A DNA stretch of 64,000 bases from Arcticibacter tournemirensis (lineage in GTDB: Bacteria > Bacteroidota > Bacteroidia > Sphingobacteriales > Sphingobacteriaceae): assembly GCF_006716645.1 (NCBI RefSeq), contig NZ_VFPL01000001.1:1054001-1118000 (forward strand), read 5' to 3'. Shown in pieces: positions 1 to 64,000 of this stretch (positions within the stretch are counted from its first letter, which is position 1; each line of letters starts with the position of its first letter). Both the position numbers and the translations under genes were made by a program. The notes under the pieces were generated by a model that had not been told where the DNA came from, searched no databases, and was given only the letters and a program-made list of their open reading frames with translations.

Positions 1-37
1 TTTCTATCTATGAAAAATGAAATAAATGGACTTGTTA

Positions 38-2272
38 TTACATACTTTCGTGGAAAGTACGGGCAATTACCTCCAATTGGTGAGCGCGCGAAAGGCGTAC
101 AAAGTTTACAGCGTAACCTGAAACGCGGATCGTTAACTGTGGATAATTTTCTGGATGGTTGTAAGCATCCATCAGTGTTTCCCTGTTAAGAACGTTCACA
201 TTCAAGTGATGTGCCATATGCTTGAAGTATCCTTCCATGGTGTTCACCAGGTTGTTGATCTGCTCTTCCCTTGTATCTCCCAGTGATTTCGGGATCATAG
301 AGAAGGTGTTTGAAATTCCGTCCTGAGCATCATTATAATTAAGTTTTGCTACAGAATTCAATGACGCAATAGCACCGCTGCAGTCGCGTCCGTGCATTGG
401 ATTTGCACCAGGAGCAAATGACTCACCTCCCTTACGTCCGTCAGGAGTTGCACCTGTATTGCTTCCATACATCACATTAGAGGTAATGGTAAGCAATGAA
501 AGAGTAGGAGTAGAGTTTTTGTATGTCTGGTGTTTACGTAATTCATTAATAAAGAAATGAGTTACTTCCTGTGCAATGCTGTCGGCACGATCGTCGTCAT
601 TACCGTACTGAGGGAAGTTTCCTTCAATTTTGAAGTCAACAGTCAGTCCTTTTTCATTACGAACCGGAGTTACTTTGGCATACTTAATAGCAGATAAAGA
701 GTCTGCGATAATAGATATACCGGCAGCGCCGTAAGCTATATCAATCCGGGGATCGGAATCAATCAGAGCCATTTGAGCTCTTTCGTAATAGTATTTATCA
801 TGCATGTAGTGAATGATAAACATTGCTTTAGCATATACCCTTGCCAGCTCACTTAAAGTGCGTTTGAACAGGTCGAATACCATGTCATAATCAAGAGTAC
901 CGTCAGGCAGCTGAGGAATGTTCTTAATTACTTCAACGCCGTCATGTTCTTCGCGGCCTCCGTTTAATGCAATTAATAATGCTTTAGGCAGGTTGGCTCT
1001 TGCACCGAAATGCTGAATAGCCTTTCCTATTTCCTGGTAAGATACACAGCAGGCAATTCCATAGTCGTCAGAACCACGGTTCGGACGCATAAGGTCATCG
1101 TTCTCGTATTGAATAGAGGAAGTATCAATAGAAACCTGAGCACAGAATTTCTTAAAGCCTTCAGGTAGTTTGTCAGACCAAAGTACTGTCAGGTTTGGTT
1201 CCGGAGAAGCTCCTAAGTTATAAAGCGTCTGAAGGAAACGGAAAGATGTTTTAGTTACTTTCGTACGACCGTCATGCAGGATACCACCAATTGATTCGGT
1301 AACCCATGTAGGATCGCCACCAAAGATCTCATCGTAAGAGGCAGGGCGTAAATGGCGTACAGTACGTAATTTCATTACGAAATGGTCGATCATCTCCTGA
1401 GCTTCTTCTTCAGTGATCACTCCGGCTGCAAGGTCTCTTTCAATATAGATATCAAGGAATGAAGATACATTTCCTAATGACATAGCAGCACCGTCTTGCT
1501 CTTTAACAGCAGCAAGGTAGGCGAAATATACCCACTGTACAGCTTCAAGAGCGTTAGCAGCAGGACGGCTGATATCGAAACCATATTCGGCAGCCATAAC
1601 GATCATGTCCTTTAAGGCGCCAATCTGTGTATTGATCTCTTCGCGAAGACGAACTTTATGTTCAGTCATTTCACCGCTAACTTTCGCGAGATCTGCTTTT
1701 TTAAATTTGATCAGCTGATCTACACCATAAAGGGCCAGACGACGGAAGTCACCGATGATACGGCCACGTGCGTAGTTATCAGGAAGGCCTGTTAATACGT
1801 GTTTTGAACGGAATGCCCTGATCTCAGGATCGTAAGCGTTAAATACGCCTTCGTTGTGGTTTTTTGCGTAAGTGAAAATATCCTTTACTCGGTCAGATAC
1901 CTCTAATCCACGCTCTTTAACTGCAGATTCAACCAGCTTAATACCACCAAAAGGTTTCATTGCCCTTTTGAGGAATTGATCTGTTTGAATACCTACAATA
2001 ACTTCATCTTCTTTTTTTATATACCCCGGCTTGAAAGCCGTCATGGTAGAAATTGTTTCAGTGTCTATCGCAAGGCACCCATTGTTAGCTCTTTCCTTTA
2101 AAAGTTCTGCTTTGCAGGCATCCCACAATCTTGTGGTCTTTGCTGAAGGGCCGGCTAGAAAGGAAGAATCTCCGGTATAAGGCTTGATGTTTTTTACAAC
2201 AAAGTCATACACATTGATTGTTGTATTCCATTCTCCTGATTCGAACGGAACTGCTGTGACATCTGTTTTCAT
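38..2272 (-). CDS. pflB: Pyruvate formate-lyase (formate C-acetyltransferase)
   Basis: Glycyl-radical enzyme of 744 residues, the usual PflB length. It converts pyruvate plus CoA to acetyl-CoA plus formate in the cytoplasm under low oxygen. The adjacent catalytic cysteines lie at 408-409 in the motif IACCVS, and the radical glycine is Gly719 in RVSGYAV close to the C-terminus, so both active-site elements are intact. It lies downstream of the oxalate/formate-type MFS gene on the same strand, which fits formate export. The activase gene pflA is not in the window; it may lie just beyond the left edge. Family assignment is secure; the anaerobic role is inferred from the family. Confidence 0.97.
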
Positions 2273-2308
2273 GTTAAATTGAATTTTATATTAATTCTTT
2301 TGATAATG

Positions 2309-2316
2309 CAAAGTTA
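2309..2316 (-). promoter_or_regulatory. Candidate -7 promoter element of pflB
   Basis: On the minus strand this reads TAACTTTG, matching the Bacteroidota -7 consensus TAnnTTTG, 37 bases before the pflB start. No convincing TTG element was seen at the usual upstream spacing. It would give pflB its own transcript separate from the MFS gene. Confidence 0.45.
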
Positions 2317-2447
2317 GAGAATGTTTAAACGTATAAATGTGACCTTCATCATTAATTGGTGTGATTTGGACGTTTATACCTAATTGGCTTATTTGTTGAG
2401 CTTTTTTAAACAAAATTTGTATTTTCTTTTGATAATGGCATTTCTCT

Positions 2448-2480
2448 GACAATTGTTAAGCTATTCACTTAACAATTGTC
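2448..2480 (-). terminator. Hairpin spanning the end of the MFS gene
   Basis: A perfect 13-bp inverted repeat (2448-2460 with 2468-2480) and a 7-nt loop. The right arm lies in the last codons of the MFS gene and the stop codon lies in the loop. It may act as a terminator or attenuator between the MFS gene and pflB. A clear U-tract is absent, so the terminator role is tentative. Confidence 0.5.
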
Positions 2481-3667
2481 GTTGCATTCTCCGTATTTAC
2501 CATCTTGCTCTTCAAGAAGAATGCCATTACAGCTGTTATAGCAAGTATACCAGAAAATAACCAGAATATAGAGGTATAGTCGCTGCTGAGGGTAATTAAC
2601 CATGGACCTACGAAAGCCGCTGCAGACCAGGCAATGAGCACATAGCCTAAAACGGAACCTAATTTCTCAGAACCATAAATGTCTTTAATAAAGGCAGGTA
2701 TGGTAGCAAAGGCGCCTCCATAGCAGCTGATTACTATAAATACAGCTACCTGGAACAATAAGGGGTTCGTGGTCTGCGTCAGAGTAATAAAACAGATCGT
2801 TCCGATAATATAGAAACACATAAAGGTGCTCCATCGCCCGATCTTATCCGATATGCTCGACCATATTAAACGTCCAAGGCCGTTAAACAGGCCAATGATC
2901 CCAACAAAAATGATAGAGGCGGCTTCTGTTATATGAATAACATCTTTAGCCATAGGAGCAGCTACAGCAATCAGAGCGATACCGCAGGTGGTATTAAAGA
3001 ACAGCATAAACCACAATCCATAGAAGCGAACGTCTTTCAAAAGTTCAGAAGCCGAAATGTGAGCTCCTCCGCTATGGTAATCTACCACTCCGGTAGGTAC
3101 TGAAGGAACGGCGAGATAAAGAGACGCAAGTACCATCAGTATAGAATAGGCTAAGGCCAAAGTATAAAAGGTGTTTGATACTCCCAGGGCTCCTGTAAGC
3201 GGAGAGATTATCTGCGAAGCAAGAATAGATCCCGCGGCAAACGACATGATCACCAATCCTGATGCAAATCCCGGTTTGTCGGGAAACCATTGAACCACTA
3301 CAGAAACAGGAGTGATATAGCCGAAACCAAGACCAATGCCGCTCACAACCCCATAGAAGAGATAGAAGACGGGTAAAGAACCGATTGAGTTGGCAAAGCC
3401 GGCGCCTGCCAGTCCGATGCCAAAAAACAGGGCTCCTAACAGTCCGGCCTTTTTGGGCCCCACGCTGTGCACAAACTTACCCATAAATGCTGCTGTCAGG
3501 CCTAAAAAGCAAATAGCGAGGCTGAACGCGAATTTCAGCTGATGAGCATCCCATCCATTTAATAATTCGATCGGTTTAATCCACACACTATAAGCATAAA
3601 TGGAGCCGATGGATAATTGAAGAGTCATTCCGGCTAATGCCATTAGCCATTTATTTTTGGAAGCCAT
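2465..3667 (-). CDS. MFS transporter, oxalate/formate antiporter (OFA) family
   Basis: A 400-residue inner-membrane carrier with about twelve hydrophobic segments. The N-terminus has the OFA-type stretch QLSIGSIYAYSVWIKPIE, and the first half continues with GFGYITPVSVVVQWFPDKPG, typical of this MFS branch. Members move small monocarboxylates such as oxalate, formate or lactate. Its place directly upstream of pflB suggests formate or another fermentation acid as substrate, but the sequence cannot fix this. The start chosen gives a short charged leader (MASKNKW) before the first membrane segment. Confidence 0.85.
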   Translation of the reverse strand: MASKNKWLMALAGMTLQLSIGSIYAYSVWIKPIELLNGWDAHQLKFAFSLAICFLGLTAAFMGKFVHSVGPKKAGLLGALFFGIGLAGAGFANSIGSLPVFYLFYGVVSGIGLGFGYITPVSVVVQWFPDKPGFASGLVIMSFAAGSILASQIISPLTGALGVSNTFYTLALAYSILMVLASLYLAVPSVPTGVVDYHSGGAHISASELLKDVRFYGLWFMLFFNTTCGIALIAVAAPMAKDVIHITEAASIIFVGIIGLFNGLGRLIWSSISDKIGRWSTFMCFYIIGTICFITLTQTTNPLLFQVAVFIVISCYGGAFATIPAFIKDIYGSEKLGSVLGYVLIAWSAAAFVGPWLITLSSDYTSIFWLFSGILAITAVMAFFLKSKMVNTENATTIVK

Positions 3668-3689
3668 AAAGGATTTATTCTAATTGCGG

Positions 3690-3697
3690 CAAAAGTA
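3690..3697 (-). promoter_or_regulatory. Candidate -7 element of the MFS gene
   Basis: Minus-strand TACTTTTG, matching TAnnTTTG, 23 bases upstream of the MFS start. The same divergent intergenic region (3668-3946) also holds a 7-bp inverted repeat at 3767-3787, which could be an operator. Confidence 0.45.
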
Positions 3698-3946
3698 TGA
3701 ACCGCTTCTCACTAAAAAATTGACCGTCGTCATATGTGTAACAAATCATTTAATTAACCTATCGGGCCTGTATCCGCTTCATACAGGATGCTACAGGTTG
3801 CAGAAAAGGAAATAAGACCGTAAAATCGTACTATGGCTTGAGGACAGATAAATGTCTTCAATAATGCCAATGCCAATTATTACTTATATTTCTTTTAACC
3901 AAATTATTAGGTGTTTTTTGTACACTTCATATCTGAAAAATTTCAA

Positions 3947-4750
3947 ATGATAACAACCATGAGATTCTGCATTAAGATAGGTCTGGTAACAGCAGCTGTT
4001 GTCTTTTCATCCTTCATGCTTATTAAACCAGCGAACAAACCGACACTTTTTATAATAGGAGACTCTACCGTTAAGAACGGTAAGGGAAACGGCGATAACC
4101 AGCAGTGGGGCTGGGGAAGTTTGTTAGCCGCTCACTTCGACACCACAAAGATCCATATTGAAAATCGTGCTCTTGGCGGTACTAGTACTCGTACTTTCCG
4201 AACGAAAGGGCTTTGGGACGCAGTTTTGAAACAATTGAAGCCGGGAGACTTTGTGCTGATGCAGTTTGGACATAACGACGGCAGTCCGCTGGATGACACA
4301 GCCCGGGCCCGGGGGACAATTAAAGGAACGGGTAACGAAAGTCGCGAGATATATAATCCGATTACAAAAAAGCAGGAGGTTGTGCATACATATGGATGGT
4401 ATCTGTCTAAATTTATAGAAGAAGCCAGAGATAAAGGAGCTGTGGCTATCGTATGTTCTCCTGTACCGCGCAATAACTGGAAAAACGGAAAAACAAGCAG
4501 GGCTGAAGACTATGCTAAATGGGCGAAGGAAACAGCTCATTCAGCCGGCGCTTATTTTATCGATCTGGGTAAATCCATTGCAGATAAATACGATGAACTG
4601 GGTGAACCAAAAGTAAGCTCATTTTTTCCGGCTGATCATACCCATACCAACAAGGAGGGTGCAATCATAAATGCTGCTTGTGTTGTCGATGGTATACGGG
4701 CAATTAAAGAGCTCCCACTGAACCAATACTTAGTTAATTCAAAGGATTAA
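3947..4750 (+). CDS. Rhamnogalacturonan acetylesterase (CE12, SGNH fold)
   Basis: Secreted esterase of about 267 residues that removes acetyl groups from rhamnogalacturonan so that other enzymes can act. SGNH blocks are visible: the nucleophile Ser in IIGDSTVKNG (near residue 40), FGHND in the middle, and the catalytic Asp-His pair in DHTHTN near the C-terminus. A longer reading begins at a GTG at 3911, but the ATGs at 3947 and 3959 place a normal signal peptide (MRFCIKIGLV...) at the N-terminus, so they are preferred. It is the first gene of a five-enzyme pectin cluster, with 16 bp to the GH105 gene. Confidence 0.9.
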   Translation: MITTMRFCIKIGLVTAAVVFSSFMLIKPANKPTLFIIGDSTVKNGKGNGDNQQWGWGSLLAAHFDTTKIHIENRALGGTSTRTFRTKGLWDAVLKQLKPGDFVLMQFGHNDGSPLDDTARARGTIKGTGNESREIYNPITKKQEVVHTYGWYLSKFIEEARDKGAVAIVCSPVPRNNWKNGKTSRAEDYAKWAKETAHSAGAYFIDLGKSIADKYDELGEPKVSSFFPADHTHTNKEGAIINAACVVDGIRAIKELPLNQYLVNSKD

Positions 4751-4766
4751 CCAAATTTAACGATAT

Positions 4767-5906
4767 ATGAATAAGCCTTTCTTTTTCCAGATCTGTTTCT
4801 TTTTGCTTACGCTCACGTTTTCCCTGCCTTCGCCGGGGCAGCAGCTTCCAAAGAAAAAGCAAGTACTAAAGCAAATGCGGCTCGCAAATCAATACTTCAT
4901 GGATAAGTGGCCCGATGCCGGGAAGGTAATAGTGACCAACAAGGCCCGTCCCAGTAATATCTGGACCCGTGCCGTTTACTACGAAGGCCTGATGGCCCTT
5001 TACGCGATGGATAAAAAGAAAGCGTATTATAACTATGCAGTACAATGGGGTGATAAACATAACTGGGGCTTAGCCAATGGTGTCGCTACACGCAATGCCG
5101 ATAATCATTGTGCGGGGCAGACCTATATCGATCTGTACCTGATTGATAAAAAGCCTGCGCGGATCAGGGATATTAAAGAGAGTATCGACCTCATGGTCAA
5201 AAGCGATAAGAAAGACGACTGGTGGTGGATTGATGCATTACAGATGGCGATGCCGGTGTTTACCCGACTCGGAGTACTTTATCAGGATACCTCTTACTTC
5301 CGTAAGATGTATGATCTGTACAGCTATACCAAACATACTCACGGAGGGAACGGCCTGTATAATCCGGAAGATAAACTTTGGTGGAGAGATAAGGATTTTG
5401 TTCCGCCATATAAGGAACCTAATGGAGAGGATTGCTACTGGTCGAGAGGGAACGGGTGGGTTGTGGCTGCTTTGGTTCGCACCCTTCAAATGCTTCCTCA
5501 TTCCGACCCGCATTATGCCGAATACCTTCAGGATTATAAGGACATGATGCAGGCCGTGTTGCCTTTACAGCGTTCTGATGGCTTCTGGAACGTAAGCTTA
5601 CACGATCCTTCTCATTTTGGAGGTAAAGAAACATCAGGCACATCGCTCTTCGTTTATGGGATGGCATGGGGAATGAACCAGGGTGTATTAGACCGCTCTG
5701 TTTATCTGTCTCCTGCGGTAAAGGCGTGGAATGCCCTGGCGGCAGAATCTGTTCATGAAAATGGTGCGTTGGGCTATGTACAAGGTACAGGCAAAGAGCC
5801 AAAAGACGGGCAACCGGTAAGTTATACACATATGCCCGACTTCGAGGATTATGGTCTGGGATGCTTCCTTCTTGCGGGCACTGAAGTATATAAATTAAAA
5901 AAATAA
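4767..5906 (+). CDS. Unsaturated rhamnogalacturonyl hydrolase (GH105)
   Basis: A 379-residue (alpha/alpha)6-barrel enzyme with a signal peptide (MNKPFFFQICFFLL). GH105 enzymes of the YteR/RhiN type remove the unsaturated galacturonyl residue left at the non-reducing end of rhamnogalacturonan oligomers after lyase action. The motif DDWWWIDALQMA carries the expected catalytic Asp (Asp156), and WSRGNGWVVAAL matches the family. It is packed between CE12 (16 bp) and GH31 (12 bp), consistent with one transcript. The need for unsaturated substrate implies that a rhamnogalacturonan lyase is encoded elsewhere. Confidence 0.92.
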   Translation: MNKPFFFQICFFLLTLTFSLPSPGQQLPKKKQVLKQMRLANQYFMDKWPDAGKVIVTNKARPSNIWTRAVYYEGLMALYAMDKKKAYYNYAVQWGDKHNWGLANGVATRNADNHCAGQTYIDLYLIDKKPARIRDIKESIDLMVKSDKKDDWWWIDALQMAMPVFTRLGVLYQDTSYFRKMYDLYSYTKHTHGGNGLYNPEDKLWWRDKDFVPPYKEPNGEDCYWSRGNGWVVAALVRTLQMLPHSDPHYAEYLQDYKDMMQAVLPLQRSDGFWNVSLHDPSHFGGKETSGTSLFVYGMAWGMNQGVLDRSVYLSPAVKAWNALAAESVHENGALGYVQGTGKEPKDGQPVSYTHMPDFEDYGLGCFLLAGTEVYKLKK

Positions 5907-5918
5907 TCTTTAACATCC

Positions 5919-8339
5919 ATGCCCAAACAAAGACACCTCATCCTACTGCTTCTCTCAATGGTTCCTGTATTCGTAAAAGCACAGCAGGCAGGCAATTATT
6001 CTTCCGGTTTCAAAAAGCAGGGAAATGAATACTTTTTTTCCACGCAGAATGCCGACGTGAAGCTGGAGTTTTGTACTCCGGGAATGTTTCGTACAAGGGT
6101 TACCTGGAACAGGGGGTTCGAACGCGAAGAGGGGCTCATGGTGTCAAACTATCGCTGGACGGCAGTGGATATTTCCTCCTCCGAGACAGCAGATCGGTTT
6201 TCAATACAAAGCACGAAGTTAAATGTAATCGTATATAAAGCGCCGTTCAGGATAGATGTATATTCTAAAGATGGTAAGTTGCTCTGCTCTGAAGTTGCCG
6301 GTGCCGAGAAAAGAGGGGATACCGTGTCCTGCACAAAGACGCTGACTCCCGACGAGCATTTTTTTGGTTTCGGCGAACGGATGGATTTTATAGATCAGAG
6401 AAACAAGAAAGTCTCCCTCAATGTAGGCAGGGGCAAAGGACGTCCGCATATCATAGGCGCCTATAATATCCTTGAGGCAAATTATTCGCCTGTACCCTTC
6501 TTCATGAGTACGAAGGGCTATGGTATTTTTCTGCATAATTCTTTTGCTACCGAGTGGGATATGGGCGCGACCATGGATGCCCAGTACAGTTTTAAAGCAG
6601 CCGGAGGGGAACTGGACTATTATTTCATGTATGGTCCTGATTTTTCATCCATTCTTTCTGATTACACGGCTTTGACTGGGAGAAGTCCGTTATTGCCGCA
6701 ATTTGCCCTGGGGCTTCACACCGGGACTTACAGCGGAGGAACATGGGGCCACGAAAAAGAAACTTCTGATAATTACGTGGTGCAGCTGGCAAGGAAGTTC
6801 AGGGAGCTGGGTATTCCGGTCGATCTGCTCTGGCTCGACTCAACCTGGCGTATTTTTGGCAAGAATGGAGGGAACGGAGCCACTTCCTTCGAGTGGCGGG
6901 AGACCTTTAAGGATCCGAAAGGAATGTTCGACAGCATCTACGCGATGAATTACAAAATGGTGGGCTTACATCTCAGGCCGCGCTTCGATAACGGGATTAA
7001 GCTTAATCTGCTCGACCAGGCCCGTGAGAAGGGATTTGTATATCCTGAACCAAATAATAAAGGCGAGTTTGTGAATTTCTTTGATCAGAAGTCTGTCGAC
7101 TGGTGGTGGGAGAACGGCGTCATGAGGGTTGCTTCTCTGGGGGCTAAGTTTTTAAAGACCGACGAAGGGAGTGCTTTTGGGGGACTTGCTAACGAAAGCG
7201 ACAAGACGGGGCCTACCGACAGAACAGCGCAGAAACTGCACAATGTATTTCCCATAGCGTACGCGAAAGCACCCTATGAAAAGTTCCAGCAGCTTAACGG
7301 AATCAGGGGTTTGAATCAAACGCGCGAAGGATATGCCGGCATTCAGCGTTACCCCTTTATTTTTGCCGGCGACTGGCCCAGCCAGTGGCAATATTTTGCG
7401 CCGGTGATCAAAGCTGGATTGAATATTGGACTGTCGGGCGTGGGATACTGGGCACACTGTATGGGCGGCTTTGAACAGCCTGCCGATCCTGAACTCTACA
7501 TCCGCTGGGTACAGTTCGGCATGTTCAGTCCCATTGCGCTTGTATTTGGAATGGATCATCCTGGCTATAAGGAACCCTGGAACTATGGAGAACAGGCGCT
7601 TGCCAATTTTAAGAAGTATGATCTGCTGCGTTACAGGCTGATCCCCTATATTTATAGTAATGCTCACCAAATGTACTTAACGGGTATGCCTTTAATGCAA
7701 TCGCTTGTTTTGAACTATCAGAATGATCCGAATGTATATGATATAGGCGACCAGTATATGTTCGGCAGCAACCTGATGGTTTGTCCTGTTACTACTAAAG
7801 GCGCTCAAACCCGTACCGTGTATTTGCCGGAGGGAACCTGGTACGACTACTGGACAGGGAAAAAGTATGAAGGAAAGAAATATGTGCATGTAGTAACTCC
7901 GCTCGATACGATACCTGTATTTGCAAAAGCAGGGGCGATAATTCCCATGCAGCCCGAAATGAAATACACCGGAGAGAAACCGGTGGATAAAATTACGCTT
8001 GATATTTTTCCCGGGGCTAATTCTTCTTTCAGACTGTATGAAGATGACGGACTTAGTCTTGATTATCAGAAGGGCAAATATGCGAGTACAGAAATCAGGA
8101 CTGTCAGACAGGCAAAATCATTGAAACTAATTATCAGTCAGCCTGTAGGATCTTACAGACCTTCTATCCATACCTATCTTGCAAAGATCCGCCTCGAAGA
8201 GGCGAATAAGCCCTCTGCTGTAACCGAAAACGGAGAAACGCTTCGCGGGGGTTGGCGTTATGACGATAAGGAGCATGTTCTTTATGTAGAAAGTACTTTA
8301 AATAACAACAGTAATATTGAGTTTAATATCATTTTTTAA
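5919..8339 (+). CDS. Glycoside hydrolase family 31 (alpha-glucosidase/alpha-xylosidase type)
   Basis: An 806-residue exported enzyme (signal peptide MPKQRHLILLLLSMVPVFVKA) with the GH31 N-terminal beta-sandwich, a TIM barrel, and C-terminal beta domains ending in a DUF5110-like region. The nucleophile is Asp415 in FLKTDEGSAFGG; the substrate-contact motif GDWPSQW and LWLDSTWR are also present. Specificity (xylose, glucose or galactose) cannot be read reliably, but the pectin context suggests side-chain trimming. The stop lies 10 bp before the rhamnose mutarotase gene. Confidence 0.9.
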   Translation: MPKQRHLILLLLSMVPVFVKAQQAGNYSSGFKKQGNEYFFSTQNADVKLEFCTPGMFRTRVTWNRGFEREEGLMVSNYRWTAVDISSSETADRFSIQSTKLNVIVYKAPFRIDVYSKDGKLLCSEVAGAEKRGDTVSCTKTLTPDEHFFGFGERMDFIDQRNKKVSLNVGRGKGRPHIIGAYNILEANYSPVPFFMSTKGYGIFLHNSFATEWDMGATMDAQYSFKAAGGELDYYFMYGPDFSSILSDYTALTGRSPLLPQFALGLHTGTYSGGTWGHEKETSDNYVVQLARKFRELGIPVDLLWLDSTWRIFGKNGGNGATSFEWRETFKDPKGMFDSIYAMNYKMVGLHLRPRFDNGIKLNLLDQAREKGFVYPEPNNKGEFVNFFDQKSVDWWWENGVMRVASLGAKFLKTDEGSAFGGLANESDKTGPTDRTAQKLHNVFPIAYAKAPYEKFQQLNGIRGLNQTREGYAGIQRYPFIFAGDWPSQWQYFAPVIKAGLNIGLSGVGYWAHCMGGFEQPADPELYIRWVQFGMFSPIALVFGMDHPGYKEPWNYGEQALANFKKYDLLRYRLIPYIYSNAHQMYLTGMPLMQSLVLNYQNDPNVYDIGDQYMFGSNLMVCPVTTKGAQTRTVYLPEGTWYDYWTGKKYEGKKYVHVVTPLDTIPVFAKAGAIIPMQPEMKYTGEKPVDKITLDIFPGANSSFRLYEDDGLSLDYQKGKYASTEIRTVRQAKSLKLIISQPVGSYRPSIHTYLAKIRLEEANKPSAVTENGETLRGGWRYDDKEHVLYVESTLNNNSNIEFNIIF

Positions 8340-8349
8340 CCAGTATACT

Positions 8350-8664
8350 ATGTCAAAGATCGCTTTTAAAATGAAGCTGAATGCGGGCTTTAAAGAGGAG
8401 TATAAACAACGGCACAGTGAGATATGGCCTGAATTAAGGGATTTGCTGAAAAGAAAGGGTATTAGTGACTATACCATTTTCCTCGATGAGGAGACTAATA
8501 TCCTGTTTGCGGTTCAGAAACAGGAAGGGGCAACATCCTCCCAGGACTTGTCTGATGATACTGTTGTTAAGAAATGGTGGGCCTATATGGCCGATATAAT
8601 GGAAACGAACCCTGATAATTCACCTGTAAGCATACCACTTACAGAGGTTTTTCATATGGACTAA
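8350..8664 (+). CDS. rhaM: L-rhamnose mutarotase
   Basis: A 104-residue cytoplasmic enzyme that interconverts alpha- and beta-L-rhamnopyranose so that isomerase receives the right anomer. It shows family hallmarks: FKMKLNAGFKEEYKQRH near the start, IWPEL with the HxxIWPEL-type His, DYTIFLDEETN, and KKWWAYMADIM with the WW pair. A reading beginning at 8317 would overlap GH31; the ATG at 8350 gives the conserved N-terminus and is chosen. It sits 4 bp before the GH106 gene, tying release of rhamnose to its first catabolic step. Confidence 0.93.
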   Translation: MSKIAFKMKLNAGFKEEYKQRHSEIWPELRDLLKRKGISDYTIFLDEETNILFAVQKQEGATSSQDLSDDTVVKKWWAYMADIMETNPDNSPVSIPLTEVFHMD

Positions 8665-8668
8665 GCAA

Positions 8669-11464
8669 ATGGAAGATTCAAAGAAACGCCACGTCGTACT
8701 AATGATATTGTTGCTCCAGGGCTTCTTTATATTAAATAATGAAGCCCGCTGCCAGTCGTCGGTATGGCCGCAAGTAAAAAAAGAGATGCACCCCTGGATT
8801 CGGTGGTGGTGGATGGCCAACGCTGTTAATGAAAATGATATAGCAACGTCATTGAACACCTATAACCAGGCAGGTATCGGAGGCGTCGAGATTGCACCGA
8901 TCTACGGAGTGAAAGGTTATGAAAAACACTATATCCCCTACTTGTCTCCTCAATGGATGAACATGCTGGGTTATACTGTCAAAACCGCTTCAGGCCTTAA
9001 CATGGGTGTCGACCTCACAAATGGTACTGGCTGGCCCTTTGGCGGTCCTCAGATCACGCCGCCATATGCGGCATCTAAACTGATTGTACAAACGTACCAG
9101 CTCGCTAAAGGCCAGGCCCTGTCAGAAAAGATCACGGTAAAGGCGCCGAATCAGGAATCTGCAACTTTTCAGTTCCTCACGGCCTATAGCGATAAAGGCG
9201 AGGTTTTGCAACTGGGTGATAAAGTAAGTGCAGATGGCACTTTAAACTGGTCGCCAAAATCGGGAACATGGGATTTATATGCTTGCTTCAACGGAAAGAC
9301 CTGGCAGATGGTAAAACGATCTTCTCCGGGGGGCGAAGGATATTCCCTGAATCATTTCTCTAAAGAGGCGCTTACCAGATACCTCAGTCGTTTCGATCAG
9401 GCATTCAGTAACAATCCACCGGGAGTGAGGGCTTTTTATAACGACAGCTATGAAGTGTACGGCGCTGACTGGTCAGAAGACTTCCTCAGCTTGTTTCACG
9501 ATAGAAGAGGGTATGACCTCCGGCCTTTCATCAGGGAGCTCGTGAGTAAAGACTCTTCTGAGCGTCAGGCAAGGTTGAAATCTGATTACAGGGAAACCAT
9601 GTCGGAGATGCTTCTTGAAAACTTCACGCAGCCCTGGACAGCCTGGGCACACAAATATAAAGGGATAACCCGTAACCAGGCGCATGGATCACCGGGTAAC
9701 CTGCTCGATCTCTACGCCGCGGTCGATATCCCCGAATGCGAAACTTTTGGCTCCAGTTATTTCCCTATCCCCCGACTGCGCCGCGACAGTGCAGATATCC
9801 GTAATGTAGATCCCGATCCTGTAATGCTGAAATTTGCGTCATCAGCGGCGCATGTCGCCGGTCATAACCTGGCTTCCTGCGAAACATTTACCTGGCTTAC
9901 CGAACATTTCAAGACCTCTCTTTCGCAGTGTAAGTCCGAGGTAGAACAGGTATTCCTGTCGGGAATCAACCACGTGTTTTTTCATGGCACCACGTATACC
10001 CCAAAGGACGCCGCATGGCCGGGCTGGCTTTTTTATGCGTCGGTCGACTTTACTCCGCACAATAGCTTCTGGAATCACCTGCCGGGATTAACTTCCTATA
10101 TAACCAGGGTGCAGTCGGTATTGCAAACAGGTAAGCCCGATAATGAAATTTTGATTTACTGGCCCGTATACGACGCCTGGAATAATCCAAAAGGAATGGA
10201 TTTGCCGCTGAAAGTTCACAATATAGACGACTGGCTGCATCCTACGCCTTTTTATAAAAATGTTGTACAGCTGCAGAGAGCCGGGTATTGCCTCGATTTT
10301 GTATCCGATAATTTACTGAAGAATGCTTCGTCCGCGGATGGAATGGTGCTCACTTCTGCAACCGGGGCGCCATACAAGGTCCTGGTGATTCCCAAAGCAC
10401 ACATAATGCCGGTATCTACATTGAAAAAAGTCTTTCAGCTCGCGCAAGACGGGGCCTCGGTCATCTTACAAGGGCTCCCTTCCGACGTACCCGGACTGGG
10501 CAATCGCGACGAAAGAACCGCACAACTTAAAGATCTGTTAAAAAGCCTCTCCTTTTCTGATGCCGGGAAGGGGGTGAGCATACAAAAAGCCGGCAAGGGC
10601 AGGATCATTCTTTCAGATGATGTGCAGCAGGCCCTGGAATATGCAGGTCTGCACCGCGAGAGGCTAACAGATGAAGGCCTCGGCTTTATCCGTCGCCAGG
10701 ACGGCTCCGATAAGTACTATTACATCGTTAACCACACCTCTAAAACCGTGAACGGAGAGATACCGCTCAATGTTAAAGCAGGCGCTGTATTAATTCTGGA
10801 TCCTCAGACCGGCGCTTCCGGCGCTGCTGTGTTTTCAAACAAAGAGAATGCAACAAACGTGAAGGTGCAGATGCAGCCTGGAGAAGCCCTGATCATAAAA
10901 GCCTTACCGGCTACTACGGGAAATGTTAAAGCATGGCAATATCTTAATGAGGCATTGAATCCTATAGAAGTAAAGGGAAAATGGGATGTTCATTTTACGG
11001 ATGGAGGCCCCTCGCTTCCCGCCGGCAGGAAGCTGAAACAACCGGAAGCATGGACTTCCTTCCCGGATAGCGCAGCAGCGTTTTTTTCAGGACGGGCAGA
11101 ATACAGTGTTACATTCAATATGCCAGAGGTACCTGCTGCCTCAGAATTTATACTTGACCTGGGTAAAGTGTACGAAAGCGCGCGGATATGGGTGAATGGC
11201 AACGATGCCGGCATCCTCTGGAGTATTCCTTTCAGGCTTCGGATTGGAAAGTATTTAAAGCCGGGCAAAAACTCCATTAAGATAGAGGTTGCCAACTTAA
11301 TGGCAAACCGGATCCGTTATCTCGATAGAAAAGGGGTAGAGTGGAAGAAGTTTAAGGACATTAACATAGTCGATATTAACTACAAACCCCTGGATGCATC
11401 AAACTGGAAAGTACAGCCTTCAGGATTGGAGGGACCGGTGAAAATTATACCCTATAACGAATGA
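8669..11464 (+). CDS. Alpha-L-rhamnosidase-like glycoside hydrolase (GH106)
   Basis: A 931-residue protein with a signal-like N-terminus (LMILLLQGFFILNNEARC). The mature start HPWIRWWWMANAVNENDIATSL and GGVEIAPIYGVKGYE are characteristic of GH106 proteins, as is FNDSYEVYGADWS-like sequence (here AFYNDSYEVYGADW) in the barrel. The C-terminus holds a beta-sandwich (FILDLGKVYESARIWVNGND) of the galactose-binding type. GH106 enzymes remove terminal alpha-L-rhamnose from pectic rhamnogalacturonan chains. It is the last enzyme gene of the cluster and follows the mutarotase by 4 bp. A Cys near residue 28 could mark a lipoprotein, but the lipobox is imperfect. Confidence 0.88.
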   Translation: MEDSKKRHVVLMILLLQGFFILNNEARCQSSVWPQVKKEMHPWIRWWWMANAVNENDIATSLNTYNQAGIGGVEIAPIYGVKGYEKHYIPYLSPQWMNMLGYTVKTASGLNMGVDLTNGTGWPFGGPQITPPYAASKLIVQTYQLAKGQALSEKITVKAPNQESATFQFLTAYSDKGEVLQLGDKVSADGTLNWSPKSGTWDLYACFNGKTWQMVKRSSPGGEGYSLNHFSKEALTRYLSRFDQAFSNNPPGVRAFYNDSYEVYGADWSEDFLSLFHDRRGYDLRPFIRELVSKDSSERQARLKSDYRETMSEMLLENFTQPWTAWAHKYKGITRNQAHGSPGNLLDLYAAVDIPECETFGSSYFPIPRLRRDSADIRNVDPDPVMLKFASSAAHVAGHNLASCETFTWLTEHFKTSLSQCKSEVEQVFLSGINHVFFHGTTYTPKDAAWPGWLFYASVDFTPHNSFWNHLPGLTSYITRVQSVLQTGKPDNEILIYWPVYDAWNNPKGMDLPLKVHNIDDWLHPTPFYKNVVQLQRAGYCLDFVSDNLLKNASSADGMVLTSATGAPYKVLVIPKAHIMPVSTLKKVFQLAQDGASVILQGLPSDVPGLGNRDERTAQLKDLLKSLSFSDAGKGVSIQKAGKGRIILSDDVQQALEYAGLHRERLTDEGLGFIRRQDGSDKYYYIVNHTSKTVNGEIPLNVKAGAVLILDPQTGASGAAVFSNKENATNVKVQMQPGEALIIKALPATTGNVKAWQYLNEALNPIEVKGKWDVHFTDGGPSLPAGRKLKQPEAWTSFPDSAAAFFSGRAEYSVTFNMPEVPAASEFILDLGKVYESARIWVNGNDAGILWSIPFRLRIGKYLKPGKNSIKIEVANLMANRIRYLDRKGVEWKKFKDINIVDINYKPLDASNWKVQPSGLEGPVKIIPYNE

Positions 11465-11546
11465 CAAAGGTGCTTTATTCTGTAATTTTCGCGCCTCTTT
11501 TCTCGGAATTTTATACATTAGTACTGTCCACTGCAAAAGATATCCA

Positions 11547-12578
11547 ATGAAACTGACCAGGTTTTTTGACCATATACATATTGATGAGTATTCTGCAACT
11601 CCTAAATATCTGCAGCTCACCAATTCTATTTTAATTGCGATTGAGGCAGGAAAGATCCACAAAAATGACATGCTTCCCTCCATTAACGAATTGAGTTACG
11701 AACTGGAAATCTCAAGAGATACAGCGGAGAAGGGTTATAAATACCTAAAAAATATTGGAGTTCTCGGTTCGGTTCCGGGTAAGGGCTATTTTATTACAAG
11801 TACCGACTTCCGGCAGACGCTTCGTATCTGCCTTTTTTTCAACAAACTCAGCTCGCATAAGAAGATCATTTATGACGCTTTTGTCACAACGCTGGGAGAG
11901 CAGGTTCCTGTAGATTTTTATGTGTATAACAGCGATTATATGCTGTTTAAGAAAATGCTCAGCAATAAGATGGAGGGTTACTCTCATTACGTAATTATTC
12001 CCCACTTTATTGAAGGAGAAGAGAAGGCATACGAGATTATTAACGCAATACCTAAAGAAAAGCTGATCATCCTGGATAAGGTGATACCGGGGCTATCAGG
12101 CGAATATGCTGCCGTATACGAGAACTTCGAAAGAGATATTTATAATGCACTCGAACAGGCAAAAGATTTATTGAGCAAGTATCAGACGATTAAACTCATT
12201 TTTCCTGAAAATAGTTACTATCCGAAAGAAATCAAAAAGGGATATCTGAAGTTTTGCCGTCAGTACGCTTTTAACCATCACTTTGTGAGCGATATTCTTA
12301 CAGAACCTATAGAGCAGGGTGAAGTATATATCAACTTAATGGAAAGCGATCTGGTCACTCTCATTGAACGCCTCATTCATCAAAATCTGAAAGTTGGAAA
12401 GGATGTGGGCGTTATTTCATATAATGAAACACCATTAAAAAAAATCATCCTGGATGGCATTACCACGATATCAACAGATTTTAATGAGATGGGTGCTATT
12501 GCTGCTAAAATGATCCTGGAGAATTCAAATAAACATGTCAAGGTACCGTTTTACCTGAATGTCAGGGCATCACTATAG
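11547..12578 (+). CDS. GntR-family transcriptional regulator with sugar-binding domain
   Basis: A 343-residue regulator. Residues 1-75 form a GntR winged helix (PKYLQLTNSILIAIEAGKI, LPSINELSYELEISRDTAEK, KGYFI). The rest resembles the periplasmic-binding/LacI-like effector domain found in Bacteroidota GntR proteins, ending in DGITTISTDFNEMGAIAAKMI. It lies 82 bp after the GH106 gene in the same orientation, so it probably senses rhamnose or a rhamnogalacturonan breakdown product and controls the cluster; the effector is an inference. Confidence 0.88.
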   Translation: MKLTRFFDHIHIDEYSATPKYLQLTNSILIAIEAGKIHKNDMLPSINELSYELEISRDTAEKGYKYLKNIGVLGSVPGKGYFITSTDFRQTLRICLFFNKLSSHKKIIYDAFVTTLGEQVPVDFYVYNSDYMLFKKMLSNKMEGYSHYVIIPHFIEGEEKAYEIINAIPKEKLIILDKVIPGLSGEYAAVYENFERDIYNALEQAKDLLSKYQTIKLIFPENSYYPKEIKKGYLKFCRQYAFNHHFVSDILTEPIEQGEVYINLMESDLVTLIERLIHQNLKVGKDVGVISYNETPLKKIILDGITTISTDFNEMGAIAAKMILENSNKHVKVPFYLNVRASL

Positions 12579-12651
12579 ACAACAGCAGATCACGGTATCT
12601 TTCGTTTCATCAAAGCAAACATCTTCCCTTTTTCACTTGTAATAAGATGCA

Positions 12652-14436
12652 ATGACAACAAAACACTTATATGAGACAGGGATAATCGGAAATTGCTCTT
12701 TCCTCGCTCATGTTCATAAGAATACTAATATCGCATGGCTCTGCTGGCCGCGCTTCGACAGCACTTTTATCTTCGGTTCATTGCTGGATGAAAAAAAAGG
12801 AGGGGAGTTTTCGATTCTTCCTTCCGGCGAGTATTCGTCCCATCAGTATTATCTCGAGAATACCAATGTGTTATGTACGGAGATCAGCTGCGAGAACGGT
12901 CGCTATCGTATTACAGATTTTGCGCCGCGTTTTCACCAGTATGAGCGTTTTTTTAAGCCTTTGATGCTCATTAGAAAGATTGAGGTACTTGAAGGTTCGC
13001 CGCGGATACGCGTAAAATGCGATCCTGTTGGTGACTATGGAAAAGTAAAGTTAAGAGCGCATAGAGGAAGCAATCATATAAATTACCATGGCTGCGATGA
13101 TAAAATCCGTTTGACGACGAACATTCCCGTTACTTACGTATTTGAAGAAGCATTCTTTGTGCTCAATGAAACAAAATATCTGGTGCTCACTTATGGTAAT
13201 CCCCTGGAAGCTCCGCTGGTAAGTACGAGTGAGAATTTTCTGAGGGAGACGGTTACTTACTGGCGGCTATGGATCAAACATTCTACAATTGCGGGTTTTC
13301 ACCAGCCCTATGTGATCCGGTCAGCCCTCACGTTGAAAATACATCAGTATGAAGATACGGGCGCTATTATTGCCGCCAGTACCACCAGCCTGCCTGAAGC
13401 CGATGGCAGTGGACGGAACTGGGATTATCGTTATTGCTGGTTACGTGATACATATTATGTAATATCTGCTTTAAACCATATCGGCCACTTTGAAGAAATG
13501 GAGCATTACTTCAACTACGTAGCCGATATCTCAGTGTCGGAAGACTTCAGGTATCAGCCGTTATATCGGATTGACGGCAAAAAGGACCTTCAGGAAACTA
13601 TATTAGACGACCTTTCCGGCTACAAGGGAAATAAACCGGTGAGAATAGGGAATCAGGCTTACGAGCACGTTCAGAATGATATTTACGGACAGGTGATGAT
13701 TTCGTTGATGCCGCTATATACCGACCATCGTTTCGTCTTCCGTGAAAGAAAGGATTCTGATAAATGGATCGAAGCTGTTCTGGGGAAAATTGAGAGAACG
13801 ATTGACGAGAAGGATGCTGGTATTTGGGAGTTCCGGAATTTCGCTAATATCCATTGTTATAGCAACCTGTTTCAATGGGCAGGCTGTTCAGCTGCAGCTA
13901 AAGTGGCGCGTACCATAAAAAACAAAGCGTTAGAAGAGAAGGCGCTCTTCCTGATGCAGAAAGCAGCAACCCATATTGAGAGTTGTTACGATCCGGTAAG
14001 GAAGGTTTATACAAATGCCACTGGCAGCTCTCATCTGGATGCGAGCACGCTTCAACTTATCATGATGAATTACCTTGATCCTTCGTCCCAGAGGGCTAAG
14101 GATCATCTGAAAGCACTGGAGGCCGAATTAAAGACGCCAAAGGGCCTGTTTTACCGGTATCTTCATGAAGACGATTTTGGCAGACCCAAAACAACTTTTT
14201 TAATCTGCGCCTTCTGGTATGTCGAAGCTTTAGCCTGTGTAGGTCGTCTCGACGACGCTATCCGCGAATTTGAGAATTTGCTGCAGTATTCAAACCACCT
14301 CATGTTGTTCAGCGAGGACGTGGACGAGGAGACCGGCTGCCAGTGGGGTAACTTTCCACAGGCATATAGTCATGTAGGCCTTATGAATGCTGCCTATAGA
14401 ATTGCCGTGAAACTTGACAGGCCGGTGTTTTTATGA
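12652..14436 (+). CDS. Glycoside hydrolase family 15 (glucoamylase/trehalase type)
   Basis: A 594-residue protein without a signal peptide, so probably cytoplasmic. An N-terminal beta domain (NCSFLAHVHKNTNIAWLCWPRFDS) is followed by an (alpha/alpha)6 barrel. GH15 blocks are clear: GRNWDYRYCWLRDTYY near residue 260, GIWEFRNF with the candidate general acid Glu, and WGNFPQAYSHVGLMNAA at the C-terminus. This architecture includes the GH15 trehalases of actinobacteria. It lies tail to tail with the fused trehalose synthase/phosphatase gene, which favours trehalose or an alpha-glucan as substrate. Substrate is not proven by sequence. Confidence 0.88.
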   Translation: MTTKHLYETGIIGNCSFLAHVHKNTNIAWLCWPRFDSTFIFGSLLDEKKGGEFSILPSGEYSSHQYYLENTNVLCTEISCENGRYRITDFAPRFHQYERFFKPLMLIRKIEVLEGSPRIRVKCDPVGDYGKVKLRAHRGSNHINYHGCDDKIRLTTNIPVTYVFEEAFFVLNETKYLVLTYGNPLEAPLVSTSENFLRETVTYWRLWIKHSTIAGFHQPYVIRSALTLKIHQYEDTGAIIAASTTSLPEADGSGRNWDYRYCWLRDTYYVISALNHIGHFEEMEHYFNYVADISVSEDFRYQPLYRIDGKKDLQETILDDLSGYKGNKPVRIGNQAYEHVQNDIYGQVMISLMPLYTDHRFVFRERKDSDKWIEAVLGKIERTIDEKDAGIWEFRNFANIHCYSNLFQWAGCSAAAKVARTIKNKALEEKALFLMQKAATHIESCYDPVRKVYTNATGSSHLDASTLQLIMMNYLDPSSQRAKDHLKALEAELKTPKGLFYRYLHEDDFGRPKTTFLICAFWYVEALACVGRLDDAIREFENLLQYSNHLMLFSEDVDEETGCQWGNFPQAYSHVGLMNAAYRIAVKLDRPVFL

Positions 14437-14476
14437 GTTGTGAGTTGCAGGATGTAAGTTGCGGGTTGCAGGCTCG
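14435..14476 (+). repeat. Degenerate heptanucleotide array, locus A left arm
   Basis: Six 7-nt units (gagttgt, gagttgc, aggatgt, aagttgc, gggttgc, aggctcg) that begin in the stop codon of the GH15 gene. They form the left arm of an inverted pair with 14589-14636, on either side of the terminator hairpin at 14480-14525. Confidence 0.75.
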
Positions 14477-14479
14477 AAA

Positions 14480-14525
14480 AAGTATATTACAGTGGCAGGC
14501 ATAAAGCCTCCACTGTAATATACTT
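14480..14525. terminator. Bidirectional terminator between GH15 and otsAB genes
   Basis: A perfect 16-bp inverted repeat (14480-14495 with 14510-14525), extended after one bulged base by 4 more pairs (AGGC/GCCT) around a 5-nt loop. On the minus strand it is followed by TTTTT, so it is a good intrinsic terminator for otsAB; the plus-strand tail is less U-rich. Confidence 0.8.
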
Positions 14526-14588
14526 GTATTGTTAAACGTAAAATGAGTTTTTATTATCTTTTAAAACCAAGACTGTTAGTTGTTTAAT

Positions 14589-14636
14589 ACTTATAACATA
14601 CAACCTACAATTTATTACGTATAACTTAACTCCATC
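14589..14636 (-). repeat. Degenerate heptanucleotide array, locus A right arm
   Basis: Seven 7-nt units, read on the plus strand as acttata, acataca, acctaca, atttatt, acgtata, acttaac, tccatct. They end right at the otsAB stop codon (14637-14639). On the otsAB coding strand they read as GT/purine-rich heptads such as tgtaggt and tataagt. Confidence 0.75.
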
Positions 14637-16826
14637 TTAAACGTTCACAGATCTTTTCAATGCGAGCGACTTGAGAAGCCTTCTTACTTCCTTGTAGTCG
14701 CGGAGGAAGAAACGTGCAGCAGAAATATTACTTCCGATCTTTATGGTAAACGCCGTCTCAGGCATTACCTTGAACATATCTTCATCAGTATGATCGTCGC
14801 CCAGGGCCATCACGTAATCATAATTCATGTTGTCGAGCCATGTTGCAGCTACTTTACCCTTATTAACCTCTACGTTTTTGATCTCTATTACTTTATTGCC
14901 GGGCAGCATTTGCAATCCCCTGTCTACCGTAATGAAACGAAGCGTGTTCATCAAATCGTTGGCCCTTAATTCACCAAGACCTTCTTCTACCTTTCGGTAG
15001 TGCCAAACGAGGGAATAACTTTTTTCTTCTATAAACGACCCCGGCGTGCGGTCTACGTATGTTTCAAGTATCGGACGTATGTCCTGTTTCCACTGGTTGT
15101 ACAGCCCAGGCATCTTGATCCACTCGCTGTCTTTGTGTTTTTGCCATACGCCGTGCTCCGCAATCATATCAATCGGCATTTTTCCAAACCAGTCCTCCAG
15201 TGTTTGATATTTCCTTCCGCTTACTATGACGACATGATTAGCCGGATCTGCAATAAGTTGCTGGAGTATATTGTAAAGATCCTCGTCGGGAAACGCGAGG
15301 TCGATGTTTGATTTAAACCCTACAAGTGTTCCGTCATAATCCAGAAAGATGATTCTCCTGGTCGCTCTGCTATATTGAGTTTCGATCAGTGACAGTGTTT
15401 GGTATTCCACGTGTTTAGCCTGCATGGAACCCTGCATCGCCTTGACTTCCTGGAGCCTGTCCATATAGATCTTTACCCAATGCCTGATGTTAAATTTAGA
15501 CACAACTTCTCGCATTGCCTGCATCCGTCGTTGCTGTTCTTCTAAAGGCATATTAAGAGCCTCAATAATAGCCCGGTAAACCTCCCCTACGTTATTGGGG
15601 TTTACGATGACTGCGTCAATCAGTTCTTTAGCTGCCCCAGCCATTTCACTTAATATCAACACCCCCGTATTGTTTGTGCGGCTGGCAACATATTCCTTGC
15701 TAACCAGATTCATGCCGTCACGCATAGGACTTATAAGACACACCTCTGCCATTTTATAGAGTGCGGAGAGCATTTCAACAGGGAACGAGCGGTAATAATA
15801 GTTTACCGGAGTCCAGTTTAAGGTTCGATAGCGTGCGTTTATGTTCCCCACTAACTTGTCAATTTCATCCCTCAGATCCTTATATTGAGAAACAGTATCC
15901 CTCGATGGAACGACGATCATGTACAGAAATACTTTTTCAATGTATTCGGGGTTTTTCTGTAACAATATATCAAAGGCCTGAAGTCGCTGAAGAATTCCTT
16001 TACTATAGTCGAGCCGGTCGATCGAAAGGATCATTTTAGAGCTCCCAAAGGACTCCCTGAGAGCAGCTGCATTTTCCAGAACCTCGCTGCTGTCGGCAAG
16101 AGATTCGAATTTTTTGTCATCTATACCCATGGGGAAGGTTTCTGCCACCACCACTCGCTCGTTATAGCTTATCTCATTGGCCGAGGTATGTACCGGTAAT
16201 ATCCTTGAGACAGCACTAATAAAGTGTCGTACGTCGTCGAAGGTATGGAAGCCAAGAAGATCGGCGCCGAGCATGTTATCAAGGATCTCAGCCCGCCAGG
16301 GTATAAGCCTGAAGAGCTCGTAAGAAGGAAACGGAATATGCAGGAAGAAACCTATTGTAATGTTTGGTTGTTCCTGGCGGATCATTCCCGGCAGGAGTAA
16401 AAGCTGATAATCATGTATCCAGATCGTATCTCCCGGTTCTGCGATTTTAAATATCGCCTCTTTGAATTTTTTATTTACCTCCACATAGCTGTCCCAGTAG
16501 CTTTGCTCATATCGTGCATAGGTAGGGTGATAGTGAAAGATAGGCCAGAGCGTTTCATTAGAAAAGCCTTCATAATACAGGCTGATTTCCTCCTGTGTAA
16601 GAAATACGGGATAAAGGTTCATCTTTTCCAGCCTTGCCGTGATTTCGTCATGGTTTTCTTCATCTGCTGCCTCTATACCAGGCCAGCCCAGCCACATATT
16701 GTTTCCTTGTCTGTAAATCGAACCCAGGCCGGTGGCCAATCCTCCCTCACTTTGCCTGAATTCCATTTCTCCATTGTTATTTGTGATTTTTACAGGCAAT
16801 CTGTTTGATACAATTATCGTCTTCAT
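14637..16826 (-). CDS. otsAB: Fused trehalose-6-phosphate synthase / trehalose-phosphatase
   Basis: A 729-residue bifunctional protein. Residues 1 to about 470 are a GT20 synthase ([14 protein letters not shown] start, [31 protein letters not shown]). Residues from about 485 are an HAD phosphatase, with the nucleophile motif [10 protein letters not shown] (Asp496/Asp498) and [12 protein letters not shown] near the end. It makes trehalose from UDP-glucose and glucose-6-phosphate in two steps on one chain, for osmotic or desiccation stress. Both active sites look intact. It converges on the GH15 gene, so synthesis and possible breakdown are encoded face to face. Confidence 0.96.
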
Positions 16827-17093
16827 ATTGGTCTCCTTTTCATTAAAGCGCTAAAAAGGGCTTAGTGTTTGAATAAAATGTATTTCGACGTGAAGAATGA
16901 GCTTCTTTTCTTCACTTAATAGCGTCATCAGAGCGGCGATTTCGTAATGTACGAAAAAAATACAGAATAGGGTTTTCCACATTAGTTTTCCACATTTATA
17001 GAGGAAAAAACGATTTTAATGAGAACCGATCAGGATATGCCTTGTTAATATCTTATTAATCAACTGAATGAAAAACTAAAAAATCAACTCGTC

Positions 17094-17369
17094 ATGACAC
17101 GGAACAGGGCTTTAACCATTAAGAACTGGATTAAAACTATGGGATTTGAATTAACAAAATCTCATCATCTGGATCACCGGACAAAAAAGATCAAGTATTA
17201 CACTCTCGGCAACTTTGGTGTATACGAAGAAATTACACCAACGAGAACTTCTACTCACAAGAAACAGAAATTTATTTCCTGGACCCCCTGGGGAGATCAT
17301 TTTGAGGTGAACTCTGTGCGCGACCTAAGTCAGGCTTATCAAAATTTCTTAACCTATAACCCTAATTAA
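17094..17369 (+). CDS. Small hypothetical protein
   Basis: A 91-residue basic protein that I do not recognise. It has no signal peptide or membrane segment. It is rich in Lys, His and Thr, with an aromatic C-terminal half (FISWTPWGDHFEVNSVRDLSQAYQNFL). It stands alone between otsAB and a convergent dehydrogenase gene, with its own terminator hairpin at 17378-17428. A leader of about 265 bp separates it from the divergent otsAB start. The open frame, normal codon use and terminator argue that it is real; the function is unknown. Confidence 0.6.
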   Translation: MTRNRALTIKNWIKTMGFELTKSHHLDHRTKKIKYYTLGNFGVYEEITPTRTSTHKKQKFISWTPWGDHFEVNSVRDLSQAYQNFLTYNPN

Positions 17370-17377
17370 AAAATGAA

Positions 17378-17428
17378 GACTATAAGCCGGAGGCCTAAGC
17401 ATTGTAACGGGCTCTTCGGCTTATAGTC
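17378..17428. terminator. Bidirectional terminator
   Basis: A perfect 12-bp inverted repeat (17378-17389 with 17417-17428) between the convergent 91-residue ORF and the dehydrogenase gene. The minus-strand side runs into a T-rich tract, so it mainly serves the dehydrogenase transcript. Confidence 0.75.
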
Positions 17429-17451
17429 GTCCTTCGTTTATCGAAAGAATG

Positions 17452-18393
17452 TTAGTTGATCGTTTTTCCGGGTTTCAGCTGTTCGAGTTTATGCCCTAAA
17501 ACCTCCGAGATTTTCCTGTAGGACTCTATCGTCCAGCCTGCTACGTGAGGGCTTAAAATGATTTTTCCGTTATCTATCAGTTCGTCAAACCATTTCTGCT
17601 GGCCTAGTGCAGGAAACTTTTCCGACTCAAGCACATCAAGTCCGGCTCCCAGGATCTTTCCTTCTTTTATCGCTTTCAATACTGCTGATGTGTTTACTAT
17701 TTCGCCTCTTGCCGTATTCAGGAGAAATATCGGTTTTTTAAAGTGAAAAAGGTATTCATCATCAACCAGCTGTCGGGTTTCTCTGGTTAAGGGAATGTGC
17801 AGGCTCAGGATATCGGTATGTTTGACGATCTGCTCCATGCTGACTTCCTTTACGAACTCGTCGCCAAATCCGCTCTTATATTTATCATAAGCAATGATGT
17901 TCACATCAAAGCCCCGTAGTTTTTTAGCGAAACTGCTTCCCATGAAGCCGTATCCGATTACCCCTACCGTTTTACCACTTAGTTCAATACCCCGGTTGCC
18001 TTCCCTGTCCCAGATACCGTTTCTTATTTCCGCATCTCCCTTCCGGAGATTATTCATAAGCGACAGGAGCATCCCGATGGCGTGTTCAGCCACAGCATCC
18101 CGGTTACCTTCAGGTGCATTAAGGCATACGATGTTCTTCTGTTTCGCAGTTTGTTCATCAATGTTATCCATGCCCGCGCCGGCGCGTATGATAAACTTTA
18201 GATTTACAGCGGCTTCCATTATTTCGCTGTCGATGTTGAATTTGGTACGGATCGCAAGTCCATCATAGTCATGGATGACTGCCAGGGTTTGTTCTCTTGT
18301 ATATTCAGGGAAGTCGTCTACGATATATCCAAGACTTTGCGCCTTTTCTTTAAATGCGGGGTGAAGTTTATCTGCGATGAGAATTTTAGCCAT
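17452..18393 (-). CDS. D-isomer-specific 2-hydroxyacid dehydrogenase (phosphoglycerate dehydrogenase-like)
   Basis: A 313-residue NAD-dependent oxidoreductase of the SerA/GyaR superfamily. Visible parts are the substrate loop RAGAGMDNID, the Rossmann motif VGVIGYGFMGSSFAKKLRGF, the catalytic Arg in NTARGEIVNT, a Glu further on, and the catalytic His in SPHVAGWT. It lacks the C-terminal ACT domain of longer SerA proteins, so it could be a short 3-phosphoglycerate dehydrogenase or another 2-hydroxyacid enzyme. The gap of 35 bp to rsmA upstream on the same strand allows co-transcription. Confidence 0.88.
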   Translation of the reverse strand: MAKILIADKLHPAFKEKAQSLGYIVDDFPEYTREQTLAVIHDYDGLAIRTKFNIDSEIMEAAVNLKFIIRAGAGMDNIDEQTAKQKNIVCLNAPEGNRDAVAEHAIGMLLSLMNNLRKGDAEIRNGIWDREGNRGIELSGKTVGVIGYGFMGSSFAKKLRGFDVNIIAYDKYKSGFGDEFVKEVSMEQIVKHTDILSLHIPLTRETRQLVDDEYLFHFKKPIFLLNTARGEIVNTSAVLKAIKEGKILGAGLDVLESEKFPALGQQKWFDELIDNGKIILSPHVAGWTIESYRKISEVLGHKLEQLKPGKTIN

Positions 18394-18428
18394 GTGTGTT
18401 ACGTAAGATAGTGCGAATTTCGTGCTTC

Positions 18429-19241
18429 TTAATTCTTTATCTGTAAGCTGTTTGTCAGTTTCACAAAGTCGTCTACTGTCAATCGCTCCGCCCGCAGGTC
18501 AAGCACGGGATCATCTCCCATTTTGTCTTTGCTGATCAAAGACGACAGGGCATTGCGGAGGGTTTTCCGGCGCTGATTGAAGCCCGCTTTTACTACCTTC
18601 CAAAAGAAAGCCTCGTCGCAGTCAAGCTTTTCAATCTCATTCCGGGTCAGGCGGATCACGGCAGACAGAACCTTAGGAGGCGGATTAAATACTCCGGCTT
18701 TCACTGTAAACAGGTATTCTACCTTGTAATAAGCCTGTACAAAAACGCTCAGGATCCCGTATTCCTTCGATCCCGCCTTTGCGGCACATCTCTCTGCAAC
18801 CTCCTTCTGGAACATGCCCACAACCTCTGGTATAATATTACGGTTATCGAGTATTTTAAATAGTATTTGTGATGAGATATTGTACGGGAAGTTTCCTATT
18901 ACGCCAACCTTGCCCGAAAAAGTTGCTGGAAAGTCTAATTTCAAAAAATCCCCGTTGATCAAACGGTCTCCCAGTGAAGCGTATTTCTTCTGAAGGAATT
19001 CAAAGGACTCCTCATCGATGTCGATCATATGGGTTTGGTACTCCGATTTTTTCAGAAGGAAGTCAGATAAAATACCCATCCCTGGCCCCACTTCTAATAC
19101 ATCACTGTACCGCCCTGCAGGCTTTAAGCTTTCTACAATTTTTAAAGCGATATTCTTATCGGTAAGGAAATGTTGTCCTAAGTGTTTCTTCGCACGAACC
19201 ATTCTGTATTTTTTAGCAGCGGGGATTGCAAACTTAGGCAA
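18429..19241 (-). CDS. rsmA: 16S rRNA (adenine1518/1519-N6)-dimethyltransferase
   Basis: KsgA-type methyltransferase that dimethylates two adjacent adenines near the 3' end of 16S rRNA during small-subunit maturation. Motifs are HLGQHFLTD, the SAM loop EVGPGMGILSDFL, the catalytic NFPY in GNFPYNISSQILFK, and FNPPPKVLSAVIRL. The longest reading has 270 residues; an internal ATG at 19202 (MVRAKKHLGQHFL) matches the usual family start and is equally plausible. A minus-strand TAnnTTTG element lies at 19265-19272. Confidence 0.96.
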   Translation of the reverse strand: MPKFAIPAAKKYRMVRAKKHLGQHFLTDKNIALKIVESLKPAGRYSDVLEVGPGMGILSDFLLKKSEYQTHMIDIDEESFEFLQKKYASLGDRLINGDFLKLDFPATFSGKVGVIGNFPYNISSQILFKILDNRNIIPEVVGMFQKEVAERCAAKAGSKEYGILSVFVQAYYKVEYLFTVKAGVFNPPPKVLSAVIRLTRNEIEKLDCDEAFFWKVVKAGFNQRRKTLRNALSSLISKDKMGDDPVLDLRAERLTVDDFVKLTNSLQIKN

Positions 19242-19264
19242 ATGCTTTTATATGTGAAATATAT

Positions 19265-19272
19265 CAAACCTA
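19265..19272 (-). promoter_or_regulatory. Candidate -7 element of rsmA
   Basis: Minus-strand TAGGTTTG, matching TAnnTTTG, 23 bases before the longest rsmA start and 62 before the internal ATG. Confidence 0.5.
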
Positions 19273-19462
19273 TATAGAGAAACAAATTATTTAACTTCTA
19301 ATCTAGTGCAAGCGCCCCAAAAGCGTTAATAAGTTAGAAGAAATAGGTACACTGAAAAGTATGGAATTGGTGGTAAGTCGCGACTATTGGAAATATGCCG
19401 TAAATATGCTAAGTTGTCCTACCCTATAATAGCGGATTGACAGGCAGTATCTCAACTTACTT

Positions 19463-20452
19463 ATGAAAAAAACAATTTCGGTGACATTATTCGCTTTAAT
19501 GTCTTTATCGGTACTTATGGCCCAAAACCAAGTTAAACCAAAGGTTTCTAATAGTCGCAATATCGATTTTATGGTTTCCGAATTACGAAGTCAGATCGAA
19601 AATAAATATTTTGACAAAGCCAAAGGGAGAATTCTTATTTCAAAACTTGACGAGATGTTAGTTAAACATTTATTGGATACTTCGTCACTCGAAAATGCGG
19701 CCGCAGCAATCACCGAGATGTTAAGGAAAGAAACGAATGACAAGCACTTTAATTTGGTTGTGCTTGATAAAAAACAGCAAGCGCAACAAGCAAAGAGCCA
19801 GGCGCAACATGTTGGTGGGGGAATCAGCGGGATCAAAGTGCTTGAAAGAAATATCGGATATTTAAAGTGGGATGCTTGTATAGATGGTGATTATTCACTC
19901 CAGAAGATAAAAAATGCGCTAACCTTTTTGGAAAACTGCTCCGCTTTAATAATCGATATCAGCGATAACCCTGGAGGCGGGGGGCAAAGTGGGGCTTATT
20001 TTAACTCGTTACTTTATTCATCCACCGCGTATCAAAAACTTTTAATAAAAAGGTGTACAGGGGATTCAGCCTGGCATCAAAGTGAAGTTGTTTACAATAA
20101 TAGTGAGTATAAAAAGTATCATAAGGTGCCAATCTACGTATTGATATCAAATCAAACGGCCTCAGCTGCGGAGTATTTTGCGCTAACGGTAAAAGAAACC
20201 AAAAGAGGTAAAGTCTTGGGTCAAACTAGCGCTGGAGCCGGAAATCCGGGATTTTGGAACATTTTCAGCTTGAGTGAATCTGAAACAAGCTTTTACATGT
20301 TCATCCCCTCGTGTCAAATAACGACAAAAAAAGGATTTTCTATAGAAGGTATTGGTGTTACACCTGATATTGAGCTTAAATCATCAGACAGGATAAAAGA
20401 AACATTGGAATATATACTGTCTAAGGGTCAATTAAAGAAAAACCCGAAATAA
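19463..20452 (+). CDS. Secreted S41-family peptidase
   Basis: A 329-residue exported protein (signal peptide MKKTISVTLFALMSLSVLMAQ). The S41 core shows LIIDISDNPGGGGQSGAYF and the nucleophile Ser234 in NQTASAAEYFAL. The usual C-terminal-processing Lys position reads GQTSAGAGNPG, so this looks like the tricorn/IRBP-type S41 branch, not a Ser-Lys CtpA. No PDZ domain is evident. The base composition appears more AT-rich than rsmA and pdxA on either side, which may mean later arrival. Substrate unknown. Confidence 0.82.
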   Translation: MKKTISVTLFALMSLSVLMAQNQVKPKVSNSRNIDFMVSELRSQIENKYFDKAKGRILISKLDEMLVKHLLDTSSLENAAAAITEMLRKETNDKHFNLVVLDKKQQAQQAKSQAQHVGGGISGIKVLERNIGYLKWDACIDGDYSLQKIKNALTFLENCSALIIDISDNPGGGGQSGAYFNSLLYSSTAYQKLLIKRCTGDSAWHQSEVVYNNSEYKKYHKVPIYVLISNQTASAAEYFALTVKETKRGKVLGQTSAGAGNPGFWNIFSLSESETSFYMFIPSCQITTKKGFSIEGIGVTPDIELKSSDRIKETLEYILSKGQLKKNPK

Positions 20453-20592
20453 GTATCCCTGCCTTCCATCTGCAGAGAAATGGCTTAACTGATGAAGTCG
20501 CTGAATTTACTGTCAGATACGATATGATAATTATTTACAAAATAGTTAATTTGCGAAAATTCTCTCACAGCGTAGTAGCAGAATAAATAGAT

Positions 20593-21648
20593 ATGAGTGA
20601 AAAAATCAAAATAGGTATTTCAATAGGCGACATTAACGGCATCGGTCTGGAAATCATATTAAAGACCCTTGCAGATAACCAGATATACGATTACTGTACT
20701 CCCATAGTGTATGGTACTACTAAGGTTGCATCTTTTTATAGGAAATCGCTGGCATTAGGTGATTTTAGCTTTAACGTGATCACCAGGCCCGACATGGCAA
20801 GTGCAAAACGTCCGAATATGATTAACTGCTGGGAAGAAGATGTAAAAATAGAGCCGGGTGTTGCTAATGGGACGGGGGGCAAATATGCTTTTATTTCTCT
20901 GGAACGCGCTGTAAACGACTTGCATGAGGGACAGCTTGATGCGCTTGTAACGGCGCCGATCAATAAACATAATATTCAAAGCGAGAGCTTTAACTTTCCC
21001 GGACACACCGAATATATCCAGCACAGAACAGGAGCGGCCGATTCTCTGATGTTTCTCGTAGGCGAAGACCTGAAAGTTGGCGTAGTTACCGGGCATGTTC
21101 CACTGGCCGACATCTCACGACATATCACCAAAGAAGCCATTGTGTCTAAGCTTCAGTTAATGAAGGAAAGTCTGAAAACCGATTTTTGGGTACAGAAGCC
21201 TAAAATTGCCGTGCTGGGGCTAAATCCCCATGCCAGCGATAATGGATTAATTGGCTCGGAGGAAAAAGAAATCATTATCCCCGCTATAGAAGACGCAAAC
21301 GAAAAAGGCATCTTTGCATTTGGCCCTTATGCTGCCGATGGGTTTTTTGGTAATAGCTCTCATAATCAGTTTGATGCAGTACTGGCTATGTATCACGACC
21401 AGGGACTAATTCCCTTCAAATACATTGAGTTTCATAATGGGGTGAACTTTACAGCAGGCCTGCCGGTAGTCAGAACATCGCCTGATCACGGAACGGGATA
21501 TGACATTGCCGGTAAAAACCTGGCTTCAGAAAATTCATTCAGAGAAGCGCTTTTTATGGCTGTAAAGATTGTTAAGCGCCGTCGTGAGACAGCCGAACTT
21601 ACTGCAAACCCTTTGAAGATCAGTAAACTTTCGAAGGACCGCGACTAA
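20593..21648 (+). CDS. pdxA: 4-hydroxythreonine-4-phosphate dehydrogenase
   Basis: A 351-residue cytoplasmic enzyme of pyridoxal phosphate synthesis that oxidises 4-phosphohydroxy-L-threonine. Family motifs are GISIGDINGIGLEII at the start, TAPINKHNI, FPGHTEYIQHRTG, LNPHASDNGLIGSEE, and AMYHDQGLIPFKYI with metal-binding histidines. The C-terminus has TSPDHGTGYDIAGK. In this phylum pdxA often lies near yceD-rpmF-fabH; here about 12 kb of other genes separates them. Confidence 0.96.
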   Translation: MSEKIKIGISIGDINGIGLEIILKTLADNQIYDYCTPIVYGTTKVASFYRKSLALGDFSFNVITRPDMASAKRPNMINCWEEDVKIEPGVANGTGGKYAFISLERAVNDLHEGQLDALVTAPINKHNIQSESFNFPGHTEYIQHRTGAADSLMFLVGEDLKVGVVTGHVPLADISRHITKEAIVSKLQLMKESLKTDFWVQKPKIAVLGLNPHASDNGLIGSEEKEIIIPAIEDANEKGIFAFGPYAADGFFGNSSHNQFDAVLAMYHDQGLIPFKYIEFHNGVNFTAGLPVVRTSPDHGTGYDIAGKNLASENSFREALFMAVKIVKRRRETAELTANPLKISKLSKDRD

Positions 21649-21664
21649 GGAGCAAGGATAGTAC

Positions 21665-21692
21665 TTGTTCCTCTGGAAAATCTCTACATTTG
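21665..21692 (+). promoter_or_regulatory. Promoter of the ECF sigma/FecR pair
   Basis: TTG at 21665-21667, a 17-bp spacer, then TACATTTG at 21685-21692, matching the Bacteroidota -33/-7 pattern. Transcription would start near 21699, so the sigma gene cannot begin at the in-frame TTG at 21665 and must use a later start. Confidence 0.65.
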
Positions 21693-21748
21693 CTAAATCG
21701 TTTTTAAGTTGTTCTCAGAATAATACGGGTACCGTTAATTTAAAAAGT

Positions 21749-22372
21749 GTGAAACAAGGGGCAGATTTTGGACAGGAATGGTCTGTTTTCATTCTTACAG
21801 AAAACGAGAAGGCCTATCACGAGTTGTATTCGCACTATTATCACTACCTCTCTTTTGTCGGATTTAAAAAGGGGGTGGATACAGTCAAGGTAAAGGACTG
21901 TATAAACGACCTTTTTCTTTATCTATGGGAAAATCGCGAAAGGCTGGTTCATGTTAAAGACCATCACAATTACATCGTAACGGCCTTTCTTCGAAAGCTT
22001 CTCCGTAAGGAGAATTTTAGCGAGGCGTATAGCATCGAAGAGTATGATCTCCCGGATTATACGGCAACACCCTCTGTTGAGACTCTGTACATCAGGCAGA
22101 ATGTCCGGGAGGACGTAAGCAGAGTGCTGAAAACCTATGTAGATCAGCTCCCCGAACGGCAGCGAACGATGATCTATCAAAAGTTTTATTTGGGATTGTC
22201 TTATAAGGAAATCTCCAATCTGAATGGGATTTCAGTGAACACTGTTTATAACACCATCTATAAAGCCGTAGACAAACTGAAGTTACTCATGGCTAAAGAG
22301 CACCTTAGTATGCTCTCGATTGCCGTTTCGGCGCTTTCATTATTTTTTTTATTTTTTTTTCAAAATCAGTAG
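21749..22372 (+). CDS. ECF RNA polymerase sigma factor (FecI-like)
   Basis: A protein of about 207 residues with region 2 (AYHELYSHYYHYLSFVG, DCINDLFLYLWENRERL) and region 4 (LPERQRTMIYQKFYLGLSYK, EISNLNGISVNTVYN). A hydrophobic tail (LSMLSIAVSALSLFFLFFF) is common in Bacteroidota SusC-linked sigma factors. The frame is open from a TTG at 21665, but a promoter lies inside that stretch, so the GTG at 21749 is preferred; no ATG fits. It precedes FecR, SusC and SusD and should direct their transcription when FecR is relieved. Confidence 0.85.
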   Translation: MKQGADFGQEWSVFILTENEKAYHELYSHYYHYLSFVGFKKGVDTVKVKDCINDLFLYLWENRERLVHVKDHHNYIVTAFLRKLLRKENFSEAYSIEEYDLPDYTATPSVETLYIRQNVREDVSRVLKTYVDQLPERQRTMIYQKFYLGLSYKEISNLNGISVNTVYNTIYKAVDKLKLLMAKEHLSMLSIAVSALSLFFLFFFQNQ

Positions 22373-22421
22373 TGAAAAAGGAAGGCATGCCGCTCTATTG
22401 TTGGATTAGCACTAACAGGGC

Positions 22422-23636
22422 ATGCCAGACAAAGACATCTCACATCTCATTCATGACGAAAGCTTTTTAAATTATTGCTTTTCCCGCAATGTAGACGATA
22501 TTCGTCACTGGGAGGAATGGCTTGTTGAGAATCCAGAGCATAGGAATGAAGTCGAAGATCTTAAGAGCCTGGTCATCCTGTTAGCCCACGAATCGAAGAT
22601 CACAGAATCTGAAGAGCAGTTTTCTTTATTGAAACAAAGAATATCTTCTGCCGGGGGCCGCACTGATGCGAAAAGCTTCAGGTTACGTTCGCTATTCGTA
22701 AAACTGTCGCTGGCGGCATCATTCCTGCTTATTTGTGCTGCAGGGATAGCGATTTACCAAAGCCGGCGAACAAGCACAACACTAAAGGTCAGTCAGCATA
22801 GTAAAACGGAGATCGGCCCCGGCGGTAATAAGGCTTTCCTTACGCTGGCAAACGGTAGAAAAATATCTCTTACAGATGCTGCTAATGGAGCAATAGCACA
22901 ACAGGCGGGTATAGTTATAACAAAGGCTGGCGACGGGAGGCTGATCTACTCTGTAGCTGATGCTGAACCTTCTCTGAAGGAAGTTGCTTATAATACAATT
23001 GAAACGCCGAGGGGTGGCCAATACGAAGTTCGCCTGCCCGATGGATCCACTGCATGGCTTAACGCAGCATCGTCCTTGAAATACCCTTTAAATTTTGAAG
23101 GGGCCGGTGAGCGTCGCGTGGAACTAAAGGGAGAGGGTTATTTTGAGGTGGCGAAAGATAAGGATCGTCCCTTTATAGTAAAAACAGGATACCAGGAGGT
23201 AATAGTACTGGGGACCCACTTTAATATTAAAGCTTACAGTGATGAACAGAACACCAGCACTACTCTGCTGGAGGGAAGTGTAATGGTGAGTGAAACCGGT
23301 TCCGGTCGGAGTAAGCTGCTCAGGCCTGGCCAGCAGTCTGATATTTTCAGTAATAACAGCGAAATCCACGTTTCTAATGTAAACCCTTCAGAAGTAATAG
23401 CCTGGAAAAGCGGCTACTTCATATTTGACAATCAGGATATCGCCAGTATAATGAGAGTTATAAGCCGGTGGTATGATGTTGATGTAGCGTATAATGGCTA
23501 TAATAAAGAGGAACGCTTCGGTGGTACGTTTTCCCGCTCGGCGAACCTTTCTGAAATATTGGAAAATCTGGAATCCCTGGGGAAAATTGATCTTAAAATA
23601 AAAGGAAGGAGGGTGATTATTTCAAACAAATACTAA
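22422..23636 (+). CDS. FecR-family anti-sigma factor
   Basis: A 404-residue inner-membrane protein. The N-terminal cytoplasmic part (HWEEWLVENPEHRNEVEDL) should hold the sigma factor. One membrane span lies near residues 90-106 (LSLAASFLLICAAGIAI). The periplasmic FecR domain has ETPRGGQYEVRLPDGSTAWL and GEGYFEVAKDKDRPFIV, and the C-terminus is a DUF4974-type domain (GGTFSRSANLSEILENLE). It should receive a signal from the SusC STN domain and free the sigma factor encoded 49 bp upstream. Confidence 0.92.
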   Translation: MPDKDISHLIHDESFLNYCFSRNVDDIRHWEEWLVENPEHRNEVEDLKSLVILLAHESKITESEEQFSLLKQRISSAGGRTDAKSFRLRSLFVKLSLAASFLLICAAGIAIYQSRRTSTTLKVSQHSKTEIGPGGNKAFLTLANGRKISLTDAANGAIAQQAGIVITKAGDGRLIYSVADAEPSLKEVAYNTIETPRGGQYEVRLPDGSTAWLNAASSLKYPLNFEGAGERRVELKGEGYFEVAKDKDRPFIVKTGYQEVIVLGTHFNIKAYSDEQNTSTTLLEGSVMVSETGSGRSKLLRPGQQSDIFSNNSEIHVSNVNPSEVIAWKSGYFIFDNQDIASIMRVISRWYDVDVAYNGYNKEERFGGTFSRSANLSEILENLESLGKIDLKIKGRRVIISNKY

Positions 23637-23866
23637 ACAAGCATTACTATGTGGATTGTAAGGAACTTACACGCTGCCTAACCTGTCAAGTTAACCATTA
23701 TTAGACATTAAATTATTATTCTGATGGAAAAAATAACATAAAGAATCGGAACGATTATCCAAAGATCCAGGAGCGTTTGGTCCCGCCCCTGGAGAACAGC
23801 TGAGCTGTATTAGGATAATTAATTAATTGCAACGAACAATCAATTTTAATTAAATCTAACATTCAA

Positions 23867-26800
23867 ATGTATAAAAAATTTACTGAACTGGTGTTCAGGA
23901 GTAGGCCTGGCATATTATCCAATATACTCTTAAAAATGAAACTAACCATTGTTATAGTATTGGCGGTTTTCCTGCAACTCGAGGCCTCAACAACGAGTGC
24001 GCAGAAAATAAGCTTGAAGGTTGAGAATGCGCCTTTAAAGAAAGTGGTGGCCTTGATAAGACAACAAACTGACTTTGATTTTCTTTACAATAATATCTCG
24101 CTGAAGGACTTGAAGCCTATAACGCTCAACGTTATTAATGAAGATCTGAGCAGCGTTTTAGAACAGTGTTTTGCCGGGCAGCCACTTAAATATACCATTA
24201 ATCGCAAAACGATACTTATAACCGGCAAGCCTGCAGCCCAGCCCGGCGACAGGAAAATAACAGGCCGCATTACCGATTCTAAGGGGCAGTCTTTGCCTGG
24301 AGCGAGTGTAACCGTTGTAGGAACGAACGTAAGTGCAACTACTGATGCCGATGGTCGTTATGAAATCCGTGCTTCCGACAAAGACGTTGTTTTAAGATTT
24401 ACGTTCATTGGTTTTAATACCGTAGAGGTAGAAGCTAAAGCCGGAAGCAAGAATATCTTCGACGTCGTTCTTGAGGAGAAGGTGAACATGTTAAATGAAC
24501 TGGTTGTAGTTGGATATGGCGAACAGCGGAAGATCAGTAATATAGGTTCACAATCCAGCCTGAAAATGAAGGATATAAAAACGCCTTCAGCCAGTTTATC
24601 TACGGTATTAGCGGGACGGCTTTCAGGAGTGGTTGCCGTTCAGCGTACAGGGGAACCAGGCAAGGACGGCGCTGATATCTGGATCCGGGGGATTTCTACT
24701 CCCAATTCGTCAAGCCCCCTGGTTCTTGTAGACGGGGTTGAGCGAGGCTTTAACGATATAGACCCTGAAGATATTGAATCTTTAACCGTACTTAAGGACG
24801 CGTCTGCCACTGCTGTATATGGCGTGAGAGGTGCCAACGGCGTTATCCTTATAAAAACGAAACCAGGAAAAATCGGCAAGCCAACGGTTAGTACCGACTA
24901 CTATGAATCAATTACGAGTTTTACCAAAAGAGTTGACCTCTCGAATGGTATTACCTATATGAACGCCGTGAATGAAGCCCTGGCAAACAGCGGCCAGCAA
25001 CCTAAATATTCGCAGTCGGTGGTGAACAACACGCTTAATAATGTCGATCCTTACTTATACCCAAATGTAAGCTGGCTCGACGAGATATTTAACGACTGGG
25101 GACATAACCGCCGTGCGAATGTGAATGTAAGAGGTGGTAGCGCTAATGCAAATTATTATGCATCGGTTAGCTACTACAATGAAACGGGCCTGATGAAGAC
25201 CGATAATATAGAGAACTATAACTCGAAGATTAACTTCAATCGTTATAACTTCACGACCAACCTTAATTTAAAGGTAACGGAGTCGACCTCTGTAGATATT
25301 GGAGCCCAGGGATATCTTGGAGAAGGAAACTATCCTGCGATATCTTCAGCTGACATCTATTCTGCGGCGATGGAAATTACGCCGGTAGACTATCCCAAGA
25401 TGTTCTACGTGAACGGCAAAGCATATGTGCCTGGGCTTAACCCAAATGGGGGCTACCGGAATCCTTATGCTGATGCTACCCGGAGAGGCTTCAGCAATCA
25501 GACGCGAAACCAGATCTATTCTAACCTGAGGGTAACGCAGGACTTAGGCGCCCTGACTCCCGGGTTGAAGCTTTCGGGTATGTTTGCTTACGACGTGTAT
25601 AATAATGTCAGCATCAATCAGGGTAAAAGAGAATCTACCTTTTATTTCGCCAACCGCGACGTTCCTTACGATCTTGACAATCAACCTATATTAGTCCAGA
25701 CCTATGCCGGCTCAGACGTTTTAGGATTCAGCCAGCGATCCGACGATAATAATAAAAAGACTTATCTCGAGGCTTCCCTTACATACGACAGATCCTTTGG
25801 CAAACATCGCGTTGGAGCGCTGGCGCTGTTTAATGAACAGAGCAGGCTTCTTTATCCGGTCGGGTCGCTCGAATCGTCTATCCCATACAGGATGATGGGA
25901 GTTGCCGGACGCGCTACTTACTCATGGGACGACCGTTATTTTGCCGAGTTTAATATCGGATACAATGGATCCGAGAACTTCGCTCCAAACAAACGCTTCG
26001 GAACGTTCCCCGCGTTTGGCATAGGATGGGTTCCTTCAAATGAAAAATTCTGGGAACCGCTGAAGAACGTAGTGTCATTCCTGAAAATCCGCTATACCGA
26101 TGGTAAGATAGGTAACAGCAATGTATCCGACCGACGCTTTATGTTCCTTGAGCAAATGGAGTATAATGGTGATTTCGGATATAACTGGGGAAGCAATAAC
26201 GGTAAAACCAGCGGTGTTAAGGTAAATAATAACGCTGTAAATATAGGTTGGGAAGAATCGCGCAAGCAGGACCTGGGCATTGACCTGAAGTTGATGAGAG
26301 ACGAACTGTCGATCATTTTCGACTTGTTTAAAGAACATCGCACCGACATTTTATTGAAAAGAAATGAATCCATCCCTTCGTTTTTGGGATATATGTCTGA
26401 TCCTTACGGCAACGTAGGCGTGGTGGATAATAAGGGCTTTGACTCGTCGCTGGAGTATAACAAACGCATCAGTGCGAACTGGTCGGTATCCGTTAGAGGA
26501 AACTTCACCTTTAATAAAGATAAATGGGTCGACAGCGACCAGCCGGATCAGCGTTATCCCTGGATGAATAAGGCCGGGAGTAATTTAAATGCCCGGAGGG
26601 GATATATTGCTGACGGTCTTTATTCGCAGGAAGAAGTTGATGATATCAGAAGGTGGGAATCTCTGAATTCGTCAGACAGGGCTGATATTCTGAGGCCATT
26701 TCCGGTGCAATTTGCCGAAGTAAAAGCAGGAGATATTAAATATAAAGATCTGAACGGCGACGGGAGGATAGATGCATACGACCAGTCGTATATCGGCAGG

Positions 26801-27307
26801 GGCGATGTTCCTAAAATGATCTATGGCTTCGGGTTTAATACCACCTATAAGCAATTCTCGCTGGGACTGTTGTTTCAGGGGGTAAAGGATGCCGACAGGA
26901 TGTTGAATGGTAATAGCATTAATCCCTTCAGAGGCGATGGTGGTGGCGGTAACCTGTTCTCAAATATTGACGACCGTTGGACGATCGATAACCCCGCTCA
27001 GGATGTATTCTATCCACGTCTGGCTTACGGTTCTGACCAGACCAGTAACATCAATAATTTCCAGACAAGTACCTGGTGGCAGAAAGACGTTAGTTTCTTA
27101 AGATTAAAGACAATGCAGATCTCCTATAATCTGCCTCAAAGATGGATTAAGCGGGCTAATCTTAAAAATGCTTCCGTTTATATGATGGGCACCAATCTCT
27201 TCACTTTAAGTAAATTCAAGTTGTGGGATCCGGAACTGAACACGAATAACGGGACAAAATATCCCAACATCTCAACTTACTCAATGGGAGTAAACTTCTC
27301 TTTTTAA
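23867..27307 (+). CDS. SusC-type TonB-dependent receptor with STN domain
   Basis: A 1146-residue outer-membrane transporter. Order: export signal (LTIVIVLAVFLQLEAST), STN signalling domain (about 45-125; LKVENAPLKKVVALIRQQ), CarboxypepD_reg-like domain (GRITDSKGQSLPGASVTVVG), plug with the SusC signature region (VVVGYGEQRK, VLVDGVERGFNDIDPEDIES), then the beta barrel ending in SMGVNFSF. With SusD it imports oligosaccharides using TonB energy. The STN domain marks it as a transducing receptor, which fits the sigma/FecR pair upstream. SusD follows after 11 bp. Confidence 0.95.
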   Translation: MYKKFTELVFRSRPGILSNILLKMKLTIVIVLAVFLQLEASTTSAQKISLKVENAPLKKVVALIRQQTDFDFLYNNISLKDLKPITLNVINEDLSSVLEQCFAGQPLKYTINRKTILITGKPAAQPGDRKITGRITDSKGQSLPGASVTVVGTNVSATTDADGRYEIRASDKDVVLRFTFIGFNTVEVEAKAGSKNIFDVVLEEKVNMLNELVVVGYGEQRKISNIGSQSSLKMKDIKTPSASLSTVLAGRLSGVVAVQRTGEPGKDGADIWIRGISTPNSSSPLVLVDGVERGFNDIDPEDIESLTVLKDASATAVYGVRGANGVILIKTKPGKIGKPTVSTDYYESITSFTKRVDLSNGITYMNAVNEALANSGQQPKYSQSVVNNTLNNVDPYLYPNVSWLDEIFNDWGHNRRANVNVRGGSANANYYASVSYYNETGLMKTDNIENYNSKINFNRYNFTTNLNLKVTESTSVDIGAQGYLGEGNYPAISSADIYSAAMEITPVDYPKMFYVNGKAYVPGLNPNGGYRNPYADATRRGFSNQTRNQIYSNLRVTQDLGALTPGLKLSGMFAYDVYNNVSINQGKRESTFYFANRDVPYDLDNQPILVQTYAGSDVLGFSQRSDDNNKKTYLEASLTYDRSFGKHRVGALALFNEQSRLLYPVGSLESSIPYRMMGVAGRATYSWDDRYFAEFNIGYNGSENFAPNKRFGTFPAFGIGWVPSNEKFWEPLKNVVSFLKIRYTDGKIGNSNVSDRRFMFLEQMEYNGDFGYNWGSNNGKTSGVKVNNNAVNIGWEESRKQDLGIDLKLMRDELSIIFDLFKEHRTDILLKRNESIPSFLGYMSDPYGNVGVVDNKGFDSSLEYNKRISANWSVSVRGNFTFNKDKWVDSDQPDQRYPWMNKAGSNLNARRGYIADGLYSQEEVDDIRRWESLNSSDRADILRPFPVQFAEVKAGDIKYKDLNGDGRIDAYDQSYIGRGDVPKMIYGFGFNTTYKQFSLGLLFQGVKDADRMLNGNSINPFRGDGGGGNLFSNIDDRWTIDNPAQDVFYPRLAYGSDQTSNINNFQTSTWWQKDVSFLRLKTMQISYNLPQRWIKRANLKNASVYMMGTNLFTLSKFKLWDPELNTNNGTKYPNISTYSMGVNFSF

Positions 27308-27318
27308 ATCAGATCATT

Positions 27319-29232
27319 ATGAAAAAAATATATATAGTACTGGGGATGCTTTCTTTAATTCTGAGTACTTCCTGTAAAAAATATCTCGATCAGGTTCCTA
27401 CAGACAGGCTGTCGATGGAGAAGATCTTTGAAACCAGGGAATCGACAAGACAGTACCTGGCCAGCGTTTACACGTATATACCCGACGAATATAACCAGAG
27501 GCAGTTGCAGGAGGGGGAAATCTTTAAGACTTATGGCCCCTGGACCGCCGCAAGTGACGAGGCTGAATATACATGGACTTTCGTTCTGAGCCATCTATGG
27601 AATAATAATACCATTACAGCTACCGAAGGCTTCATTGGAAGGCGCTGGAAAAGCTGGTATACCGGCATTCATACTGCAACAAAATTTATAACCTACGCGC
27701 CCTCGTGCCCGGAGCTGTCTGAGACAACAAAAAATCAATGGATTGCTGAAGCTCGTGCGCTTCGGGCTATTTATTATTTCTATCTTGTTAGAGCCTACGG
27801 ACCTGTCCCTGTTATAGGTGATGTTATTTCGCAGGATACTCCGCTGGGTGAGCTTCAGATCCCGAGAAGCACAAGCGACGAATGTTTTGATTACATCATA
27901 TCGGAACTTAGACGTGCTGTGAATGAAGGCCTGGTAGAGCATGTTTCGCAGGAAGGCAATCCGAGCAGTGAAGGATACGGAAGGATTGACCGCACTGTAG
28001 CGCGCGCTTTCATTATTGAAGCGATGATGTTCCGTGCAAGCCCCTTGTTCAATGGTGGTAATCAGCAGTATGCAGGCCTCACTAACCCGGATGGAACGAA
28101 ACTGTTTCCAACGCTATCTGACGCTGATAAAAAAGCAAGATGGAAGGCAGCTGCCGATGAAGCAGCCAGCTTTATCGCTGATTACGTTCCTCGCTTTTAT
28201 GATTTACAACGTGAATATACTAATGGCGTGCTCGACCCTTATTTGTCATACCGCGCAGCTACCCGTGGAGCGTATACTAAATTATCGAGCTATACCGAGC
28301 TGATATTTTACAGGATAGGAACTTCTTCCGGAACCATGCAGTACGACCGGACTCCCAATCATAAAGGTGTTAACAACGACTATAAAGGAGGAGGTGCATT
28401 AGGTGCCACTCAGGAAATGGTTGATGCCTACTTTATGGCCAACGGTCAGCTGCCGGTAACAGGTTACGAATCCGATGGTAAAACTCCGGTTATTAACGCT
28501 GCATCAGGTTATTCAGAAACAGGCAAAATAAGCGCTGATTACAAGGATCCCGTATCAGGCAGAGTACTGGCACCCTCAAATACCAGCAGGATGTATTACA
28601 ACAGGGAACCCCGCTTCTATGCCGGCATTACATTCTCTGGTCAGAAGTGGCTGTATGATAAAGATGGAGCGATCTATACAGATATGACCTACTCCGGAAA
28701 TGCCGGTAAACTTCAGGGCGTGAATGACTTTTCAAAAACAGGATATGTGGTAAGAAAATCAGCTCCCGAAGGGCCGAGAGGAACAGAAGACCGTGTTTGT
28801 ATCTTGTTGCGTTTAGCTCAGGTATACCTGAATTACGTGGAGGCATTGAACGAATCTGATCCTTCTAATCCCGACATCCTCAAATACCTTAATCTGATAA
28901 GAGAAAGAGCGGGTATCCCCAAGTACGGAACAGGTGCCAATGCGCTGCCGGTTCCTGCTGCTGGACAGGAGATGGCTAAGGCGATAATGGCCGAAAGACG
29001 GGTGGAACTGGCTTTCGAAAATAGTCGTTTCTTCGACGTCAGACGATGGGGTACTGCCGAGCAGAATCAAAACAAGGCGATCTATGGGATGAACGTTGAA
29101 GCCGATGGTGATAACTTCTATAAGAGAACGAAAGTAGAGGACCGTGTATTTGACAAAAGGCAATACTTCTTCCCTATACCGCAAAGCGAGATAGATATAG
29201 ATAAGGCCCTGGTTCAAAATCCCGGGTATTGA
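27319..29232 (+). CDS. SusD/RagB-family glycan-binding lipoprotein
   Basis: A 637-residue surface lipoprotein with lipobox LSTSC near residue 20, followed by KKYLDQVPTDRLSMEKIF, typical of SusD N-termini. TPR-like helices include EARALRAIYYFYLVRAYGPVPV, and the C-terminus has RRVELAFENSRFFDVRRWG and the closing FPIPQSEIDID. It caps the SusC barrel and binds the incoming glycan. The length is somewhat above the common range of about 500-600, as in many large SusD homologues. Confidence 0.95.
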   Translation: MKKIYIVLGMLSLILSTSCKKYLDQVPTDRLSMEKIFETRESTRQYLASVYTYIPDEYNQRQLQEGEIFKTYGPWTAASDEAEYTWTFVLSHLWNNNTITATEGFIGRRWKSWYTGIHTATKFITYAPSCPELSETTKNQWIAEARALRAIYYFYLVRAYGPVPVIGDVISQDTPLGELQIPRSTSDECFDYIISELRRAVNEGLVEHVSQEGNPSSEGYGRIDRTVARAFIIEAMMFRASPLFNGGNQQYAGLTNPDGTKLFPTLSDADKKARWKAAADEAASFIADYVPRFYDLQREYTNGVLDPYLSYRAATRGAYTKLSSYTELIFYRIGTSSGTMQYDRTPNHKGVNNDYKGGGALGATQEMVDAYFMANGQLPVTGYESDGKTPVINAASGYSETGKISADYKDPVSGRVLAPSNTSRMYYNREPRFYAGITFSGQKWLYDKDGAIYTDMTYSGNAGKLQGVNDFSKTGYVVRKSAPEGPRGTEDRVCILLRLAQVYLNYVEALNESDPSNPDILKYLNLIRERAGIPKYGTGANALPVPAAGQEMAKAIMAERRVELAFENSRFFDVRRWGTAEQNQNKAIYGMNVEADGDNFYKRTKVEDRVFDKRQYFFPIPQSEIDIDKALVQNPGY

Positions 29233-29233
29233 G

Positions 29234-29275
29234 AGTAGTAAGTTATAAGTGATAAGTAGTAAGTTATAAGTAATT
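29234..29275 (+). repeat. Degenerate heptanucleotide array, locus B
   Basis: Six 7-nt units (agtagta, agttata, agtgata, agtagta, agttata, agtaatt) beginning 2 nt after the SusD stop codon. Only a weak inverted partner is visible downstream (around 29294-29300). Confidence 0.8.
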
Positions 29276-29318
29276 GCTTAACAGCATAGCTGACTTACAA
29301 AATAACTCAAGAATCAAA

Positions 29319-30494
29319 ATGAACAAATATAAGAACCCGATGATAAGCTTTTTTTATTGTCTTACAGTGGTTGTGATGTCGTTCTTTTCCAGCTGTAACG
29401 AGGCTGATGATGACAAACCATATACACCTGATTACGACGTTGTGCCTCAATATACCGCAGCAGATGTGGATACTGCATTTAATGCCTTCAACCGTCACCT
29501 GTTTGATCCGACAAGGAAACTCTATTACAGGGACTCCGGAAAGCCCACGGCCGTTGGCGCCATCTGGACCCAGGCGGTTTACTGGGATATGGCAATGAAT
29601 GCTTACAAAAGAACGAAAAGCCCTCAGCATCGCCAGCTGATAGAAGACATATACACCGGCTGCGGCAACTACTATGCTAACTACGACTGGAATACCAAGC
29701 CCCAGGTATGGTTTATCTACGACGATATTATGTGGTGGGTTATTTCTATGGCAAGAGCCTATGAGATAACCGGTGAGCAGAAATATCTCGATCATTCTAT
29801 CTCCGGATTCCACAGGGTATGGTATGGAGCACCCGGTATAGACAATGGATCTTACGACGCTGTAAACGGCGGTATGTTATGGGACTGGCATGATGCAGCT
29901 AAAGGGAAGATGTCGTGCATAAATTATCCTACCGTAATTGCAGCGATGACCTTATATAACATCACCAAAAATGCAGATTATCTGAGCAAGGCTAAAGAAA
30001 TATACCAATGGTCGCATGATAACCTATTTGATAGCAGGACAGGCCGTGTGGCCGATTCCAAGCATGGCGGAAACTCCCCCAACTGGACAACGCATACCTA
30101 CAATCAGGCGACCTGCATAGGCGCTGCTGTAATGCTATACAAGGAGACCGGCGAGCAACGGTATCTGGATGATGCAGTCCTTACAGCAGATTATACTAAA
30201 AATACCATGTCGGGTAAGCTCCAGATACTCCCATATGAGGGTGGTGAAGAGCAGGGAATATACCATGCTATCCTCGGGCAATATATGATCAGGCTCATTG
30301 AAGATTGTAACAAGCCCGAATACCTGCCCTGGCTGCGCCGAAGTATCAATTACGGCTGGAAGAACAGGGATGCTGTACGTAAACTAACTACGAAGAATTT
30401 TATAGCGCCTACCCCTTCGAACGAACCAATTTCATGCTATGATGCCAGTGGCGTTGTGGCGTTAATGCAGGTTTGCCCTCCTGAATCAAAGTAA
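29319..30494 (+). CDS. GH76 endo-alpha-1,6-mannanase, lipoprotein
   Basis: A 391-residue surface lipoprotein (lipobox FFSSC near residue 25). The catalytic Asp pair of GH76 is Asp135-Asp136 in YDDIMWWVISMARAYEITG, and GGMLWDWHD plus CINYPTVIAAMTLYNIT fit the family barrel. GH76 enzymes cut the alpha-1,6-mannan backbone of yeast and fungal cell-wall mannan. A reading from 29274 would add 15 residues upstream of the signal peptide, so the ATG at 29319 is chosen. It is the only catabolic enzyme of this locus, so side-chain mannosidases must lie elsewhere. Confidence 0.92.
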   Translation: MNKYKNPMISFFYCLTVVVMSFFSSCNEADDDKPYTPDYDVVPQYTAADVDTAFNAFNRHLFDPTRKLYYRDSGKPTAVGAIWTQAVYWDMAMNAYKRTKSPQHRQLIEDIYTGCGNYYANYDWNTKPQVWFIYDDIMWWVISMARAYEITGEQKYLDHSISGFHRVWYGAPGIDNGSYDAVNGGMLWDWHDAAKGKMSCINYPTVIAAMTLYNITKNADYLSKAKEIYQWSHDNLFDSRTGRVADSKHGGNSPNWTTHTYNQATCIGAAVMLYKETGEQRYLDDAVLTADYTKNTMSGKLQILPYEGGEEQGIYHAILGQYMIRLIEDCNKPEYLPWLRRSINYGWKNRDAVRKLTTKNFIAPTPSNEPISCYDASGVVALMQVCPPESK

Positions 30495-30528
30495 ATGTTC
30501 TGCAATTCAATGAACTTAAAATATTGTT

Positions 30529-31662
30529 ATGAATAGTAAATTCAAAAATATATCAGCATTACTGCCCCTGTCGTATATGTTAGTGCTGGCAGTCCTGCTT
30601 GGCTTAGCGGGCTGCTCCAAGGATTCCAAAAAAGAGGAAACCCGTCCAACCGACCCGAATGTCGAAAAACTGGATAGTTATGTGAAGAATCTTACAGCAC
30701 TCCGTGACACCTCTGTTTACGGTACCTACACGGGAATGTACCCCCAGGAAAGTAAGGAGATTTTGACACCCGTTATAAGTGAAGCGAATAAACTGATCCT
30801 GCTGATAAAGTATGGAGACACCCCGCCTTCTCATGCAGATATCGAGCAGTGTTACGTTAAGCTTGAAAAAGCTGGCACTGATTTTAAGGCTTCCAAACGA
30901 ACCGAAGATGCGGTGATCCCCGCAGAACTCTTTGTTAATGGCATGAACGGGGGATATATCGACTTTGGCAGTAGTCCTGAGTATTCGGTCTTCGGAAACC
31001 CGGGGAGTCAGCAGTTTACGGTAGAGACCTGGTTTAAATTTACGAACATCAACGGCTTTGGTGCAGCGATTACCACGTTTTACGAAAATGGCGGAAGCCG
31101 TGTAAGAAAAGGTTGGATGATTAACCATTTTGATAATCAAAGACTGAGAATGTCGTATTCAATGAGTGCCTATGATAATATGCTCGAACCGGGAGCCGAT
31201 CTTCCGATGTCGGGTTTTGGCAATACCTGGGTACATTTTGCTGCGGTGTATAATGATAATGGGTTCAACGGCGAAAGAGATGGCAATGGCAATCTCATAG
31301 TGATTAAAGTTTACAGAAACGGTGAGCTGGTGAGTACGGCCACCAAAAGGAATTCGAGTGATAAATATGTGGGTAATGATCTGCCGATATCTATGACTGC
31401 ATTCCTGGAAATCAGATCAGATGGAAGTACTACCCGGAAAATCGCCGGCTACATAAAGGATTTCCACATTTGGAAGACAGCAAAAACAGCAGTGGAGATC
31501 AATCAACTGAAGAATAAAGAAATAATAGTTAGTGGAACAGAAACGGATCTCGCATGTGGCTGGGATTTCAGCAAGACAGTGAGGGATGACAACAATATCC
31601 GTGACCTTACCGGCCGGCATTCTGCGCGGCTGATCGGTGAGCACAGGTGGGATTTGAAATAG
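30529..31662 (+). CDS. LamG/concanavalin-like lipoprotein, probable surface glycan-binding protein
   Basis: A 377-residue lipoprotein (lipobox LAGCS). Residues 45-125 are a helical region resembling the DUF4972 segment found in similar proteins. Residues from about 140 form a LamG-type beta sandwich (FTVETWFKFTNINGFGAAI, GNTWVHFAAVYNDNG, IKVYRNGELVS, AGYIKDFHIWKTAKTAVEINQL). No hydrolase residues are evident. Position after GH76 suggests it holds mannan at the cell surface. It closes the locus and is followed by a hairpin at 31683-31713. Confidence 0.82.
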   Translation: MNSKFKNISALLPLSYMLVLAVLLGLAGCSKDSKKEETRPTDPNVEKLDSYVKNLTALRDTSVYGTYTGMYPQESKEILTPVISEANKLILLIKYGDTPPSHADIEQCYVKLEKAGTDFKASKRTEDAVIPAELFVNGMNGGYIDFGSSPEYSVFGNPGSQQFTVETWFKFTNINGFGAAITTFYENGGSRVRKGWMINHFDNQRLRMSYSMSAYDNMLEPGADLPMSGFGNTWVHFAAVYNDNGFNGERDGNGNLIVIKVYRNGELVSTATKRNSSDKYVGNDLPISMTAFLEIRSDGSTTRKIAGYIKDFHIWKTAKTAVEINQLKNKEIIVSGTETDLACGWDFSKTVRDDNNIRDLTGRHSARLIGEHRWDLK

Positions 31663-31682
31663 TTGTTATTTAAGATAATGGG

Positions 31683-31713
31683 AGGGGGCATCGGTTGATA
31701 GACTGGTCCCCCT
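31683..31713 (+). terminator. Terminator of the GH76/LamG operon
   Basis: A 6-bp G/C stem (AGGGGG with CCCCCT) with a 19-nt loop, followed by a T-rich run. It is placed right after the LamG gene. The loop is long, so strength is uncertain. Confidence 0.5.
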
Positions 31714-31788
31714 TTCTTCGTTTTATTAGCATCCTATAGCGGGAATATTCTACCAGATACTCGACGCGCACGTGCTATCTCTATGCTG

Positions 31789-31843
31789 CCCCATGGTATC
31801 CCCATGGTATCCCCATGCTATCCCCTGATCCTCCCCTGATTAT
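31789..31843 (+). repeat. Tandem 11-nt repeat, left array
   Basis: Five contiguous 11-nt units: ccccatggtat twice, ccccatgctat, cccctgatcct, cccctgattat. The last unit is repeated exactly, inverted, at 31960-31970. Confidence 0.85.
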
Positions 31844-31873
31844 GAATATAGCCTCAGTTCAGCTAATGATTCC

Positions 31874-31918
31874 CTACATTGAGTCTACCTTTTGAGCAAA
31901 AAGGTAGACTCAATGTAG
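31874..31918. repeat. Perfect 20-bp palindrome
   Basis: Arms 31874-31893 and 31899-31918 are exact reverse complements around a 5-nt loop (gagca). The flanking 11-nt units begin 30 nt away on each side, so the hairpin is the centre of a larger symmetric structure. There is no U-tract on either strand beyond the arms. Confidence 0.9.
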
Positions 31919-31948
31919 AACGAGCGGCCTTTTTCTGATGCCACATAG

Positions 31949-31970
31949 ATAGCCAGGGGATAATCAGGGG
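31949..31970 (-). repeat. Tandem 11-nt repeat, right inverted array
   Basis: Two contiguous units which on the minus strand read cccctgattat and cccctggctat, the same unit family as 31789-31843 in the opposite orientation. Confidence 0.85.
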
Positions 31971-32211
31971 CAGCGCCTTCTCAGGCAAGGGAAGAACTGT
32001 TCTGCAGGGGTGCAGAGACAGTGGATGTGTCGCAAGGCAAAGGCAATCAGCCGCTTAGTTTAAACTGATTATAAATTACATTTTCCTGTTTCATCTTTTT
32101 GCAGTTCTTGTCAACTTTACTTTTACATCAGCTATAGCCGCCGACCTCCGCATCGTGTTACCGTCCTAACCCTGCCCTGTGCCAGCTGCTGATGGCTGAA
32201 GCAATTTAAAA

Positions 32212-32218
32212 AAGGAGG
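32212..32218 (+). promoter_or_regulatory. Unusually strong Shine-Dalgarno
   Basis: AAGGAGG, 6 nt before the ATG at 32225. This is a near-perfect anti-SD match, in a genome where most starts in this window have no such motif. It fixes the start of the following gene. Confidence 0.85.
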
Positions 32219-32224
32219 AAATAT

Positions 32225-33310
32225 ATGGCAGTAATCGATAGTAAAGGCGGCATCCATGGCACAGCAGGCCCGGTGGTATACCGCAGCTACCGGGGGATGA
32301 ACATTGTTCAGAGCCGTCCCCGGCGTTTCAAACAAACCCAGGCCAGCCAGGAGGCTGCCGGAGAATTCGGACTGATCAGTCAGGCATCCAAAGTGCTCAG
32401 GGAGGCCTTCCGTCCCTTTTATCATCACTTTTACGATGGAGGGATGGTCAACCGCATGACGGCAGCGGTTTCGCGCAGCATCCGGGGCAGCCGCAGCCGG
32501 GAGCGTGGTGACCGCGACCTGCACGACGGTGAACTGTCGTTCCTGGAGGGACTGGAGTTCAATGAAGACAGCAAGTTTTCGCAGGTGCTGCAGGTCAAAC
32601 CACAGGTAAGGCGCAATGAGAAGGGACAGGTAAGCATCAGCCTGCCGGAGATTGATCCCCGCAGGGACTTTGTTACCCCCTTTAAGGGACATTATAAGGT
32701 TACGGGCTACCGGCTCAGCTTTGTACTGGTGGCTTTTAACTTCAGGGAAGAGTTCTATGAGTATATCGGGGAGAAGAAGATCAGTATGGAAAGCAGTGGC
32801 CTGAATGCAGCCCGCGAGCTGGTATTTGATCAGGAAGTACCCAGGGGCTGTTTACTGCTGGTGCTGGGCATGCAGGAATGCATGGCAGCGAACATATACA
32901 AATACGAACAGGAGCCGCTCAACAGCAGGGAGTTTAACCCGGTAAGTCTGATCGCAGCCTTCCAGTCGGAAGATGAAGCAGAGGAAGGATACGGGGAGAG
33001 CAGGGCCCTGGCGAACTTAGAAGAGGCAACCGCATCAGGCATCCCTCCCCGCACTCAAATCATGGCAGGATACCGGGGGAACAGCGTCCTTGCCAGCAGG
33101 CGTTCCTGGCGGGAGAAGCAGATCAGCAAGGGAGAGCCGCTCATACGAGGAAAGGGTCCGGGACTGTCGGATCCGGAGCGACGGCAACTGCAGCAGGAGA
33201 TAGAGCAAAGGATGAGGGAGAAACTGGATCAGCTAAAGCAGCAGGCCACCATCGCTACAGAAGAGGGCCAGGATACCAGCACGCTGATGGGGAAAAGGGT
33301 AAAGTTTTAG
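32225..33310 (+). CDS. Hypothetical protein, GC-rich gene
   Basis: A 361-residue protein of unknown function. The N-terminus has a glycine-rich pattern (GGIHGTAGPVVYRSYRG, then IVQSRPRR) loosely like the start of DUF6266-type Bacteroidota proteins; this likeness is only by eye. The middle is beta-rich, and the C-terminus is a charged helix (EIEQRMREKLDQLKQQA). There is no signal peptide or membrane span. Codons favour G/C-ending triplets far more than the neighbours do, and the start has a strong Shine-Dalgarno. It sits between a polysaccharide locus and a toxin-antitoxin scar. Transfer or unusual expression demands could explain the composition. Confidence 0.75.
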   Translation: MAVIDSKGGIHGTAGPVVYRSYRGMNIVQSRPRRFKQTQASQEAAGEFGLISQASKVLREAFRPFYHHFYDGGMVNRMTAAVSRSIRGSRSRERGDRDLHDGELSFLEGLEFNEDSKFSQVLQVKPQVRRNEKGQVSISLPEIDPRRDFVTPFKGHYKVTGYRLSFVLVAFNFREEFYEYIGEKKISMESSGLNAARELVFDQEVPRGCLLLVLGMQECMAANIYKYEQEPLNSREFNPVSLIAAFQSEDEAEEGYGESRALANLEEATASGIPPRTQIMAGYRGNSVLASRRSWREKQISKGEPLIRGKGPGLSDPERRQLQQEIEQRMREKLDQLKQQATIATEEGQDTSTLMGKRVKF

Positions 33311-33388
33311 AGGGGAGGCAGAACTTCACTGACAAGAATAGTTGATTTTGAATTGTCATTCAAAACAATCACATTTTCTGTTATTTAG

Positions 33389-33396
33389 TATTTTTG
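33389..33396 (+). promoter_or_regulatory. Candidate -7 element of the toxin-antitoxin remnant
   Basis: TATTTTTG, matching TAnnTTTG, 19 bases before the antitoxin ATG at 33416. Confidence 0.45.
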
Positions 33397-33415
33397 AATA
33401 CATAAGATTAAGTCA

Positions 33416-33523
33416 TGGAAAGAATTGTATTGGAGGTGGATGACCGTACAGCTAAAGCATGGTGCAGCGATAGACAAAGCTATTTTGTCGGGAAAAATTG
33501 CTGTGTCTTCACAAACCCTTGAA
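33416..33523 (+). pseudogene. Antitoxin N-terminal remnant
   Basis: The ATG frame reads MERIVLEVDDRTAKAW for 16 residues, which resembles the start of small antitoxins paired with PIN toxins. It then runs out of frame through toxin sequence to a stop after 35 codons. The join lies near 33460, where sequence belonging to the toxin body begins in another frame. An internal deletion that removed most of the antitoxin and the toxin start explains this best. Confidence 0.65.
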
Positions 33524-33772
33524 GAATTGACGTTAGTTATTTTCCGGAGAAAATTCGATAAATATTTTCTAAACGAAATTGAACGGCTGGAGATCGTAGA
33601 TAAGATTGCACAGAACAGCGTTCTTTGTGACCCCGAGCTCAAGATTTTTGACTGTCGTGATCCAAAAGACAACATGATCCTAGAGCTTGCTGTTGCCGCT
33701 AATGCTTCGTGCATCATCTCAGGAGATGAGGATTTGTTAACGTTGCATCCTTTCAGAGGTATTCCTGAATAG
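33425..33772 (+). pseudogene. Truncated PIN-domain toxin remnant
   Basis: The body of a PIN-family (COG1569-like) ribonuclease toxin: AAIDKAILSGKIAVSSQTLEEL, DCRDPKDNMILELAVAANA and SGDEDLL carry three of the usual acidic active-site regions. The normal start with the first catalytic Asp (the DTN motif) is missing; before residue 14 the frame reads unrelated sequence from the antitoxin gene, opened only by a TTG. It is therefore probably inactive. Confidence 0.7.
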
Positions 33773-33891
33773 TTCTTTGGCGGATAGTTGTCTATCGGCC
33801 AACTTCAGAATTAATGAAAAAGGCTTTTTATCATGTAAGATGGTTCATATTTCATATTTAAAAAAACTTTTACTGAGTCATTAATTTTACC

Positions 33892-33899
33892 TATTTTTG
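33892..33899 (+). promoter_or_regulatory. Candidate -7 element of the yceD-rpmF-plsX-fabH operon
   Basis: TATTTTTG, matching TAnnTTTG, 19 bases before the TTG start of yceD. This implies a very short leader and supports that start. Confidence 0.55.
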
Positions 33900-33918
33900 C
33901 AGGCTCAATTGCCGTGCT

Positions 33919-34473
33919 TTGAAATCGTTACAGGAATATCGAATATCATATACAGGGTTAAAGACGGGGAAGCATCAATTCGATTTTGATATTGATGAAC
34001 GTTTTTTCAACGAGTTTGAATACTCGTTGGTGAAGACCGGTGAGCTGAAAGTTGATCTTGAGCTGGATAAGCAGGAAACGATGATCATCCTTCAGTTTGC
34101 AATTAGGGGAAATATATTTCTCAATTGTGATGTTTGTCTTTCGGATTTTCCGACTGTTGTTGATGTAAATGAACGGCAGATTGTTAAGTTCAGTGGAGAT
34201 GAGAATCTGGAAGATAATACAGATGAGATCATTGTGCTTGGGAAAAATGAGCATGAGATAGACGTTTCGCCTTTAATATATGAGTATATTAATCTGGCGG
34301 TTCCCTATTTTCATCGTTGTGAAGAGTCGGGCTCGACACCATGGTGTGATAAAGAGATGCTTGAGAAGCTTGAAAAACTTTCCGGGCAGGTTACAGAGGA
34401 AGAAGAACAAGAAGAACAAACCAGTGCAGATCCGCGGTGGGATGCACTAAAAAAGATAAAAAATAATAATTAA
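33919..34473 (+). CDS. yceD: DUF177 (YceD) protein
   Basis: A 184-residue cytoplasmic protein of the YceD family, usually encoded just before rpmF and linked to 23S rRNA accumulation in plants and bacteria. It has a family pair of cysteines ([12 protein letters not shown]) and a C-terminal pair ([18 protein letters not shown]), which could bind metal. The start is TTG; no ATG fits, and the -7 element 19 bases upstream supports it. The acidic tail (EEEEQEEQ) precedes the conserved [10 protein letters not shown]. rpmF begins 11 bp later. Confidence 0.88.
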
Positions 34474-34484
34474 AAAACAGGAAA

Positions 34485-34676
34485 ATGGCACATCCAAAAC
34501 GGAAAATTTCAAAGTCGAGAAGAGATAAGAGAAGAACTCACTATAAAGCTGAAGCTCCTGCTCTATCTACATGCAAGACGACAGGCGCAGTTCATTTGCC
34601 TCATCATGCCTACAATGTTGACGGCAACCTGTATTATAATGGTAAATTAGTTATCGAGAATACGGCTATTGCTTAA
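34485..34676 (+). CDS. rpmF: 50S ribosomal protein L32
   Basis: A 63-residue ribosomal protein with the family start [19 protein letters not shown]. Only one Cys ([10 protein letters not shown]) remains of the zinc ribbon, the zinc-free form common in this phylum. It is translated between yceD and plsX, in the conserved ribosome-to-lipid-synthesis operon. Confidence 0.96.
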
Positions 34677-34690
34677 GTTAATTTTCTGAA

Positions 34691-35629
34691 ATGAAAATTG
34701 GCTTAGATATAATGGGTGGAGATTTTGCTCCCAGGGCTACTGTTCTGGGTGCAATTGCAGCCTATAAAGCCTTAGAGCCGCACCAGAAATTGGTGCTTAT
34801 CGGCGATAAAGACCAAGCTCTTCCTATTCTGGAGGAGCACAACTTCAGTCCTGAAAATTTTGAGTTTGTTCATGCCACTCAAGCTATTGGTATGGGCGAA
34901 CATCCTACTAAAGCAATCACTCAGAAACCCGATTCAAGTATTAGTCTTGGTTTTAAGTTACTCAAAGAAGGGAAGATAGATTCTTTTTCTTCTGCAGGTA
35001 ATACAGGAGCCATGCTGGTAGGTGCTATGTTTAGCATTAAGACTATTCCCGGAGTTATACGACCTGCCATTTCTACGGTAGTGCCTAAGCTTAAAAAGGG
35101 ATATGGGATTATGCTGGATGTTGGCGCTAATGCCGACTGCAAGCCTGATACGCTTCTCCAGTTCGGGATATTGGGCAGCCTTTTCGCTGAAAATATCCTG
35201 GGAATTCATAATCCGAAAGTAGGGTTAATGAATATCGGAGAGGAAGAGGAAAAGGGTAATCTGCTGATGCTTGCTACCCATCCGATGATGAAGGACACAA
35301 ATTCGTTTAACTTCATCGGGAATATTGAGGGACGTGATTTATTCAATGAAAAGGCTGATGTGATTGTCTGTGACGGCTTTACGGGAAATGTGATGCTGAA
35401 GCTCGCGGAGACTTTTTATGTTCTTACCCGTCAGAAAGGATTCCAGGATGAATTTTTTGCGAGGTTCAATTACGAACAGTACGGGGGAAGTCCCATTCTG
35501 GGTGTTAATGCACCGGTAATTATAGGGCATGGGATATCAAGTCCGGAGGCAATCAAGAATATGATCCTTCTGTCAAGAAGCATGATCACGACGAAGTTAA
35601 TTGATAAGATCACATCTGCATTCAAATAA
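34691..35629 (+). CDS. plsX: Phosphate acyltransferase PlsX
   Basis: A 312-residue enzyme that makes acyl-phosphate from acyl-ACP for phospholipid synthesis. Family motifs are [14 protein letters not shown] at the start, [41 protein letters not shown] and [13 protein letters not shown]. The length is normal. fabH follows after 13 bp. Confidence 0.97.
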
Positions 35630-35642
35630 TACAGACAGGACA

Positions 35643-36632
35643 ATGCAAAAGATTTATGCTGCAATTACAGCGGTCAACGGATACGTACCTGATTATGTGC
35701 TTACGAATCATGAATTGGAGACCATGGTGGAAACCAATGATGAATGGATCACCAGCCGTACGGGTATAAGGGAAAGAAGGATTTTGAAGGGAGAGGGAGT
35801 AGCTACTTCTGATCTTGCAGTTCCTGCGGTGAAAGGCTTACTCGAGAAACGGGGGATAAGTGCTGAAGAGATTGACTTGATCATCTTCTGCACATCGACT
35901 CCCGATATGCCGATACCTGCTACTGCGAATATACTTGCCCACAAAATCGGAGCTAAGAATGCATGGGGTTGGGACCTGCAGGCTGCCTGTTCGGGCTTTG
36001 TTTACGGCTTAACAACAGGTGCTCAATTTATAGAATCTGGAAAACATCAGAAAGTGCTGGTAGTTGGCGGCGACAGGATGTCGGCCATCGTGAACTACGA
36101 GGACCGTGCTACCTGTATCCTCTTTGGTGATGGTTGCGGAGCTGTGTTGCTCGAACCGAATACTGAAGGTTTAGGTGTGATCGATTCTATTCTGAAAAGC
36201 GACGGTGCGGGATGCCAGTTTCTTTATGTGAAGGCAGGAGGCTCGTTAAAACCGGCATCTCACGATACGGTTGATGCGAGAGAACATTATGCTTATCAGG
36301 AAGGACAAACGGTGTTTAAATCGGCTGTGACTAATATGGCAGATGTAGCCGCAGAGGTAATAGAACGTAACAACTTGAAGGGTGAGGATATAGCATGGCT
36401 AGTTCCGCATCAGGCAAATAAGAGGATTATCGATGCTACGGCAAGCCGCGCAGGTGTACCCGCAGAAAAAGTGATGATCAATATAGACCGCTACGGAAAT
36501 ACCACAAACGGAACAATTCCTTTATGTTTGTGGGAGTGGGAAAGTAAGCTGAAAAAGGGTGATAATATTATCCTTGCTGCGTTTGGCGGTGGCTTCACCT
36601 GGGGTTCTGTGTATTTGAAGTGGGCGTATTGA
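35643..36632 (+). CDS. fabH: Beta-ketoacyl-ACP synthase III
   Basis: A 329-residue enzyme that condenses acetyl-CoA with malonyl-ACP to start fatty acid synthesis. The catalytic triad is visible as Cys in [12 protein letters not shown], His in [10 protein letters not shown], and Asn in [12 protein letters not shown] reading from 35601 would overlap plsX by 29 bp; the ATG at 35643 matches the family start ([18 protein letters not shown]). Confidence 0.96.
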
Positions 36633-36660
36633 CGTTATAAGTTATAAGTTGTGGGTGGAA
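36633..36660 (+). repeat. Degenerate heptanucleotide array, locus C
   Basis: Three clear units (cgttata, agttata, agttgtg) and one decayed unit immediately after the fabH stop. No inverted partner was seen. Confidence 0.65.
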
Positions 36661-36715
36661 GGACGCGGCGGTGATACCAAACCGCAATCTAAAAAAAGAT
36701 AATAGCAAAGGGCGG

Positions 36716-36741
36716 GAGAGGATGCTAACTGCTTATCTCTC
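36716..36741 (+). terminator. Probable terminator after fabH
   Basis: An imperfect stem (GAGAG, one bulged G, AT with ATCTCTC) and T-rich tail (ttgttttta). It separates the plsX-fabH transcript from accB. Confidence 0.5.
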
Positions 36742-36802
36742 TTGTTTTTAATATTTTATTTATGAACTTTGAATTATAAATAAATTAACCTAAAAAACAA
36801 AC

Positions 36803-37285
36803 ATGGATATTAAACAGGTTCAGGAACTTATCAGATTTGTTTCAAAATCAGGTGTTAATGAAGTTTCAATCGAAGAGAAAGATTTTAAAATCACTATAAA
36901 GACTAATCAGGCTCCAACATATGTTAATGCAACTATACCGACGCCTGTAGCAGCAACTGCTCCTCAGGCACAGCCGGCATCTGTGGTACCACCGGTACCA
37001 GCCGAGCCAAAGGTGACGGTTCCTGAAGCGGAAGATAATTCTAAGTACGTGATGGTTAAATCGCCGATGATTGGTACTTTTTATCGTACTGCCGGACCGG
37101 ATAAGCCTCCTTTTGTCAATGTTGGCGATGAAGTAAAGGCGGGCCAGGTGGTGTGTATCATCGAGGCGATGAAATTGTTTAACGAAATAGAATCGGAGGT
37201 TTCCGGACGAATAGTAAAAGTGCTTGTCGAGAATTCAAGTCCTGTTGAATACGATCAGCCTTTGTTCCTGGTAGAACCTGCCTAA
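36803..37285 (+). CDS. accB: Acetyl-CoA carboxylase biotin carboxyl carrier protein
   Basis: A 160-residue carrier of the biotin that is carboxylated by AccC. An N-terminal domain (MDIKQVQELIRFVSKSG) and a Pro/Ala linker (about 55-80) lead to the C-terminal biotinyl domain, with the biotinylated Lys124 in CIIEAMKLFNE. It is the partner of the next gene, accC, from which it is separated by a terminator hairpin at 37296-37344. Confidence 0.97.
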   Translation: MDIKQVQELIRFVSKSGVNEVSIEEKDFKITIKTNQAPTYVNATIPTPVAATAPQAQPASVVPPVPAEPKVTVPEAEDNSKYVMVKSPMIGTFYRTAGPDKPPFVNVGDEVKAGQVVCIIEAMKLFNEIESEVSGRIVKVLVENSSPVEYDQPLFLVEPA

Positions 37286-37295
37286 ATATTTTGTG

Positions 37296-37344
37296 ATGTG
37301 CAAGTATGCAGGGGCTGTAGCATCTGTATATTTGCACATTTTTT
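37296..37344 (+). terminator. Terminator between accB and accC
   Basis: A stem of 16 pairs (37296-37311 with 37324-37339), including two G-U pairs, a 12-nt loop, and a TTTTTT run. The right arm also contains the -7-like TATATTTG (37327-37334), so read-through and new initiation are both possible here. Confidence 0.75.
37327..37334 (+). promoter_or_regulatory. Candidate -7 element of accC
   Basis: TATATTTG, matching TAnnTTTG, inside the right arm of the terminator hairpin and 34 bases before the accC start. Confidence 0.5.
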
Positions 37345-37367
37345 ATTTGTACACTTAAGGGAGATTT

Positions 37368-38717
37368 ATGTTTAAGAAGATATTAATTGCAAACCGTGGT
37401 GAAATTGCATTGCGTATTATCCGCACATGCAAGGAAATGGGAATAAAAACCGTAGCTGTTTATTCAACAGCCGATCGTGATAGTTTGCATGTAAGGTTTG
37501 CAGATGAGGCGGTATGTATTGGCCCTCCTGCCAGCAAGGATTCATATCTTAATATACCGAATATTATTTCGGCAGCGGAACTAACCAATGCCGATGCGAT
37601 CCATCCTGGGTATGGATTTCTGTCGGAGAATGCCAAGTTCTCGGCTATTTGCCGCGATTACCATATAAAATTTATTGGAGCTACTCCCGAGCAGATCAAT
37701 GGCATGGGAGATAAGGCCTCGGCTAAAGAAACAATGAAGCAGGCCGGCGTACCTACTATTCCGGGTTCCGACGGGCTAATATCTGATATTGCAGAGGGTT
37801 TGGAAGTTGCGAACTCTATAGGTTACCCCATCATACTAAAGGCGACCGCCGGCGGCGGTGGTCGTGGGATGCGCATTGTGTGGAAGGACGAAGATTTTGA
37901 AGCGGCATGGGATTCGGCAAGAATGGAGGCCGGGGCGGCGTTTGGAAACGATGGGCTGTACCTGGAAAAATATGTAGAGGATCCGCGCCATATTGAGATT
38001 CAGATTATTGGCGATCAGTACGGAAAGGTATGTCACTTATCAGAACGCGACTGTTCGATACAGCGACGCCATCAGAAACTGGTTGAGGAATCGCCTTCTC
38101 CTTTTATGACAGATGCATTGCGTGAGAAAATGGGAGAAGCAGCTGTAATAGGTGCTAAAGCGGTAAACTATGAGGGTGCAGGAACGATTGAGTTTCTCGT
38201 AGACAAGCATCGTAATTTTTACTTTATGGAGATGAATACCCGTATTCAGGTAGAGCATCCTGTAACAGAAGAAGTAATAAATTATGATTTGATCAAAGAA
38301 CAGATCAGGGTTGCTGCAGGAGTTCCGATATCAGGTAAAAATTATCTGCCGGCTAAACATGCTATCGAGTGCCGCATTAATGCCGAAGACCCTGCAAATG
38401 GGTTCAGGCCATCACCTGGCAGGATCACGATATTTCATTCTCCGGGTGGCCACGGCGTTCGTGTTGACACGCATGTATATGCTGGATACCGGATTCCACC
38501 GAACTACGATTCAATGATCGCTAAGCTGATCTGTACCGGACAGACCCGTGAGGAGGCTATCTGTACAATGGAGAGAGCGTTGAGCGAATTTATAATAGAA
38601 GGAGTAAAAACAACCATTCCTTTTCATTGCCAGTTGATGAAGGATCCAAACTTCAGAGCAGGGAATTTTACTACCAAGTTTATGGAGAGCTTTGAGTATA
38701 TTGAGGAAACTGTCTGA
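37368..38717 (+). CDS. accC: Acetyl-CoA carboxylase biotin carboxylase subunit
   Basis: A 449-residue ATP-grasp enzyme that carboxylates biotin on AccB. It shows [17 protein letters not shown] at the start, the glycine-rich ATP loop [26 protein letters not shown], the catalytic region [18 protein letters not shown], and [16 protein letters not shown]. The length is standard. The start is preceded by a purine-rich AAGGGAG at about 6 nt, stronger than most starts here. Confidence 0.97.
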
Positions 38718-38778
38718 TAATTTAACTTAATAGCGGTAGGGACTCTGCCTGTTTGGCCGATACATACTGTTGAATGCA

Positions 38779-39651
38779 ATGAGCGAGAACAGAGGAAAAA
38801 AACTTATCGACTCCCTGAAAAGAAAAGGAGAAAGCCTGGAAGCAGAGATGTCGTTTTTCGACCATCTGGAAGTGCTCCGCTGGCACCTTATCCGCTCCTG
38901 TATTGCTATTGTGGTATTTACGGGCGTCGCTTTTTCATATTACGACTTTATTTTCGATAAGATAATCCTTGGTCCTAAAAGTGCTGATTTCTGGACATAC
39001 CAGTTTATGTGCGGCTTGGCTGAGCGTTTTAACCTGGGTGCTGATTACTGTATTAAGGATATCAACTTTAATATTATTAATACAGAGATGGCGGGACAGT
39101 TCACGTTGCAAATCAATTCGTCTTTACTGATGGGGCTTGTACTGGGCTTTCCGTATCTTTTATATGAAGTGTGGCGTTTTGTAAAGCCCGGATTAACCGA
39201 TAAGGAAAGAACTTCGGCAAGCGGTTTTGTGTTTTATGCTACAATGCTATTTATCCTCGGTATCCTGTTTGGCTACTATGTAATTGCGCCGCTTTCTATC
39301 ACTTTTCTTGCCAACTATACGGTCAGCAGCGTAATCCAGAACCAAATCACCATAGATTCATATCTTTCCTCTGTTGCTACGCTAACACTGGGCTCGGGCA
39401 TCGTATTTGAATTGCCTATACTGATCTTTATCCTGTCGAAGATTGGAATCATGACGCCTGCCTTTATGCGTTCGTCGAGAAGGTATTCGTCTGTTATCAT
39501 ACTCATTATCGCTGCCGTTATCACTCCAACTCCGGATATACTAACGATGCTTACGGTTAGTTTTCCGCTGTTCATACTGTATGAAATAAGTATTATGATA
39601 TCAGCAAGGGTGGAAAGAAACCGTGAAAAAGCTTTGATGAGCAGAGATTAA
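38779..39651 (+). CDS. tatC: Twin-arginine translocase subunit TatC
   Basis: A 290-residue inner-membrane protein with six predicted spans; it recognises twin-arginine signals and exports folded proteins. Conserved N-terminal SFFDHLEVLRWHLIRS, FPYLLYEVWRFVKPGLTDKER and the last-helix region TPTPDILTMLTVSFPL are present. The extra loop after the first span (about 60 residues, Cys-containing) is usual for Bacteroidota TatC. The in-frame TTG at 38770 is discounted in favour of ATG 38779. tatA is not in the window. Confidence 0.95.
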   Translation: MSENRGKKLIDSLKRKGESLEAEMSFFDHLEVLRWHLIRSCIAIVVFTGVAFSYYDFIFDKIILGPKSADFWTYQFMCGLAERFNLGADYCIKDINFNIINTEMAGQFTLQINSSLLMGLVLGFPYLLYEVWRFVKPGLTDKERTSASGFVFYATMLFILGILFGYYVIAPLSITFLANYTVSSVIQNQITIDSYLSSVATLTLGSGIVFELPILIFILSKIGIMTPAFMRSSRRYSSVIILIIAAVITPTPDILTMLTVSFPLFILYEISIMISARVERNREKALMSRD

Positions 39652-39729
39652 AATTCATTTGCCGGTGCGGCGGGATAGTTAATCCTGAGAAAGTAAGGCC
39701 CTTCTGCGAGTTCGAAATAAAATATTTCA

Positions 39730-39737
39730 TAAGTTTG
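39730..39737 (+). promoter_or_regulatory. Candidate -7 element of rpiB
   Basis: TAAGTTTG, matching TAnnTTTG, 43 bases before the ATG at 39781. Confidence 0.5.
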
Positions 39738-39780
39738 TTTCTTCGAATTGAGCCACTTACTATTATTAGTGATATTTATT

Positions 39781-40215
39781 ATGGATGAAAAAAAATCAAT
39801 TGCTATAGGTTCTGATCATGCCGGATTTGAATACAAAGAGATGTTGAAGTCTTTTTTGGCGGGGAGCGATGTAAAAGACTTTGGCACGTATAGCGCAGAA
39901 TCGGCCGATTATCCCGACTTCGCACATCCTGTTTCTTCGGCTGTAGAGAACGGCGAGTTTACTTTTGGAATTCTCGTTTGTGGGAGCGCAAACGGAGTTG
40001 CGATTACGGCGAATAAACATCAGGGCATAAGAGCTGCGATATGCTGGACAGAGGAACTCGCAGAACTGGCCAGAAAACATAATAACGCCAATGTTTTATG
40101 TATACCCGCCCGTTTTATAAGCGAGGAGCTCGCCAGAGCTATAACAGAGAAATTTCTCTCCACAGACTTTGAGGGTGGACGTCACGCGACAAGGGTAGGG
40201 AAGATTTCGTGTTAA
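39781..40215 (+). CDS. rpiB: Ribose-5-phosphate isomerase B
   Basis: A 144-residue cytoplasmic enzyme that interconverts ribose-5-phosphate and ribulose-5-phosphate (RpiB/LacAB family). It has IAIGSDHAGFEYKEML at the start, YPDFAHPV, the active-site Cys in GILVCGSANGVAITANKH, and NANVLCIPARFI. A longer reading from 39748 starts close to the predicted transcript start, so the ATG at 39781 is preferred. Confidence 0.95.
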   Translation: MDEKKSIAIGSDHAGFEYKEMLKSFLAGSDVKDFGTYSAESADYPDFAHPVSSAVENGEFTFGILVCGSANGVAITANKHQGIRAAICWTEELAELARKHNNANVLCIPARFISEELARAITEKFLSTDFEGGRHATRVGKISC

Positions 40216-40219
40216 GTTG

Positions 40220-40268
40220 AGTTATACGTTATAAGTAGTAAGTTATACGTTTTTACGTAACAAGTTTT
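40220..40268 (+). repeat. Degenerate heptanucleotide array, locus D left arm
   Basis: Seven units (agttata, cgttata, agtagta, agttata, cgttttt, acgtaac, aagtttt) starting 4 nt after the rpiB stop. Inverted partner at 40305-40339. Confidence 0.8.
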
Positions 40269-40304
40269 AGGGAGGTGCTAATAGCTTACTCGTTATGCCT
40301 TAAA

Positions 40305-40339
40305 ACTTACGACTTATAACTTACTACTTAAAACTCCTA
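40305..40339 (-). repeat. Degenerate heptanucleotide array, locus D right arm
   Basis: Five units, plus strand acttacg, acttata, acttact, acttaaa, actccta. The last overlaps the stop codon of the minus-strand gene at 40337. On the minus strand they read agtagtaagttataagt, matching the left arm. Confidence 0.8.
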
Positions 40340-40816
40340 AAACGTTACCCGTACAGACAAGCCAAACTGGCCTGCTTTAAAGTCGGCATCAGGAGCAAAT
40401 TGCAGTGCTGGTTTCCAGTCGAAAGAAAGGTTAATGGGCGCTTCTGCGAAATGATAATCGAGGCCGAGCACTCCATCGGCACTCAAAAGGAAGTCGTTTT
40501 CATCGATCAACTTGTAATCAATGCCTCCTACCGAAGCACCCCCGCCATAGTACCATCTCAGTGTACCAAATTCGAAGTTTATTGGATTATGAACCTCATA
40601 TAGACCAGTGAAACGTACTGCAGAATAGGCGTTGCGGTCCTTAAAACTTAAGATAAAGTCGAGCGCTTTGTCCTGTTGAATAAAAGTTTTAAAGGTAATT
40701 CCGGTATAGTCGCCCACCCTGACACCCAGGGCGTTCTTATACTGAGCTTCAGCTCTTTCGGTTTTGCCTATTGAAATAACTGTTATAAGAGATAACAAGA
40801 TGAATAACTTTTTCAT
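40337..40816 (-). CDS. Small outer-membrane-type beta-barrel protein (paralogue 1)
   Basis: A 159-residue exported protein (signal peptide MKKLFILLSLITVISIG) with alternating beta strands and a terminal Phe (LSVRVTF), as in small 8-stranded outer-membrane barrels. It is similar by eye to the next gene upstream: both have ALGVRV/AAGLRV near the start, WYYGGG/WYAGIG, VLGLDY/VVGLEY, and a shared ending (FDWKP...PDADFKAGQFGLS). Function unknown. A longer start at 40840 would overlap the -7 element at 40838-40845, so the ATG at 40816 is used. Confidence 0.75.
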   Translation of the reverse strand: MKKLFILLSLITVISIGKTERAEAQYKNALGVRVGDYTGITFKTFIQQDKALDFILSFKDRNAYSAVRFTGLYEVHNPINFEFGTLRWYYGGGASVGGIDYKLIDENDFLLSADGVLGLDYHFAEAPINLSFDWKPALQFAPDADFKAGQFGLSVRVTF

Positions 40817-40837
40817 ATTTAAAGTGTGTTTGCAAGG

Positions 40838-40845
40838 CAAAGGTA
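40838..40845 (-). promoter_or_regulatory. Candidate -7 element of barrel paralogue 1
   Basis: Minus-strand TACCTTTG, matching TAnnTTTG, 22 bases before the ATG at 40816. Confidence 0.5.
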
Positions 40846-40904
40846 TAAATATCGGCTAATATTGTATTCTTATTTTTTAGTGTTATCCCAGGGTAGGCAT
40901 AAAT

Positions 40905-40932
40905 GAAAAAGGAGTTATTTTGCAATAACTCC
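40905..40932 (-). terminator. Terminator of barrel paralogue 2
   Basis: A perfect 9-bp stem (40911-40919 with 40924-40932), a 4-nt loop, and a U-tract on the minus strand (40905-40910). It lies just after the stop of the gene at 40957, so the two paralogues are transcribed separately. Confidence 0.8.
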
Positions 40933-40956
40933 CTTAGCTCAATAAATTAAAATAGC

Positions 40957-41433
40957 TTAAAATGCGTAACGGAAAGAAAGCCCGAAACGTCCTGCATTGG
41001 TGTCAGTGTCGGGGCTGATCACGAACATGGGTCTCCAGTCGAAACCAAAGTTCAGAGGAACATTGGGGATTTTGTATTCCAATCCGACTACCGGCCTGAT
41101 TGCTATTGCGGTATCATCGTTTCCGAAAAGGATCTGTGGTCCGATACCCGCATACCACTTCAGGCCAGGCGCGTTAGGGATATTCGCATTATACTCGTAT
41201 TCTGCTTCTAAACCAACTACATCACCTTCATAAAAGAGAAGACTGGCATCCAGCGCTCCGGTAGTTGTGAAAAAATGCTTTACATTAAATCCGACTCCGG
41301 TACTTCCATCACCGACGTCTACCCTAAGTCCGGCGGCAGTTCTGTAGCTTGTGCCGGAGGCCCTGCTTTGAGCAAACAGGGAAGTTGACAGGCAGAATAA
41401 TACTACAATAAGACTTAATAATTTTCTTTTCAT
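40957..41433 (-). CDS. Small outer-membrane-type beta-barrel protein (paralogue 2)
   Basis: A 158-residue exported protein (signal peptide MKRKLLSLIVVLFCLSTSLFAQ) with a beta-strand pattern ending in SFRYAF. It aligns by eye along its whole length with the product of 40337-40816, so the two are tandem duplicates. No enzyme motif is visible. Each copy has its own signals between genes, suggesting independent expression. Confidence 0.75.
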   Translation of the reverse strand: MKRKLLSLIVVLFCLSTSLFAQSRASGTSYRTAAGLRVDVGDGSTGVGFNVKHFFTTTGALDASLLFYEGDVVGLEAEYEYNANIPNAPGLKWYAGIGPQILFGNDDTAIAIRPVVGLEYKIPNVPLNFGFDWRPMFVISPDTDTNAGRFGLSFRYAF

Positions 41434-41621
41434 TATAATGAGATTAAAGTTTTTAATTCTGAACTAAAACAAGGTTGCTCAATTTTGGTTTCGGATTTTT
41501 TTATTTCTTCCGCGTTAAATTTGGAGCTGTTGATTTGGCCATTGGAATACATTGAATGAAGTCTGTTAAAAGAACTGTGCGTTAAAAAATGTTAAAGCTT
41601 AGTATTTGAAGATTAAAAAGA

Positions 41622-41629
41622 TAAATTTG
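41622..41629 (+). promoter_or_regulatory. Candidate -7 element of the FKBP pair
   Basis: TAAATTTG, matching TAnnTTTG, 49 bases before the first FKBP start. Confidence 0.5.
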
Positions 41630-41678
41630 CAGACGAAAAATTGGAATTGGTAGTTTGGCCATAAAATATGTTTATTAA

Positions 41679-42149
41679 ATGAAAAGATTTTTATTATTGG
41701 TAGTCTTATTTGCGGCGACTTTTTCTTCCTGTAAGAAGGATGAGGGTAGCGATTATGACCCGGAAGAACAGTTGAAGAAGGACGAGCAGATTATAAAAGA
41801 TTTCGTTGCCGCGAATAATCTGCAGGAAGTTGAGCGCGAAGAAAATGGCATCTACTATATCATAACAGAGCCAGGAACAGGTACAGCAACCTACACGGCA
41901 AACACTAAGGTTAAAGTTAAGTATACCGGAAGGCTCTTGAGCGGCACTGTATTTGACTCCGGGACAACAGAATTTACGTTAGGCAGAGTGATTGCCGGAT
42001 GGCAATTAGGGGTGCCTTTGATCCAGAAGGGTGGAAAAATACGATTACTGGTTCCTTCGGGATATGCATACGGGCCTTATCAGAATGGACCTATTCCTGC
42101 AAACTCCGTGCTTGATTTTGACATAGAACTGTTGGACGTAACAAATTAA
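41679..42149 (+). CDS. FKBP-type peptidyl-prolyl isomerase lipoprotein
   Basis: A 156-residue lipoprotein (lipobox near FSSCKKDEG). The FKBP fold is clear from VKVKYTGRLLSGTVFDSG, GRVIAGWQLGVPLIQKGGKI and LVPSGYAYGPYQNGPIPANS. It should catalyse proline isomerisation in proteins of the cell envelope. A two-domain relative follows after 12 bp. Confidence 0.92.
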   Translation: MKRFLLLVVLFAATFSSCKKDEGSDYDPEEQLKKDEQIIKDFVAANNLQEVEREENGIYYIITEPGTGTATYTANTKVKVKYTGRLLSGTVFDSGTTEFTLGRVIAGWQLGVPLIQKGGKIRLLVPSGYAYGPYQNGPIPANSVLDFDIELLDVTN

Positions 42150-42161
42150 TAAACAGCACGA

Positions 42162-43025
42162 ATGAAAGTAATTACATATAAATTGTCTTTGGTCATGTTT
42201 CTTTTAGTCGCTGTAACGGCTGGCTGTAAAAAGGAGTATGATAACATTGAAGTAGAAGACGAAAAGAATATTCAGGAATATATTCAGAAAAACGGTCTTA
42301 ATATGCAGGTCTATGACACCACAGGTATCTATTACCAGGTGACAAAGATGGGGACCGGCAGTCCGATTGACTACACCCAGCAGCTGCCGGTCGTGTATAC
42401 TGTAAAGTCGCTTGATGGCGTATACTCATCCCAGGACACGATCCTCAATCATTATGCGAATTACTTTGGATATTATTCTCCAGCCAGTTTGCGCGATCTG
42501 ATGAAGGACGTGCTGAAGAACCAGGGTGGATCTATACGGATTATACTTCCATCGCGTAAGGCTTACGGAAGAGGAGGGAATACCAGTCTTGGGATTCCGG
42601 GGAATGCTTCTCTTGACTTTACCGTGTCTATCCTGGAAAAAAGTAAGCTGCCCGCGTATGAGGATCAAATGATAAAGAAATATCTGGGTACAGATCTTCC
42701 GAATTATACTAAATCGGAAGACGGGATCTATTACAAAATAAGCGAAGCGGGGACGGGGAAGGAGATTCGGACGGATTCTACAGTAACTGTGAACTATTCG
42801 GGTTCTTTTATGAACGGTACCGTTTTTGATTCTTACGAGGGATATTCGTCGCAGGTCGACGGATTTATCAACGCCTGGAAAAAGATTTTGCCTTTGCTTA
42901 AGGAAGGCGGGTCGGTGAAATTCGTGACGCCATCGTCTTCTGCTTATGGTCTGCAAGGCTCAAGCTCCATTCCGGCCTTCTCTCCGCTTGGTTTCGATGT
43001 AAAGGTTACGAAGGTAGGTCAATAG
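42162..43025 (+). CDS. Two-domain FKBP-type isomerase lipoprotein
   Basis: A 287-residue lipoprotein (lipobox VTAGCKKEY) with two FKBP-like domains. The second, from about 195 to 287, has VTVNYSGSFMNGTVFDSYEG and GGSVKFVTPSSSAYG. The first, about 55-165, keeps the fold pattern (GGSIRIILPSRKAYGRGG) but has lost the VxYTG/VFDS core, so it is probably not catalytic. It is co-transcribed with the single-domain FKBP and ends at the terminator 43051-43090. Confidence 0.88.
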   Translation: MKVITYKLSLVMFLLVAVTAGCKKEYDNIEVEDEKNIQEYIQKNGLNMQVYDTTGIYYQVTKMGTGSPIDYTQQLPVVYTVKSLDGVYSSQDTILNHYANYFGYYSPASLRDLMKDVLKNQGGSIRIILPSRKAYGRGGNTSLGIPGNASLDFTVSILEKSKLPAYEDQMIKKYLGTDLPNYTKSEDGIYYKISEAGTGKEIRTDSTVTVNYSGSFMNGTVFDSYEGYSSQVDGFINAWKKILPLLKEGGSVKFVTPSSSAYGLQGSSSIPAFSPLGFDVKVTKVGQ

Positions 43026-43050
43026 AGGATTACGAATATCATTAAAAATC

Positions 43051-43090
43051 AAAAAGGGCAGCGGATGGGAATATCTCCGATGCCCTTTTT
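43051..43090. terminator. Bidirectional terminator between FKBP and M42 genes
   Basis: Perfect 10-bp outer stem AAAAAGGGCA/TGCCCTTTTT (43051-43060 with 43081-43090), with further pairing inside. A-rich on the left and T-rich on the right, so it serves both convergent genes. Confidence 0.85.
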
Positions 43091-43129
43091 TGGTGTCCTA
43101 TGAATTAATATAACGGCCTTGTTACAATT

Positions 43130-44242
43130 TTATTTTATAGATCTGAAATCCTGATTGCTTTCGATGGTAAGCAGCGATTCATAAATCAACCGGATTACAT
43201 TGTCCACATCCTCTTTATGAACCATTTCTACTGTGGTATGCATATAGCGTAACGGCAGAGAAATTAAAGCCGACACGACACCGCCGTTTGAATAGGCAAA
43301 GGCATCTGTATCGGTCCCAGTCCATCTCGAAGAAGCCTGCCGTTGAAAAGGGATACTATGTTTTTCGGCAACCGAAATAAGCAGCTTATTGAAATTCGTT
43401 TGAACCGATGGTGCATACGAAAGAACTGGTCCCTTGCCACATGCAAGATCCCCTTGTGTAACCTTATTGATCATCGGGGTTTGCGTATCGTGGGTTACGT
43501 CGGTTACAATGGCTAGATTCGGCTTAATTCTGTTTGCTATCATTTCAGCGCCGCGAAGTCCAACTTCTTCCTGGACAGCGTTCACTATATACAACCCAAA
43601 GGGAAGATGTTTTTTGTTTTCCTTAAGCAAGCGTGCAACTTCGGCGATCATGAAACCACCCACCCTGTTATCGAGGGCGCGGCCAACATAGTAGCGGTCG
43701 TTAAGCACCATGAATTCATCTTCGTACGTAATCACACATCCTACATGTATTCCCAGAGCTTCAACCTCTTCCTGCGAGGTACAGCCGCAATCCAGGAAAA
43801 TATTCTTTAGTGTGGGAGCCTCTTCTTTTTCTCCATTCCGCGTATGTATTGCGGGCCAGCCGAATACCGCTTTAACGATTCCTTTATCGGTGTGAATATT
43901 AACTCTTTTAGAAGGCGCAATCTGGTGATCTGATCCACCGTTGCGGATTACGTAGATAAGCCCATCTTTAGTAATATAGTTTACAAACCAGGAAATCTCA
44001 TCGGCATGGGCTTCTATTACTACCTTAAATTCAGCTTCGGGGTTGATGATACCAACCGCCGTTCCATAGCTGTCAACCTGATGTGTGTCGACATATGGCT
44101 TGATATAGTCGAGCCACAGGCGTTGCCCTTCCCACTCGAAACCGGTAGGCGAAGGATTGTTAATGTAGCTCTGTAAAAATTGAAGTGATTTTTCGGTTAC
44201 AACAGGAATATGTTTTTGATTTTCTTCGTTGTTGGTGCTCAT
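43130..44242 (-). CDS. M42-family metallopeptidase (FrvX-like)
   Basis: A 370-residue cytoplasmic aminopeptidase that forms large dodecameric shells in characterised members. Metal ligands are visible: the first His-Asp in EAHADEISWFV, the bridging Asp in VGRALDNRVGGFM, Glu-Glu in NAVQEEVGLRGAE, and Asp in VTDVTHDTQTP. The C-terminal His in PLRYMHTTVEMVHKED completes the set. Members are often annotated as glutamyl aminopeptidase or endoglucanase; only the peptidase role is well supported. Confidence 0.93.
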   Translation of the reverse strand: MSTNNEENQKHIPVVTEKSLQFLQSYINNPSPTGFEWEGQRLWLDYIKPYVDTHQVDSYGTAVGIINPEAEFKVVIEAHADEISWFVNYITKDGLIYVIRNGGSDHQIAPSKRVNIHTDKGIVKAVFGWPAIHTRNGEKEEAPTLKNIFLDCGCTSQEEVEALGIHVGCVITYEDEFMVLNDRYYVGRALDNRVGGFMIAEVARLLKENKKHLPFGLYIVNAVQEEVGLRGAEMIANRIKPNLAIVTDVTHDTQTPMINKVTQGDLACGKGPVLSYAPSVQTNFNKLLISVAEKHSIPFQRQASSRWTGTDTDAFAYSNGGVVSALISLPLRYMHTTVEMVHKEDVDNVIRLIYESLLTIESNQDFRSIK

Positions 44243-44262
44243 GTATTATTCTCCTTTAAATG

Positions 44263-44270
44263 CAAATATA
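44263..44270 (-). promoter_or_regulatory. Candidate -7 element of the M42 gene
   Basis: Minus-strand TATATTTG, matching TAnnTTTG, 21 bases before the M42 start. Confidence 0.5.
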
Positions 44271-44357
44271 GAAATAGCTATTGGCTATTGGGAGTTTGCG
44301 GCAGGCATAAAAAAGTTTATTGCGGTTTTCCTGCAGCACGCAATTAGCAGTCGATGC

Positions 44358-45122
44358 TTAGTGGGTGAAATAGGGGTATCTTACTTCGGTAAGGTACAAA
44401 CCGCAAGCGGGCACGGAAGAACCGGCATTCGAACGATTTTTGCTTTCAATGATATCATGAATATCTGCAGGCTTCAGTAGGCCTTTACCCACCATCATAA
44501 GTGATCCAACGATTGCCCTGACCATATTTCTCAGAAAGCGGTCGGCAGAAATATGAAAAACAAGGCCATCGGCAGTGTTCACCCATTCGGCCCTCGATAT
44601 CTTGCAGTTATTCGTAAATACCTGGGTGTTCGACTTGCTGAAACAACTGAAATCAGTATACTCCAGTAAGATTGCCGCTGCTTCATTCATGGGATCTATG
44701 TCGGGCATGTCCCTTAACAGCCACGAAAGGTTTTGCTTAAAAGGATCTTTTTGAAAGTGAATATGGTATTCGTAAGAACGGAGGGTCGCATCAAAACGAG
44801 CATGCGCGTCGGGAGCCATGTTCAATAGTTGCTTTACAGCGATTTGAGGCGGAAGCAGGGAATTGAGGCGACTAAGAAAAACCGGGTTTCCTGACAGATC
44901 AGGCCTTGGATTACTCAGGTCAAAATGAGCGTAAAATTGCTTCGCATGAACTCCGGTGTCTGTCCTGCCGCAACCAACCGTTTCGATCTCCTCCCGCAAT
45001 ATCGTAGAAAGAGCCTTGTCTAACACCTCCTGCACTGTAATGGCGTTTGGTTGTACCTGCCAGCCATGGAAACCGGTGCCGTTGTATGACAGTTCTGCAA
45101 AAAGCCTGGTTTTATCACTCAC
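44358..45122 (-). CDS. truA: tRNA pseudouridine38-40 synthase
   Basis: A 254-residue enzyme that makes pseudouridine in the tRNA anticodon arm. The catalytic Asp55 lies in GCGRTDTGVHA; the N-terminal FAELSYNGTGFHGWQ and the C-terminal FLRNMVRAIVGSLMMVG are typical. It is divergent from the DUF4293 gene. Confidence 0.96.
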   Translation of the reverse strand: MSDKTRLFAELSYNGTGFHGWQVQPNAITVQEVLDKALSTILREEIETVGCGRTDTGVHAKQFYAHFDLSNPRPDLSGNPVFLSRLNSLLPPQIAVKQLLNMAPDAHARFDATLRSYEYHIHFQKDPFKQNLSWLLRDMPDIDPMNEAAAILLEYTDFSCFSKSNTQVFTNNCKISRAEWVNTADGLVFHISADRFLRNMVRAIVGSLMMVGKGLLKPADIHDIIESKNRSNAGSSVPACGLYLTEVRYPYFTH

Positions 45123-45173
45123 GCTTCAAAATTAGTGATATGAAACAAATTATCGCTCCCTCAAACACTTTTA

Positions 45174-45181
45174 TATATTTG
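45174..45181 (+). promoter_or_regulatory. Candidate -7 element of the DUF4293 gene
   Basis: TATATTTG, matching TAnnTTTG, 18 bases before the ATG at 45200. Confidence 0.5.
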
Positions 45182-45199
45182 TAGTGTTAAAAAATCACT

Positions 45200-45667
45200 A
45201 TGCTACAAAGAATTCAAACCCTCTGGCTGTTTTTATCAACAACAATGATTTTTGCGTTGTTCCTGTTTCCTTTTTTACAAATATTGAGCGCCAATGGCAC
45301 CGCGAAGGCAATAAAAGTTACCGGCGTGTATGAGAACATAGGGGGACAGGTTGTGCAGAGCGACGGTTTTATTGGCCTGACGATAGCGACGGTATTGCTG
45401 GGACTCCTTCCATTTGTAGTGATTTTCTTCTATGCCGACCGAAAGAAACAGATAAAGCTGTGTTATCTTACGATTGTATTGATCATTGGATTTAGCTTCT
45501 GGCTTGCTCAAACAGCTAAAGGTATAATAGGGGATATGACTATTGAGCTTCAGAATTACGGTATCGGAGTAATTTTACCGTGCTTAGCGATATTTTTTAT
45601 TGTTTTGGCACTCAGGGGAATCAGACGCGATGAAAAATTGATCAAGTCTGCGGATCGTTTGAGATAG
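45200..45667 (+). CDS. DUF4293-like four-span membrane protein
   Basis: A 155-residue inner-membrane protein with four hydrophobic segments (about 10-28, 53-72, 82-100, 113-130). The start MLQRIQTLWLFLSTTMIFALF and the short basic tail GIRRDEKLIKSADRLR match a Bacteroidota-restricted family of unknown function (DUF4293). It stands between truA and a DEAD-box helicase gene. Confidence 0.82.
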   Translation: MLQRIQTLWLFLSTTMIFALFLFPFLQILSANGTAKAIKVTGVYENIGGQVVQSDGFIGLTIATVLLGLLPFVVIFFYADRKKQIKLCYLTIVLIIGFSFWLAQTAKGIIGDMTIELQNYGIGVILPCLAIFFIVLALRGIRRDEKLIKSADRLR

Positions 45668-45722
45668 ATACATGCTCCGCTTCATTTAGTTGTTGCAACT
45701 GGTATTTTTAAATATAATTTTG

Positions 45723-45730
45723 TATCTTTG
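45723..45730 (+). promoter_or_regulatory. Candidate -7 element of the DEAD-box helicase gene
   Basis: TATCTTTG, matching TAnnTTTG, 39 bases before the ATG. The short leader then contains a weak hairpin (ACCG/CGGT, around 45736-45753) followed by TTTTT, possibly an attenuator. Confidence 0.5.
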
Positions 45731-45768
45731 TAAAATACCGGCAATACAGTCGGTTTTTTATTGTTATC

Positions 45769-47559
45769 ATGAACCCATTTAGTACTCTGGGTATCCGTCA
45801 TGATATTGTTAATGCCATAACTGATCTGGGATTTGAAAATCCCACGCCAATCCAGGAACAATCAATCCCGGTTTTACTTACAGGCAGCAACGATTTTGTC
45901 GGATTAGCCCAAACCGGCACAGGGAAGACCGCCGCTTTTGGACTTCCTTTGTTAGAATTAATCGATTTTACAAAAAACTACCCCCAGGCACTTATTTTGT
46001 GCCCAACCCGTGAATTATGTTTGCAGATCGCCAGTGATCTGAACAACTACGCAAAGAACCTGAGCGATGTTCATATTGTTGCCGTTTATGGCGGTGCCAG
46101 TATCTCTGATCAGCTGAGGCAGATCAAACGCGGAGTGCAGATTGTGGTGGCAACACCAGGCAGGATGCTCGATATTATCAACCGCAAGGCTATTAATTTT
46201 TCTGAAGTAAGCTATGTAGTGCTCGATGAAGCAGATGAGATGCTGAACATGGGCTTCCAGGAGGATATTGATACTATCCTTTCTACTACTCCGGATGAAA
46301 AAAAGACATGGTTGTTTTCGGCAACTATGCCTTCTGAAGTACGCCGGATAGCTAAAAAATATATGACTGATCCTGTAGAGCTTACCATGGGTAAACAGAA
46401 TACAGGGAATGTTAATATTGATCACGAGTATTATGTAATACGTGCCCGTGATAAGTATGCCGCATTTAAGCGTATTGTTGATTTCAATCCTGAAATCTTC
46501 GGTATTGTTTTTTGCCGTACAAAAATAGAAACGCAGGAAATCGCTGAAGCCCTCATTAAAGATGGTTATAACGCCGATTCATTGCATGGGGATCTTTCTC
46601 AGCAGCAGCGCGACAAGGTGATGAAGCGTTACCGCGACAGAAACCTTCAGTTGCTGATTGCAACGGACGTTGCTGCCCGTGGAATTGATGTTAATGACGT
46701 TACCCACGTTATCAACTATTCGCTCCCCGACGAGCTTGAGAACTATACCCACAGAAGCGGTCGTACTGCCCGTGCAGGGAAGTCTGGTGTTTCCATTTCC
46801 TTAATTAACAGCAAAGAACTGGGTAAGATCAGGCAGATAGAACGTGCTATAGGTAAGAAGTTTACCAAAGTGGAGGTTCCTGGAGGCTTTGATGTATGCG
46901 AAAAGCAGTTGTTTGCTTTGGTACACCGGGTTCACCAGGTGGAAGTTAACGAGAGCCAGATGGAGTCGTACATCCCCCGCATTATGGACGAATTCAAGGA
47001 GATGGATAAGGAGGAAATAATTAAGCGCTTTGCTTCGCTTGAATTTAACCGTTTCCTTGATTATTATAAAAATGCTCCCGATCTGAATGCGCCGGTTGGT
47101 GATGAACGTGGTGAGCGGACAGAACGCTTTAGCCGTACATCTTCGAGAGGCGACTATACCCGTTTGTTCATTAATCTTGGTTCAGTTGACGAATTTACCC
47201 GCGGCGATATGCTTGGGTTTATTTGCAACAACGCTAAGATCAACGGAAAATCTATTGGAAAGATCGATCTTAAAGGCGTATATACCTTCTTTGAGGTGGA
47301 AAATTCTGTAGCTGAGCAGGTTCAGGATAATTTTAAATCAGTGGATTTTAATGGTCGTAAGGTTAGAATAGAGTTGGCTGGAGAGCGTGATGGCGGAAGT
47401 CGTGAGAGATTTAGCGGAAGTGGCAGGCGTGAAGGCGGAAGCCGGGAACGCAGCAGCGGAGGCTATCGTGATTATTCAGGTGCCAGACGTGACGACCGTC
47501 GCGGAGGTGGCTCCGGCAGCAGGCCGGGCGGCGACCGCGAAAGGCGTAAACGCTGGTAA
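45769..47559 (+). CDS. DEAD-box RNA helicase with DbpA-type RNA-binding domain
   Basis: A 596-residue ATP-dependent RNA helicase. Order: Q motif (NPTPIQEQSIPVLL), Walker A AQTGTGKTAAFGLP, motif II VLDEADEMLNMGF, SAT, then the second RecA domain ending in HRSGRTARAGKSG. A DbpA/CsdA-like RNA-binding domain follows near 460-545 (TRLFINLGSVDEFTRGDMLGFI), then an Arg/Gly/Ser-rich tail. It probably acts in ribosome assembly or cold-stress RNA unwinding. The stop is followed by a heptad array and a terminator. Confidence 0.95.
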   Translation: MNPFSTLGIRHDIVNAITDLGFENPTPIQEQSIPVLLTGSNDFVGLAQTGTGKTAAFGLPLLELIDFTKNYPQALILCPTRELCLQIASDLNNYAKNLSDVHIVAVYGGASISDQLRQIKRGVQIVVATPGRMLDIINRKAINFSEVSYVVLDEADEMLNMGFQEDIDTILSTTPDEKKTWLFSATMPSEVRRIAKKYMTDPVELTMGKQNTGNVNIDHEYYVIRARDKYAAFKRIVDFNPEIFGIVFCRTKIETQEIAEALIKDGYNADSLHGDLSQQQRDKVMKRYRDRNLQLLIATDVAARGIDVNDVTHVINYSLPDELENYTHRSGRTARAGKSGVSISLINSKELGKIRQIERAIGKKFTKVEVPGGFDVCEKQLFALVHRVHQVEVNESQMESYIPRIMDEFKEMDKEEIIKRFASLEFNRFLDYYKNAPDLNAPVGDERGERTERFSRTSSRGDYTRLFINLGSVDEFTRGDMLGFICNNAKINGKSIGKIDLKGVYTFFEVENSVAEQVQDNFKSVDFNGRKVRIELAGERDGGSRERFSGSGRREGGSRERSSGGYRDYSGARRDDRRGGGSGSRPGGDRERRKRW

Positions 47560-47564
47560 GAAAA

Positions 47565-47606
47565 AGCTTTCAGCTGTCAGAGAGCAGCATTCAGCTTTGT
47601 CATAGC
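47565..47606 (+). repeat. Degenerate heptanucleotide array, locus F
   Basis: Six units (agctttc, agctgtc, agagagc, agcattc, agctttg, tcatagc) starting 5 nt after the helicase stop and running into the terminator hairpin at 47606-47648. No inverted partner was found. Confidence 0.7.
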
Positions 47607-47648
47607 ATAAAAAAAACGGGTTATCAGATTGATGCCCGTTTTTTTATG
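47606..47648. terminator. Bidirectional terminator after the DEAD-box gene
   Basis: CAT plus A8 plus CGGG pairs with CCCG plus T7 plus ATG around a 14-nt loop. It works in both directions between the helicase and the minus-strand YtxH-like gene. Confidence 0.85.
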
Positions 47649-47669
47649 ACTCTTTATTACCCATATACA

Positions 47670-47945
47670 TTAATCATTGTCCATGTATACCCGTCTTCCC
47701 ATTTCATCTTCGTAGAACTGCCTGTCGTACATATCCAGAAATACAGGCTCTCCATTTGGGCCTTTAACATGGAAAAGGCGGTCCTTGATCTGATTGCCGT
47801 AATCCCTTAAACGATTTCCGACATCTTTAGCAGAATTCATTAATCCATCCGCCAATCTGGTGCCATCTTTTCTTTTATACATAAGAGCTACTATTGTAGC
47901 AGCTGCGGCTCCGGCAGTAACGCCCCAAACTATCATTTTCTTCAT
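47670..47945 (-). CDS. Small YtxH-like membrane protein
   Basis: A 91-residue protein with one N-terminal membrane span (IVWGVTAGAAAATIVALMY) and a polar amphipathic stretch (LMNSAKDVGNRLRDYGNQIK), as in YtxH-type general-stress proteins. The tail is acidic and aromatic (YDRQFYEDEMGRRVYMDND). Function unknown. It lies 50 bp downstream of gpsA on the same strand. Confidence 0.65.
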   Translation of the reverse strand: MKKMIVWGVTAGAAAATIVALMYKRKDGTRLADGLMNSAKDVGNRLRDYGNQIKDRLFHVKGPNGEPVFLDMYDRQFYEDEMGRRVYMDND

Positions 47946-47995
47946 AGTGTTCTTTTTTAGAAGAACAACGTAAATGACAGGATGTTTTGAAGCGC

Positions 47996-49000
47996 TTAGG
48001 AAAGCTGATCGGCCAGTAATTTCATTTCAATTTGTGGCGAATGCTTTTCGTAAAGAATTGCGTAAACAGCCCTGCATATGGGCATATTTACTTTATAGGT
48101 TTTGTTTATCTGATGAAGAGAGTTTGATGCATAATAGCCTTCGGCGATCATGTTCATTTCAAGCTGTGCCGACTTAACCGTGTAGCCTTTACCGATCATA
48201 TTGCCGAACATCCTGTTTCTGCTGAATTGAGAATAGGCCGTAACAAGCAGGTCTCCCAGATAAGCAGATTCCTTAATGTCGCGATCTATTGGATGTACAG
48301 CATCTACAAAGCGGAGGATTTCCCTTATTGCGTTGGATATTAATACTGATTGAAAATTATCTCCATAGCCCACCCCGTTACAGATTCCGCTGGCTACAGC
48401 ATAAATATTCTTAAGCACAGCGGCGTACTCGGTGCCATATATGTCGTCAGACACGTTTGTTTTAATATAGCGGGTATTTATTAGTCCGGCAAATCGGGCA
48501 GCCAGCTGCGGGTCGGCAGAGGCAATTGTCAGGTATGACAGTTTCTCCAGTGCGACTTCTTCAGCATGGCACGGACCACTTAATACAACAATATCACTCA
48601 GCGGAATATTATACATTTTATGCATAAACTCGCCGATGATCATGTTGTCTTCTGGAACGAAGCCTTTGATTGCAGAGATGATTTTTTTCCCTTTAAAACT
48701 TTCGGCGCTCACTCCTGCAAGTACTTCTTTTAAAAAGGCTGCCGGTACATTCAATAATACCATGTTTGCCTCTGCCAACACAGCATTCAAGTCGCTGCTT
48801 ATATGCTGCGCCGGAACTTTGATCTCAACAGAGCTGAGGTAGTTTGGATTATGGCGGTATCGCCGGAGGTGCTCAATAGAATCGGTGTTTCGCATCCACC
48901 AGAAGATTTCTTTATGCTCCCGGTTGTCAGACAGCATTTTAATGTTTGCCGTAGCCCAGCTGCCTCCTCCAATAACTGCTATTCGTGTGTCCTGATCCAT
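47996..49000 (-). CDS. gpsA: NAD(P)H-dependent glycerol-3-phosphate dehydrogenase
   Basis: A 334-residue enzyme that reduces dihydroxyacetone phosphate to glycerol-3-phosphate for phospholipids. The Rossmann start reads IAVIGGGSWATANIKML (the usual WGTA is WATA), followed by VLSGPCHAEEVA, the catalytic Lys in EYAAVLKNIYAVASGIC, and SRNRMFGNMIGKG. An intrinsic terminator lies just 4 nt upstream of the start codon, at 49005-49032. Confidence 0.93.
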   Translation of the reverse strand: MDQDTRIAVIGGGSWATANIKMLSDNREHKEIFWWMRNTDSIEHLRRYRHNPNYLSSVEIKVPAQHISSDLNAVLAEANMVLLNVPAAFLKEVLAGVSAESFKGKKIISAIKGFVPEDNMIIGEFMHKMYNIPLSDIVVLSGPCHAEEVALEKLSYLTIASADPQLAARFAGLINTRYIKTNVSDDIYGTEYAAVLKNIYAVASGICNGVGYGDNFQSVLISNAIREILRFVDAVHPIDRDIKESAYLGDLLVTAYSQFSRNRMFGNMIGKGYTVKSAQLEMNMIAEGYYASNSLHQINKTYKVNMPICRAVYAILYEKHSPQIEMKLLADQLS

Positions 49001-49004
49001 AAAT

Positions 49005-49032
49005 AAAAAAGTCCCGATAGATTTGCCGGGAC
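49005..49032 (-). terminator. Intrinsic terminator abutting the gpsA start
   Basis: A 6-bp stem GTCCCG/CGGGAC (49011-49016 with 49027-49032), a 10-nt loop, and a minus-strand U-tract (49005-49010) ending 4 nt before the gpsA ATG. It should stop transcripts from the TolC/adaptor operon. Confidence 0.75.
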
Positions 49033-49049
49033 AAGTTTAAGGAATACTT

Positions 49050-49112
49050 ATGAAATATCAGCTATGAGATATGAGTATCGAGATATGAGATTTTAGATAT
49101 GAGACTTGAAGC
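49050..49112 (+). repeat. Degenerate heptanucleotide array, locus E left arm
   Basis: Nine 7-nt units (atgaaat, atcagct, atgagat, atgagta, tcgagat, atgagat, tttagat, atgagac, ttgaagc). It pairs with 49127-49161, including a perfect 9-bp match (49095-49103 with 49128-49136). Confidence 0.8.
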
Positions 49113-49126
49113 ATTAAGAGCCTTGC

Positions 49127-49161
49127 ACTCATATCTCAAATCTCAATACTCACATCTATCT
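49127..49161 (-). repeat. Degenerate heptanucleotide array, locus E right arm
   Basis: Five units, plus strand actcata, tctcaaa, tctcaat, actcaca, tctatct, ending 1 nt from the stop codon of the minus-strand adaptor gene (49163). Confidence 0.8.
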
Positions 49162-49162
49162 A

Positions 49163-50509
49163 TCACTTTTTATCTCCTTCAAAAAGCTTTTCTTTGCTTA
49201 CTTTCTCAACTAGGGAACCGTCTTTAAGCGTCTTTGAAATAGCGGTGAACGGCCCGGAAACTATCTCCTCGCCGCCCTTAAGGCCTGACAGAACCTGAAT
49301 GTAAACGTCGTTTTGAATGCCGGTAGTTACAAAAACCTGTTTTACCGTGCCATCTTTCTGGTAGATGAATACGCATTCTTTTACCACAGGCTTTTCAGTC
49401 GTCTTCTTTTCCTCAGAGGGGCCTTTATCGGTTTTTGGTTCGTCTTTTATTTCATCCCGTGTGGTAACCGACTGAATCGGTACCGCAAGGCCAGTCGTCT
49501 TCTCCGTTTGAATATCTACGGTGGCAGACAGGCCTGGACGGAAAGGGGATTCATTTTTAGCGCCTGCTTTCAGAAGTGCAGTATATGACTCGGGCAGGAT
49601 CCTTACCTTCACACTGAAATTGGTTACCTGATCGGCACTTGTCCCCACAACATTCGCAGAGCTTGCTATTTCAGTAACTGTTCCCTGGAACTTCTTTCCC
49701 TGGAAGGCATCGACCTCAATTTCTGCCAGGTCACCAAGCGATACTCTGTTAATGTCATTTTCATTTACATCCACATTTACTTCCATGGTATTGAGGTTGG
49801 AAATACGCATGATTTCGGTACCAGCCATTTGTGCTGTTCCAACCACTCGCTCACCGAGCTCGACCGACAGTTTTGAAACTACGCCATCAACAGGAGAATA
49901 TATTGTAGTGCGGGCAAGGTTATCAGATGCTTCTTTCACAACCGCTTGAGATTGTTCTACACCATATCTTGCGCCGATGATATTTTGCCGCAAAGATTCG
50001 AGATTAGCCTTGGCGCTTAGGTACTGCGCCTGCGCAGCATCATATTCAGAGGCCGACAAAACCTTCTTTTTGAAGAGTTCGGCGCTTCTTTTATAACTTG
50101 CTTCTGTGTTTTTGAAATTGGCTTCCGCTTGTTTTAATTGCTGCTGAGAAGAAGCAAGAGTAGCTCTTTGGGTATTCAGGGAAGCAACAGCACGGTTATA
50201 ACCTGACTGAAGTATGTCGGGGCGTACCTTACATAACAACTGCCCTTTTTTTACTACGTCTCCTTCCTTTACGTTGAGTACTACGATCTCTCCTGAGACT
50301 TCGGAGCTCAGCTTTACTTCGACTTCGGGCTGTACTTTTCCGCTGGCAGATACTGTTTCCGTTATCGCTCTTTTTTGCACTTTTTCGGTAGCAACCTGAA
50401 TTTTATTGCCTTTGCCAAACCATCCTAATTTACTGCCGGCAATAGCGATAACAAGCAATATAACTGCTCCGATAATCACATATTTAAGGGTGTTTTTTTT
50501 CTTTGCCAT
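49163..50509 (-). CDS. Efflux periplasmic adaptor subunit (HlyD/MacA family)
   Basis: A 448-residue membrane-fusion protein. One N-terminal span (YVIIGAVILLVIAIAGSKL), then lipoyl-like halves (SASGKVQPEVEVKLSSEVSG, TTIYSPVDGVVSKLSVELGE), a coiled-coil hairpin (about 100-190; Ala/Gln/Lys-rich), beta-barrel and membrane-proximal domains. A charged linker (KDEPKTDKGPSEEKKTTEK) sits near 360-385. It links an inner-membrane pump to the TolC protein encoded upstream. No pump gene follows; the next gene is gpsA. Confidence 0.9.
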   Translation of the reverse strand: MAKKKNTLKYVIIGAVILLVIAIAGSKLGWFGKGNKIQVATEKVQKRAITETVSASGKVQPEVEVKLSSEVSGEIVVLNVKEGDVVKKGQLLCKVRPDILQSGYNRAVASLNTQRATLASSQQQLKQAEANFKNTEASYKRSAELFKKKVLSASEYDAAQAQYLSAKANLESLRQNIIGARYGVEQSQAVVKEASDNLARTTIYSPVDGVVSKLSVELGERVVGTAQMAGTEIMRISNLNTMEVNVDVNENDINRVSLGDLAEIEVDAFQGKKFQGTVTEIASSANVVGTSADQVTNFSVKVRILPESYTALLKAGAKNESPFRPGLSATVDIQTEKTTGLAVPIQSVTTRDEIKDEPKTDKGPSEEKKTTEKPVVKECVFIYQKDGTVKQVFVTTGIQNDVYIQVLSGLKGGEEIVSGPFTAISKTLKDGSLVEKVSKEKLFEGDKK

Positions 50510-50527
50510 TTTGAGTGGGTATTCTTT

Positions 50528-51973
50528 TTAAAAGGTTAAAGGATTGCCAAGATAAAAATCAATGATCTTATTTCTGAATATGAGATTGTAGCGGGCCTGT
50601 ATCAGGTTGAATTCTTTCTGATTCAGATCTGTTTGTGCCTGGTTAAAGTCGAGTGAGTTTACCAGCCCTACGCCATATCGTTGCTGGATTGCATTAAACG
50701 CATCTTTGGACGATTGATAAGCGCTGTTTGCGGAGTTGTAACTACTCTCTGCCGCACGCAGATCGGTTACGGCCTGGTATATAATCTTATTGAAGTTATT
50801 ACGTGCCAGTTGCTCAGATACTTGTGCGTTCTGATAGCTGATCTTCGCACGACGCAAACCGATTCTTGACGATAGCCCATTAAAAATAGGGATGCTTAAA
50901 GTAAAGCCGACACTCTGATATAGGTTCTCATTTAACTGATCTGTGAACTTTGTTTTTTCTATAACGCTGATATATCCAGGAGTTAATACCTTTTGTCCCG
51001 TACCATTCACAAAGCCTATGGTGTCATTTCTTCCAGTTAAAACTCTGTCAGTTACTTTAGTCCTGTTGCTCGAGTATCCCGATCCTATATTTCCCTGGAA
51101 TGTTAGTCTTGGATATAAAGCAGATCTTGCGACATCTACAGCTTTTTGGGAGGCCAAAGTGCGATACTTGGCGAGAACGATGTCTGGGTAATTTTCCACA
51201 GCATCTGCATAAATGTCGGAAGCAGTAGTTTTATTAATCTGTCCAAGTTGGTTGACAACTGGCTTTACCACTTCGAAACGGTTTCCTGGATCCCGTTCCA
51301 TTAGCTGAGCAAGGTTTAAATAAGATATATCCAGCTGATTTTGGGCGTTTGTTACGTTAAGTTCAGCAGTAGCCGCCTGAGCTTTGGCTTGTGAAAGATC
51401 AGCGAGCGTTTTACTACCTACATCAAACTGCTTTTGCTCACGGTCAAGTTGTAGCCGCGCCAATTCAAGTTGTTGTTGTGCGGCGGTCAGCAGATCCTGA
51501 TTGTTGAGTATCTGAAGGTATGTAGTAACTACGGTAAGTGCAAGATCGTTCTGAATCTTTTTTGTATTGCTTTTATCCGCTTCAAGCTGGTACTTATATT
51601 GAGAAACCTGATGCCATAACCTGAAGCCTTGAAATATTGGGAGCCCGGCTGTTATACTTCCGTTCGCAGAGGTAGTCTGCTCGTTGACGTATTCGTATGT
51701 AAGTGGATCAACATTCTGCCCGAAATTGAAATTCAAATTACTTCCTGCATTTAGTGTAGGGTAAAAGAAAAGCTTCGATTCTTTCAAATTCTCTCCCGAC
51801 AGCGCTTCATTTAACTTCGACTGCTTTATCTGAAGGTTGTTCTGCAGTGTTAAGTCTACGGCCTGCTGAAGCGTTATTTTTTCCTGTGAGTTTGCTGTGA
51901 AGCCTGAAAATACCAGCAGGAAAACTGCCGCTAAAATCATTGACTCGGTCCTTAAGCTCTGTTTAAAGATCAT
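50528..51973 (-). CDS. TolC-family outer-membrane efflux protein
   Basis: About 481 residues with a signal peptide (ESMILAAVFLLVFSGFTANSQ). Two repeats of the OEP domain show ITLQQAVDLTLQNNLQIKQSKL and Gln/Ala-rich coiled coils (QQQLELARLQLDREQKQFDVG, RRAKISYQNAQVSEQLARNN). It forms the outer-membrane duct for the adaptor encoded 18 bp downstream. A start at 52036 would overlap the divergent deacetylase gene; the ATG at 51973, preceded by AGGAG, avoids this. Confidence 0.92.
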   Translation of the reverse strand: MIFKQSLRTESMILAAVFLLVFSGFTANSQEKITLQQAVDLTLQNNLQIKQSKLNEALSGENLKESKLFFYPTLNAGSNLNFNFGQNVDPLTYEYVNEQTTSANGSITAGLPIFQGFRLWHQVSQYKYQLEADKSNTKKIQNDLALTVVTTYLQILNNQDLLTAAQQQLELARLQLDREQKQFDVGSKTLADLSQAKAQAATAELNVTNAQNQLDISYLNLAQLMERDPGNRFEVVKPVVNQLGQINKTTASDIYADAVENYPDIVLAKYRTLASQKAVDVARSALYPRLTFQGNIGSGYSSNRTKVTDRVLTGRNDTIGFVNGTGQKVLTPGYISVIEKTKFTDQLNENLYQSVGFTLSIPIFNGLSSRIGLRRAKISYQNAQVSEQLARNNFNKIIYQAVTDLRAAESSYNSANSAYQSSKDAFNAIQQRYGVGLVNSLDFNQAQTDLNQKEFNLIQARYNLIFRNKIIDFYLGNPLTF

Positions 51974-52025
51974 TCTCCTAAAGTAATTATTTGTACTATT
52001 GTATGCAGTATTTAATTCCAATTTT

Positions 52026-52643
52026 ATGTATCTCATTAAAACCCCTTTCTGGCTAAGATGTATTTATCCGACCCTTACCTGGAGGAAATTAAATGATACA
52101 AAAACCATCTATATAACGTTTGACGACGGTCCGATACCGAATGTTACACCGTTTGTACTTAAAACTTTAAAGGAGTATAATGCCAAAGCCACGTTTTTCT
52201 GCATTGGCGATAACGTGAGGAAACATCCCGACATATTCAGGCAGGTTGCAGATGCCGGGCATTCTATCGGGAACCATACTTTTAATCATCTTAGAGGCTG
52301 GGATACTGAAGATCAGGCCTACCTCGATAATTTTATTAAATGTAATGAACTGACTCAAACAAAGCTCTTCAGGCCTCCTCACGGAAGAATTAAGTTTTCG
52401 CAGATAGCACGGCTCAGATCGGTATTTCCCGACCTCCAGATTATCATGTGGGACGTTTTAAGCGGTGATTTCGACCGCGGCCTCAGTCCGGAGAAGTGCC
52501 TGAAAAACGTTCTGTCGACTGTGAAGCCCGGTTCTATAATCGTTTTTCACGATAGCCTTAAAGCATTCGACAGGCTTGAGTATACACTGCCCCGCGCTTT
52601 AAAGGCCTGGCAGGAAGAGGGGTACCGCTTTGGCCAGCTATGA
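52026..52643 (+). CDS. Polysaccharide deacetylase (NodB/CE4) family protein
   Basis: A 205-residue protein with the NodB homology domain: TFDDGPIPNVTPFVL with the catalytic and metal-binding Asp pair, HSIGNHTFNHLRGW with the two metal His, LFRPPHGR and GSIIVFHDS. Members deacetylate N-acetylated sugars such as peptidoglycan or chitin fragments. The ATG at 52026 (MYLIKTPFWLRCIYP) is chosen over one at 51999. It is divergent from the TolC gene with 52 bp between. Confidence 0.9.
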   Translation: MYLIKTPFWLRCIYPTLTWRKLNDTKTIYITFDDGPIPNVTPFVLKTLKEYNAKATFFCIGDNVRKHPDIFRQVADAGHSIGNHTFNHLRGWDTEDQAYLDNFIKCNELTQTKLFRPPHGRIKFSQIARLRSVFPDLQIIMWDVLSGDFDRGLSPEKCLKNVLSTVKPGSIIVFHDSLKAFDRLEYTLPRALKAWQEEGYRFGQL

Positions 52644-52695
52644 TGGAACACCATTAAGTATTATTGTTTAGACTTTTTCTAAATAAAAATTGATG

Positions 52696-52715
52696 AAAGT
52701 GATTACCGTCACTTT
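52696..52715 (+). terminator. Terminator after the polysaccharide deacetylase gene
   Basis: A 7-bp stem AAAGTGA/TCACTTT with a 6-nt loop and T-rich tail. Confidence 0.65.
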
Positions 52716-52797
52716 TTAGCATTTTTTGTAATTTCGCAAGAACTATAACTCTCATGCAGAGTTGACTTATAACTAACATGAATAAAAATCAGAAGTA

Positions 52798-55065
52798 ATG
52801 GCATTTGATATAGAAATGATACAAAAGGTTTACAACAACCTTGCCGGTCGGATAGACGCTGCAAAGAGAGTTGTTGGAAAACCGTTAACACTCACTGAAA
52901 AGATCCTGTATTCGCACTTATGGAATGGAGATGCTGATGAATCCTACAAGCGTGGCACTTCGTATGTTGATTTCGCTCCGGATCGTGTTGCCATGCAGGA
53001 CGCTACCGCTCAAATGGCCCTTCTTCAGTTCATGCAGGCGGGGAGGCCGCAGGTCGCCGTACCTTCTACAGTGCATTGTGATCACCTCATACAAGCTAAA
53101 ATAGGCGCCACCGAGGATTTGGAAACCGCAAACACCACGAATAAAGAGGTGTACGACTTCCTTTCTTCAGTTTGTAATAAATATGGTCTGGGATTCTGGA
53201 AACCAGGAGCCGGTATCATCCACCAGGTAGTGCTTGAGAATTATGCATTTCCGGGAGGAATGATGATTGGAACTGACTCGCATACTCCTAATGCAGGTGG
53301 TTTGGGGATGATTGCCATAGGGGTCGGCGGTGCCGATGCCTGCGATGTAATGGCCGGTTTTGCATGGGAACTGAAGTTTCCGAAGCTTATCGGTGTAAAG
53401 CTCACAGGTAAAATGTCGGGGTGGACTGCCCCTAAAGATGTGATTCTGAAGGTGGCAGGTGTACTGACAGTAAAAGGTGGTACCGGATGTATTGTTGAAT
53501 ATTTTGGGGAAGGCACCCGTTCGATGTCGGCTACTGGTAAGGCTACCATTTGTAACATGGGGGCTGAGATAGGCGCTACTACATCTATCTTTGGGTATGA
53601 TGAAAAGGCTGAAGCTTATCTGCGTGGTACCGGCCGGGCTGATATTGCCGACCTGGCAAATGAAGTTCGCGAACATCTTACAGGAGACGATGAAGTATAT
53701 GCTAATCCTGAACAATATTTTGATCAGGTAATTGAAATAAATCTTTCGGAGCTGGAACCGCATGTTAACGGTCCTTTTACTCCCGATCTGGCATGGCCTA
53801 TATCTAAATTCGCAGAAGCAGTAAGAGAGCATAACTGGCCCGCGAAACTGGAAGTCGGATTAATCGGATCATGTACGAATTCTTCTTACGAGGATATCAC
53901 CAGAGCGGCCTCTATCGCTCAGCAGGCTGTAGATAAGCATCTTGTAGCAAAGTCAGAATATACTGTAACGCCAGGATCTGAACTGGTACGTTATACTGTA
54001 GAGCGCGACGGTTATCTTGATACATTTGATAAGATAGGCGGTGTAGTGCTTGCCAATGCATGTGGCCCATGTATCGGGCAGTGGGCACGTCATACCGACG
54101 ACCCTACCCGCAAGAATTCTATCATTACATCCTTCAACCGCAACTTTGCAAAACGTAATGATGGTAATCCAAATACTCATGCCTTTGTTGCGTCTCCCGA
54201 AATCGTTACGGCCCTGGCTATTGCCGGCGACCTTACCTTCAATCCGCTTACCGATACATTAATCAATGAGAGGGGCGAGCAGGTGAAGCTGGATGAACCA
54301 ACAGGATTAGAGATGCCTGAAAAAGGATATGCTGTAGAGGATGCAGGATATCAGTCGCCTGCCGAAGATGGAAGCGGTGTTCAGGTTTTGGTAGATGAAA
54401 AATCGAGCCGCTTACAGCTTCTTGATCCATTCCCTGCGTGGGAAGGAACAGACCTTCACGGACTTCGTCTTTTAATAAAGGCAAAGGGTAAATGTACTAC
54501 CGACCATATTTCTATGGCAGGGCCGTGGCTGAAGTTCCGCGGGCACCTGGATAATATTTCAAACAACATGCTGATTGGGGCTATTAATTATTTTAATGAC
54601 AGCACCGATCACGTTAAGAATCAGCTCACAGGCGAATACGGACCTGTACCTGCTACGCAGCGCGCTTATAAAGCTGCCGGGATAGGTACTGTGGTTGTCG
54701 GCGATGAGAACTATGGTGAAGGCTCGTCCCGCGAACATGCAGCCATGGAGCCTCGTCATCTCGGAGTAAGAGTCATACTGGTGAAGTCATTTGCCCGTAT
54801 TCACGAAACAAACCTGAAAAAGCAGGGTATGCTGGGTATAACATTTGCAGATCCTAACGATTATAACAAGGTTCAGGAGGATGATTCTATTGACATCGTG
54901 GGTCTTACCTCGTTCGCTCCCGGCAAGCAGTTAACAGTTGTGCTGAACCATAAGGATGGTAGCGTCGACTCGTTCCCTGTGAACCATACTTATAACGAAC
55001 AGCAGATCGAGTGGTTCAAAGCAGGCGCTGCCCTCAATCTTATCAGGATGAAACAGCAAGCTTGA
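52798..55065 (+). CDS. acnA: Aconitate hydratase (mitochondrial-type)
   Basis: A 755-residue iron-sulfur enzyme of the citric acid cycle that interconverts citrate and isocitrate. The cluster ligands are Cys359 ([11 protein letters not shown]) and Cys422/Cys425 ([12 protein letters not shown]). Other motifs are [24 protein letters not shown] and [19 protein letters not shown]. The length and motifs match the mitochondrial-type branch common in this phylum. The letter assigned to the gene varies between databases. Confidence 0.95.
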
Positions 55066-55082
55066 TAGTACCATTTTAATAA

Positions 55083-55120
55083 TAAAAAAGGCCGGAGTCA
55101 ATTGATCCCGGCCTTTTTTA
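55083..55120. terminator. Bidirectional terminator between aconitase and sucD
   Basis: A perfect 13-bp stem (55083-55095 with 55108-55120; A6GGCCGG/CCGGCCT6) and a 12-nt loop between convergent genes. Confidence 0.9.
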
Positions 55121-55139
55121 TTAATTGACACTTAAACTA

Positions 55140-56018
55140 TTAGTGTGTAACGCCTAATTCTTCGGCCATAGCGGCACCAATTTCGGCAGGCGATTCAACT
55201 ACCCTGATACCGCACTCTCTCATTATACGCATTTTCGCGGCTGCGGTATCATCAGCGCCGCCTACAATAGCACCAGCATGTCCCATGCGGCGACCTGCAG
55301 GAGCAGTTTGTCCGGCGATAAAGCCTACCACCGGTTTCGTTCCGTTCTCTTTGATCCACAGTGCAGCTTCTGCTTCCATTCCACCGCCGATTTCGCCGAT
55401 CATTACAATTCCTTCTGTCTCGGGGTCGTTCATCAGCAATTTAACTGCTTCTACGGTTGGTGTACCAATAATAGGGTCGCCACCAATTCCAATAGCTGTA
55501 GTGATGCCTAGTCCCGCTTTTACCACCTGGTCAACAGCTTCATAAGTCAGGGTTCCTGATTTGGAAACAATACCTACAGTTCCCTTTTTGAAGATAAAGC
55601 CAGGCATGATACCTATTTTTGCTTCATCTGCTGTAATAATACCAGGGCAGTTAGGGCCGATAAGCCTGCAATCCTTGTCTTTAATGTACTCCTTAACCAT
55701 GATCATATCTTTGGTAGGAATGCCCTCGGTAATGCAGACGATTACCTTAATACCAGCTTCCGCAGCTTCCATAATGGCGTCTCCGGCGAAGGCAGGAGGA
55801 ACGAAGATGATGGAAACGTCGGCGCCTGTTTTGTCTACCGCTTCTTTCACAGTATTAAATACAGGTTTTTCAAGATGGGTTTGGCCTCCTTTTCCGGGAG
55901 TGACTCCTCCAACAACGTCGGTCCCATACTCAATCATTTGAGTAGCATGATAGGTCCCTTCATTCCCGGTAAAGCCCTGAACAATAACTTTTGAATTTTT
56001 ATTTACTAATACACTCAT
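55140..56018 (-). CDS. sucD: Succinate-CoA ligase alpha subunit
   Basis: A 292-residue subunit that binds CoA and carries the phosphohistidine of the citric acid cycle ligase. It has [19 protein letters not shown] (CoA loop), [20 protein letters not shown], and the active-site His in [12 protein letters not shown] near residue 245. sucC is not adjacent. It converges on the aconitase gene and has a good promoter at 56039-56068. Confidence 0.96.
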
Positions 56019-56038
56019 TGAACGGAATTTAAGATGTA

Positions 56039-56068
56039 CAAAACTATAAGAATAGGCCTAAACCACAA
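56039..56068 (-). promoter_or_regulatory. Promoter of sucD
   Basis: On the minus strand: TTG at 56068-56066, a 19-bp spacer, then TAGTTTTG at 56046-56039. Both elements and the spacing fit the Bacteroidota consensus; the gene starts 21 bases later. Confidence 0.7.
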
Positions 56069-56077
56069 ACCTTTTTA

Positions 56078-57853
56078 TCACCCGAAGGTCGTTTTTTCTA
56101 TGCCTGATGAATTAAATTGCAGGTCGAACAGACGCTTGTAGTAACCATTATGCTGCAGCAATTGTTGGTGCGATCCCATCTCCTTTATTTCGCCCTGGTC
56201 GAGTACAATAATCTTATCTGCGTTTTGAATGGTAGAGAGCCTGTGTGCGATGACGATAGACGTCCTGCCTTTCATCAGCTTTTGGAGTGTTTGCTGGATA
56301 AGCAGCTCTGTTTCTGTATCAACAGAAGAGGTTGCTTCATCCAGTACCAGGATCTTTGGATTATATACCAGCGCTCTTATAAATGAGATGAGCTGAGCCT
56401 GACCCGCTGACAAGGTAGCGCCCCGTTCCATTACATTATAATCAAAGCCCTCCGGCAAACGGTTTATAAAATCGGCAGCCCCCGCTTCAGTAGCAGCCTT
56501 TATCAGCTGATCTCTTGAAATAGCCGGATTGTTCAGCGTAATATTGTTGGCAATAGAATCCGAAAACAGGAAGACATCCTGTATGACGGTTGCAATCTGT
56601 GAACGCAGATAGCCCAGCTCATAGTCCCGGATATCGAGTCCGTCTATTTTCACACTTCCCTTTCCGATCTCATAAAACCTGTTCAGTATATTGATGACAG
56701 ACGATTTACCCGCACCTGTAGCACCAACGAGCGCAAGCGTCTGTCCGGGTTCTACCGTGAAACTTATGTCTTTTAAGACCCAGTTGTTTTCATTGTAAGC
56801 AAACCAAACGTTTTCAAAAGAAATGGCGCCGTCCAGTTTGCCGGTTGCGAAGCTGCCTGAGTTTTCTTCTTCGTCATGTGTGTCAAGAATGGTAAAGACC
56901 CGGTCGGCACCCACCATTCCCATCTGTAGCGTGTTGAACTTGTCGGCAAGTTCGCGGATCGGCCTGAACATCATGTTAATGTACATAATAAAGGCGATAA
57001 TTACCCCGGGCGAAGTATCGTGGTCTATGATCGATTTCGAACCATACCACACAAGCAGGCCCAGTGAGAGTGCTGAAATGATTTCGACTACGGGAAAGAA
57101 GATAGAGTAATACCAGTTAGACCTGATATTAGCATCACGGTGCTTGGCGTTGATCTGCTTAAATTTATGCATCTCCTGATTTTCCCGTGCAAAATACTGG
57201 GTGATGTTCATTCCGGTAATATGCTCCTGGAGGAAGGTATTGAGATGGCCCACCTGTGATCTTACTTCCTGAAAAGCCGATTTGATGGCCTCCTTGAATA
57301 CATAGCTGGCGAACACCAGCAAGGGCATTGGTAGTAAGACAATTAAAGTCAGTTGCCAGTCGATATACAGCATGACTGCCAGAAGGGTAATCAGCTGTAA
57401 TATGTCCCCTGCTATTACAATCAGCCCTTCAGAAAATATGTCGGCAATAGTCTCGAGGTCAGATACTGTGCGTGTGATTAATTGCCCGATTGGTGTTTTG
57501 TCGAAGAACCGGAGCTTTAAAGTGCTTATGTGATTAAAAACATTGATCCGAAGGTCCCTGATGGTTGATTGACCGAGCTTGTTGGTAAGGAACGTGTGAT
57601 AATATTGAATAACAGCCTGGAGAACGAGCAGGAAAAGCATTAACAAGGTCATGCTTGTAAGTCCCGGTTTGTCGTCCGTTAGGATATATTTGTCGAGGGT
57701 GAACTGGATCAGCAGGGGCCGGAGGGGAGATACTATTGCGAGCGCTATAGTGAGGGTTATCGACCATGCAAAAATCCTTTTGTATGGTTTAATATAAGTA
57801 AAGATCCGCTTGAGCAGATTGATATCATAAGCCTTACCTGCGACCTTCGCCAT
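56078..57853 (-). CDS. ABC exporter, fused membrane and ATPase domains
   Basis: A 591-residue half-transporter of the MsbA/multidrug type. Six membrane spans in residues 1-310, then the nucleotide-binding domain with Walker A GATGAGKSS (Lys383), Walker B ILVLDEATSS, and signature LSAGQ (the usual form is LSGGQ). It works as a dimer exporting lipids or drugs; the substrate is unknown. A reading from 57904 overlaps the -7 element, so the ATG at 57853 (MAKVAGKAYD) is used. Confidence 0.93.
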   Translation of the reverse strand: MAKVAGKAYDINLLKRIFTYIKPYKRIFAWSITLTIALAIVSPLRPLLIQFTLDKYILTDDKPGLTSMTLLMLFLLVLQAVIQYYHTFLTNKLGQSTIRDLRINVFNHISTLKLRFFDKTPIGQLITRTVSDLETIADIFSEGLIVIAGDILQLITLLAVMLYIDWQLTLIVLLPMPLLVFASYVFKEAIKSAFQEVRSQVGHLNTFLQEHITGMNITQYFARENQEMHKFKQINAKHRDANIRSNWYYSIFFPVVEIISALSLGLLVWYGSKSIIDHDTSPGVIIAFIMYINMMFRPIRELADKFNTLQMGMVGADRVFTILDTHDEEENSGSFATGKLDGAISFENVWFAYNENNWVLKDISFTVEPGQTLALVGATGAGKSSVINILNRFYEIGKGSVKIDGLDIRDYELGYLRSQIATVIQDVFLFSDSIANNITLNNPAISRDQLIKAATEAGAADFINRLPEGFDYNVMERGATLSAGQAQLISFIRALVYNPKILVLDEATSSVDTETELLIQQTLQKLMKGRTSIVIAHRLSTIQNADKIIVLDQGEIKEMGSHQQLLQHNGYYKRLFDLQFNSSGIEKTTFG

Positions 57854-57878
57854 AAATGTCGTATTCCTTTTGAGGCTG

Positions 57879-57886
57879 CAAAAATA
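57879..57886 (-). promoter_or_regulatory. Candidate -7 element of the ABC exporter gene
   Basis: Minus-strand TATTTTTG, matching TAnnTTTG, 26 bases before the ATG at 57853. It supports the shorter start. Confidence 0.5.
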
Positions 57887-58014
57887 GAAATATTTTAGCA
57901 GCAAGGTGTCAGATGGAGGTAACGAGCTTTAGCTAATTGATGAATAAACAATTATTTAACATTAAAAAAGCTTTAATTAAATATGCTAATTTAGCGGCTT
58001 TGAATTTGAATGTC

Positions 58015-59208
58015 ATGCGAAGAGTCTTAATAACATTAATAGCAATTGTCTTTACCTCCAAACTTGTTTATGCCCAGGGAGAAGTTGATGAACGTTCAAT
58101 GATCTTCAGAATGAACGGGTTGGAGATCAATACCAAAGATTCATCCTTTTATGCCAATTTCAGGTTCAGGATGCAAAACAGGATGGGTTTCTATACCAAC
58201 GGGGGAGACGATCTTGGCATTTCTGAATGGGATGCAAGAGTAAGACGGTTAAGGCTGAGGGCCGACGGATATGTATTAAGCCCCAAGATCGGGTACAGTA
58301 TCCAGCTATCCTTTTCCAGGGGCGATCAGGACATCGACAATACAGGCATTGCAAATATTGTGCGTGACGCTGTGGTGTTTTATCACTTTACCAATAATTT
58401 CTATATAGCTTTCGGACAAAATAAACTCCCTGGTAATCGTCAGCGGGTGAATTCGTCGGGGCAATTACAGTTTGCCGATCGCTCCATTGTGAACAGTACC
58501 TTTACCGTCGACCGCGATTTCGGGTTAAAAGCATATTATAACAACACCATAGGGTCGGTGCCTTTCAGAATTAAAGGCGCTATAAGTACCGGAGAAGGCA
58601 GGAGTGTTAACACGACTGATAACGGGCTCGCTTATACAGGCAGATTTGAAATACTCCCCTTCGGTGAATTCAAGAACGAAGGAGATTACTCAGAGGGAGA
58701 CCTCGAACGGGAGGAAACCCCGAAGCTGGCACTTGCCGGAGGCTACAGCTATAACGCAAAGACGAACCGGACGGGCGGGCAATTAGGAAAAGAGATGTAT
58801 GCATCGAGGGATATGGGTACAGCAATCTTCGATATGATCTTCAAGCTAAGAGGCTGGGCTTATGAGACTGAATATATGAAACGCACAGCAGACAATCCCC
58901 TGACTTTTAATGAAGATGGCGATGTAAGATATATCTATGCCGGCTGGGGCAATAATCATCAAATATCTTATCTGTTCAAAAATAACCTCGAAACTGCTTT
59001 CAGATACTCGGTAATTCAGCCTGAGGGCAAGACGGCATGGTATGAAAAGAGAAAAGAAGTTCTGGAAGCCGGAGTAACCAAATACCTTAGAAAACACCGG
59101 ATTAAAGGACAGTTTAACCTAAGTTACAATACGGAAGATGGCCGGTGGGATTTGAAGGACAGTGACAATTACTGGGGAGCGCTTTTTCAAATAGAACTGG
59201 GTATTTAA
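58015..59208 (+). CDS. Phosphate-selective porin (OprO/OprP) family protein
   Basis: A 397-residue outer-membrane barrel with signal peptide MRRVLITLIAIVFTSKLVYAQ. The family pattern includes FYANFRFRMQNRMGFYTN, RVRRLRLRADGYVLSPKIGY and DRSIVNSTFTVDRDFGLKAYY. It ends with an aromatic/hydrophobic strand (ALFQIELGI). OprP homologues in Bacteroidota transport phosphate, pyrophosphate or other anions. The upstream in-frame ATG at 57937 would add a 26-residue leader, so 58015 is preferred. Confidence 0.85.
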   Translation: MRRVLITLIAIVFTSKLVYAQGEVDERSMIFRMNGLEINTKDSSFYANFRFRMQNRMGFYTNGGDDLGISEWDARVRRLRLRADGYVLSPKIGYSIQLSFSRGDQDIDNTGIANIVRDAVVFYHFTNNFYIAFGQNKLPGNRQRVNSSGQLQFADRSIVNSTFTVDRDFGLKAYYNNTIGSVPFRIKGAISTGEGRSVNTTDNGLAYTGRFEILPFGEFKNEGDYSEGDLEREETPKLALAGGYSYNAKTNRTGGQLGKEMYASRDMGTAIFDMIFKLRGWAYETEYMKRTADNPLTFNEDGDVRYIYAGWGNNHQISYLFKNNLETAFRYSVIQPEGKTAWYEKRKEVLEAGVTKYLRKHRIKGQFNLSYNTEDGRWDLKDSDNYWGALFQIELGI

Positions 59209-59281
59209 TGATAATATGATATTTTAATTATAACAATTTTGTAAAATGAGCGTTTGAACTTCGGTTTTAATCTGTTTTAAT

Positions 59282-59289
59282 TAATTTTG
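59282..59289 (+). promoter_or_regulatory. Candidate -7 element of the 108-residue ORF
   Basis: TAATTTTG, matching TAnnTTTG, 19 bases before the start at 59309. It supports this small ORF as a gene. Confidence 0.5.
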
Positions 59290-59308
59290 TATCCGGGCAG
59301 CATACAAT

Positions 59309-59635
59309 ATGAAGAAAGTAATTGCTAAAAAAGTTATAAGCGTTCTTTTTCTCTCCATCTTCGTTAGTAAGATGGTTATTTCTGTTGCACCCCTGATTGT
59401 AGCGCACTTTGATTCCAAAACGGTAAATGCTGTAATCATGCAGCTGGAAATTGAGCATTCTAAGCCTGTTGATGGCAAAGAGTCTTGCCTGAAGGAATAC
59501 CTGGCGCTGGTTTCGTACAGTTATGCAATCTTAAGTCCTGTGTGGACCTTTAATCCTTTAACTGTAAACAGGGGATATGATAAACATCACCAGCCTTTTT
59601 ATCCTTCTGTACCCACTCCTCCTCCAAACGCCTGA
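59309..59635 (+). CDS. Small exported hypothetical protein
   Basis: A 108-residue protein with a basic start and hydrophobic N-terminus (VISVLFLSIFVSKMVISVAPLIVA), so either exported or anchored by one span. The rest has one Cys, a Tyr-rich middle, and a proline-rich end (YPSVPTPPPNA). I do not recognise it. A -7 element just upstream supports expression. It precedes the SulP/carbonic anhydrase pair by 131 bp. Confidence 0.6.
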   Translation: MKKVIAKKVISVLFLSIFVSKMVISVAPLIVAHFDSKTVNAVIMQLEIEHSKPVDGKESCLKEYLALVSYSYAILSPVWTFNPLTVNRGYDKHHQPFYPSVPTPPPNA

Positions 59636-59640
59636 TTTCT

Positions 59641-59725
59641 GCCGCATCATATTGCGGCGGTCTGATCATTCACGTTAATTCTATTTCATACGATATCATA
59701 CACCGGATCAGATTTCCTTATCCGG
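59641..59725 (+). promoter_or_regulatory. Two short hairpins before the SulP gene
   Basis: GCCGCA/TGCGGC (59641-59658) and CCGGAT/ATCCGG (59703-59725). Both are perfect 6-bp stems. They could be the terminator of the small ORF, or leader structure of the SulP transcript. Confidence 0.4.
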
Positions 59726-59766
59726 TTTCAGATTCTGTATAGTACATCATCTCATATCTAACATAT

Positions 59767-61404
59767 ATGGCAGCTAATCATTTGTCTGCATCAACAGGTT
59801 TTAAACAATATTTTTCGCCAAGAAATCTTAAGAAGGATTTTCCGGCAAGTGTGGTAGTCTTTTTAGTGGCATTGCCTCTATGTCTTGGTATCGCGCTGGC
59901 ATCGGGAGCACCATTGTTTTCAGGCTTGCTCACCGGTATTATTGGTGGTATAGTTACGGCTTCTTTCAGCGGATCACAGTTAAGTGTTAGCGGTCCGGCT
60001 GCGGGACTTACAGTTATCGTACTTGGGGCAATCACATCACTTGGCGCATTTGAAACTTTTCTGCTCGCCGTGCTGATAGCCGGAGCGCTGCAGATCGTGC
60101 TGGGCTTTTTGAGGGCCGGCACCATAGGTAATTATTTCCCCTCAGCTGTAATCGAAGGAATGCTCGCTGCGATAGGGATCATCCTTATTCTTAAACAAAT
60201 ACCCCACGCTGTAGGCTATGACGCCGAATTTGAAGGCAGCGAAGCATTCAATATTAACGACCAAAATACCTTTTCGGCAATCAGCAACGCACTTTCGGCT
60301 GTGAGTATGGGAGCGGTTATCATTAGCATTGTTTCTCTTGCTGTTTTGATTTACTGGCCCAGGTTCAAAAAACTCAGCGGCGTTCCTGCGCCTCTTATAG
60401 TTGTGGTTTTCGGTATAATCTTTAATAAGGTATTTAGCGGATCGTCACTGGAGATAAAAAGTGAACATCTGGTAAATGTGCCGGTTGTTAATTCCTTTGG
60501 CGAGTTTACCGCTCTTTTCGTTTCACCTGATTTTTCCCAGATAACGAATCCCCAGGTATGGACCGTCGCGGCTACGATAGCGATCGTTGCCAGTCTCGAA
60601 TCTTTATTGAGCCTTGAAGCGGTCGACAAGATCGATCCTATGAAGAGGGTCTCGCCAACCAACCGGGAGCTCGTTGCACAGGGCGTTGGAAATATGGTCA
60701 GCGGTTTCCTGGGTGGCCTACCCATGACAGCCGTTATCGTCCGCTCGTCGGCTAATGTAAATGCAGGCGGTAAAACAAAGGCGAGCGCGATCCTGCACGG
60801 GTTTTGGCTGATGCTCTCACTCTTGCTCATTCCGGGGCTCATCAATAGTATTCCACTGTCATGCCTTGCAGCTATCCTCCTTGTTACGGGATATAAACTT
60901 GCTAAGATTGCCCTTTTCAAGAAAATGTACAAAGAAGGATGGGCACAGTTTATTCCTTTTATCGTTACTGTTCTTGCAGTGGTTTTTACCGACCTGCTGA
61001 AAGGTGTAGCGATCGGCATGGTTGTAGGCGTTTTCTACATCCTGCGTAATAATCTCCGTAATCCTTACTTCTATACGATTGGCAGGAATGGAGATAAGAA
61101 AGTGATTACTATTAAACTTGCAGAGGAAGTTTCTTTCCTCAACAAAGCAGCGATCTCATATACATTAAATCACCTTCCTCATGAATCTGACGTTGTAATC
61201 GACGGAAGTAACTCAAGGTATATTGATCCCGATGTTCTCGAGATTATCCGCAACTTCAAGCATAGCGCCTATTCCAAAGGAATAATTGTTCAGCTGAAGA
61301 ACATAAAACACAAATATGATATTCCGCAATTAAAAGACCTGATATACACTCCTGAAAAGGACAAAACACCAGTAGTAAACTCAAACAGTATAATTGAAAA
61401 TTAA
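59767..61404 (+). CDS. SulP-family anion transporter
   Basis: A 545-residue inner-membrane transporter with about 10-14 spans. The N-terminal SulP pattern (FPASVVVFLVALPLCLGIAL, SGPAAGLTVIVLG) is clear, and the C-terminus is a STAS-like cytoplasmic domain (HESDVVIDGSNSRYIDPDVL). SulP proteins carry sulfate or bicarbonate. The carbonic anhydrase gene begins 1 nt after the stop, so bicarbonate (BicA-like) is the likely substrate. Confidence 0.93.
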   Translation: MAANHLSASTGFKQYFSPRNLKKDFPASVVVFLVALPLCLGIALASGAPLFSGLLTGIIGGIVTASFSGSQLSVSGPAAGLTVIVLGAITSLGAFETFLLAVLIAGALQIVLGFLRAGTIGNYFPSAVIEGMLAAIGIILILKQIPHAVGYDAEFEGSEAFNINDQNTFSAISNALSAVSMGAVIISIVSLAVLIYWPRFKKLSGVPAPLIVVVFGIIFNKVFSGSSLEIKSEHLVNVPVVNSFGEFTALFVSPDFSQITNPQVWTVAATIAIVASLESLLSLEAVDKIDPMKRVSPTNRELVAQGVGNMVSGFLGGLPMTAVIVRSSANVNAGGKTKASAILHGFWLMLSLLLIPGLINSIPLSCLAAILLVTGYKLAKIALFKKMYKEGWAQFIPFIVTVLAVVFTDLLKGVAIGMVVGVFYILRNNLRNPYFYTIGRNGDKKVITIKLAEEVSFLNKAAISYTLNHLPHESDVVIDGSNSRYIDPDVLEIIRNFKHSAYSKGIIVQLKNIKHKYDIPQLKDLIYTPEKDKTPVVNSNSIIEN

Positions 61405-61405
61405 T

Positions 61406-62110
61406 ATGGCACGCGACAATAATTCAGCCGCTACAACGGCACAAAATACCAACGAAGTTCAAAAAAATACATACGAGCAGCTCCTCAGCGGAAACCGCCT
61501 TTTTGTGGAGCAGGAGCTGGAAAAAGATCCCGACTTCTTTAAGAAGCTGGCCTCGGGACAAAGCCCGCAGGTACTGTGGATTGGTTGCTCGGATAGCAGG
61601 GTGCCTGCAAATCAGGTTACCAACACGAAGCCGGGGGAAGTTTTCGTTCACCGCAATATTGCAAACGTCTGTGTTCATTCAGACATGAACATGCTTAGCG
61701 TGCTCGACTATTCGGTAAATGTTTTAAAGGTTAAGCATGTTATAGTTGCAGGACATTATGGTTGCGGAGGCGTTGCCGCTGCGATGAGCAGAAAGCAATT
61801 TGGATTGATTGATAATTGGCTACGGCATATCAAAGACGTTTATCGTTTGCACTCTCATGAACTTGATCTGATTACGGATCCTGCAGTAAGGGCCGACAGA
61901 CTCGTGGAGTTAAATGTTATCGAACAGGTTTTTAACCTTTGCAAAACAACGATTATCCAGAATGCGTGGAAGGAGAGAACAGACCTGGAGGTGCATGGCT
62001 GGGTAGTGGATATCCGTACGGGCTTAGTGAAAGACCTTAAGGTAAGCTGCAGCAATACGGATAACCTAAGCAAGGTGTTTGCTTTGGATGCAGTCACTCC
62101 GGCTTCGTAG
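61406..62110 (+). CDS. can: Beta-class carbonic anhydrase
   Basis: A 234-residue zinc enzyme that interconverts CO2 and bicarbonate. The zinc ligands are Cys61 (in CSDSRVPAN, with the Asp63-Arg65 dyad), His117 and Cys120 (GHYGCGGV). A TTG at 61394 inside the SulP gene is an unlikely start; the ATG at 61406 follows the SulP stop by one nucleotide. Tight coupling suggests one transcript and linked bicarbonate uptake and conversion. Confidence 0.95.
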   Translation: MARDNNSAATTAQNTNEVQKNTYEQLLSGNRLFVEQELEKDPDFFKKLASGQSPQVLWIGCSDSRVPANQVTNTKPGEVFVHRNIANVCVHSDMNMLSVLDYSVNVLKVKHVIVAGHYGCGGVAAAMSRKQFGLIDNWLRHIKDVYRLHSHELDLITDPAVRADRLVELNVIEQVFNLCKTTIIQNAWKERTDLEVHGWVVDIRTGLVKDLKVSCSNTDNLSKVFALDAVTPAS

Positions 62111-62118
62111 TGTTTTTT

Positions 62119-62169
62119 AATATCAAAAGAAAAGGCGGCCAGATAATGGTCGCCTTTTCTTTTGATATT
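62119..62169. terminator. Bidirectional terminator between carbonic anhydrase and gcvP
   Basis: A 19-bp perfect stem (62119-62137 with 62151-62169) with T-runs on both sides, between convergent genes. It is the longest terminator stem in the window. Confidence 0.9.
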
Positions 62170-62179
62170 ACTTTTTTTT

Positions 62180-64000
62180 CTATGCTTCAGCATATTCCTC
62201 TATAGGAGGACATGAGCATATCAGCGTCCGGTCGCCATGTGTGTCGTTTACACGACCTACTGCAGGCCAGAATTTATGCTCAGACACATAGGGTAGAGGA
62301 AATGCTGCCTGCTGCCTGCTGTAAGGACGATCCCAGTCGTCGATCGTGACTACAGCAGCAGTATGAGGAGCTTGTTTTAAAGGATTATTCAACCTGTCAG
62401 CACTGCCATTTTCCACTTCGTTGATCTCTTCTCTTATCGAAATAAGGGCATCACAGAACCTGTCTAATTCGTGTTTAGGTTCAGATTCTGTAGGTTCAAC
62501 CATCAGCGTTCCGGCAACAGGGAAAGAAACTGTCGGAGCATGGAAGCCATAATCCATTAACCGTTTCGCAATGTCAGTCACCTCAATCCCGAAATTCTTG
62601 AATGCGCGGCAGTCAAGGATCATTTCATGAGCGCACCTTCCCTGGCTTCCTGAGTAAAGCACGGGGTAATGTTTTTCAAGTCTTGATTTAATATAATTAG
62701 CATTCAGAATGGCATATCTTGTTGCATTCGTGAGTCCTTCTGCTCCCATCATTGCAATATAGGCATGAGAGATAAGAAGTATCGAAGCCGAGCCCCATGG
62801 CGCTGCTGATACTGCTGAAATCGACTTTTCTTTATGGATGTCGACTACCGCATGGGCCGGCAGATAAGGAACAAGATGTTTTGCTACGCCGATAGGACCA
62901 ACTCCCGGACCGCCTCCTCCATGAGGAATGCAGAATGTTTTGTGCAGATTAAGATGGCATACATCAGCGCCAATGGTTGCGGGGCTGGTAAGGCCAACCT
63001 GTGCATTCATATTAGCACCATCCATGTACACCTGGCCACCGTTCTGGTGGATAATCTCACAGATCTCCATGATCGATTCTTCGAATACGCCATGTGTTGA
63101 AGGATAGGTAACCATCAGGCACGATAAGGTATCTTTATGTTCTTCGGCCCGAAGCTTCAGGTCGTTCACATCGATATTGCCATTTACGTCGCATTTAACA
63201 ACCACGATCTTCATTCCAGCCATAGCTGCCGAAGCCGGGTTGGTGCCGTGAGCCGAGGATGGTATCAACGCTACGTTACGATGTGGTTCACCTCTGCCCG
63301 CATGATATGCCCTGATCACCATTAGTCCGGTATATTCACCCTGAGCACCTGCATTCGGCTGGAAGCTCATGGCTGCAAATCCGGTTATCTCACTGAGCCA
63401 GTTATTCAGTTCATCTATCAGCTGCATATATCCGCCGACCTGGTCGGTGGGAGCAAAAGGATGAATCTTGCTAAATTCAGGCCAGGTAACTGGTATCATT
63501 TCCGTTGTGGCATTCAGCTTCATTGTGCATGAGCCAAGCGGGATCATAGAATGACAGAGCGACAAGTCCTTTGCTTCAAGAGACTTGATATATCGAAGCA
63601 TTTCGTGCTCTGAATGGTGCAGGTTGAAAACAGGATGGCTAAGGAACGCCGACTGTCTTTCAAGCGCTGCAGGTATCGTTGTGTGCAAAGTGTTCTTAAG
63701 CGAATCAATGTCCACTTCATGGATGCTTTTGCCTTTAACCTTTGCGAAAAAGCGGACGATCGTTTTAATATCTTCAATGGATGTTGTTTCATCCACTGTA
63801 ACCGAAGCAATAGAGCCCTGGTAAAAGAGGTTCATCTCATTATTTAAAGCTTCGGCGTGAATAGGGCCGGCCAGTGCGCCAAGATCAAAGCGAACGGTAT
63901 CAAAATATGAATCGTTCAGTTGCAGGTATCCAAGCGATTGCAGTGCATCAGAAAGGAGGATTGCAAGCCCATGGGTGCGTTTCGCTATTGCTTTTAGTCC
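62180..64000 (-). CDS. gcvP: Glycine dehydrogenase (decarboxylating), C-terminal part
   Basis: The frame is open to the right edge, so only the last 606 residues are present; the N-terminal part lies outside the window. It is the PLP-dependent P protein of the glycine cleavage system. The second half is clear: [31 protein letters not shown], the PLP Lys in [20 protein letters not shown], and a C-terminal [11 protein letters not shown]. The Met at 63835 is internal: residues before it ([13 protein letters not shown]) continue the family sequence. Confidence 0.95.

Follow-up and report, generated by a model that had tools for sequence, protein, structure and literature searches.

A phased palindromic array and its DUF6266-related gene in Arcticibacter tournemirensis: anatomy of a candidate dispersed single-gene unit

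The stretch of Arcticibacter tournemirensis DNA analyzed here (64,000 nt, hereafter the window) holds a set of 11-nt units facing one another across a long perfect hairpin, upstream of a gene for a 361-residue protein. What is this structure for, and how is it tied to the gene? The initial annotation offered three answers: a non-autonomous mobile element, a protein-binding array, or a structured RNA. The array and gene sit between a polysaccharide utilization locus (23867-31662), made up of a SusC/SusD-like pair, a putative glycosidase, and a DUF4972 plus LamG lipoprotein, and a plsX-fabH-accBC cluster. Just downstream of them is a PIN-domain ORF (33425-33772) preceded by an out-of-frame ATGGAAAGAATTGTATTGGAGGTGGATGAC that resembles the beginning of a small antitoxin, and the two are possibly what is left of a broken toxin-antitoxin pair.

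Anatomy of the array and its gene

Five direct 11-nt units occupy positions 31789-31843 of the forward strand, in the order CCCCATGGTAT, CCCCATGGTAT, CCCCATGCTAT, CCCCTGATCCT, and CCCCTGATTAT. After a 30-nt spacer (31844-31873) comes a perfect 20-bp hairpin (31874-31918), whose arms (31874-31893 and 31899-31918) enclose the loop GAGCA. A second 30-nt spacer (31919-31948) leads to two inverted units (31949-31970), which are written ATAGCCAGGGG and ATAATCAGGGG on the forward strand and read as CCCCTGGCTAT and CCCCTGATTAT on the reverse strand. Direct reading and a repeat finder thus bear out the units, spacers, and hairpin of the initial annotation, and the spacer match that it pointed to is indeed mirrored, with GCCTCAG at 31851-31857 and CTGATGC (complement GCATCAG) at 31935-31941. 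Its statement that the innermost units are identical on both sides is wrong: CCCCTGATTAT (31833-31843) has its identical partner in the outer right unit (31960-31970), and the innermost right unit, CCCCTGGCTAT, matches it at 9 of 11 positions. The reported lack of a terminator holds, with no T-tract present and none found in a terminator search.

The 11-nt phasing is strong. The array matches itself at 25 of 28 positions at this offset, while a self-match of at least 21/28 is reached in 0/270 control windows at any offset from 6 to 20. Region 31780-31975 also folds well, with z = -8.4 as RNA and -8.3 as DNA, and none of 200 shuffles does as well. At the center of the hairpin is the dyad core AGTCTACCTTTT-N5-AAAAGGTAGACT (31882-31910). 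On the forward strand, the array is followed by a leader (31971-32224) that is kept in sister copies and carries AAGGAGG before the ATG, as well as a promoter-like CAACTTTACTTT (~32112-32123, assigned by eye) which places the hairpin about 200 nt upstream of it. The 361-residue gene follows (32225-33310, forward strand).

A dispersed unit and its ends

Far from being unique, as the initial annotation allowed it might be, the array region is represented seven times in the 5.66-Mb genome, with identities of 71-100%. The linkage to the 361-residue gene is complete in this genome: a copy of that gene begins ~310-330 nt downstream of each of the seven module copies, and one of these genes (L005/L035) breaks off after 42 shared residues. 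At the protein level the search yields 20 paralogues, 34-100% identical and spread over both replicons, a count which takes in the cut copy. Selection among the copies is purifying (dN/dS 0.13-0.38), which indicates that the protein is needed.

In each of the six sister copies there are no more than about two left units and a single right unit, so the extra CCCCATGSTAT units are an expansion peculiar to the window copy. The two CCCCATGGTAT units (31789-31810, forward strand) fall outside the homology with the sister copies, which begins at 31811-31816. This puts the left end of the dispersed unit at the forward-strand stretch formed by CCCCATGCTAT, CCCCTGATCCT, and CCCCTGATTAT (31811-31843). 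In the copy alignment, left ends fall at -409 to -414 relative to the ATG. Pairwise alignments place them 65-95 nt before the hairpin, with identity rising from 0.31-0.43 outside to 0.89-1.00 inside, and with a somewhat ragged boundary in the copies of group C.

The right end lies inside the stop codon (33308-33310, forward strand), where copy homology stops. In group A, identity falls from 0.86 in the final 30 nt of the ORF to 0.25 in the 30 nt that follow. Across copies, the corresponding values are 0.77-1.00 and 0.20-0.33. In pairwise alignments, groups A, A2, and D and copy L033 of group C have this end within 1-4 nt of where the stop codon begins, and a Desertivirga pair has it near the stop. 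Stop codons differ within group A (TAG, TGA, TAA), so the shared sequence stops at their first T. Homology runs further in a few cases, for 105 nt past the stop in L031/L032 and for up to 430 nt in four copies of group B. In two of the latter (L025 and L027), the shared downstream stretch holds a hairpin, CTTTTTTCTTTG-N4-CAAAGAAAAAAG, then tandem repeats of ~70 nt. The mosaic appearance of the B copies suggests gene conversion.

The target-site duplications that the initial annotation proposed looking for are not seen: inspection by eye of the copies with definable ends gives neither consistent duplications nor convincing terminal inverted repeats. Two candidates, AAGGGTG at L017 and CTAAA at L030, were set aside as chance short repeats absent from other copies. 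There is no hairpin at the right end, and in three copies the folding of the final 100 nt does not beat that of shuffled sequence (z +0.6 to +1.2).

Dispersal of array and gene together as a unit of 1.2-1.5 kb is well supported from sequence comparison, because a near-identical pair coexists with empty loci in relatives. L029 and L030 share 1512 nt at 99% identity within unrelated flanks, and a second near-identical dispersed pair (L072/L087; 99%, ~1.2 kb) is found in Desertivirga. The gene neighboring L029 is present in five relatives of the same genus, with no family gene within 1.5 kb. Both Desertivirga loci are without the unit in Pedobacter sp. SYSU D00535, where the two flanks stand close together. 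These are comparisons between species, in which the relatives' flanks can be aligned mainly in coding sequence, intergenic DNA having diverged too far to place the exact empty site; the boundaries given above come from comparing paralogues. An A. svalbardensis locus was rejected as an empty site, being a remnant from which the gene has been deleted. As for the non-autonomous element of the initial annotation, mobility is supported for the array plus the gene, but in the window's genome the array is not non-autonomous.

At least 14 copies of the gene are found in four of five same-genus genomes and 10 in the fifth (87% complete), and 56 of 151 genomes of the taxonomic family have at least one, with Arcticibacter, Pararcticibacter, Desertivirga, Pedobacter, and Parapedobacter among the carriers. 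The unit was not found in the collections of phages, plasmids, and viral contigs searched.

Conserved dyads, solo arrays, and DUF6266 relatives

A dyad with an AGTCC-like core lies upstream of 20/20 paralogues. The hairpin around it is specific to each subfamily: GTGAGTCTACCTTTT in A, AGCCCGCCTTT in B, AAAGTCCGTGTTTT in C, AGAGTCCACG in D, and GTGAGTGCACCTTT in E. The strict pattern AGTCYRNNTTTN{3,12}AAANNYRGACT occurs at 11 sites in 5.66 Mb, all 11 of them upstream of family genes, and the reversed control gives 0. In a wider set of 66 genes, 43 have an upstream dyad with at least 9/12 pairs, and most of the remaining genes retain a similarly spaced AGTCC...GGACT with a weaker or absent inner stem; most Arcticibacter copies pair at the AGTCC/GGACT ends only. 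These counts come from selecting the best pair and are no test by themselves. Independent support for conservation comes from the genome-wide pattern, from hairpin scores of 10-29 at many loci (shuffles reach no more than 8, flank controls no more than 13), and from compensatory changes. The latter are seen between orthologous solo arrays of A. eurypsychrophilus and A. svalbardensis, where for example TGATAAGTCCATG/CATGGACTTATCA becomes TGTTGAGTCCGTG/CACGGACTCAACA.

Such solo arrays, which stand without the gene, occur in relatives, and none of the strict-pattern type is found in the window's genome. The looser pattern AGTCCN{17,21}GGACTYW is found 53, 37, and 45 times in genomes G001, G003, and G005, versus ~20, 12, and 9 in controls; in the window's genome it does not exceed its control (9 versus 21). 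For ~12 of 34 dyad regions sampled in two Arcticibacter genomes, a family gene or the start of one lies within 2 kb; for ~21, none does. The solo arrays are palindromic far beyond the core, at 24-35 of 46 flanking positions, and lie between divergent (8), tandem (6), or convergent (1) gene pairs. Two of them were examined in A. svalbardensis, and one is conserved over the whole locus, the other over the left flank and dyad, suggesting that they do not move often. Gene remnants of 42, 47, and ~26 codons show that arrays can lose their gene.

The 361-residue protein has no match above threshold in Pfam, NCBIfam, PHROGs, or PADLOC, and no sequence match in the PDB. Comparison of profiles relates it to DUF6266 (PF19781) with 83% probability and an E-value of 8.5e-6. 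The four members tested do not reach the Pfam cut-off for DUF6266 and have no Pfam match up to E = 1. Judged by these comparisons, the window family is a related superfamily of DUF6266 and not a member. The two share a distant sequence relation (an N-terminal G-x-SGK-x-G-type motif) and upstream iteron arrays of 10-11 nt, while the window protein is longer, is without a Pfam match, and is preceded by the AGTCC dyad. Conserved residues of the window family include R59, D71, R77, R97, D98, H100, D101, F112, and N113. A structure model built from 54 sequences (pLDDT 85) predicts an N-terminal beta-hairpin region, two helices, a beta-sandwich, and C-terminal helices. An enzyme fold was rejected, since the model gave weak Ig-like or adhesin-like beta-sandwich matches alone, and no nuclease, recombinase, or transposase is among the best Foldseek matches. 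HxH is absent from the window protein, and no such conserved motif is found in the 54 homologues. Classification as a phage, plasmid, or defense gene was likewise rejected, with no match in PHROGs, PADLOC, or the phage, plasmid, and viral collections.

DUF6266 itself goes unmentioned in the literature searched. The window's genome has 13 canonical DUF6266 genes. Over 21 such genes from several Bacteroidota genomes, the upstream region matches itself at no fewer than 21/28 positions at offset 10 or 11 in 10 cases, against 0 of the 270 control windows, and an eleventh does so at offset 20. Six near-perfect tandem 11-nt units of the type CTAACTATATR precede L164, CCATATCAAGG units make a palindrome with 27-bp arms upstream of L171, and direct plus inverted GTCAG units precede L153. 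Within the window family, an offset of 11 is seen at the window locus (L016), L034, L096, and L101; among its 66 loci, L029 and L030 have an unrelated offset of 7. In the window's genome, canonical DUF6266 genes (L144-L156) are frequently arranged in tandem pairs, the two genes separated by a terminator-like hairpin and a single array standing before the pair. A DUF6266 gene with an identical score and the same flanks is found near one end of both contigs (G000:C1:1375-1959 and C2:456175-456759), so these contigs may share an end or overlap.

Competing readings of the array

Of the three options first offered, the protein-binding array is best supported by the anatomy: phased 11-nt units, the dyad AGTCC...GGACT, and its compensatory changes. 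The phased array, with its fixed place at the left end and its subfamily-specific sequence, is best read as the binding site of the protein itself. At roughly even confidence, we infer that the structure serves a dispersed unit of 1.2-1.5 kb with a single gene as its left-end recognition array, bound by the unit's own protein and involved in the unit's spread. The unit would comprise the array (11-nt units, central AGTCC dyad, inverted units), a leader with promoter, one gene, and a right end at the stop. The encoded protein, or an oligomer of it, would bind its phased array, and array and protein together would promote the spread of the unit. The catalytic step may fall to a host recombinase that the protein brings in, or to the protein itself, acting as a nuclease of unknown fold. 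Arrays lacking a gene would be deletion derivatives or non-autonomous copies, and array binding perhaps serves self-regulation as well. A bolder version, which we hold only tentatively, makes the DUF6266-like protein a transposase or recombinase of unknown class that recognizes its own phased palindromic array and inserts a single-gene unit ending at the stop.

Known systems offer partial parallels. In replicon iteron arrays and phased operators, such as 11-nt repeats of the pho-box type, direct repeats are spaced one helical turn apart. The window array has the same spacing, but is palindromic around a long hairpin, gene-subfamily-specific in sequence, chromosomal, and dispersed. In a first rival, the array is an operator. 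DUF6266-like proteins or a host regulator would control the gene by binding the phased units ahead of its promoter, while the copies would have arisen by ordinary duplication and gene conversion, and the solos would control other genes. The position upstream of promoter-like sequence and the 11-nt phasing fit this, as do the mosaic look of the B copies and the solo arrays, mostly set between divergent or tandem genes and kept between species with compensatory changes. Yet unrelated flanks and copies that end at the stop codon are unlike segmental duplication, for some sampled solo dyads the nearest long ORF is several hundred nt away, and no helix-turn-helix or other DNA-binding family was found. 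We regard such a regulatory array as the main rival, at fairly low probability.

REP/RAYT systems (REPtrons, REPINs) also combine dispersed extragenic palindromes with a gene family and have solos in some genomes, and RAYTs are thought to move REPs. REP palindromes carry a GTAG or CGTC tetranucleotide at one end (PMC3733652). The window system is without an HUH/Tyr protein and without that tag, has 11-nt phased arrays, and its palindromes are gene-linked only in the window's genome. The window stem does begin with CTAC and end with GTAG, but other subfamilies do not, and no tag is common to them. As to the many solo palindromes expected of a REP/RAYT system, solos are common in the two Arcticibacter genomes and none of this type occurs in the window's genome. 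Because the HUH/Tyr and tag tests failed, we do not file the system as REP/RAYT. IS200/IS605 elements resemble it in having a hairpin inside the left end and no target duplication seen, and differ in that the window unit has neither a right-end hairpin nor TnpA and ends at a stop codon. Nor does it look like a DDE-type insertion sequence, with no transposase family match and no consistent inverted ends or duplication (ends judged by eye). In a second rival, a host single-strand transposase of the HUH/Y1 type would recognize the hairpin and mobilize the unit in trans, with the 361-residue protein as a passenger. A left-end hairpin, no target duplication seen, and gene-less palindromes in relatives are features common to IS200/IS605 and REP systems (PMC6006769, PMC3733652). 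Against it stand the right end without a hairpin and the absence of a conserved GTAG/CGTC tag; moreover, a protein superfamily always found beside arrays in the window's genome and under purifying selection would be an odd passenger, and we rate the idea as quite improbable. The structured RNA, a leader hairpin or small RNA controlling gene expression, has the strong fold and covarying stem in its favor but is the least probable reading, as DNA folding yields the same z, the hairpin precedes the promoter-like sequence by about 200 nt, pairing of the inner stem is not constant, the 11-nt direct repeats are left unexplained, and no Rfam family scores above the gathering threshold.

The recognition array of a dispersed single-gene unit is thus the reading we prefer. 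The gene and its phased palindromic array appear to form an undescribed, probably mobile system across Bacteroidota, new relative to the libraries and literature searched. These DUF6266 relatives reach at least 10 copies in every same-genus genome searched, and the link to the array gives a concrete hypothesis for the family, in which every protein would have a DNA address of its own. Should the protein move the unit, this would be a new type of mobile element; and if the transposase version is true, the DUF6266 genes found across Bacteroidota would make up a large class of mobile genes that has been overlooked, every one with an array sequence of its own. If the protein only binds, the family would still offer a large set of protein/DNA-site pairs for studying how recognition diverges.
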